The notes below the pieces were generated by a model that had not been told where the DNA came from, made no database searches, and was given only the letters and a program-made list of their open reading frames with translations. This document shows positions 1 to 42,411 of a stretch of 42,411 nt of DNA, piece by piece. Within the stretch, counting starts at the first letter, position 1, and every line of letters begins with the position of its first letter. The DNA comes from a virus: positions 1-42,411 of IMG/VR virus record IMGVR_UViG_3300009420_000024, one strand, 5' to 3'. The translations under genes were made by a program, and so were the position numbers.

Positions 1-3000
1 AACATCCATTGGTATTGTTGTTGATACCAAACGTGCTTCTGCTGGAATACTAACGTTAGCATAACTGTCATAAGTTATATTAGTAATGTTACCACTTAGC
101 ACTGGTTGTATTTTAGCAATCTCAACTAGTTTTGGATGGTTGTATGAGATGTTACCAATTGTAATTGTTTCGTCGTATAATCTATTTTCGTTTTCCCATA
201 CTACAACTTCGCTACTTGTATCTGGAATTGTTGTATCGTAAATTTTTTCACCGTTTGCATATCTTAAGTTAGCATCTCTTGGTGATAATGTACCGTCACC
301 TTTAAGTACTAATACAAAGTCATAGAACGCTGTTTGGTCATAACTGGCATCCACGTTACTTAAATCATTGCCGTCTGCAATATTGGTACTAAGTTGATAA
401 TCTGTAAAGTATTTCAATGAACCTGTTTGTTCGTTATTTTGAACATAAGATACATTAGCATTAACAGTAGAAAGTTTGTAAACATCAAACTCGCCATGTT
501 CACTTCTAGCCATATGAACTATGTTATCCTGTGCTGGTATCTCACTTGCAAGTCTTGAAGTTCTATCGAATAAGGATTCAAAGTTAAGTATGTCAAATGC
601 TTGATAGTCTACATTATACTTACTTACATAACCTGCGTTAGGTAATGGTTCGTAGTCTAAGTCTAATATACCAGTATGGTCTGCTTTTGTTGTAGTGGGC
701 CATAAGCCTTTCTCAGACATGTCCCTAGGTCTAACAACTAAACGTGTTGGATCGTCTACGTCAATTAATAGTGTTGAGTCTGACTTACTATCTGGAGTAA
801 TGTCAAACGTTCTCATTTGAGTTAGTTTTGCGGCTAAGGCGTCACTTGCCTCTACTTTAATATTTAAAGTACTACCTGGTAAATCTTTTTGGTATGCGTC
901 TACAAAGTCTATACTTGATCTTTCATCTACAATAATAGTTGAACCAGCGGATATGTTACCGCTTGGTAATGCTTGTACGTTTGCAAAGTTAATGTAAGAG
1001 TTAGTTGTATCACCAGAAATACTTGTAACTGTGTATAAAGGATTAACTACTCTTTCTGCTAATTTAACACCATCTATATAAACATCTAAATGTGGATATG
1101 TTCCATTAATAATTGTTAAGTTATCTGTGGCAACATTACCTGCGTTTGTTAATTCATCATTTCTACTTAATGGTGCAAAAGTAAAACTAGTGTTACCACT
1201 TTCAACTAAACTAGTATTTGTAATTGTTGTTCTACTACCTGAATCAAATTCCCAATTATGAGAACCAGCGGCTCCTACAACATTACCTGTTGTAGCAACT
1301 GTGTCTACTGTAGCAGTTACATCTGAGTATGTTGTGCTGTTTGCACTTTCGAAACTAAATCTCTGTCTTGGCTGATATCTTTTTGCTTCTATATCTAAGT
1401 TTGCTAATCCACTACCTGCAAGTGTAAAGTCTGCACCTCTAAGTGTAATAACAAAGTTTTCTGTTGTTGCATTTGCTACACGTTGTGAAGTTGCTGATAT
1501 TAAACTGTTACCACTTACTACACCAATATCTGCTGTAATAGTCGGATCTAATGGCACGTTAGCCATTGTGGTATTAATTGCTGATACAACATTTGCAACC
1601 ATTTGTGCATTTGTGGCACTACCACTTGCTACTGTTGATAAATCAATAGTAGTTGTTTGATGACTTGCATTTGCATGGTGGTCAGTTATTGTAAAGTTAG
1701 CAATACTAGTTAAGTCACCTGTGTTACTAATGTAACTATTACTTGTAGCAAACGGTTGTTGATATGCTGTACTAATGTTTGCTGTAAGTAACTGTGCCGC
1801 AATAACTGTTACTGCTGGATTAATAGTATAACCATATCCTGGCTCTGTAACATCTACAGTAGTAATCTTACCGTCTTGTCCGATATTAACTGTTGCTCTA
1901 GCAGTAGTACCTCCACCGTATGAGAAACTTCCTGGAATCTCTGCTGGTGGTGGTTCAATTTCTAAGAAAGGTTTCTGGAAGAATTTTGTTGTTCTATCTA
2001 AAACTTCTACTTCTTTAACTTTACTAACAATGTCTTCTGGGTATGCTATTTGTATAAGTTGTCGTTCATCTGTAATTTCAGATTCATTAATTTTTATATC
2101 TAAACTTTGCTTGTTGTCCACGTCACCGAACTCGCCAAACTTAAGAGCCCATTCGTCATAAACATTAACACTACCTGGTACTAAAACTTTATCACTGTTA
2201 AGTAATATTTTTAATGCATTTTGTGTACCTTTACTTCTAATCATTCCCATATAGAAATCATATTGGTCATCTTGTGTAAGTTCAAATTCTCTTAGATATT
2301 TTCTTTCTTGATATCCGTATTGTCTTCTACTTGCTTCGTATAATTGTTTTTGCACTGGAACATGACCAATCTCATTGTATTTGCCCATGTCACTTGCTAA
2401 CGTATCAAAGTTAGGCAGTAGTTCTGAACCTTGTATAATGTATCCTTCTGCAGATAAAGTTCCGTCCCATGCTTTAGTACGTTTTGCTTTAATTTTTAAT
2501 CTTGCTTGTCTTTGGTTTAATACATCATTGTATATAGTATCACCAAAAATAGTTTTGTTTGAAATTAACAAACTATGTTCTATCTCATTTGTGTATAACA
2601 ATGAGCCGTATAATTCTTTTCCAATTGGAGGACTAACAGTTATCTGTTGTCCATCCCTAATTATCTCACATTCTATAGGACTAATTTTTTTACCTTCTTC
2701 ATCCAATAAACTAAATTGTCCCTGGTCTATATCTTTTATCTCACTAACTTTTCCTATAGGAGCAATAAATTTTATCCCGGATGCCATCGGACTTAGGTTT
2801 AATGTGTTACCTGAACTCCACTTACCTATACTCCAAAACAGGAATTGTCTTCCTGAATATATCCAGTCATTTACATCTGCTATATCATCATTGTAGTCGC
2901 CAAAGTCGTAACCTTGTGCTTCTTGATGTCTGCCTAAACTTACTAGGAAGTCAAAAACTTCTGCTACGGTATCAAACTCTGTTCCGTATTCTACTCTTTC

Positions 3001-6000
3001 TACCTTGCTAGTACCACGTAAGAATAGTGTTGCTTCTGCGCCACCTACTGTAGGCAATGTTTTAAGTCTTTGCCAAATTTCTGTATTAGTTACAACACTT
3101 CCAGCCTGTGCTGAAGTTTTTGCTCTAAAGTAGTTGTAACCACTTTTAATAATTTCACCTTCGTTGTACTGGACAGCTCTGTCATATGTAGCAGGGGAAA
3201 GTGGTTCACCGCCAACTTTAATTTGTGTTTTCTCTTTAGCAGTATCACTTGGTTCTATTTCAAAATATTTCTTAGTGCTGTTATATCCAAACACTTTATA
3301 TTTGTTTGTAGAAGTTAATTGTATTAACACACCTGTATAATCATTTGTTGAACTGTACGGCCCAACATGTACATCTACTTGTATATCTTCTTGAGGTAAT
3401 ATTAAACTTGAACTATTACCAGTTGTACTATAGTTGTCACTGAACACAGTCATTGTGTCTCTGTCAACAAAGCCTGCGAACTTGTGTCCGAGCTTACTAT
3501 TAACTGTTTTAAATGGCTTACTAAATTCTGCTACAGGATTAAGTCCTTGGAATCTTAAATAGGTATCTATAAATTGTGTAAAGCCTGTATTGGTTTGCAA
3601 TACTGAATTTGCATCTACACTACCATGTACAGTTGCGTTTTTGACTTTGTAACGTTTGTACGTTGTCTTGTCAAGTAATTGGTTGGTGTTTGCAGAACCA
3701 CGTATAATTTTTCCAGGCTCTGCAAACACACTGGCAAACTTACCGGGCTTGGTAAGTAAAAGGGCCTCTGCTATTGCAAAGGGATATGCTTCAGAAATTT
3801 TCCATGCGTTCTCTACAGGAGCGCCATCTCCAAATTTCCAATTCTTTCCTGCTAGTGAGGTATCCGCACTATAGGTTATTGTATGAGTACTTGTAAGTTT
3901 ATAATTTTGTGTACCGCTTTGATGTGTAGCAGTACCTGTAGCATTAGTACTTTGACTTGCAGGCGTAAAGAAGTATTTAGGGCCTACTGTAAATGGATAT
4001 GCAGGTTGTAAGTTGCTGTCCAAAGTTGCTACATAATATCTTGTTCCACTAGGGAATTCAGGTGTTATACCATAACGTGTATTAAATTCATCTAGGTCAC
4101 CTGTTGCAGAACTATATTCAAAGTCCTCAACAAATTCTCCTGTTGGTGTTCCACCTACTGTTGTTCTTCCTGCAGTCTTTAAACTGTAACTGCTTACTAA
4201 TCGTTTGATGTCACTGGTGTTGTCTAATCTATCTGTATAACCATATGGTCCGTAAATTGGTAAACCGTCAAATGCCCAACCTACTATAGGTGAGTGACTG
4301 TCTGTTGCCCAACTGTTAAGTCCAACTGTCTGTGGACTAGGTTGTGCATAACCGTATATGTTATCTGTTTTAACAAAACCACCAGCACTATCCATGCTCA
4401 CATCGTTTCTATACAAGTGAGCGTATGTGAATGAGTTGCTTAATGAGTGTGCGTTTCCTGTACTAGCATTGAATATTTGTGCTCCATTAACTGCAACACC
4501 AACTGCTGTTGATCCTGTGCTAGTTGCACTTGCAAAGTCGCCTGCTGTACTATCGCCTGTATTAGTTGTAATTGTGTACTTGCTTTCTTTATCGTCTATA
4601 AAGTTTGTATTGTCTGCTGTTGGGAATGTACCAGTGTCATGGTTTAACAATCCGTTTGCAGTAATATTTAAAATAGTTCCGCTGTTTAATTCTGCAACAC
4701 TTAATCCATCCATAGTCTCTATAAATGAAGTTGCGTTTGCAGTAGCAGTTCCTGTTGTTGTTTCTACCCAACTAATAGTCTTATTTGTTGCTGTAGTTGA
4801 AATAATATTTGCAGGTGCAATTAAGTTAGCACTTGCATCAACTGGCAATTCTAGTTTTAATCCTATTCTTCTGTAAGGATTATTTTTTGTATATTTGTTA
4901 TTTGTAAGATTTTCTCTTTCACCATGTCTAATAATACCGTCTTCTAAGTCGTTCCACATAGGTTTATTATTCAAACCGTAATCAGTGTATGTAGTAGTAA
5001 TGTATTGAGTATCCCACCAACTTGGCTTCTTAACAAAGCCTAACATTTCCCATGGATGAGTATGTGGTCTTTCTGTATCGTAACAGGCTTCAAATATTCC
5101 TCTCCAATAACCAGGACTTGCAGTACCTGAATTGTAGTTCCATGTGAAGTAGTTTGATGCATCGTAGTATTCATTGATTACAAAGTCTACATCATTTCTG
5201 TTAATAAACTGATTAAAATTACTTCTTAATAAGTTATAGTAAGAAGTTCTGCTTAAACCTGTGTCTGTTCTAAAACGTCCAGGACGTACAGAATGTATGT
5301 TTAAATCGTACTGACTATCTTTATTCCTAAATGTATCTGTAATACCGTTCCAAATTCTTTTTTCAAATTCTAATAGTATGTGGTCATGAATATCATTTGC
5401 GGCAACTGTTTTACTACCGTCATGTCCAACAATAACTGTAATAGGTTCTTTAAAACTAGTATCAGTTATAATCTCTGGTTTGTATGCAGGATATAATCCC
5501 ATCGCACTTGGCGTAGGAGGTGTTTGACAACTTTCTCTGTCTTTGTCATAAATTCTAAATTTAAGTGTATTACCTAATGTTAATGTATAAGTGTCAGTAA
5601 AGTTTACAGTATTTGCAGTTGTTGTGCTAGTTACTGTATAATCTTGTTCTGCATCTAGTAATTTTTCTATACCGTCCGATCCTGTATCATATACATATAA
5701 ACTATTTTCAATTTTAGATAAGTCACAGTATTTGCTTAATGTAGTTGCTTTTGTTAGTATGTTATTAACTATAACTTTTTGTTCGTTATACTTGTCACCA
5801 AATGCCGCCATGTAACTGTAGTCAAAAACGTTCTTGCCTTGATTATAACCAATCACTGCTTCTAGAACATGTTCTAAACTGTCACCGTAACTTTGATTAG
5901 ACGTGTCGTTAGTGTCTACATAATTTTTAATTTCTTTCTTTAATCTGTTTTTATACTTAACATACTCGTTGCTGTTAAAGTCTAAGGAATCTTTAAGATT

Positions 6001-8307
6001 AAATTTATCGTTACTAAACAACCAACTTGCCATTTGCAAGTCATCATCAGTTTGTACAAGTTTGTCTGCATAAGATGTATCAACTTTAATGTCTGTAAAG
6101 TTGCTTGTGCCTAATGGTTCACCTGTAATATCTTCTTGGTTCCTAATTAGGTTATAAAATTGTTCTAAGTATTGTGGCTGAGCAACTGTTGTAATATCTA
6201 TATTGTTTAAGTTACTGTGCCAACTTAAAGGTAAATCATATCTACCTGTACGTTTTGCATCTTTAATAAAACCTGTTGTAGTTTTTGTTTTAACATCTAT
6301 AATATCGTTTTTACTTAATGTAAATGTACCAAATGTAATTGCAATATGTGTTGGGTTATAACTAAATGTTTTATTTCTTACACCATTAATAAAAACTCTG
6401 ATACTACTTTCATCTACTTCTGGTTTAGCAGTTATTTCCCATTGTGTTCTTGAATTTTTAACATCCTCATCGTTAACAATATACCTGTCTTCAACTTTTT
6501 GATTTGTTTTCTTAGGTTGTGCTTTCCAACTTGTGTCTTTAATTACATCACCGTTAGGCAAACTTTTACTGTAATATATGTAACCATGCATATAAGTTTT
6601 TTCTGTACCACCAAATGCAATGTATGAATGTAAATCTGTTTCTAAATTGTTATCAAATACTATTTCACTAAAGTTATTAAAGTTATCATAAGTTAATGGA
6701 AAGTTTAAAACAGCATCTTTAGTCTTAGATGCATCTGCTTCTTTGTAACTAAATATTTTTGTTCCAGCAAAATCACTTTTAGGATATACTGAATCACTGC
6801 TTAATGCAATGCCTTTATAATCGTAAGCATTAAATAAGATTGGCGTATTAACTTTTCTCTTTTGTTGTCCTTCTATCCATTTCGTTCCATTCCAAAAGTA
6901 CTCAACACCTTGCTTTCTAGCACCAAACTTAATACTAACAACATCACCTATATTTGCTACATAACTTTCTGCTGTTAATGTTGCATTAGATGGACTAGCA
7001 CCATCACTGCCAATAGTATAAATCTTACTAGCAATATCGGTTGCTTCGTTAGGGAATATAATTCTATTTCCAACTTCTAATGTTACTCCGTCAACAACAC
7101 CACCGTTAGGTCTGCCAACTACTTCTGATTTTAAATTATCGAATGCCGCAATTTCTATTGCATCAACACCCTTTGTACCAAAGTTAAATAGTTCTATATT
7201 TCTGTCAAATTCTATAATTGGTCTTATTGCTCTTTTACCTTTCTTAGGTAATTGGTCGCCTGCATCTAAGAAGTTTTGTCTATGATACCAAAAGTTAATT
7301 CTACTCCAGACATTATTATCTTCAGCGCCACGTTCCATAATGATATAGTCATTTACTTCTTGAGTATTGTCACTATCAAACGGTCCTGTATCGTATGCGC
7401 CTACTCCGCCAACTACATATTGTAATTGCTGTCCAATGGCTGTTACATAACCGTCCCATAACGGTCTACCTGTTGTCGAGTCTACTTGACTCATTGTAGA
7501 ATAAGAAAAGTTATCAATGTCTACATAGTTTGATATACCTTGTAATCCGCCTGATTTAAATCTGGTATCGTCTGGATTGTTATTAGTGTTTACTAATGTG
7601 TCAGTAGCAGTATCAATAATAGTTCTGTCATATAGGATATAATCTTCTGTACTAAATGTTGTTGCAAAGTTTTGTTCTTTGTTTATTAATATGATACTCT
7701 CGCCTAGGCCTTCTACAACCCAACGTGTATCGTTCATGTAAGGTTCTGGTATCACATAGTTTCCACTAAAGGATATTACCATACCGTTTCTAAATACTGT
7801 ACCATCTGGTGATGTATAAGTTGTCTTACCTAATATATCTTTTTCTATGTTAATAGGTTTTGCAGTTGTGCCAGATATAATTTTTGCTGTGGGCCCTGTT
7901 GGACTCCAAAAGTATTCTTGATAGTTAATAAATTTATCAATGTTTATGGGTGGTAGAAAACTATAAAAGTTTGAATCAAACAATGTATTTTGATTTTGTG
8001 TATCTACTCCATAACTTTTTAATACATTTAAAAAGTCTTGATAGAACATTGCGTTTTCACTTTCACCTGTTAGTTGATTAATATTATTAGTTACAGGTTC
8101 GAGACTGTATTTGTCTCTTGTTGGATTATGTTCTACTTTATAAGTGTCAGTTGAATCAAAAACTGTAAAGTCTTTTGAACCAACATACGCACTTATATTT
8201 TCAATATTTGCTTTTGAAAATAGTTGCTCAACAGTTGTATCAAAAAAGTTTTTGATAGTTGTTGTTTGGTTAACTACTGGTAGTTTTGTATATTTCTTAT
8301 CTGCCAC
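1..8307 (-). CDS. giant baseplate wedge/structural protein, C-terminus outside window
   Basis: The minus-strand frame is open from a GTG at 8307 to the left edge, at least 2,769 codons. I read the triplets line by line over roughly the left 2.3 kb, the start-proximal 1.3 kb and spot positions between, and found no in-frame stop. The start follows TAGGA with normal spacing and lies 11 nt after the gp6 stop. The protein is rich in Asn, Thr, Asp and Tyr. It contains a PGYGYT-type motif (about 1830-1860) and a segment YDFYMGMIRSKGTQNA (about 2220-2270), both of a kind seen in large marine phage tail proteins. It follows gp25 and gp6 in the same operon, where T4 has gp7, so a wedge-like or peripheral baseplate role is likely. 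T4 gp7 is about 1,030 residues, so this is far larger. The family assignment rests on position. Confidence 0.85.
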   Translation of the reverse strand, partial: MADKKYTKLPVVNQTTTIKNFFDTTVEQLFSKANIENISAYVGSKDFTVFDSTDTYKVEHNPTRDKYSLEPVTNNINQLTGESENAMFYQDFLNVLKSYGVDTQNQNTLFDSNFYSFLPPINIDKFINYQEYFWSPTGPTAKIISGTTAKPINIEKDILGKTTYTSPDGTVFRNGMVISFSGNYVIPEPYMNDTRWVVEGLGESIILINKEQNFATTFSTEDYILYDRTIIDTATDTLVNTNNNPDDTRFKSGGLQGISNYVDIDNFSYSTMSQVDSTTGRPLWDGYVTAIGQQLQYVVGGVGAYDTGPFDSDNTQEVNDYIIMERGAEDNNVWSRINFWYHRQNFLDAGDQLPKKGKRAIRPIIEFDRNIELFNFGTKGVDAIEIAAFDNLKSEVVGRPNGGVVDGVTLEVGNRIIFPNEATDIASKIYTIGSDGASPSNATLTAESYVANIGDVVSIKFGARKQGVEYFWNGTKWIEGQQKRKVNTPILFNAYDYKGIALSSDSVYPKSDFAGTKIFSYKEADASKTKDAVLNFPLTYDNFNNFSEIVFDNNLETDLHSYIAFGGTEKTYMHGYIYYSKSLPNGDVIKDTSWKAQPKKTNQKVEDRYIVNDEDVKNSRTQWEITAKPEVDESSIRVFINGVRNKTFSYNPTHIAITFGTFTLSKNDIIDVKTKTTTGFIKDAKRTGRYDLPLSWHSNLNNIDITTVAQPQYLEQFYNLIRNQEDITGEPLGTSNFTDIKVDTSYADKLVQTDDDLQMASWLFSNDKFNLKDSLDFNSNEYVKYKNRLKKEIKNYVDTNDTSNQSYGDSLEHVLEAVIGYNQGKNVFDYSYMAAFGDKYNEQKVIVNNILTKATTLSKYCDLSKIENSLYVYDTGSDGIEKLLDAEQDYTVTSTTTANTVNFTDTYTLTLGNTLKFRIYDKDRESCQTPPTPSAMGLYPAYKPEIITDTSFKEPITVIVGHDGSKTVAANDIHDHILLEFEKRIWNGITDTFRNKDSQYDLNIHSVRPGRFRTDTGLSRTSYYNLLRSNFNQFINRNDVDFVINEYYDASNYFTWNYNSGTASPGYWRGIFEACYDTERPHTHPWEMLGFVKKPSWWDTQYITTTYTDYGLNNKPMWNDLEDGIIRHGERENLTNNKYTKNNPYRRIGLKLELPVDASANLIAPANIISTTATNKTISWVETTTGTATANATSFIETMDGLSVAELNSGTILNITANGLLNHDTGTFPTADNTNFIDDKESKYTITTNTGDSTAGDFASATSTGSTAVGVAVNGAQIFNASTGNAHSLSNSFTYAHLYRNDVSMDSAGGFVKTDNIYGYAQPSPQTVGLNSWATDSHSPIVGWAFDGLPIYGPYGYTDRLDNTSDIKRLVSSYSLKTAGRTTVGGTPTGEFVEDFEYSSATGDLDEFNTRYGITPEFPSGTRYYVATLDSNLQPAYPFTVGPKYFFTPASQSTNATGTATHQSGTQNYKLTSTHTITYSADTSLAGKNWKFGDGAPVENAWKISEAYPFAIAEALLLTKPGKFASVFAEPGKIIRGSANTNQLLDKTTYKRYKVKNATVHGSVDANSVLQTNTGFTQFIDTYLRFQGLNPVAEFSKPFKTVNSKLGHKFAGFVDRDTMTVFSDNYSTTGNSSSLILPQEDIQVDVHVGPYSSTNDYTGVLIQLTSTNKYKVFGYNSTKKYFEIEPSDTAKEKTQIKVGGEPLSPATYDRAVQYNEGEIIKSGYNYFRAKTSAQAGSVVTNTEIWQRLKTLPTVGGAEATLFLRGTSKVERVEYGTEFDTVAEVFDFLVSLGRHQEAQGYDFGDYNDDIADVNDWIYSGRQFLFWSIGKWSSGNTLNLSPMASGIKFIAPIGKVSEIKDIDQGQFSLLDEEGKKISPIECEIIRDGQQITVSPPIGKELYGSLLYTNEIEHSLLISNKTIFGDTIYNDVLNQRQARLKIKAKRTKAWDGTLSAEGYIIQGSELLPNFDTLASDMGKYNEIGHVPVQKQLYEASRRQYGYQERKYLREFELTQDDQYDFYMGMIRSKGTQNALKILLNSDKVLVPGSVNVYDEWALKFGEFGDVDNKQSLDIKINESEITDERQLIQIAYPEDIVSKVKEVEVLDRTTKFFQKPFLEIEPPPAEIPGSFSYGGGTTARATVNIGQDGKITTVDVTEPGYGYTINPAVTVIAAQLLTANISTAYQQPFATSNSYISNTGDLTSIANFTITDHHANASHQTTTIDLSTVASGSATNAQMVANVVSAINTTMANVPLDPTITADIGVVSGNSLISATSQRVANATTENFVITLRGADFTLAGSGLANLDIEAKRYQPRQRFSFESANSTTYSDVTATVDTVATTGNVVGAAGSHNWEFDSGSRTTITNTSLVESGNTSFTFAPLSRNDELTNAGNVATDNLTIINGTYPHLDVYIDGVKLAERVVNPLYTVTSISGDTTNSYINFANVQALPSGNISAGSTIIVDERSSIDFVDAYQKDLPGSTLNIKVEASDALAAKLTQMRTFDITPDSKSDSTLLIDVDDPTRLVVRPRDMSEKGLWPTTTKADHTGILDLDYEPLPNAGYVSKYNVDYQAFDILNFESLFDRTSRLASEIPAQDNIVHMARSEHGEFDVYKLSTVNANVSYVQNNEQTGSLKYFTDYQLSTNIADGNDLSNVDASYDQTAFYDFVLVLKGDGTLSPRDANLRYANGEKIYDTTIPDTSSEVVVWENENRLYDETITIGNISYNHPKLVEIAKIQPVLSGNITNITYDSYANVSIPAEARLVSTTIPMDV

Positions 8308-8318
8308 TTAATTTCCTA

Positions 8319-11300
8319 TTAATAGCCTGAACCACTAGAACCGCTTGAGCCTGAGCCTGAAGAACTTGTTCCAGTAGTATTGTTTGTTACGTCTGCATTA
8401 GCAGTCGTTGACGTTGCAATGTTTGTCTCTACAACGTAGTTACCATGATAGTATGTTACACCGTTTGGCATGAAAAATGTTTTACCAAAGAATACATGCG
8501 TATGATGTGTACCATCGCCTACAAAGTTTGCCGCTTCAGCCGAAGGATATAACGGATAGTATCCGTCTATCGCATACGGGCCAATTGCTTCTGTACTGTT
8601 ATCATAACTAGTAAACGATTGTGAACCTATCAATGAAGGCTTCAAATTATCACTAGTTAGTTTATCAACTATATCTACGTCTGTAACTTTTGCTGTACTT
8701 AAAAATAATTCGTCCGACTCGCATTTAACTTGGAATAAATCTCCAAATTTACCGCTGTTCGTTTTAGGCACAATAACAATACTGCCAATTGAATTTCCAA
8801 CTTGCTGATGAATATAACTACTTAATTCTGTAAAGTAGAATGTATCACCAAATTCCCAATTATCAATTTTGAAATATCTGTTTACTGCCTTAATAATATT
8901 TGTTTTAATCTCATTATCACTTAAACTTGTTCCTGCTAGTCTTACAACTTTAAATCTTGCTTGTAAATTATTAGGAGCATCGTCACCAAATAGTAACTTA
9001 AATCTACCACTCTTAAATAGTAGTTGGTCACTTGCAGTTTTAAATTGTTCTAGTATAGCAAATTCATTTTCTAATTCTGATGACGTGGGCTCAATGGGCC
9101 ATGCTGTTCCAGGCACATTAAGATAAGATTGAACTTTATCATTATAAGTGTCTGTTAGCATAAACATCTCATGTACATTACTAATGCTAGGATCTATTCT
9201 CATGCTGTTATCTGCAATGTGTTGCCATTTAAAAATTACACCTTCTTGTGTAGGTGACATAGTATTCTGTGTAAAACTCTTACCATGTCTTGCTTTATGA
9301 TTAGAACTTTCATAATGTTTAACAACGTTTAGGTTCGTACTACTGTACGTCATAATATAAACTTTTTTAGTATCTACTGCATAAACTTTTTTATTGTGCA
9401 ACTTACCACCAATGTTTGTGTTATCAAATTTAGTAATAATACTTTCTTTTTTAACCATAAAGTATTCATAGTCTGCTACTGTATAAACAGTACCTGTATT
9501 TGCTGATGCATCACCTGTCGATGAGCCTGCAATTTTAGACATCTCTGTATTAAAGTTTACGTCATCTTCTCTTCTTAAATCTAATATTCCTGCTTTAACA
9601 GGTTTTGTATATGTGTAACCATCAAAACTGTTAAAGTCTTCGAATATGATTACATCTCCAGTTGCAACAAACTCTGCAAACTGAATTGGATTGTCTGGGC
9701 TGTCATCACCTGTAGTATTAATTGGTGTGACTTGTACTTTTCTAGGATCTGTGTAGCCGTCGCCATACGAAAAGTTACCAACTGCTGAATAAGTAATTGG
9801 CTTTGTTAATCTTTCTCTATCGTTAATATATGTAATAGTAAGTTTGTCCTTACTTGGCAAACTTGAACTATCAATTGAGTAATGTCTTTTAGTGTTAAAG
9901 TTACTAATTCTTAGTGTACCTGTTTGTGCAGAAGCATCTACGTTTGTAACTTCAATATGTCCAGTACCAACACCATCGCCATTTCCAACGTTATAGTTCG
10001 TGTTTTCAAATCTATAACTAATGTTACCAGAGCCATCTAAAATATTACTACCAAATGTAGTATTACTAAAGGACATAACAATATTACTTGGTAAACTATG
10101 TACAACACCTGTGTTGTTAGCAATAGTAACGTTTGTATTACTTGTTAAATCTGATGTATCAAAGTTAGTACCTAGTTCTATAATAGCATCTTTAACAAAT
10201 GCATTAGCAGTTGCATCGCCGTCTATAAATAATCCAAAGTTACTTGTAAGTTTTGTTTCAATTTGATCGTATCTAGTATCTCTATTTTTTAAAGGTATAT
10301 TTGTAAAACTTTGTCCAATCTTTGTAGAGTACCATGCATCGCCTAAAAAGTCTGGAGTAGCAGTAGTATCTGTCCACTCAAATATTTCTTCACTTCTAGA
10401 CTTATTGTTGAGTGTAGTAATTTCTACAGTATCGTATTTTGCAGTTCCTGTAAAACTGTCTATGATCCTGTTTGTATTTACATCATAAAATCTCACATCT
10501 TCGTAACTTTCAAACACATATCGTATGCCTCTGATAAGCACGTCATATCGATTACTTAATGTATCGACCGGAACATAAGTGAATTTTAATAACCAACTTT
10601 TATCTCTTCCGTTACCGGATGTATCTTGAGCATTACCTATTGTGAAATCCGTTGTATTTGAAACGTCATTATTTGAAATAACATAAAACTGGTTACTGCT
10701 TGGATTATATCCTAATGCAAAACTCTGCTTTAAGTTCATAGCATTTGTGATTGCTGTTATTTCTGTATCAAAGAATTTTTTTCTTAATGTTGTAATAACT
10801 GCTGTACCTTTCCATCCTTCTGGTACACTTTCACTTAATACAATTGGGCCTTGCACAACTGTACTATTACTAACACGTTTGCCATTGTCTCTGATACTTT
10901 TAATCTTAACCCATTTCTTTTGTGTAATATCTGTTGGGTTCTCAAAATTAATTAAGTGCCCAGGCTGTATAAGTTGTAAAGCCGGGTTTGCAATATTCAC
11001 ATCTGATGCTGTGCCGCTAGACGTAAAAGTTTCTGTTAAATATCCTGTTACTCCTTCAGCAACTTTAGGCAATGTGTGCCATTCAATACCGTACAATGCT
11101 AGATTAAATTTGTTAGGCTCTCTGTCTAACCATGCGTCTCTGAAGTCACTGTATATAAAATCGTTTAGTTCCAACTTCTTTAAATACGTTGGAAGTAGTT
11201 TTGTAATTTGTTCTAGTGGAGTGTTATTGTTATCAATAATAAAGTCAGCACTTAAATTACTGTCTTCAATAAACAATGCACCATCTTCTGCTAGTACGTT

Positions 11301-12731
11301 TGTTGTTTGAAAAGTACTTGTTGGATCTGAGATATCAATATATCTACTATGTCCAGCATGTGTTCTATTTGTTACTTTAAGTTTTGCAATGTTTGTACTT
11401 TTTGCTAAAGGTAATACTTGGTAGTCTTGTGCTGACACCATTCTGTCTTGGGCATAAAATGCCTGTGGTGCTCTTTCTTTAATACCTTCTATTGTTTCTG
11501 CAGGTAAACTGTTATTAACAGCATTTTGTAATCTTAATGTTACAGTAAGTACATGCTGTACTTCTGTGTTATTGATGTAAGGAATGTTTAAAGTAACATT
11601 GCCAACGTCATCTGGTTGTATTTGATATCTTATAGGATCACTTGTTCTGTAAAAGAACTTGAATAATCCAATTGGTACCTGTGCAAAGTTTCCATCTGCA
11701 AACTGTAAGTTAATTCCACTATCACCTCTGTTTTGTATTGCATACAAACTAGATGAACCAGTTGCTAAGGTATTATACTGTAATGTTTGTCCAACTGTAT
11801 TTGGAACTTTAGACCATTTGCCTAGAGCATCACCTGAAGCATTTACTTGTTGTAAATAACAATCAGTCTCGTTGATGTTTTCAACAGTAATAGCTACTTG
11901 TCTATTTTCTACAGGTTCAGCAAAGTTTAAATCTTCTGATTGCAATATGCCCTGTCTAAACATTAGGAAGAAACCATTATTCTTACTGCTTAATCCTAAG
12001 CCATCATTTCTATGAATCATTCCAAAGTTATTTGTTCTATCTGGATGTTTTTCAAATATAATTTTATTATCTATAAAGTCTGCATTAACAACTTCAAAGT
12101 CTCTAGAAATACCATTTATACTTGATGTAAATGCATGTACTAATGGACTTGTAGTTGGTGTATTGATCTCGTATAAGTCTGTTACTATGTTATCGATAGT
12201 TCCTGTCTTAACAGGCTTACTAAATCTGTTTACATTTCCAAATGCACTATTTAATATTGTAATAAATTGTTCGTAACTGTCTGAGTTATTTGCGTCATTC
12301 CAATTAATTGTTCTAGCCGCTAGTTCGTTACCCAAACTATCTGTTAAAGGTTCTGTAGTTGACATGCTGACAACTTTCATTAGACCACTTGCTCCAATAT
12401 TTCTTTTTGGATTGTATCCTAATTGTCTAGCAAGTTTATAAACACTATCTTTTCTTTCTGCTGTTTCTAAAAAGTTTTCTCTTGTGTTTACGTCCATTCT
12501 AAATGCAATACTTTGTGCCAAGTATGCAAGTAGTTCTATAATAGCAATAAATTCAGAACTCTCAATGTAGTCATTGAAGTTTTCTGGGAAATTGGTTTTA
12601 ATATAATCTACCATTGCTGAACGCATGGTATCAAAGTCATATGCTTGGAAGTCTACTTGGCTGTATGCCTGATAGGCTACTTCCCAATCTTCCGCCGCAA
12701 ATAAGTTGTTTTGTCTATTGTTTACTGCCAT
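8319..12731 (-). CDS. 6: baseplate wedge subunit gp6, expanded
   Basis: A 1,470-residue protein whose N-terminal half matches the gp6/J-like baseplate wedge family. It shows an N-terminal helical part with the segment FIAIIELLAYLAQSIAFRMD (about residues 62-81) and the RQLGYNPKR motif (about 103-111), then a domain with the DRMVSAQDYQVLP block (about 430) typical of gp6. In T4, gp6 dimers link wedges into the baseplate ring; T4 gp6 is 660 residues, so this copy carries some 800 extra, mostly beta-rich residues. The C-terminus ends in a Gly/Ser-rich tail of about 17 residues. The ATG at 12731 lies 2 nt after the gp25 stop, so translation is probably coupled. Transcription likely comes from the late promoter before gp25. 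Confidence 0.93.
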   Translation of the reverse strand: MAVNNRQNNLFAAEDWEVAYQAYSQVDFQAYDFDTMRSAMVDYIKTNFPENFNDYIESSEFIAIIELLAYLAQSIAFRMDVNTRENFLETAERKDSVYKLARQLGYNPKRNIGASGLMKVVSMSTTEPLTDSLGNELAARTINWNDANNSDSYEQFITILNSAFGNVNRFSKPVKTGTIDNIVTDLYEINTPTTSPLVHAFTSSINGISRDFEVVNADFIDNKIIFEKHPDRTNNFGMIHRNDGLGLSSKNNGFFLMFRQGILQSEDLNFAEPVENRQVAITVENINETDCYLQQVNASGDALGKWSKVPNTVGQTLQYNTLATGSSSLYAIQNRGDSGINLQFADGNFAQVPIGLFKFFYRTSDPIRYQIQPDDVGNVTLNIPYINNTEVQHVLTVTLRLQNAVNNSLPAETIEGIKERAPQAFYAQDRMVSAQDYQVLPLAKSTNIAKLKVTNRTHAGHSRYIDISDPTSTFQTTNVLAEDGALFIEDSNLSADFIIDNNNTPLEQITKLLPTYLKKLELNDFIYSDFRDAWLDREPNKFNLALYGIEWHTLPKVAEGVTGYLTETFTSSGTASDVNIANPALQLIQPGHLINFENPTDITQKKWVKIKSIRDNGKRVSNSTVVQGPIVLSESVPEGWKGTAVITTLRKKFFDTEITAITNAMNLKQSFALGYNPSSNQFYVISNNDVSNTTDFTIGNAQDTSGNGRDKSWLLKFTYVPVDTLSNRYDVLIRGIRYVFESYEDVRFYDVNTNRIIDSFTGTAKYDTVEITTLNNKSRSEEIFEWTDTTATPDFLGDAWYSTKIGQSFTNIPLKNRDTRYDQIETKLTSNFGLFIDGDATANAFVKDAIIELGTNFDTSDLTSNTNVTIANNTGVVHSLPSNIVMSFSNTTFGSNILDGSGNISYRFENTNYNVGNGDGVGTGHIEVTNVDASAQTGTLRISNFNTKRHYSIDSSSLPSKDKLTITYINDRERLTKPITYSAVGNFSYGDGYTDPRKVQVTPINTTGDDSPDNPIQFAEFVATGDVIIFEDFNSFDGYTYTKPVKAGILDLRREDDVNFNTEMSKIAGSSTGDASANTGTVYTVADYEYFMVKKESIITKFDNTNIGGKLHNKKVYAVDTKKVYIMTYSSTNLNVVKHYESSNHKARHGKSFTQNTMSPTQEGVIFKWQHIADNSMRIDPSISNVHEMFMLTDTYNDKVQSYLNVPGTAWPIEPTSSELENEFAILEQFKTASDQLLFKSGRFKLLFGDDAPNNLQARFKVVRLAGTSLSDNEIKTNIIKAVNRYFKIDNWEFGDTFYFTELSSYIHQQVGNSIGSIVIVPKTNSGKFGDLFQVKCESDELFLSTAKVTDVDIVDKLTSDNLKPSLIGSQSFTSYDNSTEAIGPYAIDGYYPLYPSAEAANFVGDGTHHTHVFFGKTFFMPNGVTYYHGNYVVETNIATSTTANADVTNNTTGTSSSGSGSSGSSGSGY

Positions 12732-12733
12732 GT

Positions 12734-13105
12734 TTAAATCTCTACGTCTGTCCTAGCGAATTCAAGAAATAATCTATCCTCGTCTAGGGTTGGCAAAAAT
12801 TTTAATTGTACTTGTACTCGTATTAAATGGTCTAAAGTTTGGGTAAAGATTTCATCAATCTGTACTCTTGGGTCTTTGGATATAACCCTTTCCACTTCTT
12901 CTTTAACTTCTTCAATAACGTACTGGTCTAGTGGGTTCATTAAAATGTCGTATAATGTTGTTCCAAAGTTAGGTCTCATCACTCGTTCACCTTTTCTTGC
13001 TTTTAGTTCATTCATTAAATCTTGTTTAATTAATTCACCGTCAATAAGTGTATAAGGTGCCCTAACCTTCCCTACTGTACTAAACCCTTTGTATATGTTT
13101 GCCAT
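12734..13105 (-). CDS. 25: baseplate wedge subunit gp25 (lysozyme-like fold)
   Basis: A 123-residue protein of the gp25/W family. It has the conserved block KARKGERVMRPNFGTTLYD near residues 35-53 and the LDQYVIEEVKEEVERVI helix after it. Gp25 forms the conserved wedge core with gp6 and gp53. A longer reading from a GTG at 13120 would place the start inside the late-promoter octamer, so I chose the ATG at 13105 (MANIYKG). No Shine-Dalgarno sequence precedes this ATG; the octamer GATAAATA ends 5 nt before it. If T4 late spacing applies, the mRNA begins at the A of the ATG. It opens the gp25-gp6-giant gene operon. Confidence 0.93.
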   Translation of the reverse strand: MANIYKGFSTVGKVRAPYTLIDGELIKQDLMNELKARKGERVMRPNFGTTLYDILMNPLDQYVIEEVKEEVERVISKDPRVQIDEIFTQTLDHLIRVQVQLKFLPTLDEDRLFLEFARTDVEI

Positions 13106-13110
13106 ACTGA

Positions 13111-13118
13111 TATTTATC
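13111..13118 (-). promoter_or_regulatory. late promoter octamer GATAAATA before gp25, leaderless layout
   Basis: On the minus strand TAGTGATAAATATCAGT directly precedes the gp25 ATG. The T4 late box TATAAATA occupies about -13 to -6; with that spacing +1 is the A of the ATG at 13105. The same string GATAAATATCAGTATGGCA recurs before the tape measure gene. The function is inferred from similarity to T4 late promoters and from the position. Confidence 0.75.
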
Positions 13119-13153
13119 ACTAATCGTTAAAACTAGTTTTAATACACCACTTT

Positions 13154-13182
13154 TTGAACAGCTATCAAACGCTGTAGATAAG
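13154..13182 (+). promoter_or_regulatory. candidate sigma70-type promoter for the hydrolase cassette
   Basis: TTGAAC at 13154-13159, then 17 nt, then GATAAG at 13177-13182. Each hexamer matches the consensus at four of six positions. It faces the plus-strand cassette that starts at 13199. Predicted +1 is near 13189, which would leave a leader of about 10 nt for the first ATG. This is a weak motif in AT-rich DNA. Confidence 0.4.
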
Positions 13183-13198
13183 TACATATAGGAGCAAG

Positions 13199-13522
13199 AT
13201 GCAAATCTTGTATTGTTTTACTTTCATTCATAGGGATTATATGAAAAACGTATTAGAACGATTTGAAAATATCGTACAACTTGCGTATTCCGCCAACAAG
13301 GATATTCAGTCCAAGGGATACGAAGGAGCCGTAGGTTACGGTCCTAGGTTCAGAAAAATGCTACATAAAAATGGCAAACGGGTTCATTCAATGGGAATAT
13401 ACGACTACTATACTAAAAAGTATGTTTTATTTGAAATGGTTAACATGGTAGGACAAAAGGATAAAATACCTCCTGAGTTCGCACAAATGGAGAAGTTAGT
13501 CAAGGATGCCGTTAGCGCCTAA
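13199..13522 (+). CDS. conserved-looking small hypothetical protein
   Basis: I do not recognise this protein. From the ATG at 13199 it is 107 residues; TAGGAG lies 4 nt upstream. A second possible start is the ATG at 13241 (MKNVLERF, 93 residues), with AGGG 5 nt upstream. The first 14 residues of the longer form are hydrophobic and look unlike the rest, so the shorter form may be the real one. The remainder is soluble, basic and aromatic (GYEGAVGYGPRFRKML, IYDYYTKKYVLFEMVNMVG), with no catalytic signature visible to me. It is the first gene of a plus-strand cassette facing the minus-strand baseplate genes and overlaps the hydrolase gene by 17 nt, so the two are probably translated together. 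Confidence 0.75.
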   Translation: MQILYCFTFIHRDYMKNVLERFENIVQLAYSANKDIQSKGYEGAVGYGPRFRKMLHKNGKRVHSMGIYDYYTKKYVLFEMVNMVGQKDKIPPEFAQMEKLVKDAVSA

Positions 13523-14150
13523 AAAAAATATCGTTTTTGTACACGGTAGTGGTCAAAGCCATCTTAGTTTTAATTTCATAGAGCTATGGTTACCAGAGCA
13601 TAATTCACTGTGCTTTAATTACAGCACACAAGAAGATCCAGATGATATTGTTAAAAGATTCAAAATGTTATTGGATATACAATTTGACGGAGAACCTGTA
13701 CATATTATTGCACACAGTTATGGTTGTTTAATAGCATCAGTCATAGCAGAAAAATACAAAAACGTTGAAACATTAATAACACTATCAAGTCCATGGAACG
13801 GTTCTAGAACCGCTAAGTGGCTAAACATGGTTTTTAGAGAAAGCAAACTCTTTGCAACCACTAAACCGGGAAGTCCGCTTTTAAAGGCAATTGCCAGTCT
13901 AAAGTTAGATTTTCCGATAACTAATATTGTATCCACAGGAACTAAATCGTCAGCAAATGCATTGGCTGGTTTAGGCTCAACTCCCAATGATGGATTACTT
14001 ACATTGGAAACACAACGAGCTGTACCCCAAGGCTTTACAAATTGCGAAACGATAGATATGGAAGTCAGCCATAATGAACTGCTGATGAGTATGGAAGTCG
14101 TGGAACTAATTAAAGAGAAAATTTTCAATGGAACAGCAGATAACCCTTAA
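13506..14150 (+). CDS. alpha/beta hydrolase, lipase/esterase-like
   Basis: A 214-residue protein with the marks of a small alpha/beta hydrolase. An oxyanion strand VFVHGSG lies at residues 10-16. The nucleophile elbow is A-H-S-Y-G with Ser71 (first Gly of GxSxG replaced by Ala). A plausible acid is Asp162 in PNDGLL and a plausible histidine is His189 in VSHNEL. The order Ser-Asp-His and the length fit PGAP1-like or lipase-like members. There is no signal peptide, so it would act in the cytoplasm or after lysis. The substrate cannot be told from sequence. It overlaps both neighbours (17 and 23 nt) in a tight three-gene unit. A metabolic or lysis-related accessory role is possible, but nothing here decides it. 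Confidence 0.85.
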   Translation: MPLAPKKNIVFVHGSGQSHLSFNFIELWLPEHNSLCFNYSTQEDPDDIVKRFKMLLDIQFDGEPVHIIAHSYGCLIASVIAEKYKNVETLITLSSPWNGSRTAKWLNMVFRESKLFATTKPGSPLLKAIASLKLDFPITNIVSTGTKSSANALAGLGSTPNDGLLTLETQRAVPQGFTNCETIDMEVSHNELLMSMEVVELIKEKIFNGTADNP

Positions 14151-14337
14151 TAACACATTAGAAGAAGAACTTAGAATTATGCTTGTTGAAAAACAAGTAG
14201 AATGTAATGCCTTACGAAGTCAGCTTGACGCTTTGAAAAAAATGGTTGCTGAAGAACAAGAAGGTAAGTACAGAGCTTATATTAAATTTGCAGATTTGCA
14301 AAAAGAAATGAGTTCGTTAAAACAAAAAATAAAATAG
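14128..14337 (+). CDS. small coiled-coil hypothetical protein
   Basis: A 69-residue protein that is almost entirely predicted helix. Hydrophobic residues at heptad-like spacing run through most of it (LEEELRIMLVEKQ, LRSQLDALKKMV, FADLQKEMSSLKQKI). It has no Cys pairs, membrane segment or catalytic motif. Its ATG lies 23 nt inside the end of the hydrolase gene, so it is probably made by coupled translation and may dimerise or bind a partner. Its stop is 2 nt from the stop of gp5 on the other strand. No terminator hairpin separates these convergent genes, so their transcripts could overlap. Confidence 0.75.
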   Translation: MEQQITLNNTLEEELRIMLVEKQVECNALRSQLDALKKMVAEEQEGKYRAYIKFADLQKEMSSLKQKIK

Positions 14338-14339
14338 TA

Positions 14340-16796
14340 TTACGACAGTAATTCGAACTGTTTACGTTTTATGCGTTGTGCCATAATGCCCCAGCCCATT
14401 CCATTTGCATCAGGAGTTTCTGATGCTAAGTCAAATTCATCTGGCATGCCAAACAAGTACGCTTCATAGATTCGTCTTTGTTTTAGTGTTTGTCTAAATG
14501 TACTATTAGTAACCCACTTCTGTAATAGTTGTGGAATAAGTCTGTTATTTTGTCCTGTTAGCAATGCATCTTTAACTTCACTACCCATCCAATTTGAATG
14601 ACCAACACTATTACCAAATAACACAGATGCCAACATTGCATTCTTACTCATATTCATTCCACCTAATGTGCCAACCATAAACTTACCGGTGTTACTGAGT
14701 CCAGCACTACCTAATTTTTGAGATACATTATTAGTCATGGCATATTTTAAATTGTGTATGATTGTATTTTTAGTTCCGTCAACTGAGTAACTGCCTTTAG
14801 ATCCTAACACTTTGGATAGTCCGTATTTACCTAGTTCTGCTACTGCTGTATTTTGTATTATATCAGCATACTCGTTGGCTCCTCTAGTCATACCAGGAAC
14901 TTTATAGTTACTTTGCGGATCTAATATTTTGCCATCGCCGAATATAGTTGCCCCGGAGGCTATTTCGTTTCTATCTAATACATGTCCAAGTCCAACAACT
15001 GTATTGCCGCTACTGTTCTTAACTGGTGTAGGTAAACTAGTACCACAACAAGCCAACAGTTTAGCACCAGCATCTGCCATGCCGTTTGAATCCATGTTAC
15101 CAGCCATGCTTTGTACATCATTTGGAACTGCTTTTAATAAACTTTTCTTATAGTTAGGTGTTGCACCAGGTCCTGGTGCAGGAGTAAATCCTGTTCCAAC
15201 ATCTATACTACCATCTGGTTGAGGTACTGTTGCTGGCACAGTATCTGTTTGTTGGATTGCATTTGTTGGATTGTCTTTTACTGAAGCATCTTGTGATGTC
15301 ATTTTGCTAGAGTCTTGTGTGAGTGCTGTCGCTGTTGCATGACCAACCCAAGGTTCTCTGGTAGGATTAACTTCAATAATACTTTTAAATTCTGTAGGCT
15401 CTCCGTCACGTTCACCGTCTGTGGGTAAGGGATTGTCTTCGCCTGGATTTGCTTCGTCGTATACGAACGCAGGTTTCTCTACACTTGGATCCTCATGTGT
15501 TATTTCTGTAAATGCTTCTACCGGCTTAGATTCTTTAGCCTGTTCAGCACTACCTCCATCATTAAGATGCACAGTTGAACCTATTACATTATTTTTCCCA
15601 CCTGCTTGGGAATTAATTTCTCCACTAGCGTTTTCCATAATTTCAGAACCACTAATAACATGTTTACCAGCAACTAGGATATGTCCGTCGCCGCCTGACT
15701 GTATAGTGTATTCATTGAAAGCACGATTGCTTATTAAATTCTCTACATCTAAGTGGGAGTCATGTCCTGCTTTCGTTGTAATGTCGTTACCTGCACTAAT
15801 TTTTAAGTCACCTGTTTTTTCTGAATATAAACCAGCATTAATATTAATACCTAAGCCGGCTTCTAAGTTTAAAAACTCGTCCGCTCGTATATTAATATTT
15901 TTAGTTGCTCTCATGTTTATATTTTCATCACTGAATACATGCACACTTCCGTTTTCAGAAAGTTCTACCCATGCAGTACCTTTGCTGTTAATAACATATA
16001 TAATACCATTGGTATCATCCATTAGTATTTGATTACCTAATGCTGTTCGTAAACGTATGTGTCGTTGTTCTAACGAATCGTCCATAACAAACTGGTGTCC
16101 GCCACGTCTGTTTGTTCCATCTTTTTTGCCTGACTTTAAGCCTGGCTCTTCTGGCCCGGGTGTTAATATGCCAAATACTTGTGAAGGACTTTCTCTCCTA
16201 GCACCAGCAGTTGTTGTTCCTCTAATTGGATCGTTTATTAACCCTTGGTCTAAAATTGATTTTGCGAATATGTGATGTAAAGGTCTAGAAGCATTTTTAC
16301 CGTGACTTGGATCATCTTCTCGTTTATTCTTTTCTGCAACTGGTAAAGGTAAACTGCTACCGTATGTTGTTCCTGAAGGTATACCTGGAACCATGTGTGC
16401 CATTTGGTCAGGGAACAAACAACCTATAATAATAGGAAACTTTTTCTTACCATCGCCAAATATAACTAATACAAAGTTGCCTGGATCAGGTGGTACCATC
16501 CACATGCCATAGGTCTTCATAGTTTCATCATAGCTCTGTACATTCTTGCCTATCTTCTCACTTGGAGTACTTCCTGCAAAAGGTGAGCTCCAGTATGCAT
16601 TAAAATAACCAGTGGGGTCATCTCTGTCTTTTGATAACATAGGAATGTAAACAGTAATACGACCACTGTTAGTATCATCTTTTGGTCTAACAATAACTTC
16701 GCCTACATATATACCGTGGTCTAATTCGGCGGCTTCCCTCATCTTGTCAGTCTGATTCTTTCTTCTTACTTTAAATTCGTCTGGTGTGTATGGCAT
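14340..16796 (-). CDS. 5: baseplate central spike gp5-like protein
   Basis: An 818-residue hub/spike protein. Residues about 25-135 form the gp5/VgrG OB-fold (HGIYVGEVIVRPKDDTNSGR, MWMVPPDPGNFVLVIFGDG). Residues about 225-430 are the VgrG-like beta-helix stem, starting with GGHQFVMDD and continuing in short repeats such as NINMRATKNINIRADEFLNL. A Thr/Pro-rich linker follows. The last ~230 residues hold a helical domain with GLGHVL around His605, which aligns without gaps to the T4 lysozyme GIGHLL region but lacks the catalytic Glu, Asp and Thr (here Gly585, Asn594, Val600). In T4 the lysozyme domain sits between the OB-fold and the stem; here the candidate is at the C-terminus. The gene starts within the stop of the upstream hub gene (TAATG). 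Confidence 0.9.
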   Translation of the reverse strand: MPYTPDEFKVRRKNQTDKMREAAELDHGIYVGEVIVRPKDDTNSGRITVYIPMLSKDRDDPTGYFNAYWSSPFAGSTPSEKIGKNVQSYDETMKTYGMWMVPPDPGNFVLVIFGDGKKKFPIIIGCLFPDQMAHMVPGIPSGTTYGSSLPLPVAEKNKREDDPSHGKNASRPLHHIFAKSILDQGLINDPIRGTTTAGARRESPSQVFGILTPGPEEPGLKSGKKDGTNRRGGHQFVMDDSLEQRHIRLRTALGNQILMDDTNGIIYVINSKGTAWVELSENGSVHVFSDENINMRATKNINIRADEFLNLEAGLGININAGLYSEKTGDLKISAGNDITTKAGHDSHLDVENLISNRAFNEYTIQSGGDGHILVAGKHVISGSEIMENASGEINSQAGGKNNVIGSTVHLNDGGSAEQAKESKPVEAFTEITHEDPSVEKPAFVYDEANPGEDNPLPTDGERDGEPTEFKSIIEVNPTREPWVGHATATALTQDSSKMTSQDASVKDNPTNAIQQTDTVPATVPQPDGSIDVGTGFTPAPGPGATPNYKKSLLKAVPNDVQSMAGNMDSNGMADAGAKLLACCGTSLPTPVKNSSGNTVVGLGHVLDRNEIASGATIFGDGKILDPQSNYKVPGMTRGANEYADIIQNTAVAELGKYGLSKVLGSKGSYSVDGTKNTIIHNLKYAMTNNVSQKLGSAGLSNTGKFMVGTLGGMNMSKNAMLASVLFGNSVGHSNWMGSEVKDALLTGQNNRLIPQLLQKWVTNSTFRQTLKQRRIYEAYLFGMPDEFDLASETPDANGMGWGIMAQRIKRKQFELLS

Positions 16797-19285
16797 TATG
16801 GATTACCTCTGTTAGCTTCAAAATCTGCTTGTTGACGAGCATTAGATTCTTCAACCATTCTTGCTATTTCTTCATCGGTCATCGGAGTCTCACCTTCATC
16901 TCCGTAATCAACGTCTGTTAGGTTAAATTTACTTATATGTAGAGCAGTATCCTTTGGTGCTTTATCAAAATTCACAGTATACATACCACCACTAAATGAA
17001 CATGTAGTAGAAACTATTCTGTATACTCCGCTAATAAAGAATGCAGTTCCCATTGATTTCAAATAACCGGGGTTTTCATCTTCATCATCTATGTTTGGAT
17101 CTCTAACTCTAGGTGTTTGCATCGTGAATAAAAAGAAATTGTCATCACCATTGTTGTATACCATCCCGGACTTCGATGACTCTTCACGTTGGTCATATTC
17201 TTCTATGGCTGTCATTTTCTTTTTGCCTTTCATAGCGTCGCTATAACTATTGGGTACACCAAGATAGAAAGGATCGCCTCTTACTTTTAATCCTAGTTCA
17301 ACTAATATGCTCGAGTCATTAACATTTTGATACATGTAACCAAATAGTGTTGCGGCATTTGTGCCATCACTGGTATCTCCACTAGTTGAAACAATGCTTT
17401 GACCTACCATTCGTTTTGTTCTTGCTTCTGGACTTTTGCCATTAGCGGCATTAGCCACCATTTGTTGTCTTCTTTTTCGGTCACTAGCGGAGGCTGTATT
17501 TCCAATAACTGTTTCAGATCCGCCCTGGTCGTCTAATAAATCTACACTATAAATATATCCACTTCCTTCTGGCTTGTAGTCACCGACATCTTGTGTGCCG
17601 TTATTTGTAGTCCTGCTGTATCCAGGAGTGTAGTTTGCATGTGCTAATGCTTTTGCAGTAGCATTTGTCCTTGATTTATCTTCAACAAACTCCTCATACT
17701 CTTTATCAGTCATTCTCAAATCGTCTTTAAGTTTTCTATTAAATTCTGTATCCCCTTTACTGATTTGGTCTAATAGCACACTTTGTTCTGCCGCTATTCT
17801 TTCTTTTTCTGCTTTACCAGTTAGATCGCTATCGCCGTCTATGTTTGCTCCAGATTTGTTTGCGTTGGTACTCAAATCACCTAATGTGCCTGCCCCCGGT
17901 GCCTGTAGTAAAACTTGTCCTGCATTGTATTGAATATCTGCACTTAATATTTGGTCATTTAATCCTGTGTACAAATAGTGGTAGGCTTTTTTAATGTTTA
18001 CATTTTTAATAATATTTGTTACTTGTTCTTTCGACAAGTCTTCTTCAGCCGCCGAAGTATTTTGACCGTTTTGTCTTGTATTGTAAACTATTGGCTTGTA
18101 TGTTATACGCTTTGCATACTTGTTTCTTCTAGAATCAAACTCCATGTATTCTATGTCTGCTTCTATCCGATACCACTTTACAAATGTTTTGTCTAAGTCT
18201 AAGCCATCTTCACTTAAAGACGGATCTCTGAAATTACTTTTTCTGGTAGTAGAATTTAAAAAGGAATCACACATAACAAGTGCTGTAGTAAAAAACTGAT
18301 TCATACTAGTTCCTTCTTTCATATTGATTTGCTGGTCTGTGCCAAAGCCACCGCTTTCTATAGAAATACCACCGTCTAAACTATCTGGGTTATCCTCTAA
18401 GGCTTTTTCAAAATCTTCTTTAGTTTTAATACCTTTTGATTCTGCATTAATTAATCTATTAACTTGTTCTGCATTTTTTCTATTGCCTCTATTACTACCA
18501 TCAACGATGCTAGTGTTTGTTAATACATTTTGTAATTGCGATAAGTCAAAAAGTATCTCATCATGAATCTCTTCTTCTTTGAGATTATCTTCTTTGAACT
18601 TCTTAATGTTCTCTTGTAAGTTTTGTGTTATCTCTTCTATTGTTTGACCTTGTACATACATATCTTTAGGAATTTTAAAATTGTAATCTGCGTATGCTTC
18701 TGATTGTGCTACAGGGCAATCAAATTCGTATTGGCTACCAGTGTCATCGATAGCAACTGAAACTTTTGCAAGTCTTAGTTGAAATATAAATGGCCCGGTG
18801 ATATGTGCTGGTGCACCTCCGGCGTCCTCATCGTCGATATCCTCTTGGTAGCCTTTAAATTCTATTGCTAAGAACATAGGTACGTCTGCGTACATGTAAT
18901 GTCCTAAGTGTGCTTTTGCTATTTGTATTTGGTCTAGTAAGTCTGCGGCTCCTGGTTGTATTAGTGTAAATTGGGCTCTTGTTGCCACTGAATTACCTGT
19001 ACCTGGGCCTTGTACAAAACTTATATCTAAGTTGTCTATTTGGACACCTGTTACACTTGTCTGTGCAATCACTATTGTGTCTCTTGGTTGGGCCGCCATT
19101 GCTCCACGCATCCAGCCGCCATTATCATAACCAGTTTTTGCTGGTATCATATAAAGTTTTAAATTGTATGAAGTATTTTGATATGCATCTAATAGGTTGC
19201 CTTCGACATTACCTATGTAGTTGTCCTCATACGTTATCTTAGGTTTTGGTTTGTCTTTTGATTTCTTACTTCTGAATATACCCAT
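16796..19285 (-). CDS. baseplate hub-like structural protein (gp27 position)
   Basis: An 829-residue protein between gp53 and gp5. The N-terminus is a basic, Lys-rich stretch. Residues about 85-205 are beta-rich (VTGVQIDNLDISFVQGPG, FIFQLRLAKVSVAIDDTG) like the first hub domain. The middle (about 215-300 and 480-560) is charged and helical. The C-terminus has FFISGVYRIVSTTCSFSGG followed by YTVNFDKAP, the kind of ending seen in gp27/gpD-type hub proteins. Its position directly before gp5 suggests it is the hub that gp5 plugs into, but it is twice the size of T4 gp27 (391 residues), so I leave the symbol blank. It starts 2 nt after the gp53 stop and overlaps gp5 by 1 nt. Confidence 0.8.
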   Translation of the reverse strand: MGIFRSKKSKDKPKPKITYEDNYIGNVEGNLLDAYQNTSYNLKLYMIPAKTGYDNGGWMRGAMAAQPRDTIVIAQTSVTGVQIDNLDISFVQGPGTGNSVATRAQFTLIQPGAADLLDQIQIAKAHLGHYMYADVPMFLAIEFKGYQEDIDDEDAGGAPAHITGPFIFQLRLAKVSVAIDDTGSQYEFDCPVAQSEAYADYNFKIPKDMYVQGQTIEEITQNLQENIKKFKEDNLKEEEIHDEILFDLSQLQNVLTNTSIVDGSNRGNRKNAEQVNRLINAESKGIKTKEDFEKALEDNPDSLDGGISIESGGFGTDQQINMKEGTSMNQFFTTALVMCDSFLNSTTRKSNFRDPSLSEDGLDLDKTFVKWYRIEADIEYMEFDSRRNKYAKRITYKPIVYNTRQNGQNTSAAEEDLSKEQVTNIIKNVNIKKAYHYLYTGLNDQILSADIQYNAGQVLLQAPGAGTLGDLSTNANKSGANIDGDSDLTGKAEKERIAAEQSVLLDQISKGDTEFNRKLKDDLRMTDKEYEEFVEDKSRTNATAKALAHANYTPGYSRTTNNGTQDVGDYKPEGSGYIYSVDLLDDQGGSETVIGNTASASDRKRRQQMVANAANGKSPEARTKRMVGQSIVSTSGDTSDGTNAATLFGYMYQNVNDSSILVELGLKVRGDPFYLGVPNSYSDAMKGKKKMTAIEEYDQREESSKSGMVYNNGDDNFFLFTMQTPRVRDPNIDDEDENPGYLKSMGTAFFISGVYRIVSTTCSFSGGMYTVNFDKAPKDTALHISKFNLTDVDYGDEGETPMTDEEIARMVEESNARQQADFEANRGNP

Positions 19286-19287
19286 CT

Positions 19288-19587
19288 CTAGCCACTAACT
19301 CTATCAATAACATTTCTAGTTGGTAAAAATATTTTTAAACCTGACACAAAATCCTCTAGCGGATCTATTAGTAAGTCTGGGTTTCTTAAAGCAAATACCC
19401 ACCACAGGTTTACTGTGCCATATAACTTATGTGCTAATAAATCAGGTCTTTTGTCATACCTAGATTCTATTGTATAGAATTCGTCACCAATTAATTTAGG
19501 TATTTTAGGTAAGGTATTTAAATCAAGGTAAAAATCTGTTACCTCTGCATTTCTGAGAAAACTGTTATTGTTGTGGAAGTTTGCCAT
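19288..19587 (-). CDS. 53: baseplate wedge subunit gp53
   Basis: A 99-residue protein with the gp53 signature: YDKRPDLLAHKLYGTVNLWWVFALRNPD at about residues 44-71 (shown here in parts: RPDLLAHKLYG, LWWVFALRNPD), then a short LysM-like end (FVSGLKIFLPT). T4 gp53 is 196 residues, so this is a compact version that keeps the family core. Gp53 clamps the wedge to gp6 and gp25. It overlaps the stop of the upstream gene by 1 nt (TAATG) and is followed after 2 nt by the hub gene. Confidence 0.93.
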   Translation of the reverse strand: MANFHNNNSFLRNAEVTDFYLDLNTLPKIPKLIGDEFYTIESRYDKRPDLLAHKLYGTVNLWWVFALRNPDLLIDPLEDFVSGLKIFLPTRNVIDRVSG

Positions 19588-20330
19588 TAAATAAATCCGT
19601 CCTTATACGACTTACCACTTGAAAATCCTTGTAAGTCAAATTTCTTTCTAAGTTTCTTATATGTGTACTGTGGTGCCATTTCTATCATTATGTCTGTTTC
19701 AACGGGCATGTATGTTGTTGTTTCGCCGTTAGCGCCTTTGTATTTAACTGGAACATAGTCTACTCCGTCTGGGAATTGGAAGTTATATGAACGTATCACA
19801 ACTGGTACCCTATTAAAACCAAATTCTCCTAAATATTCAAATAACATTACTGGAGGAGGTGTACCATATGTACCTGCTTCTACGGATGTATCTCCAAAGA
19901 AGCCCTTAGTAACACTTCTCAAAAAATGGAATACTGCTAATAGGTATTGTGCTTCTTCTGTTGTATTGGCTGTCCAACTACCTTGTAACGGTAGTGTAGG
20001 GGGTCTACTATTGATGTATGTGTAAAACGGATAATTGGAACCATGCTGTGATGCTTCATTATATTCCGTCGATGCTTGTAGATATAAGTTAGGTGTATAC
20101 GGAAATACTATACCGCCCCTATCTTTGAGAGGTTGAAGTATAGACTTTTGCGGATTCCCTTTGGCATCAACTAAGCCATATGCCCAGTCTTCTCCGCCTT
20201 TCTTAGGTCGAATTCTTGCTCGCCAATCTTTATTCTTAAAATTTGTCCGGTCATCAGTCTCAGATGTAATAACTGTTGTATTAGTTGCGTACCGGCCTCT
20301 ATAATCTATTAAGCCTTCGTCATTTGCCAT
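19587..20330 (-). CDS. baseplate tail-tube initiator, gp48/gp54-like
   Basis: A 247-residue protein that opens the gp53-hub-gp5 operon. The central block GIVFPYTPNLYLQASTEY (about residues 82-99), then SNYPFYTYINSRPPTLPLQG and FFGDTSVEAGTYGTPPPV, is the conserved region of the T4 gp48/gp54 family, which caps the baseplate and starts the tail tube. I cannot say which of the two it represents. A longer reading from a TTG at 20336 exists, but the ATG at 20330 (MANDEGL) has GGAGA 8 nt upstream and is preferred. The late octamer at 20350-20357 would give a 14-nt leader that starts almost at the ribosome binding site. Confidence 0.85.
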   Translation of the reverse strand: MANDEGLIDYRGRYATNTTVITSETDDRTNFKNKDWRARIRPKKGGEDWAYGLVDAKGNPQKSILQPLKDRGGIVFPYTPNLYLQASTEYNEASQHGSNYPFYTYINSRPPTLPLQGSWTANTTEEAQYLLAVFHFLRSVTKGFFGDTSVEAGTYGTPPPVMLFEYLGEFGFNRVPVVIRSYNFQFPDGVDYVPVKYKGANGETTTYMPVETDIMIEMAPQYTYKKLRKKFDLQGFSSGKSYKDGFI

Positions 20331-20349
20331 AATCAATATCTCCTACTTG

Positions 20350-20366
20350 TATTTATCAGATAAATA
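20350..20366. promoter_or_regulatory. palindromic pair of late promoter octamers (TATTTATC-A-GATAAATA)
   Basis: A perfect 17-bp inverted repeat puts one GATAAATA on each strand, separated by a single A. The minus copy (20357-20350) would start a transcript at about 20344, 14 nt before the gp48/54-like ATG and just at AGGAG. The plus copy (20359-20366) would start at about 20372, upstream of gp55. The two boxes are so close that both cannot be occupied at once. Confidence 0.7.
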
Positions 20367-20405
20367 ATAACATACTTTAATTATTATAGTCATTTAACAA
20401 ATAAG

Positions 20406-20433
20406 TTGACAAACGCTTATAAATGTGTATAAT
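20406..20433 (+). promoter_or_regulatory. consensus sigma70 promoter for the gp55-gp47-gp46 operon
   Basis: TTGACA at 20406-20411, 16 nt spacer, TATAAT at 20428-20433: both hexamers are perfect. Predicted +1 is near 20440, about 30 nt before the gp55 ATG. This would let the host polymerase express the late sigma factor early. Confidence 0.85.
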
Positions 20434-20470
20434 ACAATATAAACGAACTATAGTTTTGAGGAGAAATTTT

Positions 20471-21334
20471 ATGGTGCAACCGAAGAGAGTGAACTATCTT
20501 AATAATAAAGATATTCTAAAACAAATTCATAGAAGCAAGTTATCTTACTGTTGTGTAACAGATGACAACTTTGCTAACGTCGACTTAATAGTTGACGATG
20601 TTAAGAAAATTAACAAAACAGCAATTAAACAAGCACAGGCTAACAAAGCCGCCAAGATGCAAACACTTGCATATCAAACTGCAATAGCAGAAGGCAACTT
20701 TACTAAAAAGCCTAAACAAAAAGAATTTGCAGTTGACCCTGCATCACTACTTGTAGACGAGTTAGTGTTTAGGGTTATGACATTTGAGCATATTCCAGAT
20801 GAGCCAGGTCGAAAGAAAACATGTAAAACAGTTGCTGACACAAAAGCAAAGGTAAACTTTCCACCATTCAAACATTACATACTAGATAGTGCTGGTGTTA
20901 ATCCTAGAGAAGTAGTAAGAAGTCATTGGGTAGGTGGACTACACAATGGGCATTTTAGTGTGGACCATGGAACTATTAGTAATGAACTAGGAAAGATGTT
21001 TATGAAATTAGTAGAGCGTTATAGTCAACGTGGTAACTGGCGAGGTTACACTTATGTTGATGAAATGCGTGGTACTGCATTAGTGCAACTATCACAAATT
21101 GGTTTACAATTTAACGAAGCAAAATCAGATAATCCATTTGCTTATTATACGGCTACTGTTAATAACAGTTTTACTAGGGTACTAAACTTGGAAAAACGTA
21201 ATCAAACTATCAGAGACGACATTTTAATTGAACAAGGACATCTACCAAGTTATGGACGACAAATCCAACATGAGAATGAACTCAAAGAAATGAGAGCTCA
21301 AGCTGAAACTGAAGTAGAAACCGCAAAAGAGTAA
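20471..21334 (+). CDS. 55: late-transcription sigma factor gp55
   Basis: A 287-residue protein. The C-terminal ~110 residues match gp55 of marine T4-likes: FMKLVERYSQRGNWRGYTY, then LVQLSQIGLQFNEAKSDNPF, AYYTATVNNSFTRVLNLEKR and NQTIRDDIL. This is a sigma70 region 2-like core that recognises the late -10 box together with gp33 and the sliding clamp in T4. T4 gp55 is 185 residues; here about 100 additional N-terminal residues begin with KDILKQIHRSKLSYCCVTDD, for which I have no assignment. The ATG at 20471 has GAGGAG upstream. An upstream start at 20423 would lie inside the sigma70 promoter and is rejected. It is first in the operon, 8 nt before gp47, and presumably reads the GATAAATA boxes in this window. 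Confidence 0.92.
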   Translation: MVQPKRVNYLNNKDILKQIHRSKLSYCCVTDDNFANVDLIVDDVKKINKTAIKQAQANKAAKMQTLAYQTAIAEGNFTKKPKQKEFAVDPASLLVDELVFRVMTFEHIPDEPGRKKTCKTVADTKAKVNFPPFKHYILDSAGVNPREVVRSHWVGGLHNGHFSVDHGTISNELGKMFMKLVERYSQRGNWRGYTYVDEMRGTALVQLSQIGLQFNEAKSDNPFAYYTATVNNSFTRVLNLEKRNQTIRDDILIEQGHLPSYGRQIQHENELKEMRAQAETEVETAKE

Positions 21335-21342
21335 AACTATAC

Positions 21343-22359
21343 ATGGCAAACCTTTTTGAAAGGGCCGCATGTTTTACTGATATACATTACGGCTTAAAAC
21401 AAAATAGTAGACAACACCTTAAAGACTGTCACGATTATGTTGACTGGTTTATTGCAGAAGCCAAGGCTCGAGATTGTGAGACTTGTGTTTTCTTAGGTGA
21501 CTGGCATCATCATAGAGCAAGTATAAACATTGCAACTATGAATGCAACTATCAGAGATTTAAAGAAACTAAACGATAACTTTGAAACAGTATATTTTATT
21601 ACTGGTAATCACGATTTATATTATAGAGAAAAACGTGACCTTAACAGTATTGAATTTGCTAGAGACTTAGAAAACTTTGTAATGGTAGACGAGCATTTTC
21701 TTAAAGATGGTGTTGCAATTATACCATGGCTAGTAGGTGACGAGCATAAACTGTTAAACAAAGTAGATTGCAAATATATGTTTGGGCACTTTGAACTTCC
21801 ATACTTTAAAATGAATGCAATGGTAGAGATGCCTGACCATGGTGGAATCAAAGCATCAGACATTAGTAATCCCGAGTATGTGTTTAGTGGACATTTCCAT
21901 GCTAGACAATACAAAGGCAATATACATTATATTGGTAATGCATTTCCACATAACTATGCTGACGCTGGCGACAATGAACGTGGTGCTATGTTCCTTACTT
22001 GGGGCGAAGAACCTGTGTACGTTGATTGGCCCGACTGTCCCAAATATATAATGATGGGATTACGAGAATTGCTTACTAAACCTGAAAAGTATTTGGATGA
22101 ACATACACATGCAAGGATTAAACTAGATGTTCCTATAAGTTATGAAGAAGCAAACTTTATTAGAGAAACATTTGCAAAACAATTCAATGTTCGAGAACTG
22201 CAACTTATTCCTGTTAAAGAAGAGGAAGAAGCATTTGAAGGAACAGAGATTACATTTGAAAGTGTAGACCAAATTGTTATTAGTCAACTTGAAACTATCG
22301 AAAGTCAATTAGTAGACAAAGCAAAACTTATAGAACTATATCGGGATATTATTGTTTAA
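21343..22359 (+). CDS. 47: recombination endonuclease subunit gp47 (Mre11/SbcD-like)
   Basis: A 338-residue calcineurin-like phosphoesterase with the full set of metal-binding motifs in order: D13-I-H15, GDWHHH (about residue 48), GNHDLYYRE (about 87), GHFELPYF (about 147) and GHFHARQY (about 184). With gp46 it forms the nuclease that resects DNA ends for recombination-dependent replication and takes part in host DNA degradation. The length equals that of T4 gp47 (339 residues). The stop overlaps the gp46 start by 1 nt (TAATG), as expected for subunits made in fixed ratio. Confidence 0.95.
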   Translation: MANLFERAACFTDIHYGLKQNSRQHLKDCHDYVDWFIAEAKARDCETCVFLGDWHHHRASINIATMNATIRDLKKLNDNFETVYFITGNHDLYYREKRDLNSIEFARDLENFVMVDEHFLKDGVAIIPWLVGDEHKLLNKVDCKYMFGHFELPYFKMNAMVEMPDHGGIKASDISNPEYVFSGHFHARQYKGNIHYIGNAFPHNYADAGDNERGAMFLTWGEEPVYVDWPDCPKYIMMGLRELLTKPEKYLDEHTHARIKLDVPISYEEANFIRETFAKQFNVRELQLIPVKEEEEAFEGTEITFESVDQIVISQLETIESQLVDKAKLIELYRDIIV

Positions 22360-24161
22360 TGTTAAAGATTAAAAACGTAACAGCAAAGAATTTTATGAGT
22401 GTGGGTAACAACCTACAAGCAGTTCAATTTGATACTGACTCGCTAACACTTGTACTAGGGCACAACTTAGACTTGGGTGGAGATGGTAGTAGAAATGGTA
22501 CAGGTAAGACTACTATCATTAATGCATTAAGTTTTGCATTATATGGCGAAGCACTTACAAACATTCGTAAAGATAATTTAATAAACAAAACAAACGGCAA
22601 AGGAATGATTACTACTGTTGACTTTGAAATCAATGGTACAGAATATAGAATTGAACGAGGAAGACGTCCTAACATACTTAGGTTCTTTATTGATGGAACA
22701 GAAGCCGCTGACAATGAACAGCAAGGTGACATGCGTGAAACACAAAAAGACATAGAACGTATAATTGGCTTCCCACATTTAATGTTCAAACATTTAATTG
22801 CACTCAACACTTATACTGAACCTTTCTTAGGTATGAAAGCAAATGACCAACGAGATATGATTGAGCAGTTGTTAGGTATAACAGAAATAAGTTTAAAAGC
22901 AGATGTACTTAAAGACAGATTAAAAGAAACAAGAGACAGAATAAAGGACGAAGAGTCTAGAATAAAAGCAGTAACGAATGCAAACGAACGTGTTGGCAAG
23001 AATATTGTTGACATTGAAAACCGAGGCAAGGCTTGGGTAACGCAACATGGCGACAAAGTAAATAGTTTACAAACTAGCCTAGATGCATTACAAGAAACAA
23101 ACATAACTATGGAACTAGAAAACCATAGACAGATACAAGACATTAATCAAAAGTACACAAAGATACAAGGGCTTGATAGCGAACTTAAAACATTACAGAC
23201 AAGTCTAAAACGAAATGAGAAAAATTTAGAAACATTTGCAAATAATATTGCACTAGCAAAAGAAGGTACTTGTCCTAGTTGTGGGCAAGATACTGCACAC
23301 CTAGAAACACATGAAGAATACACTCAAGAACTTTACGATAAAATTAAAGAAGAAGAAGTTTACAAACTGGAATTAGATACAAAAGTTTTTGATTGTGAAA
23401 CCCAATTGAAAGAGTTAGGTGACTTGCCTGAGACTCCTATTACATTTTACACTAACATGGAAGATGCACTAGGACACATGCATAATGTGGCTACTCTAAA
23501 AGAACAAATCGAAGAAAAGATTAAAGAACAAAATCCATACACAGAACAAGTTGCTAGTCTTAAAGAAAGTGGACTGGAAGAAATTAGTTACGATTCAATG
23601 AACGAGCTAACTTACTTAAAAGAGCACCAAGAATTCTTACACAAACTATTGACCAACAAAGATAGTTTTATTAGAAAGAAAATTATTGACCAAAACTTAC
23701 AATACTTAAATTACAGACTAGGACATTACTTAGATAAACTTGGCTTACCGCATGATGTTAAATTTAGTAGTGACCTTAGTGTAGAAATTACAGAGTACGG
23801 CAGAGACTTAGACTTTGATAATCTAAGTAGAGGTGAACGTAACAGACTTATACTAGGTATGAGTTGGGCGTTTAGAGACATTTACGAAAGTCTCAACCAG
23901 CCTATGAACTTGATGTGTATCGATGAACTAGTAGATAGTGGCATGGATACTACTGGTGTTGAAAATGCATTAGCAGTTCTTAAAAAGATGGGAAGGGAAG
24001 CCAACAAAAATGTATTCCTTATTTCTCATAAAGAAGAACTACAAGGCAGAGTAAACAATGTGTTGTATGTTGTTAAAGAGGGCGGATTCACATCATACTC
24101 AAACGATATTGAAATACTAGATCCGGAGAGTGATGTTTATAGATTCCAAATTAAGACATGA
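22359..24161 (+). CDS. 46: recombination endonuclease subunit gp46 (Rad50/SbcC-like ATPase)
   Basis: A 600-residue SMC-like ATPase. Walker A is GTGKTT at residues 47-52. Two coiled-coil arms flank a zinc hook C305-P-S-C308. The ABC signature LSRGE is at 489-493, and Walker B MCIDE ends at D522-E523, followed by a D-loop-like SGMD. A late histidine-containing SHKEEL matches the H-loop. It partners gp47 and supplies ATP-driven DNA tethering and end processing. T4 gp46 is 560 residues. It starts at the gp47 stop and overlaps the methyltransferase gene (ATGA). Confidence 0.95.
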   Translation: MLKIKNVTAKNFMSVGNNLQAVQFDTDSLTLVLGHNLDLGGDGSRNGTGKTTIINALSFALYGEALTNIRKDNLINKTNGKGMITTVDFEINGTEYRIERGRRPNILRFFIDGTEAADNEQQGDMRETQKDIERIIGFPHLMFKHLIALNTYTEPFLGMKANDQRDMIEQLLGITEISLKADVLKDRLKETRDRIKDEESRIKAVTNANERVGKNIVDIENRGKAWVTQHGDKVNSLQTSLDALQETNITMELENHRQIQDINQKYTKIQGLDSELKTLQTSLKRNEKNLETFANNIALAKEGTCPSCGQDTAHLETHEEYTQELYDKIKEEEVYKLELDTKVFDCETQLKELGDLPETPITFYTNMEDALGHMHNVATLKEQIEEKIKEQNPYTEQVASLKESGLEEISYDSMNELTYLKEHQEFLHKLLTNKDSFIRKKIIDQNLQYLNYRLGHYLDKLGLPHDVKFSSDLSVEITEYGRDLDFDNLSRGERNRLILGMSWAFRDIYESLNQPMNLMCIDELVDSGMDTTGVENALAVLKKMGREANKNVFLISHKEELQGRVNNVLYVVKEGGFTSYSNDIEILDPESDVYRFQIKT

Positions 24162-24787
24162 GCAATAAGAAAGTACCTGTTGAGGTCATCAACGAAGTTG
24201 AAAAATGGCAATCCACTAACTTTACACAAAAAAGTAATAAACCATTAGACCAATTATTAAAAGAATATGAATATTTTGAATTGGCAAACAACGGTGATGT
24301 GTGGAGTAAACAACTTTTAAATAAACACATAGACCCAAATAAGCCAATAACTATATTCGAATTAGGCACAGGCATAGGTTCAGGCACAGTTTGGATGAGT
24401 GAGAATTTATGTCTACATCCTGATAGTGTTATACACTCAGCAGGCATAGACCCACAGCAAGGTATAGATAATTATGCTAAAACTCGATTAGAAAATTATA
24501 ACAATGTTGTTTTCTATAACGAGTATGGAAATGCTGTAATCAAACGATTAGGTATAATGTATGACATGATATACATTGACGGTACACACAGATATATGCC
24601 TACATTAACCGAAGCAAAGATTTCATTAAAACATTTAAAAGAAGATGGTATAATTGTGTTCGATGATTATGATCCCGGCTGGCCCGGTGTAGTACAAGCA
24701 GTAGACGAGTTCGTAAATATGTACAAACTAAAATTAGAGAAAATAAGTAACACACAAGTATTAGTAACGAGATTAACAAATGTGTGA
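24158..24787 (+). CDS. class I SAM-dependent methyltransferase-like protein
   Basis: A 209-residue protein with a Rossmann-like methyltransferase core. Motif I is FELGTGIGSG (residues 67-75 region). An acidic residue follows the second strand in GIDPQQGI, and YIDGTHRYMPTLTEA then IIVFDDYDPGWPGV correspond to the later strands of the Methyltransf_24/cephalosporin hydroxylase-type group, in which D-G-x-H often binds a metal. Target unknown: a small molecule, sugar or protein is as likely as DNA, since no DNA-methylase NPPY/DPPY motif is visible. It overlaps gp46 by 4 nt and the next gene by 8 nt, so it is cotranscribed with replication genes. Confidence 0.85.
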   Translation: MSNKKVPVEVINEVEKWQSTNFTQKSNKPLDQLLKEYEYFELANNGDVWSKQLLNKHIDPNKPITIFELGTGIGSGTVWMSENLCLHPDSVIHSAGIDPQQGIDNYAKTRLENYNNVVFYNEYGNAVIKRLGIMYDMIYIDGTHRYMPTLTEAKISLKHLKEDGIIVFDDYDPGWPGVVQAVDEFVNMYKLKLEKISNTQVLVTRLTNV

Positions 24788-25205
24788 TTGGACCTACAAA
24801 GGTAAATTAGTAGAAAGCATACCAGAACAGTATGAAGGTTTTGTGTATTTAATTACCAACACCACCAATGGCAAAAAGTACATTGGTAAAAAACTAGCAA
24901 AGTTTAAAACTACTAAGCCTCCACTAAAAGGCAGAAAGAACAAAAGGCGTGGTCACAAAGAATCCGACTGGCTAACATATTGGGGTTCATCGGATCACTT
25001 GAATGCTGATGTATTAACCCTAGGCGAAGATGCATTTACTAGAGAAATTTTACACTATTGCGAGAGTAGAGGTGTAATGAGTTATGTAGAAGCAGAGCTA
25101 CAATTCAAACACAAAGTATTACTTTCCGATGACTATTACAACGGAATTATTAACTGTCGCATAGGTGGTTCAGAAATACTTAAGGAAAGTCTCAAGAACA
25201 GATAA
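24780..25205 (+). CDS. GIY-YIG-like endonuclease domain protein
   Basis: A 141-residue protein starting GFVYLITNTTNGKKYIGKK (residues 20-38), a GIY-YIG-type motif (here VYL...KYIG). Other visible segments are a basic stretch (PPLKGRKNKRRG), ESDWLTYWGSSDHLNADV and a Glu in YVEAELQFK that could be the metal-binding residue. The layout matches a group of small T4-like phage proteins annotated as putative endonucleases. It lacks the DNA-binding arm of typical homing endonucleases, so a structure-specific or repair nuclease is as plausible as a mobile one. It is last in the gp55-gp46 operon; the ATG is 8 nt inside the methyltransferase gene. Confidence 0.85.
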   Translation: MCDWTYKGKLVESIPEQYEGFVYLITNTTNGKKYIGKKLAKFKTTKPPLKGRKNKRRGHKESDWLTYWGSSDHLNADVLTLGEDAFTREILHYCESRGVMSYVEAELQFKHKVLLSDDYYNGIINCRIGGSEILKESLKNR

Positions 25206-25561
25206 CTATTTGCTGATACAACAAGTAACGGCACACAATAGACACCCAGTCAAACTAACACAGAAACACATAGGCACAGCACCGCCCCGTCGAGGATAAA
25301 TTCGATGCTCTTGAGGTTTATTAAGTAATAACTTAGTACGCTAGAACTGAGTTGCTGTCGGCAAGATACAAACACGACACAGTATTGAAAGAATGAGTGC
25401 TCTGAGAAAAAGCAACACTCGAATTGAGTATAATGAACTTTACAAGTTATAGTCAGTTTCCGTGAGATTCGAGATGGTAGTGTATGGGGACAAAAAGCTC
25501 ACCGGTTCCTGATAGCACCCACGTTAAAGATGATGATGCATCACTTGATGACATTTGATTG

Positions 25562-25583
25562 ATTCTCCTTGCTTAAGGAGAAT
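25562..25583 (+). repeat. perfect 9-bp hairpin burying an AAGGAG sequence
   Basis: ATTCTCCTT at 25562-25570 pairs with AAGGAGAAT at 25575-25583 across a GCTT loop. The 3' arm contains a strong Shine-Dalgarno sequence followed by TATG and a five-codon frame (ATG at 25585, TGA at 25600-25602). No U-run follows, so this is not a standard terminator. The hairpin would hide the Shine-Dalgarno sequence in RNA. Confidence 0.6.
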
Positions 25584-25635
25584 TATGACTCAACATACTT
25601 GATAACTTCTTTAATATTAAAAATATTAAAGTTAT

Positions 25636-25656
25636 AAAAAAACTATCTTACAATAG
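25636..25656 (-). terminator. weak intrinsic terminator candidate for the oxygenase gene
   Basis: On the minus strand CTATT-GTAA-GATAG (25656-25643) is followed by seven T (25642-25636). The stem has only five pairs, one of them G-T, but the T-run is good and the site lies 66 nt after the oxygenase stop. Two further hairpins without T-runs lie between it and the stop. Confidence 0.45.
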
Positions 25657-25722
25657 AATGAATATCATGAAATGATATGAATGAAAGCAGTAAGGTAAGA
25701 CACGAAGTGTCTATAAAGTGTT

Positions 25723-26169
25723 TTAAAATATTCTAGAGTTTACTAATTGACTATATGTTTTATTCCAATTAATGGTTAAAAACTTCATAGCAAGTTCGCT
25801 AGTATTATTACATCCATGTGGTTTACTGGTATCTAATAAAAAGTATTCATCTGGTTGTATGTTCACAGTCTCTAAGACGTCGTTATTGCTGTGTTTTATC
25901 ACAGCAACGTTATTACCCACATTGATTAGAAGATTGCTTCTACGCCCATAAGCGGTGTCTGTGTGTAGTGCTAATTCTGTACCAGGCTCTACCCATTCTA
26001 TTCCCACGCCATCATCCTTTTTTAGGTCGAATTCTTCACAAAATGCTTGTGGTAATGGCGGTGCTACATACTGTAACTTAGTGAGTTTCTGCTGTAATTG
26101 ACCCTCATCCAGGGTTAATGAACGTGCATTTGCCCTTAATATGTCCACGATTGCTGTATACTTACTCAT
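25723..26169 (-). CDS. 2OG-Fe(II) oxygenase-like protein
   Basis: A 148-residue protein from the ATG at 26169 (MSKYTAI). The double-stranded beta-helix iron motif is visible: H69-T-D71 in LALHTDTAYGRR, a distal His118 in DTSKPHGCNN, and the strands LLINVGNNVAV and EYFLLDT between them. The order and spacing fit the AspH/JmjC-like 2-oxoglutarate oxygenases common in marine phages. The usual Arg that binds 2OG may be replaced by Lys129 (MKFLTINW). The substrate is unknown. Other in-frame starts are an ATG at 26175 and a GTG at 26223. I prefer 26169 because a late-like octamer GTTAAATA ends 5 nt before it, the same spacing as before gp25 and the tape measure gene. It has no Shine-Dalgarno sequence. 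Confidence 0.8.
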   Translation of the reverse strand: MSKYTAIVDILRANARSLTLDEGQLQQKLTKLQYVAPPLPQAFCEEFDLKKDDGVGIEWVEPGTELALHTDTAYGRRSNLLINVGNNVAVIKHSNNDVLETVNIQPDEYFLLDTSKPHGCNNTSELAMKFLTINWNKTYSQLVNSRIF

Positions 26170-26174
26170 GCTCA

Positions 26175-26182
26175 TATTTAAC
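26175..26182 (-). promoter_or_regulatory. late-like octamer GTTAAATA before the oxygenase gene
   Basis: GTTAAATATGAGCATG aligns with GATAAATATCAGTATG before gp25 and the tape measure gene at 13 of 16 positions, with identical spacing to the ATG at 26169. One mismatch falls inside the octamer, so activity is less certain. Confidence 0.4.
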
Positions 26183-26212
26183 AAAAAATGCCAATATTTC
26201 TGGAAAAAAAGG

Positions 26213-26241
26213 TTGACTTCCACCCCAATTAGTCGTATAAT
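26213..26241 (+). promoter_or_regulatory. sigma70-type promoter for the accessory operon
   Basis: TTGACT at 26213-26218, 17 nt spacer, TATAAT at 26236-26241. Eleven of twelve hexamer bases match the consensus with ideal spacing. Predicted +1 is near 26248, giving a leader of about 29 nt with TAGGAGA before the ATG at 26277. Confidence 0.85.
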
Positions 26242-26276
26242 AGTTCTATATTAAGTAAAAAGTTGTAGGAGACATT

Positions 26277-26789
26277 ATGTACAAGATATACCAAATAAGA
26301 CTAGCAGACGAAGTAACTGACTTTGTTAATTCAAATGACCACGGTCATACAGGTGCATCGCACAAATACCCAATATACGAAGCATACATGAGATTAAATC
26401 ATGGTAATGACTTGGAGTTTAACAATGCAGACTTTGGGTTTTATACCCAAGTGTGTGCAGTTATTAAAGATGCTGGACTGCAAAGTGATGGCGAAAGATG
26501 GGCAGTACTTAATTTAGAAGATGTATTTGCAGTTCTAAATGGTAGATACTATGATGAAGACACTGGCGAAGATTTAGTGCATGATGCACACGTTAGTGGT
26601 TACACTATGAAGTCAGGTATGACAAAGAATGGTACTACTTACTCAGTTAGAAACATGCGTTCATTGAGCGTGGGTGACATTGTAGAAGATACTGACAACG
26701 GTACTTTCCATATGGTTGCTGGAATGGGTTTCCAGGATATTACAGTACAGGTTAAGAACTTTGCTGAAACTACACTAGAGACTGCATAA
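26277..26789 (+). CDS. hypothetical protein, first gene of accessory operon
   Basis: I do not recognise a named family for this 170-residue acidic protein. It starts MYKIYQIRLADEV with TAGGAGA upstream. The middle has an Asp/Glu-rich stretch (RYYDEDTGEDLVHDAH, about residues 90-105). The C-terminal third, NMRSLSVGDIVEDTDNGTFH then MVAGMGFQDI, resembles a small beta domain that I associate with uncharacterised marine phage proteins, where SxSVGDIV recurs. There is no membrane segment or Cys pair. A sigma70-type promoter lies just upstream, so early expression is likely. It is followed after 1 nt by the next gene. Confidence 0.8.
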   Translation: MYKIYQIRLADEVTDFVNSNDHGHTGASHKYPIYEAYMRLNHGNDLEFNNADFGFYTQVCAVIKDAGLQSDGERWAVLNLEDVFAVLNGRYYDEDTGEDLVHDAHVSGYTMKSGMTKNGTTYSVRNMRSLSVGDIVEDTDNGTFHMVAGMGFQDITVQVKNFAETTLETA

Positions 26790-26790
26790 C

Positions 26791-27018
26791 ATGAATAACA
26801 CTAATATAAAACGAGACATTTACACGCACGGTGGTGCTTATGACCGAGGTACTGCTGACAGTTATTATGGCAGAACCAAAAATCCTCATTACTACCCATT
26901 GGGCACTTACAATGGTGACAGAGTAGAACAAGCTGATATGACATTAACACAAATAGATTCATATAACCTAGGCTTTGATGAGAACGAGGCTGATGGTAAC
27001 TTTAAGGATTGGGGATGA
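26791..27018 (+). CDS. small hypothetical protein with YTHGGAYDRG and HYYPLG motifs
   Basis: A 75-residue protein rich in Tyr, Gly and Asp: DIYTHGGAYDRGTADSYYGR, NPHYYPLGTYNG, then an acidic helix-like end. The N-terminal pattern of aromatic residues and glycines recurs in small uncharacterised phage and bacterial proteins, but I know of no function. It starts 1 nt after the preceding stop and its stop TGA overlaps the ATG of the SWIM gene (ATGA), so the three are translationally coupled. Confidence 0.75.
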   Translation: MNNTNIKRDIYTHGGAYDRGTADSYYGRTKNPHYYPLGTYNGDRVEQADMTLTQIDSYNLGFDENEADGNFKDWG

Positions 27019-27347
27019 TAGATATATTACAAGAAACTACTGACTGGGGCAATTATACTGTCGGCAATGGCATATATCATATTAACGGTGCTGGACAATT
27101 GGTTGCGTATCAACCCAATTCAGAAACTCCATTAAAACAGTTCAAGAATCCGCTTAAACAGTTCTCTAAAAGTAGACGTAAGTTTACAAAAATTGGAGCA
27201 TACCCAGAAGTTCATAACGATCCTAAAGTGATTATTGTGAAAGGTTCAAAAGGTAATGAGTATACTGTAGACACAGACAAAGGCACTTGCAGTTGTCCTG
27301 GTTACACTTACAGGGGGAACTGTAAACATGTTAAAGCATATTCTTAA
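27015..27347 (+). CDS. SWIM zinc-finger protein
   Basis: A 110-residue protein from the ATG at 27015 (MIDILQE), which overlaps the previous stop. A reading from a TTG at 27009 adds two residues and is less likely. The C-terminal 40 residues form a SWIM domain: VIIVKGSKGNEYTVDTDKG, then CSCPGYTYRGNCKHVKA, that is C-x-C-x(n)-C-x-H. SWIM domains bind zinc and usually contact DNA or proteins. The N-terminal part (about residues 1-65) is basic with a repeated PLKQF element (TPLKQFKNPLKQF) and no known fold. The domain sits at the extreme C-terminus. A role in DNA binding or host takeover is possible. Confidence 0.85.
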   Translation: MIDILQETTDWGNYTVGNGIYHINGAGQLVAYQPNSETPLKQFKNPLKQFSKSRRKFTKIGAYPEVHNDPKVIIVKGSKGNEYTVDTDKGTCSCPGYTYRGNCKHVKAYS

Positions 27348-27411
27348 GAACTTAGCAGATATTACTATTATAGTTTTATTGGCATTCATTATATATCAAG
27401 GAGCATCATGA
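27328..27411 (+). CDS. 27-residue single-pass membrane micropeptide
   Basis: A short frame starting MLKHILKNLAD and continuing ITIIVLLAFIIYQGAS. It has a basic amphipathic start and then about 12 uninterrupted hydrophobic residues. AGGGGG lies 10 nt upstream of the ATG. The start overlaps the end of the SWIM gene by 20 nt in another frame, and the TGA at 27409-27411 overlaps the ATG of the lipoprotein gene (ATGA). The frame thus fills the gap exactly and runs through the lipoprotein's own AAGGAG site. That architecture suggests a real coupled gene. It is too short for sequence-based function; an inner-membrane peptide is the natural reading. Confidence 0.55.
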   Translation: MLKHILKNLADITIIVLLAFIIYQGAS

Positions 27412-29732
27412 AATTGTTTAATTTATGTATTATAATAGCATCATTGGGCTTAGGCGCATGTGCTAGTGGCGGTGGTTCTTCTGGCGTTGCGCCGGTCGTC
27501 GCTGTCGCGCCGCAAACTTCTACCCCCACCGACCAACGTGTAGCATTTGACAGTTGGGTAGATACTTATACTGGTAGTAATGGTGAAGTAACAGTAGCCT
27601 ACAACATGACTAATTACACTACTACTGGCTTACCTGCTAAAACAGACAAGTTTTATATTGAAGACTATGGCTTTTTTAACACTACCATTACTGGTACTAC
27701 TAATAGAACTGGTGGCGGCATTGAAGGCACAAGTGCTACAAACTTTATTCAGAGTTACAATGTACTTGAAAGCGATATCAATGGTGACGGTCACATGGAC
27801 TATTATATGTTCCATTGGGCAGGTGACCATGTTAATGACGGCTTCCTTCCTGAAAGTAATGTGTTTGCATGGATTAATGATGGTGAAGGACATTTTACAA
27901 TGGACCAGTCTGTGTTTGCAGATGGCACTCCATGTTTTATGGGCACCGGTTGTGCAAACAACGAATCACATACAGGTATACTTGTAGATGATTTTAATGG
28001 TGATGGTATGGACGATATATTTCAGAACCAAACGTTCCTATTAAGCAATAACGGAAAACTACATAACCAAACTGGCTTTGCAGATGATTTATTTGCATCA
28101 TGTTATGATGGGTGTTGGGCACATGATGCCGCCAGTGGAGATGCTGACGGTAATGGCACTACAGATATTTTCTTGCCTATATGGGATAAAAGTTCTGATG
28201 AAAGCGAATGGCAGTATGGTTATCTTCCATGGGCTATGTTATTAAACGATGGTGCTGGTAATTTTACTGTAAACAGAAACTTTCCAGATGTTGGTTCTCC
28301 ATATGATTCCAACTTTGCTACTACGGCTGTTATTGCCGACTTTGATAATGACGGATTCGGTGATGTTGCTGTTGGTTGGCAGAAACCCGGAGAACACACT
28401 ATAGCAAATGATGTTGTTAATAGTGCCGGAGCAGTATTTTACAATGATGGTACTAATGATTGGAGAAACAGAATTGTTGCTCTCCCGGCAAACTACTTTG
28501 GAGCAAATGGACTTGCAAATGATATGCAGGCATTTGATTTTGATGGTGACGGTTTTATTGATATTGTGTTAGCAAGTACAAAACATGATCCTTATTATGA
28601 CGGTAGGTATGTACAGTTTTTTAAAAACGTAGATGGCACAACTTGGTCAGATGTAAGTTCAACTGCTAATCCTAATACAACGTATGCAAATGGATTAAAC
28701 AATGGTTACTGGAATGGCGATGGTAATCTAGCACTTGTAGACTTTGACCACGATGGCGATATGGATATTGTTGACCAAGTAAGAGGTACATACGCATTAA
28801 TTAATAATGGCGATGGCACATTTACTTTGTATGACGACTTCCCACAGTTTAATGATAGAGACAAAATGTTTGCTGTAGAACTTGATGGAAAATTTTGGTA
28901 CGACTTCATAGGTGGTACAAAAACAACAAACGGTGCTGACACAGAAACACTTACATTTTTCCAAGTATTAGATCCACCTAGCATGAGCGAAATGGTAAAT
29001 GATATTGCAACTAAGCCACAAGGATATGCTACAACTGTATTTGAAACTAAACTGTTATTTGATGACATTAGACGTCAGTCACGTGGCACATCAGTATTTG
29101 CAAATGTCAAAGAAGGTAGTAACATACTAGGCTTTAATAAAGACTTTGATAATGGCTTAGGCTTTATGATACAAAAAGCAGAAGGTTCAAACAATGCAAC
29201 GGCATTTACAGTAGACCATCAGAAAGATAGATGGCATACAGGTTTTACATACATTGAAAATAAACTACAAGCACAGAATAAAACTATGTGGTTTGGTACT
29301 GGTAATGCAGATTTAGAATATACTACTATGAGCCAGTTTGTTGAATACTTGGCACCTATTAAAAAGAATATGTTTACAAGTGTAGGATTTGAGATAAGCA
29401 CCACAGACGTAAAAGGCTTTACAGAACAGTTCAGTGATTACAATGTAAGCGTCGATGGCTTCACTACAAACGATGCTAAGGTGTTTGCTGATATAAACTA
29501 CCACATGAAATCTACACTAGGCTACACGCTGTTTACTGCTGGAGTTGACCATTATCAATCAATAAGCAAAAGCACTATTAAGTTTGCAGATATATTGAAA
29601 TACGATTTCAAAGAAGAAATGACAGTTGGTAAAATTAGTTTACAGCACAACTGGAAAGCATTCTATATTAAAGGAAACTTTAATACAGAAAACTTAAATA
29701 GTTTAGAACTTGGATTTAATTTAACTTTTTAA
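27408..29732 (+). CDS. large secreted lipoprotein with FG-GAP/VCBS-like repeats and beta-rich C-terminus
   Basis: A 774-residue protein. Residues 1-18 are a lipoprotein signal peptide with lipobox L15-G-A-C18; Ala at +2 favours the outer membrane. A low-complexity, unusually GC-rich linker follows. Residues about 100-460 carry six Ca-binding loops of the type D-x-[DN]-x-[DN]-G: at about 123 (DINGDG), 195 (DFNGDG), 245 (DADGNG), 311 (DFDNDG), 377 (DFDGDG) and 445 (DFDHDG), spaced 50-70 residues, as in a beta-propeller. Residues about 540-774 are beta-rich with alternating hydrophobics and end in LELGFNLTF, an outer-membrane-barrel-like terminal Phe. No such protein belongs to the T4 core. It may alter the infected cell surface (exclusion of other phages, adhesion), which is inference. 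AAGGAG lies upstream. Confidence 0.88.
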   Translation: MKLFNLCIIIASLGLGACASGGGSSGVAPVVAVAPQTSTPTDQRVAFDSWVDTYTGSNGEVTVAYNMTNYTTTGLPAKTDKFYIEDYGFFNTTITGTTNRTGGGIEGTSATNFIQSYNVLESDINGDGHMDYYMFHWAGDHVNDGFLPESNVFAWINDGEGHFTMDQSVFADGTPCFMGTGCANNESHTGILVDDFNGDGMDDIFQNQTFLLSNNGKLHNQTGFADDLFASCYDGCWAHDAASGDADGNGTTDIFLPIWDKSSDESEWQYGYLPWAMLLNDGAGNFTVNRNFPDVGSPYDSNFATTAVIADFDNDGFGDVAVGWQKPGEHTIANDVVNSAGAVFYNDGTNDWRNRIVALPANYFGANGLANDMQAFDFDGDGFIDIVLASTKHDPYYDGRYVQFFKNVDGTTWSDVSSTANPNTTYANGLNNGYWNGDGNLALVDFDHDGDMDIVDQVRGTYALINNGDGTFTLYDDFPQFNDRDKMFAVELDGKFWYDFIGGTKTTNGADTETLTFFQVLDPPSMSEMVNDIATKPQGYATTVFETKLLFDDIRRQSRGTSVFANVKEGSNILGFNKDFDNGLGFMIQKAEGSNNATAFTVDHQKDRWHTGFTYIENKLQAQNKTMWFGTGNADLEYTTMSQFVEYLAPIKKNMFTSVGFEISTTDVKGFTEQFSDYNVSVDGFTTNDAKVFADINYHMKSTLGYTLFTAGVDHYQSISKSTIKFADILKYDFKEEMTVGKISLQHNWKAFYIKGNFNTENLNSLELGFNLTF

Positions 29733-29833
29733 CAATCCCGATAGTGATTGGCTGATGCAATGGGACGCCTGAGATAAGCAAGACTATCATACAATGAAAG
29801 ATATAATATGAGAAAAAGAGTTGTTAAAAAAAG

Positions 29834-29858
29834 AACTAGCAGACGTGCTAGTTTTTTT
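29834..29858. terminator. bidirectional intrinsic terminator between lipoprotein operon and gp26
   Basis: AACTAGCA (29834-29841) and TGCTAGTT (29846-29853) form a perfect 8-bp stem with a GACG loop. Seven T (29852-29858) end the plus strand. On the other side, seven A just before the stem (from about 29826) give a T-run for minus-strand transcripts. It lies 100 nt after the lipoprotein stop and 11 nt after the stop of the frameshifted gp26 extension. Confidence 0.9.
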
Positions 29859-29863
29859 ATGAC

Positions 29864-30109
29864 TTATTCACCAAGTTCTTCTTGATCCACACTCTTATCA
29901 CCACTCTTAATTTTGTTAAATTTGTTTAATGTTTTAATAAGATACTCACGCTCAATAGGCGACAATTGCCACGCTTCAGAATATGAAACGGCACCTTCAC
30001 TATAGATAGTGAGTTCTGCAACCTGCTTCAGAATAAGTTTTTGGTCTCTATCGAGTCCGCCTAGGAACCTTGAAATCGCTTCAGGTTCGGCTGTGCCTAG
30101 GAACCCGTG
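29864..30109 (-). CDS. frameshift-encoded C-terminal extension of gp26 (gp51 position)
   Basis: In the -1 frame relative to gp26, 81 sense codons run from 30109 to a TAA at 29866-29864. The frame has no ATG, GTG or TTG between its preceding upstream stop (about 30130) and the gp26 stop, so it can hardly be started independently. The sequence looks like real protein: HGFLGTAEPEAISRFLGG, then LDRDQKLILKQVAELTIYSE, GAVSYSEAWQLSPIEREYLI, and a charged end. It is helical, like the extensions of phage tail chaperones. T4 has gene 51 directly after gene 26; whether this segment is homologous to gp51 is not known to me. The terminator follows 11 nt later. Confidence 0.75.
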   Translation of the reverse strand, partial: HGFLGTAEPEAISRFLGGLDRDQKLILKQVAELTIYSEGAVSYSEAWQLSPIEREYLIKTLNKFNKIKSGDKSVDQEELGE

Positions 30110-30960
30110 AAAAAATTTACAGGATCGAAGTTAATAGGTGCAGTATATGAATTTTTACATTCTTCATTCTCACACTCTACTGCTACTTCGTTTTTTACAC
30201 CCTTTGCATTTACAGTATTGATAAATTCTTCAATTTCTTTACCAGTACCGTTATCTGTGTTTTCTAAAAACTCTCTGATAATACCTTTATCGCTAATTTG
30301 AATTTGCTTGCCTTCTGCATCCGTGTAATAGATATTTTTGATGCTATCAATTAAAAGCTCAAAGTTTAAATCTGCAAGTTTAACAAAACTTTCGTTAAAT
30401 GCACTTAATCTATCCATGTCGTTTGACATTTCTGAAATACTTTGCATACTTCTTGTACTTTGAAAACTGGCTACACCGGCTTTAATAGTGTTAGCATAAC
30501 TAAAAGGTAGTGCTGTAATTCTTAAACCATTTGAAATATCGATGTCGTATTCATTCTCTATTTGTTCCATGGATGAAAGACTTTCTTCAACACTTATGTT
30601 TACATTAGTAATTGTTTTACATTCTGGACACTCAGCATTAACTTCAACTAAGTCTCCTCCACTTGCTCCTCTAATAGCAATTAGTAGTGCATCAACATCA
30701 GCACTAAACAATTTTTTAGGTTGTTTAACTTCTGGTACACAACTTTTAATTAAAGTAGCAACGGCTTCACCGTTAAGTAAAGCATCTGGATTCTTAAGTA
30801 CTAACTCATCCTTTGTAGTCATTGGATAAATTGCAAATTCACCGCTCTCAGGTATAGTTATTACATCAGCATCATAGAACTTTCCACTAGATGGAATATT
30901 TGTCCATAGTTTAGGTGCTCTAAAATAAGCACTTAATGGATTTTGTATTTGCTCTGTCAT
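30097..30960 (-). CDS. 26: baseplate hub assembly protein gp26-like, zero-frame product
   Basis: A 287-residue protein of the T4 gp26 baseplate family: LWTNIPSSGKFYDADVITIP (residues 18-37), YPMTTKDELVLKNPDALLNG (45-64), LIAIRGASGGDLVEVNAECP with the pair C-P-E-C, and a second Cys pair in CENEECK near residues 268-274, which together could bind zinc. Only the N-terminal ~200 residues match the family closely. The ATG at 30960 has CAGGAG upstream. The gene ends NFFTGS-stop; a slippery TTTTTTC six nucleotides before the stop codon's tract allows a 365-residue fusion. It is divergent from the tape measure gene, the usual neighbour of frameshifted tail chaperones. Confidence 0.9.
   Translation of the reverse strand: MTEQIQNPLSAYFRAPKLWTNIPSSGKFYDADVITIPESGEFAIYPMTTKDELVLKNPDALLNGEAVATLIKSCVPEVKQPKKLFSADVDALLIAIRGASGGDLVEVNAECPECKTITNVNISVEESLSSMEQIENEYDIDISNGLRITALPFSYANTIKAGVASFQSTRSMQSISEMSNDMDRLSAFNESFVKLADLNFELLIDSIKNIYYTDAEGKQIQISDKGIIREFLENTDNGTGKEIEEFINTVNAKGVKNEVAVECENEECKNSYTAPINFDPVNFFTGS
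30109..30118 (-). promoter_or_regulatory. programmed -1 frameshift site AAATTTTTTC
   Basis: On the minus strand the zero-frame codons are GTA AAT TTT TTC ACG GGT TCC TAG. Both A-AAT-TTT and T-TTT-TTC fit the X-XXY-YYZ rule, with TTTTTTC at 30115-30109 the better one. Three nucleotides downstream GGTTC and GGC (with a CTA bulge) can pair with GCCGAACC around an ACA loop, a possible stimulatory hairpin. An 11-nt sequence GGTTCCTAGGC is repeated at 30105-30095 and 30069-30059, and its CCTAGG cores could pair with each other. Confidence 0.7.
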
Positions 30961-30993
30961 TTAATCTCCTGATTATTATATGAATTAAAACAG

Positions 30994-31001
30994 TATTTAT
31001 T
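30994..31001 (-). promoter_or_regulatory. late promoter octamer AATAAATA before gp26
   Basis: On the minus strand TTAATGAATAGTAATAAATACTGT, shown here by its core AATAAATA, mirrors TTAATGAATAGTGATAAATA in front of the divergent tape measure gene. Expected +1 is near 30988, leaving a 28-nt leader with CAGGAG. The first base of the octamer differs from both GATAAATA and the T4 box. Confidence 0.6.
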
Positions 31002-31072
31002 ACTATTCATTAACACTAGTTATAATTATTAGTAACCTATCAGACTCATTATATACAGTTTTAATGAATAGT

Positions 31073-31080
31073 GATAAATA
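31073..31080 (+). promoter_or_regulatory. late promoter octamer GATAAATA before tape measure gene, leaderless layout
   Basis: GATAAATATCAGTATGGCA is identical to the sequence before gp25 on the other strand at 13118-13100. The ATG at 31086 is 5 nt after the octamer, so T4 spacing puts +1 on its A. There is no Shine-Dalgarno sequence before this ATG. Confidence 0.75.
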
Positions 31081-31085
31081 TCAGT

Positions 31086-34000
31086 ATGGCACAAATTACT
31101 TTAAACCTAGCAGACGGCAGTACTATTACAGTACCCGAATGGGCATTAGAAACTACCCAACAAGATGTACTTAAAGAGATTGGTAAACTTGTTAAAACTA
31201 CAGGTGGTACTACAGCGGCACAAGAAAAAGCCACTACAGATGCAAAAAAACTTTTAACACTAGCACAGAAAGAAGCCAAAGAAACTAAATCTGCTAATAA
31301 AGAGCAAGAAAAACGAGATGACAAGCAGTATAAGTTAGACCAAGAACATAAAGCATCATTGGATAGCCTGTCTGATGAGATGAAAAAGTTTAAAGCAGAC
31401 AAGAACAAATCAAACTTTGATAAAATTATAGATGACTTTGAAGAAACTGGCGAACAAGTTGGACGTTCATTATTATATATGGGCGAAAAGGCAGTTGCTG
31501 GTGGTTTAGCCATTGCAACTTCCTTAATAGGCGGATTAACGTATGTTAGTCATGCATTATTAGGGGCAGGCGATACTTTAAACCAACTAAGTGATGTTGG
31601 TGTTGGAATGAATGGCACCTTTGCTGGAGTGGCCCAAAATGCTACAGCCGGTATTGCCGGATTGGCAGGACTTACAGGAAGTTTTGGTGCGGCGGCAGAC
31701 TTAATAAAAAATAGTTCAAGTGTAGTTGCTACACAAGGCTTTGGCAGATTTACAGACTCAATGAAGTTTGCATCAGACGTGTCAGAAGAATTAGGCATGA
31801 GCTTCGAAGACAGTATGGACAAGTTTGGAGATGCATTGAGCAGAAGACAGAATTCAATGAACTTACAAAACGTTGGACAAGGTGCATTAAACAGAACTAT
31901 ACAAACCACAATTAAAAGTCAACGTACATACAGTATGGCACTTGGTATTAGTTCAGAACATTTAGAGGCGTTTGTTGACTCTCTAACTAGAAATAACGGA
32001 CTACTTAATTCAACATTATTAGGTATGAACGATAGCATTAGAAATGATGTGATGGGTGGTATAGAAGTATTTGCAAGTGGTATGGCTGGTTTAGGTGGAC
32101 AAGCAGGTGAAGGAATTGCACAGGCATTTACTGAAGCGGCATCAGCCGGTGCTATAGGACTTAGTGATGAAGCAGTAGGCTATATCACAGCACTACCAAG
32201 TTTAGCAGGACCAATGAACGAATACATTAGTGCGGTACAAAACGGAACACTTAGTCAGTCACAAGCACAAGACATGGTTGGAGATTTAACAATGAGCTTG
32301 GGCAATTTAAGTCAAGGCGAAAAAGCAAGGGTTAAATCATTAGCGGCAATTGGTGACCAAAACGCACAGGCATTAGCAAATGCCATAACGCAATTTGAAC
32401 AAAGTGAAGATAAGATGAAAGAACTTAACAAGCAGTTAGGTACAGCATTTGATATGGACACAGTTCAAAAAGGCACAAACGAATTTAATAAAGTATTGAA
32501 TCAAGCCAAAGGCGGATTCAGTAATATGTTCTACAGTTTATTCAGTAACCCAGAAATTACTAAAGCATTATCAGATGGTATGAATGATATTTTAGAAATA
32601 TTCGGTTTTACTACAGACTCAGTAGGCAGTAAAGCAATGGACATGAGCAAAACAATTGAAAAATTTGTTCCAATAGTTAAAAGTGTTGTCCAAGGCATGG
32701 TAAATGTATTTAAAGATGTTGCAGAATTTTTTGCAAAATACATAAATGCAGACGGTATGGATTTTGGCGGACTAATAAGTGCTATGCTTGGCAAAGCACT
32801 CAAAGGCATTGTTAAGTCATTGCTGTATGCAATACCAACATTTATATTGGCTATATTTGCCGTTGGATATGCAAAATCAATATTTGCAAGTGTCCTTTTA
32901 CCAAAAATGACTTCATTTATGGATGGGTTATTTGCAGGAGCAGGCAAAACGGCAGGCTCTTTGGCAGAAAGAACCAAAGGCTGGTTAGGTAAAATGTTTA
33001 AAGGCGATCCTTCCCAACTGACCAAAGGCGGCATGCGTGATATGAGATTTACAGCCAATAAGGACTTTGCCAGTTCTAAAATGGGAAGAATACAAGAAGC
33101 GGCAGGTAAGTTAAAAAACAAAGTGATGCCCGTAGATGGAAAAATAGCCGGAGCGGCTGGCAGATTGAAGGCAGGCATTGCTGGAAAATTTGGCGGAGGC
33201 GCCGACGGCGCGGCAGGCGTTCTAAAAGATGTAGAAAACAAGGGTTCTAAAGTAACAAAAGATATTGGTAAAAAATTAACCGGTGGCGGTAAAAGTGGTG
33301 GCTTCTTAAAAACTATAGCAGACGGTGTTGCCAAATTTGGAAACAACAAAGTTATTAAAGGAGCGGCAAGTTTAGCCTTACTAGGTGGTGCAATAGCATT
33401 AACGGCAATAGGTTTAAAACAATTTAACGAAGTAGACTTTACTTCTATTATAAAAGGCACAATAGCATTAACTGGATTAGTACTATTAACTAAATTACTA
33501 GGCAAAGGCTCAACAGCAATGATGAAAGGTGCGGCGGCAATTGCCCTATTAGGACTTTCAGTTGTTCCACTAGCATTTGGACTTAGATTAATGAACGATG
33601 TTGGCGCAGGTACACTATTTGTATTAGCCGGCGGCTTAACTGTATTGGGTATAGCAGGTGCGGCAATAGGCTCATTCCTACCATTAATGTTAATGGGTGC
33701 AGTTGGTATCGCGGCATTAGGTGCCGCAATTATACCATTTGCAATAGCAATGAAAATAATGGATGGCGTTGGTATGGCCACAATAGGTACTATGGCGTCA
33801 GGTATGACTGCATTAGGTTTAGCGGCGATAGGCTTTGGATTAGCGATGCCATTTATATTAATGGGCTCTGTGGCAATGGCGGCATTAGGTATAGCACTTA
33901 TTCCTTTAGGTCTAGGACTTAAAATAGTAAGCTCGGCTTTACCAAGTTTTGTAGAAGCAATGGACACTATGTCATCAATTGATGGCAAAGGCATGTTAAG

Positions 34001-34898
34001 TACAGCAGGCGGAATGGTAGCACTAGCGGGTGCAATGGCATTAATGGCACCTCTATTACCACTAATATTAATTGGTGCAATGGCGGCACCAGCTCTCAAG
34101 TATATGGGCGAATCATTACAAGCATTTAATAATGTAAACTTTGCCAACCTTGCTATGGCAGGCATTGGCATGAAAGCAATAGCAGAAGGCATGGCGGCTA
34201 TGAGCGGCGGTTCATTAAAGTCAAGTATGATGGACGGTATAGGCAGTTTCTTTGGTGCAGACAGTCCTATAGACAAACTAAAAACCTTTGTAGAAGGATT
34301 TGAAAGTCTTAATCTTGATGCAATTCACTTAACAGCAGATGCATTATCAACATTAAGTGATACACTATTTGATTTATCTTATTCAATGAGTGGAGCGGCA
34401 CCAGAGTTTGAAAAATTAGCAAAAGCAATGGACACTATATCAGCAGGCTCATTAGTTAAGATGGCGGCTATTAAGGCAATGGGTGCCTTAGGACTAGGTG
34501 GCATAAGCGATGGAGCAGTTGCACAAGCGTCAGCAAAACCATCAACTCCGGCAATAGTAGGTACTACTGTAGGTGGTTCGATGGGACAAGCACCAATGGA
34601 TGGTGGCGCCGGCCCAGGCATTTTTGCGCCAATGGGCGGAACAACTAATACTCCAGTAACAGCGGCACAAAACTTTATGTCGGCATCGTATGGTCAAGAT
34701 GATGACGACTTTGGCGATGCTATTACACCAACTGCAAAAGAGATGAAAAAAGCCAGCACAGGACCTGTAGATCCAGAAGATGAAAAGGATTCTATGACCA
34801 TAATGGCAGAACTTATGCATAGACAGTTAGAAGTTCAGCAACAACAACTAGCAATATCCAAAAAACAAAACCGTAACATAGAAGGCTTAGAAATCTAG
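31086..34898 (+). CDS. tail tape measure-like protein
   Basis: A 1,270-residue protein. A GTG at 31071 lies in frame, but it sits on the late octamer, so the ATG at 31086 (MAQITLNL) is chosen. The N-terminal ~110 residues are charged coiled coil (KKLLTLAQKEAKETKSANKE). Hydrophobic Gly/Ala-rich segments follow at about 130-165 and 560-605, and residues about 745-1045 contain several Ala/Gly/Leu/Met-rich repeats of roughly 55-60 residues with the pattern MAALG-IPLGLGLK. Such membrane-like repeats and the great length are typical of tape measures, which set tail length and enter the cell envelope. T4 gp29 is 590 residues. The position beside gp26 supports the call. The C-terminus is charged helix ending QNRNIEGLEI. 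Confidence 0.85.
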   Translation: MAQITLNLADGSTITVPEWALETTQQDVLKEIGKLVKTTGGTTAAQEKATTDAKKLLTLAQKEAKETKSANKEQEKRDDKQYKLDQEHKASLDSLSDEMKKFKADKNKSNFDKIIDDFEETGEQVGRSLLYMGEKAVAGGLAIATSLIGGLTYVSHALLGAGDTLNQLSDVGVGMNGTFAGVAQNATAGIAGLAGLTGSFGAAADLIKNSSSVVATQGFGRFTDSMKFASDVSEELGMSFEDSMDKFGDALSRRQNSMNLQNVGQGALNRTIQTTIKSQRTYSMALGISSEHLEAFVDSLTRNNGLLNSTLLGMNDSIRNDVMGGIEVFASGMAGLGGQAGEGIAQAFTEAASAGAIGLSDEAVGYITALPSLAGPMNEYISAVQNGTLSQSQAQDMVGDLTMSLGNLSQGEKARVKSLAAIGDQNAQALANAITQFEQSEDKMKELNKQLGTAFDMDTVQKGTNEFNKVLNQAKGGFSNMFYSLFSNPEITKALSDGMNDILEIFGFTTDSVGSKAMDMSKTIEKFVPIVKSVVQGMVNVFKDVAEFFAKYINADGMDFGGLISAMLGKALKGIVKSLLYAIPTFILAIFAVGYAKSIFASVLLPKMTSFMDGLFAGAGKTAGSLAERTKGWLGKMFKGDPSQLTKGGMRDMRFTANKDFASSKMGRIQEAAGKLKNKVMPVDGKIAGAAGRLKAGIAGKFGGGADGAAGVLKDVENKGSKVTKDIGKKLTGGGKSGGFLKTIADGVAKFGNNKVIKGAASLALLGGAIALTAIGLKQFNEVDFTSIIKGTIALTGLVLLTKLLGKGSTAMMKGAAAIALLGLSVVPLAFGLRLMNDVGAGTLFVLAGGLTVLGIAGAAIGSFLPLMLMGAVGIAALGAAIIPFAIAMKIMDGVGMATIGTMASGMTALGLAAIGFGLAMPFILMGSVAMAALGIALIPLGLGLKIVSSALPSFVEAMDTMSSIDGKGMLSTAGGMVALAGAMALMAPLLPLILIGAMAAPALKYMGESLQAFNNVNFANLAMAGIGMKAIAEGMAAMSGGSLKSSMMDGIGSFFGADSPIDKLKTFVEGFESLNLDAIHLTADALSTLSDTLFDLSYSMSGAAPEFEKLAKAMDTISAGSLVKMAAIKAMGALGLGGISDGAVAQASAKPSTPAIVGTTVGGSMGQAPMDGGAGPGIFAPMGGTTNTPVTAAQNFMSASYGQDDDDFGDAITPTAKEMKKASTGPVDPEDEKDSMTIMAELMHRQLEVQQQQLAISKKQNRNIEGLEI

Positions 34899-34933
34899 TT
34901 ACCAGTTTTAAGTTGACTTAATTCCTAAATAGT

Positions 34934-34941
34934 GATAAATA
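34934..34941 (+). promoter_or_regulatory. late promoter octamer GATAAATA before portal gene
   Basis: AAATAGTGATAAATACATAC shares the extended TAGTGATAAATA core with the promoters before gp25 and the tape measure gene. Expected +1 is 34947, giving a 17-nt leader that holds AAGAGG before the portal ATG at 34964. Confidence 0.8.
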
Positions 34942-34963
34942 CATACATAATAAAGAGGAATCT

Positions 34964-36685
34964 ATGGCAACTTGGCGTAAATATTTTAACAGCAATGGCA
35001 ATGCAGGACTACCAGTTAATGTAACAGGTACTCAGACAGATGGCTATGCTACAACTCACTCACGATATTCCAGTTGGCTACCAGAAGTATATGCTGGCTC
35101 GCCTAACAGACTGATGAGGTATATCCAGTATGATCAAATGGATAATGATTTGGAAATTAATGCCGCTTTAGATATCTTAGCAGAGTTCTGTACGCAGGAC
35201 GATGATTACACTAAACTACCTTTTGTATTTAAGTTTAACGAAGACCCAAGTGAAACTGAAATGAAAATTTTAGATAAAACATTGGATCAGTGGACTAACT
35301 TAAATGACCTAAGACGTAGAGCATTTAAAATGGTAAGAAGTACTTTAAAGTATGGAGACCAATTTTTTATTAGAGATCCAGAAACGTATAAACTGTTTTG
35401 GACAGATCCTGCAAACGTAGAAAAAGTTGTTGTAAACGAAAGTAAAGGTAAAGACATTGAATGTTATTACATTAAGAACTTAGAAGCCAACTTTGATGAA
35501 CTAACGGCAACTAGTGCCGCTAGAATACATGCAAGACCTTACGGAGCCGGCGGCGGAATGTTATCAGGCGGTAACATTGGAGCAAGTGCTGGTAACTATC
35601 AAACTAATACAGGCGACACAGGTGCTAACTACGGTAGCCCAGTAGATGCTAGTCATGTTGTACACATGAGTTTAACGGAAGGTATGGATCATAACTGGCC
35701 CTTTGGTATTAGTATCCTCGAACCAGTTTTTAAAGTTTTCAAGCAAAAAGAATTACTTGAAGATTCAATAATTATTTACAGAGTGCATAGAGCACCTGAA
35801 AGAAGAGTGTTCTTTATTGACGTAGGTAACATGCCTCCTCATAAAGCACAACAGTACTTAGAAAGAGTAAAATACGAAGTACAACAAAAACGTGTTCCTA
35901 ACAAAAACAAAGCAGGTGAGAATGTTGCAGATGCGGCATACAATCCAATGAGTATGTTAGAAGATTACTTCTTTGCTCAAACGGCAGATGGTCGTGGTAG
36001 TAAAGTTGACACATTACCAGGCGGTGATAACTTAGGTGAGATTGACGACTTAAAATACTTTAATAATAAACTATTAAGAGGATTGAGAGTACCAAGTTCT
36101 TACTTACCCACAGGACCAGATGATGGAACAGCACAACATAATGATGGCAAAGTTGGAGTTGCATACATACAAGAATTCCAGTTTGCAAAATATTGTGAAC
36201 GTTTACAAAAACAACTTATTAGACAACTAGATAGAGAGTTTAAACTATTCTTAGCACACAGAGGAATAGACATTGAGAACAGTACATTTAGTTTAGAATT
36301 TACACCACCTACTAACTTTAGTAGTTACAGAGAATTAGACTTAGATACCCAACGTGCAACACTATTTGGTAGTTTAGAAGCAGTACCTTATCTATCACAG
36401 CAGTTTAAACTTAAGAAATACTTAGGATTAACTGAAGAAGAAATGAAGGATAACGAGTTCTATTGGAAACAAGAGAATAAATACAATAGTGATGGTGCTA
36501 TACCACAACAAGACAACGTAGGATTAAGGAATGTTGGAATACAAACTCCGCCAAGTTCGGACTTTGATTTAGATGCTCCTGTAGAGGATATACCAGATCC
36601 TTCCATGGACGTTGATACACCAGACGTGCAAACAATGGGACCACAAGGTGGCCCAGAATTAGGACCCGGAGCAAGTGACATATAA
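34964..36685 (+). CDS. 20: portal vertex protein gp20
   Basis: A 573-residue portal protein of the T4 type. The N-terminus has RYSSWLPEVYAGSPNRLMRY (about residues 34-53) and DNDLEINAALDILAEFCTQD (about 60-79). The central clip/stem region includes FGISILEPVFKVFKQKELLE and IYRVHRAPERRVFFIDVGNM, well-conserved gp20 blocks. The C-terminus is acidic and Pro-rich. Twelve copies form the portal ring through which DNA enters the head and to which the neck attaches. T4 gp20 is 524 residues. It starts 17 nt after the predicted late +1 and overlaps the next gene by 1 nt (TAATG). Confidence 0.96.
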   Translation: MATWRKYFNSNGNAGLPVNVTGTQTDGYATTHSRYSSWLPEVYAGSPNRLMRYIQYDQMDNDLEINAALDILAEFCTQDDDYTKLPFVFKFNEDPSETEMKILDKTLDQWTNLNDLRRRAFKMVRSTLKYGDQFFIRDPETYKLFWTDPANVEKVVVNESKGKDIECYYIKNLEANFDELTATSAARIHARPYGAGGGMLSGGNIGASAGNYQTNTGDTGANYGSPVDASHVVHMSLTEGMDHNWPFGISILEPVFKVFKQKELLEDSIIIYRVHRAPERRVFFIDVGNMPPHKAQQYLERVKYEVQQKRVPNKNKAGENVADAAYNPMSMLEDYFFAQTADGRGSKVDTLPGGDNLGEIDDLKYFNNKLLRGLRVPSSYLPTGPDDGTAQHNDGKVGVAYIQEFQFAKYCERLQKQLIRQLDREFKLFLAHRGIDIENSTFSLEFTPPTNFSSYRELDLDTQRATLFGSLEAVPYLSQQFKLKKYLGLTEEEMKDNEFYWKQENKYNSDGAIPQQDNVGLRNVGIQTPPSSDFDLDAPVEDIPDPSMDVDTPDVQTMGPQGGPELGPGASDI

Positions 36686-36891
36686 TGAAACTAAACGAAT
36701 TTTATAATCCAGAAAACGACAAAGCCGATATGAGGGACTTTGATGATACTCGTAAAGGTAGACTTACTCTCGCGGCATTAAACAAACTCCGTAAATACAG
36801 AGAACTTAAAAAAGCAGAAAACATAGAGCATGAAGATTTTGCTTCTGTAATGTATTCAAAACCAGCCCAAGCAGATACCGGCGGCTTCTAA
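36685..36891 (+). CDS. small basic/acidic protein in prohead operon
   Basis: A 68-residue protein: an acidic start (MKLNEFYNPENDKADMRDFD), a basic helix (GRLTLAALNKLRKYRELKKA) and a short tail. It sits after gp20, where T4 has the small prohead core genes 67 and 68, and small proteins of this type occur there in marine T4-likes. A prohead core role is plausible from position only. The ATG overlaps the gp20 stop. Confidence 0.8.
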   Translation: MKLNEFYNPENDKADMRDFDDTRKGRLTLAALNKLRKYRELKKAENIEHEDFASVMYSKPAQADTGGF

Positions 36892-36892
36892 C

Positions 36893-37717
36893 TTGAAACT
36901 CGCGGTATGCGGATGCTCATGGTCCAGTCGCGATAAAATCCATCCCAACATTGAATTCGGGCAATTTATAGCAGATTACTTTGATGCAGAGTATCATAAT
37001 TTGGCTATAGAAGGCATGTCTAATTTTGGTATACGTTTACAAATAGACTATGCAATAGATGTACTTAAAGCAGACTTTGTTATTATAAATGCTACAACGG
37101 CTACTAGAGTAGACTTAAAATTACCCAGCGATGAATATCAAATTGTAGATGCTATAGCAAAACCAATTGGAGAATTCCAACGATATGACCATCGACAAGG
37201 ATGGGATAATATAGACAAAACGTTTATAGCAGATAGCCTAGGCAGTATTTTTGATGAAGATTTAGACAAGTCTTTTAATAACAATCACAGAGTTACACAT
37301 TTAAGTAAAGTATTTAATGAAAAGAATCATACTGTTTTTAAGCAACACTTTTTAAATTTTTATGACTCGGATATAGAACGACATAAGCAGTATTACATAC
37401 TGCAAAGCGGATTAGATAGGCTTACTAAAACCAACACACAGTTCGTTTTTAGCCCTAATACATTTGAGTGGGCAGAAGGTATGACTATGTCTAACTCTTT
37501 GTTAGAGTACAGTTTAGAGCCATTTAAATGGGATATACCTGACGAAAACATACTTAATCCAGGCATATCAGAAACACTACATACATGTGATAATGTGTAT
37601 GGAAGTTGGGAAAACAGTCCTGGCACAGAGATGTCAAACCATCTACCTATAGAAAGTCATATTGAATATGGACAACAGGTTATAAAGCACATAAAAGCAA
37701 ACAAGTTAGATAAATAA
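36893..37717 (+). CDS. SGNH-hydrolase-like protein inserted in head operon
   Basis: A 274-residue protein starting at a TTG 1 nt after the previous stop; no ATG occurs in frame before residue about 41, so the TTG and coupled translation are likely. The N-terminus has VCGCSWSS, a variant of SGNH block I in which GDS becomes G-C-S. NLAIEGMSNFGIRLQ (about residues 37-51) supplies the Gly/Asn-like block, DFVIINATTATRVDL the third, and HLPIESHIEYG near the C-terminus a candidate histidine. Related proteins appear in marine phages without known substrate. Its place between portal and core genes is unusual and suggests an accessory gene carried with late expression. The function is open: esterase/deacetylase activity is only a fold-based guess. 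Confidence 0.75.
   Translation: MKLAVCGCSWSSRDKIHPNIEFGQFIADYFDAEYHNLAIEGMSNFGIRLQIDYAIDVLKADFVIINATTATRVDLKLPSDEYQIVDAIAKPIGEFQRYDHRQGWDNIDKTFIADSLGSIFDEDLDKSFNNNHRVTHLSKVFNEKNHTVFKQHFLNFYDSDIERHKQYYILQSGLDRLTKTNTQFVFSPNTFEWAEGMTMSNSLLEYSLEPFKWDIPDENILNPGISETLHTCDNVYGSWENSPGTEMSNHLPIESHIEYGQQVIKHIKANKLDK
37709..37716 (+). promoter_or_regulatory. possible late octamer GATAAATA overlapping a stop codon
   Basis: TTAGATAAATA forms the last codons of the SGNH-like gene (GAT AAA TAA). The octamer matches the one before gp20, and the same TTAGATAAATA occurs before the gene at 41748. If active, it gives a leader of about 178 nt for the acidic core gene. Confidence 0.45.
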
Positions 37718-37899
37718 CATTACATAAAACACCCATACTGATACTGTAGCCACAGAAATCAGACACTTCAAAGGCATTTTGAGTCAAAAAAACACTCTTA
37801 TAACGCCGATTAACACATACTATATAAGTACTACTACAGCAATATATCCAATGGAGTATCTATTGGGTGTTATGAATATAAATATTATAGGAGCTCATA
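37718..37899 (+). other. 182-nt leader region before acidic core gene
   Basis: No gene is visible. It contains an 8-bp hairpin at 37848-37866 (CCAATGGA, loop GTA, TCTATTGG; one G-T pair), immediately upstream of a TATAAATA box. The hairpin has no T-run. Confidence 0.5.
37877..37884 (+). promoter_or_regulatory. late promoter TATAAATA before acidic core gene
   Basis: This is the only exact T4 consensus TATAAATA that I place as a promoter here. Expected +1 is 37890, giving a 10-nt leader that is mostly the GGAG ribosome binding site before the ATG at 37900. Confidence 0.75.
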
Positions 37900-38688
37900 A
37901 TGTCAGAACGCAGTAAACTAGAACAAGTTTTAGAATTTTTGCTAGCCGAAGATAACGATCGAGCCGAAGAGCTACTACACGAGTACGTCGTAGAAACAGC
38001 TCGTAAGGAATACGAACGTATCTTAGACGAATCAGAAGTTGAAAAAACTGATGAAGTAGAAGACAAAAACCTAGAAGAAACAGCAGACGAAGATGAAGAA
38101 GCAGTTGAAGAAACTGTGGAAACTGAAGAAGAAGCAGTTGAAGAAGAAATTGATATAGCAGACCCTGAAGCGGATTTTGTACAAGATGTAATGACATCAG
38201 ATGACGAAATCGAATCAGACGAAATTGGTATGGATGCAGAGGAAGAAGGCGAAGAGGAAGAGTTAGAAGACAAAGTCGACGAACTTGAATCAGAACTAGA
38301 AGACCTTAGAGCAGAATTTGAAAAACTAATGGGCGATGACGAAGGATCTGAAGGTGACGATGCTGAAGAAGTGGAAGATGAAGTAATGGATATGATGTCC
38401 GACGAAGAGCCACAAGAAGAAGCAGTTGAATATGATTTAGACGAAGCAGACAAAGACGAAGACGAAGTTGTTGAAGAAGCAACTAAGTTATCCGATAAAG
38501 TTGCAGACCCTAAAGGCGGAGACGCAGATAACAACGAATCACCATTCACAAAGAAACCAAAAGAAACCAAAGTAACTGGCGCAGGTAACCCTGTTAAAGC
38601 AACTGATGGTGGAGATGGAAACAAAGGCGCACCTGTTAAAGCTAACAATTCGCCTGATAACTTAAACGTTAAACCTGCAAAGGCTTAA
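37900..38688 (+). CDS. highly acidic prohead core protein (gp67/gp68-like role)
   Basis: A 262-residue protein with Glu and Asp making up a very large share of residues 45-195. The first 45 residues are an ordered helix-like part (LEQVLEFLLAEDNDRAEELL, then ETARKEYERILDE). A leucine-zipper-like coil lies near residues 125-146 (LEDKVDELESELEDLRAEFE). The C-terminal ~70 residues are Lys/Pro/Gly-rich and likely disordered. It lies directly before the gp21 protease and gp22 scaffold, so it is most likely an internal core protein that fills the prohead and is digested by gp21. The strongly biased composition makes homology calls unreliable. Confidence 0.8.
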   Translation: MSERSKLEQVLEFLLAEDNDRAEELLHEYVVETARKEYERILDESEVEKTDEVEDKNLEETADEDEEAVEETVETEEEAVEEEIDIADPEADFVQDVMTSDDEIESDEIGMDAEEEGEEEELEDKVDELESELEDLRAEFEKLMGDDEGSEGDDAEEVEDEVMDMMSDEEPQEEAVEYDLDEADKDEDEVVEEATKLSDKVADPKGGDADNNESPFTKKPKETKVTGAGNPVKATDGGDGNKGAPVKANNSPDNLNVKPAKA

Positions 38689-38713
38689 CTAACTTTTTGT
38701 AAAGGAAGAAATA

Positions 38714-39343
38714 GTGCGTAAATTATACGAATACATGAGCCCAGAAGCATCCAAGATTCAATTACTTGAATCAGAAGATGGCAAAGACTTGTTTATGGCT
38801 GGATTATTCATTCAAGGCGATGTAAAAAATCAAAATGGAAGAGTATATCCTAAAGATGAAATTAAACGTGCTGTGGAAAACGTAACAAAAAGACTTACAA
38901 CTGGTGAAACTGTAATGGGTGAGTTAGATCATCCAGAAGAGTTACAAATCAACTTAGACCGTGTGAGCCATATCATTACAGAAATGCAATGTGATGGTTC
39001 GGATGGACTAGGTAAGTTAAAAGTTATTGATACACCAATGGGGAACATAGCAAGAGCTTTATTAAAAGCAGGCGCTAAGTTAGGTGTCAGCAGTAGAGGA
39101 AGTGGAAACGTTAATGAATCAGGTCGTGTGTCTGATTTTGATATCGTTACCGTCGATATTGTTGCACAACCAAGTGCCCCAGACGCCTATCCAAAGACCA
39201 TTTATGAGTCTTTGTTTAATATGCAGGGTGGTAGCATGATTTATGATATCGCCAGAGACTATACACACGGTAAACAACCTGGTGCACAAATGCACCTAGA
39301 TAAAAGTATCATTAATTTTATTAATGATTTAAAATTGAGGTAG
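38714..39343 (+). CDS. 21: prohead core protease gp21
   Basis: A 209-residue protease of the T4 gp21 family (herpesvirus-assemblin-like fold). The catalytic His is H73 in GELDHPEE and the nucleophile is a Ser in LGVSSRGSG (residues 124-130). FDIVTVDIVAQPSAPDA (about 142-158) is another conserved block. T4 gp21 is 212 residues. The start is a GTG with AAGGAAG upstream. It digests the scaffold and trims gp23 during head maturation. It lies between the acidic core protein and gp22, the classical order. Confidence 0.95.
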   Translation: MRKLYEYMSPEASKIQLLESEDGKDLFMAGLFIQGDVKNQNGRVYPKDEIKRAVENVTKRLTTGETVMGELDHPEELQINLDRVSHIITEMQCDGSDGLGKLKVIDTPMGNIARALLKAGAKLGVSSRGSGNVNESGRVSDFDIVTVDIVAQPSAPDAYPKTIYESLFNMQGGSMIYDIARDYTHGKQPGAQMHLDKSIINFINDLKLR

Positions 39344-39352
39344 GAGACTACT

Positions 39353-40462
39353 ATGGCAGAAAAATTTGAAGACTTAATCGAATCAAGTGATTTGAATGAA
39401 GAAATTCGTTCATCAATCGTTGAGGCGTGGGAAAGTCGTCTATCGGAAGCCCGTGAGGAACTTACAGCAGAATTAAGAGAAGAGTTTGCTCAAAGATATG
39501 AGCATGACAAAGGTCTTATTGTTGAAGCAGTTGACGGATTTATCAAAGAAAGAGTTGAAGCAGAAATGATTGAACTTGCCCAAGATAAACAAGCCGTTGC
39601 TGAGGAACGAGTTGCTTACAAAAAGGCTGTTGGCGAACATTCTAAGAAATTAGAGAAGTTTGTTGCAGAACAACTAGCAAAAGAAGTTAAAGAACTTAGA
39701 AATGAAAGAACCCAAGTGGGCGAACATGTTTCTAAACTTGATGATTTTGTTGTTGAACAACTAAGTGGAGAGCTTAAAGAATTCCACGAAGACAAACAAG
39801 CACTAGTAGAACAAAAAGTTAAAATGGTAACTGCAGGTAAAAGAGCACTTTCAGAAGCCAAAAGAGACTTTATCAAACGTGCCGCTGACAAAGTCGAGGC
39901 AACTGTAAACACTATCGTAACAGAGAATGTTAAACAGTTCCGTGATGACATCACAGCCGCAAGAGAAAACGATTTCGGTCGCAGAATCTTTGAATCCTTT
40001 GCAAATGAATATCGTTCAAGTTATTTGAATGAAACCTCAGATGTAAAAGATTTGGAAAAAACAATAGCAGAAGTTAAAGAGCAATTAGAAGAAGCAAACA
40101 AAGCCGCAGAAGCTAACGCAGACGCAACTAAGTTAGTTGAATCAAAATTGAATGTAGCTAATGACAAGTATTCTCGTAAAGAGACTATGGACTCATTGCT
40201 TAAACCTTTAGCCAAAAGCAAGAAAGAAATTATGGTCGATCTTTTAGAGAGTGTTAAAACAGAAAACCTAGAGAAGCAATTTAATAAATACCTTCCGAGT
40301 GTTTTAGACGGCGAATCACTATCTAAAGAATCAAGAAAACCATTAAATGAATCAGTGACATCAGAACACACTGGTGATAAAAACGTTCAGCCTTCAGCTG
40401 AAGATGAACAGGATATTGTCGAAATTGAGAATATTCGTAAATTAGCCGGACTTTCAAATTAG
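39353..40462 (+). CDS. 22: prohead scaffold gp22 with internal 29-residue repeat
   Basis: A 369-residue, almost wholly helical scaffold protein, longer than T4 gp22 (269 residues). Residues 93-121 and 122-150 form a tandem repeat of exactly 29 residues (VGEHSKKLEKFVAEQL and VGEHVSKLDDFVVEQL), with a fainter earlier copy near 60-81. The central part (IFESFANEYRSSYLNETSD, about residues 212-230) and the C-terminal EIENIRKLAGL are family features. It starts after AGGTAGGAG and lies 9 nt after gp21. It forms the core on which gp23 assembles and is then degraded by gp21. Confidence 0.93.
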   Translation: MAEKFEDLIESSDLNEEIRSSIVEAWESRLSEAREELTAELREEFAQRYEHDKGLIVEAVDGFIKERVEAEMIELAQDKQAVAEERVAYKKAVGEHSKKLEKFVAEQLAKEVKELRNERTQVGEHVSKLDDFVVEQLSGELKEFHEDKQALVEQKVKMVTAGKRALSEAKRDFIKRAADKVEATVNTIVTENVKQFRDDITAARENDFGRRIFESFANEYRSSYLNETSDVKDLEKTIAEVKEQLEEANKAAEANADATKLVESKLNVANDKYSRKETMDSLLKPLAKSKKEIMVDLLESVKTENLEKQFNKYLPSVLDGESLSKESRKPLNESVTSEHTGDKNVQPSAEDEQDIVEIENIRKLAGLSN

Positions 40463-40471
40463 GAGAAAACA

Positions 40472-41611
40472 ATGGCAGAATTATTTGAAAGCAACTGGTC
40501 AGCAACCAAGGACGCACTTTTAGAAGGACTTAACGGTTCTCGAAAAAGTTCACTAGATGTTGTTCTCGAAAATACTAAAAGGTATTTACAAGAATCAGCA
40601 ACAAGTGGTGCTACTCAGGCTGGCAACGTTGCAACTTTAAACAAAGTAATGTTACCTTTGATTAGAAGGGTTATGCCTTCAGTCATTGCTAACGAACTCG
40701 TAGGTGTACAACCAATGAGTGGCCCAGTAGGCCAAATCCATACACTAAGAACACGTTATGCCGAAAGTGCAACTGGCGTGAACCCTGGTGATGAGGCATT
40801 AAGCCCATTTAAGATTGCGAATGCATATTCTGGTAACCCAGATGCAACTGCTTCCTCAGAAGGAACAGCTGGTAAGAAATTATCAATTCAAATCTTAAAG
40901 CAAACTGTTGAAGCTAAAACTAGACGTTTAAGTGCAAGATGGACATTTGAGTCAGCTCAAGATGCCGAATCTATGCATGGTCTAGATGTTGAAGCAGAAA
41001 TTATGCAGGCTCTAGCACAAGAAATTGTTGTTGAAATTGACCAAGAAATTATTGGTTCTTTAAGAACATTAGCTGGTGCAGGAACTACTTTAGACTTTAA
41101 CTCCGTAACTGGAACACAGACTTACGTCGGTGACAGGCACGCAGTATTGGCTATTGAGATCAACAGAGCGGCAAACAGAATCGCGGCAAGAACAAGACGT
41201 GGCGCTGGTAACTATATTGTTGTTTCACCAGAAGCACTTACAATATTACAATCAGCATCTACTTCAACTTTTGCTAGAACAACTGAAGGATCTTTTGAAG
41301 CTCCTACTAACACAAAACTTGCTGGAACACTAAACGGTTCTATTAAAGTTTTTGTTGACAGTTATGCGGCTGACGGAACTAAAGTTCTTGTTGGTTACAA
41401 AGGTTCAAGCGAAACTGATGCACCTGCATTCTATTGCCCATACATTCCTTTAATGAGCACAGGCCCAGTAATGGACCCAGCTACATTTGAACCAGTAGTG
41501 TCATTTATGACAAGATATGGTTACATCGAACTTACTAACACAGCAAGTTCTTTAGGTAATGCGGCGGATTACGTTGATGCAATTACGTTATCAAACGTAG
41601 CGTTCCAGTAG
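40472..41611 (+). CDS. 23: major capsid protein gp23
   Basis: A 379-residue major capsid protein of the T4 type. Conserved blocks are KVMLPLIRRVMPSVIANELV (about residues 58-77), VGVQPMSGPVGQIHTLRTRY, TRRLSARWTFESAQDAESMH and LAQEIVVEIDQEIIGSLRT. The C-terminus, PFVSFMTRYGY-like (here PVVSFMTRYGYIELTN), is also typical. It is much shorter than T4 gp23 (521 residues), so surface insertions are absent. LQE41-S42 fits the gp21 cleavage rule (L/I-x-E) and would give a mature protein of 338 residues. TTAGGAG precedes the ATG. A strong terminator follows 41 nt after the stop. Confidence 0.96.
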   Translation: MAELFESNWSATKDALLEGLNGSRKSSLDVVLENTKRYLQESATSGATQAGNVATLNKVMLPLIRRVMPSVIANELVGVQPMSGPVGQIHTLRTRYAESATGVNPGDEALSPFKIANAYSGNPDATASSEGTAGKKLSIQILKQTVEAKTRRLSARWTFESAQDAESMHGLDVEAEIMQALAQEIVVEIDQEIIGSLRTLAGAGTTLDFNSVTGTQTYVGDRHAVLAIEINRAANRIAARTRRGAGNYIVVSPEALTILQSASTSTFARTTEGSFEAPTNTKLAGTLNGSIKVFVDSYAADGTKVLVGYKGSSETDAPAFYCPYIPLMSTGPVMDPATFEPVVSFMTRYGYIELTNTASSLGNAADYVDAITLSNVAFQ

Positions 41612-41652
41612 AAATTAATTTTTCTACTAGCGAATAAGCTAGAAACATTAAA

Positions 41653-41682
41653 AAGCACTTCCTTAGGGAGGTGCTTTTTTTT
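41653..41682 (+). terminator. intrinsic terminator after gp23
   Basis: AAGCACTTCC (41653-41662) pairs with GGAGGTGCTT (41667-41676) around TTAG, ten pairs with one G-T, followed by a run of eight T ending at 41682. It closes the head operon. Confidence 0.93.
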
Positions 41683-41699
41683 GATTTATTTCCCATTTA

Positions 41700-41707
41700 G
41701 ATAAATA
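41700..41707 (+). promoter_or_regulatory. late promoter octamer GATAAATA before fibre-like gene
   Basis: TTAGATAAATACAAC lies 18 nt after the gp23 terminator. Expected +1 is 41713, leaving a 35-nt leader with GGCGGA before the ATG at 41748. Confidence 0.75.
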
Positions 41708-41747
41708 CAACTAAAGCAAATTTAAAAAAATTGGCGGAACATATTTA

Positions 41748-42411
41748 ATGAGTAAACAATCAAATTTTAACCCAGATGAGAATTTAGTAGTATATGGAAA
41801 CCTACTAGTACACGGAACAGTTACAGGACAAGGTAATGTTTCTTTTCATGCTGATACACAAACAGTTAATGATGCAGACGGCTATGTTATTAATAGCGAC
41901 AGTGATGTTGATACTGCATATCTACAAATTAACTCTAGCATTGGCAGTAACGTAAGACTTACATATCAAGGTAATGCAACTTCCAACACATTAATAGTTT
42001 CCCAAGATACAGAATTTACAGAAGATGCTAACATAGTAGGCACACTTGCAGTAGGCGGTGTATCAACTATGTCTACAATTAACGTAGGCAATGTTCAAAT
42101 AGGAACAGATGATACCGTTAGAGCAAATAGATTTTTAGGTAATGCCTTAACAGCCGATACATTAAAAATTCCAAGAAATATCACAGCAACATTAAGTGGT
42201 GATGTAGTAGGCACAGGTACTATAGCATTTAATGGTGGCAGTGATGTTACTATTGCAATTGGCACAACAACTGTTCAATCAGATGCAGTAGCATTAGGTG
42301 ACGATACAACTGGTAACTATGTTGCTACAATTACAGGCGGAACTGGTTTAACATCAGATATAGTTACAGGCGAAAGTGTAACACCAACAATTAGTTTAGA
42401 TGATACAGCCG
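41748..42411 (+). CDS. virion structural/fibre-like protein, C-terminus outside window
   Basis: An open frame of 221 codons from the ATG at 41748 to the right edge, starting MSKQSNFNPDENLVVYGNLL. The N-terminus has short beta repeats (VVYGNLLVHGTVTGQGNV, then IVGTLAVGGVSTMSTINVG) of the trimeric fibre or intramolecular-chaperone-fibre type. ITATLSGDVVGTGTIAFNGG and ITGGTGLTSDIVTGESVTPT resemble repeat modules of marine phage tail fibres. A virion decoration or fibre role is likely, but the end is missing. GGCGGA, 8 nt upstream, is a modest ribosome binding site. It has its own late promoter. Confidence 0.8.
   Translation, partial: MSKQSNFNPDENLVVYGNLLVHGTVTGQGNVSFHADTQTVNDADGYVINSDSDVDTAYLQINSSIGSNVRLTYQGNATSNTLIVSQDTEFTEDANIVGTLAVGGVSTMSTINVGNVQIGTDDTVRANRFLGNALTADTLKIPRNITATLSGDVVGTGTIAFNGGSDVTIAIGTTTVQSDAVALGDDTTGNYVATITGGTGLTSDIVTGESVTPTISLDDTA

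Follow-up and report, generated by a model that had tools for sequence, protein, structure and literature searches.

G-T frameshifting is conserved in long-tailed phages, with T4 as the exception (Atkins et al. 2016, PMC5009743). In T4-like phages, the tail assembly chaperone genes have been identified as gp26 and gp51 (Vladimirov, Gautam and Davidson 2022, Virology 566:9-15); as later papers cite that study, some T4-like phages carry a short gene and a fused long gene (PRFect, PMC10274946) and T4-like TAC-N genes contain poly-T slippery sequences (the Adele paper, PMC12846349). By these accounts, frameshifted gp26/gp51-type chaperone genes are already known in T4-like phages, and the belief voiced in an earlier sequence-only reading of the present locus, that no frameshift between gp26 and gp51 had been described, is incorrect. 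Here we analyze a gp26-like gene in a 42,411-nt stretch of viral DNA (the window), from a giant marine T4-like phage, that very likely, judging from its sequence and those of its relatives, uses programmed -1 frameshifting at its end to produce a short and a long form.

The gp26-like gene and the -1 frame behind it

The gp26-like gene (30097..30960, minus strand) encodes a 287-aa short form, the 'G'-like or TAC-N component, which belongs to the T4 gp26 family (T4_baseplate) by profile matches to the whole protein (PF12322, 1.9e-18; PHROG 150, baseplate hub, 2.5e-23). Its predicted fold (pLDDT 89) finds its best BFVD match, at E 4e-26, to predicted T4-like baseplate hub proteins; against solved structures in PDB the model gave no significant match, with no solved chaperone structure among the matches, and no sequence or fold relation was found that would show kinship with the G proteins of lambda or other phages. 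In the 0 frame the gene ends GTA AAT TTT TTC ACG GGT TCC TAG, the stop lying at 30097..30099 (minus strand). The -1 frame (extension, 29864..30115, minus strand) remains open for 81 codons past the Phe-Phe pair, to a TAA at 29866-29864, and reads KFFHGFLG...EELGE; joined to gp26 residues 1-284, it would complete a fusion of 365 aa. The sequence-only reading had placed gp26, the slippery site and the extension at exactly these coordinates, and its 81-codon open frame and 365-residue fusion were likewise confirmed. It was also right that the extension lacks a start codon of its own: there is no ATG, the first ~50 codons are free of ATG, GTG and TTG, and the only candidates, a TTG 33 codons and a GTG 8 codons ahead of the stop, come too late to be usable. 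The short gene is therefore followed by an overlapping -1 frame without its own start, as in a TAC-N/TAC-NC pair. A terminator-like hairpin with a T run (29834..29853, minus strand) directly follows the extension, beginning at 29853, where the sequence-only reading had placed the terminator.

By codon substitution the extension evolves as a protein. In the window clade, dN/dS in the -1 frame past the gp26 stop is 0.14 over codons 7-40 and 0.11 over codons 7-70; the other two frames give 1.0-1.8 and contain stops. Taken alone, the extension is predicted to form a small, helical four-helix domain (pLDDT 89), which agrees with the first impression of a helical protein. The predicted fold had no significant match in the viral library, and direct family and profile searches gave no convincing match, PHROG 634 (small gp51) not being matched directly; profile-profile comparison with cyanophage gp51 tails returned an E value of 0.0026 but a probability of 12%, over 32 columns. 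Position, frame and slip site are identical to those of the annotated cyanophage gp51. We therefore regard the extension as a positional counterpart of small gp51, a putative homology that is weak by profile and supported by this identity of position, frame and slip site.

Next to gp26 lies a large divergent ORF of 1269 aa (31089..34898, plus strand), whose size, composition and position beside gp26 make it a probable tape measure gene. A profile search of this ORF matched no tape measure or other family; the adjacent, divergent tape measure gene of the sequence-only reading is thus upheld as a large neighbor in that orientation, its identity as a tape measure gene being putative. Nor did the neighbors of gp26 in giant phages match a tape measure profile; their annotation in related giant phages is that of a structural protein or, in RaK2, of a protein similar to tape measure protein. 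Several other ORFs, all on the plus strand, deserve mention. Convergent with the gp26 unit is a 774-aa lipoprotein-like ORF (27408-29732) with a signal peptide containing LGAC and with FG-GAP repeats (PF13517, 4.5e-14), an unusual cargo in a phage structural region; a small ORF at 27009-27347 carries a SWIM zinc finger (PF04434, 1.5e-5). Right after a methyltransferase-like ORF (PF13578), positions 24780-25205 encode a SegE-type GIY-YIG endonuclease (PF19835, 2.6e-34), probably a homing endonuclease, and an alpha/beta hydrolase-like ORF (13506-14150; PF12697, 9.3e-6) sits within the baseplate gene region.

Conservation of the slippery site and of the downstream structure

The slippery site, A AAT TTT TTC (30109..30118, minus strand; AAATTTTTTC), holds two heptamers, A AAT TTT and T TTT TTC, and a slip on either would give the identical product, VNFFHGFLG. 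A search of viral contigs recovered 54 relatives of the extension, each bearing AAATTTTTTC and having gp26 in the other frame; the -1 frame in these loci is open merely 2-8 codons upstream, and the gp26 stop falls 6 codons after. Among isolates, tblastn of the extension found matches directly behind gp26, in the -1 frame, in Atu_ph07, SCTP-2 and two Stenotrophomonas phages. In each of 12 phages (Atu_ph07, Phosso, SCTP-2, PA5oct, RAS14, Vibrio 2.275.O, 121Q, RaK2, CBB, XaC1, BF and cyanophage Bellamy), gp26 ends in T TTT TTY and the -1 frame stays open 57-74 codons beyond its stop, and seven further T4-like phages (P-HM1, phiM7, AS-zj, YB07, KVP40, Melnitz-2 and SRB7757) share this layout. Both the conserved heptamer and the -1 frame for which the sequence-only reading had suggested looking are thus present in 54/54 extension relatives and in 19 isolate phages. 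Three phages depart from this layout: Vibrio D531, which has TAATG and no heptamer, T4, and an Enterobacter relative of T4. For Bellamy, P-HM1, phiM7 and KVP40, annotation names the -1 frame gp51 or baseplate hub assembly catalyst; other public records give the extension as a small hypothetical protein from an internal codon (L001:3930-4052, L003:3939-4133, L005:3085-3252, L009:3867-4043), starts that are probably wrong.

The way the site is spelled departs from chance by a wide margin. Among 155 non-redundant gp26 genes, 143 have a terminal Phe-Phe at the site, written T|TTT|TTY in 143/143; at other Phe-Phe pairs of the same genes this spelling occurs once in 87. The preceding codon specifies any of nine amino acids (N, S, D, A, H, G, R, T, Y) and always ends in T. 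Across 163 gp26 loci in viral contigs, 147 have T TTT TTY and 16 A AAT TTT. The 80 cyanophage-type loci all have T TTT TTC plus gp51 in the -1 frame; the 83 recovered with giant-phage queries divide into 67 with T TTT TTY and 16 with A AAT TTT and a five-T run. In these 16, the short protein ends Phe-Ser or Phe-Ser-Thr-Ala-Ser, yet the fused product is still Asn-Phe-Phe, which argues that selection acts on slippage and not on the Phe-Phe residues. This second heptamer type stands at the end of gp26 in loci L040, L044, L063-L065, L073, L078, L080-L085, L087, L093 and L094. An X XXY YYZ heptamer, as found in -1 frameshifted TAC-N/TAC-NC pairs, is therefore conserved across T4-like phages.

Just past the site, a putative stimulatory RNA structure (30052..30107, minus strand) consists of an outer helix (30107-30096 with 30065-30052), whose 5' arm includes the TAG, and an inner hairpin (30087-30080 with 30074-30066). 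In the window clade, 11 distinct relatives reveal conserved pairs and covariation: the outer stem is nearly invariant, and in four pairs of the inner hairpin both partners have changed, more than in shuffled or slid controls. The window's own stem (-19.1 kcal/mol, z -1.14) is not significant by itself. A separate hairpin, GGTC..GACC, occurs in the A AAT TTT clade, the cyanophage examples inspected have a six-pair GC-rich hairpin ~5 nt past the heptamer, and RNAalifold found no consensus structure in the neighboring NFFTAS clade, so that the stems differ between clades. The 60 nt downstream have a mean z of -1.96 in giant phages and -1.93 in cyanophages, compared with -0.31 and -0.41, in that order, for gp26 regions taken as controls (the p values, 1.6e-17 and 1.7e-14, are optimistic because related sequences are not independent). 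A downstream stimulatory structure of the kind associated with TAC-N/TAC-NC pairs is thus predicted by computation, the NFFTAS clade having no consensus. Together, the conserved heptamer, the conserved startless -1 frame and the downstream stem support programmed -1 frameshifting, as the sequence-only reading had proposed.

A proposed mechanism and its rivals

We posit that most ribosomes on the gp26 gene would terminate at the TAG (30099-30097) and release the 287-aa protein, and that a fraction, aided by the RNA stem beginning a few bases downstream, would shift by -1 at A AAT TTT TTC and read 81 more codons to make the 365-aa gp26-gp51 fusion. The two forms could then pair as tail assembly chaperones in the manner of lambda gpG/gpGT: the short form would coat the tape measure protein, and the helical C-terminal domain of the fusion would recruit tail tube subunits. 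We consider this overall explanation, slippage yielding both products and the products serving as a chaperone pair, highly probable. Within it, comparative sequence shows that frame, heptamer and stem are conserved and that the extension is constrained as protein; that ribosomes slip, how often they do so and that the products are chaperones is what we infer.

That the frame change might be an artifact, a T lost from the six-T run of a gene that is truly continuous, was the main alternative offered with the sequence-only reading, and homopolymer errors are common in principle. Yet the same decamer and frames recur in 54/54 extension relatives from many separate metagenomes, which excludes a lost T, the isolate genomes of 19 phages have the same layout, and the -1 relation is preserved in a five-T variant whose heptamer differs; we assign this possibility a negligible probability. 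The five-T variant also disfavors slippage by RNA polymerase, in which one added base on the T run would bring about the -1 frame: the run is just five or six T, the five-T clade retains A AAT TTT in frame, and an in-frame heptamer with a downstream RNA structure bears the signs of ribosomal slippage, so that a transcriptional origin is very improbable. We find it equally hard to credit that the extension is a small gene in its own right, gp51, whose translation would begin at the gp26 stop through reinitiation or coupling. An ATG overlaps that stop in KVP40, 121Q, YB07, Phosso and Atu_ph07, some of which are annotated so, and Vibrio phage D531 (L021:2690-2714) has a gp26 without heptamer and an ATG overlapping the stop (TAATG); in the D531 lineage coupled reinitiation may replace frameshifting. 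A separate start codon is, however, absent from the window and several relatives: no ATG, GTG or TTG occurs for ~50 codons in the window, no usable start exists in the -1 frame of the window clade, PA5oct or SRB7757, and AS-zj has a late ATG only. Moreover, conservation extends to the residues that separate the slip site from the first possible start, and the heptamer is retained even where an ATG exists. In relatives with an ATG overlapping or near the gp26 stop, reinitiation could also yield a free small gp51.

A last rival accepts ribosomal frameshifting and questions its purpose: gp26 and the fusion could be baseplate hub assembly factors instead of tape measure chaperones, as the historical T4 annotation, a hub subunit for gp26 and a catalyst of hub assembly for gp51, would have it. 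Nevertheless, a short and a long form related by a -1 shift make up the architecture of tail assembly chaperones, and gp26/gp51 are published as chaperones in T4-like phages, as cited in PMC10274946 and PMC12846349; we therefore think a hub role unlikely, if less so than the other rivals. The gpG/gpGT-like chaperone role, suggested by analogy of this architecture, is plausible and fits the published gp26/gp51 identification so far as those citations convey it. The G/GT-type pair proposed in the sequence-only reading thus accords with architecture and literature, its tape measure binding remaining putative.

Relation to T4 and other known systems

T4 gp51 matches PF12322 over aa 1-201 (3.9e-52) and PHROG 634 over 147-246, and is thus a gp26-like domain followed by a small gp51 tail, from which it follows that in T4 the short form has a gene to itself, gene 26, and so does the long form, gene 51. 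The sequence-only reading had described genes 26 and 51 as separate neighbors; separate they are, but they are divergently oriented, and the gp26-like domain within gp51 had been overlooked. Most T4-like phages checked appear from their sequences to make both forms from one gene. On balance, and with modest confidence, we favor the view that a single gp26-gp51 gene with a -1 frameshift at T TTT TTY (or A AAT TTT) and a clade-specific stem is the ancestral, near-universal T4-like route to the tail chaperone pair, giant phages included, and that T4, with genes 26 and 51 apart, is a derived exception produced by duplication and fusion. These comparisons extend the use of frameshifted chaperones to giant T4-like phages and to most cyanophages, for which public records enter the downstream part either as a hypothetical protein or as a gp51 whose start is doubtful; they account for T4 gp51 as gp26 in its long form; and, with two natural heptamers and clade-specific stems, they offer a simple test system.

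With lambda gpG/gpGT (PMC5009743) the locus shares a short protein, a rare -1 fusion near the 3' end, a slippery heptamer and a nearby (putative) tape measure gene, which here is divergent and not directly downstream. The Vandenendeviridae TAC locus of Pseudomonas phage Adele (PMC12846349) resembles it in that a T-rich motif within a myovirus chaperone gene is the site of a conserved -1 frameshift, although Adele belongs to another phage family and its motif is GTTTTT. The T4-like chaperones gp26/gp51, as their description is cited, share with it the same protein families, short and long forms and poly-T slippery sites; where T4 itself has two genes, the giant-phage lineage has one frameshifted gene. 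Relative to the chaperones of Vladimirov et al. 2022, so far as citing papers describe them, the present loci differ in a second heptamer type and in clade-specific stems, and the spread into giant phages, the A AAT TTT variant, the covarying downstream stems and the quantified universality of the arrangement may be new.
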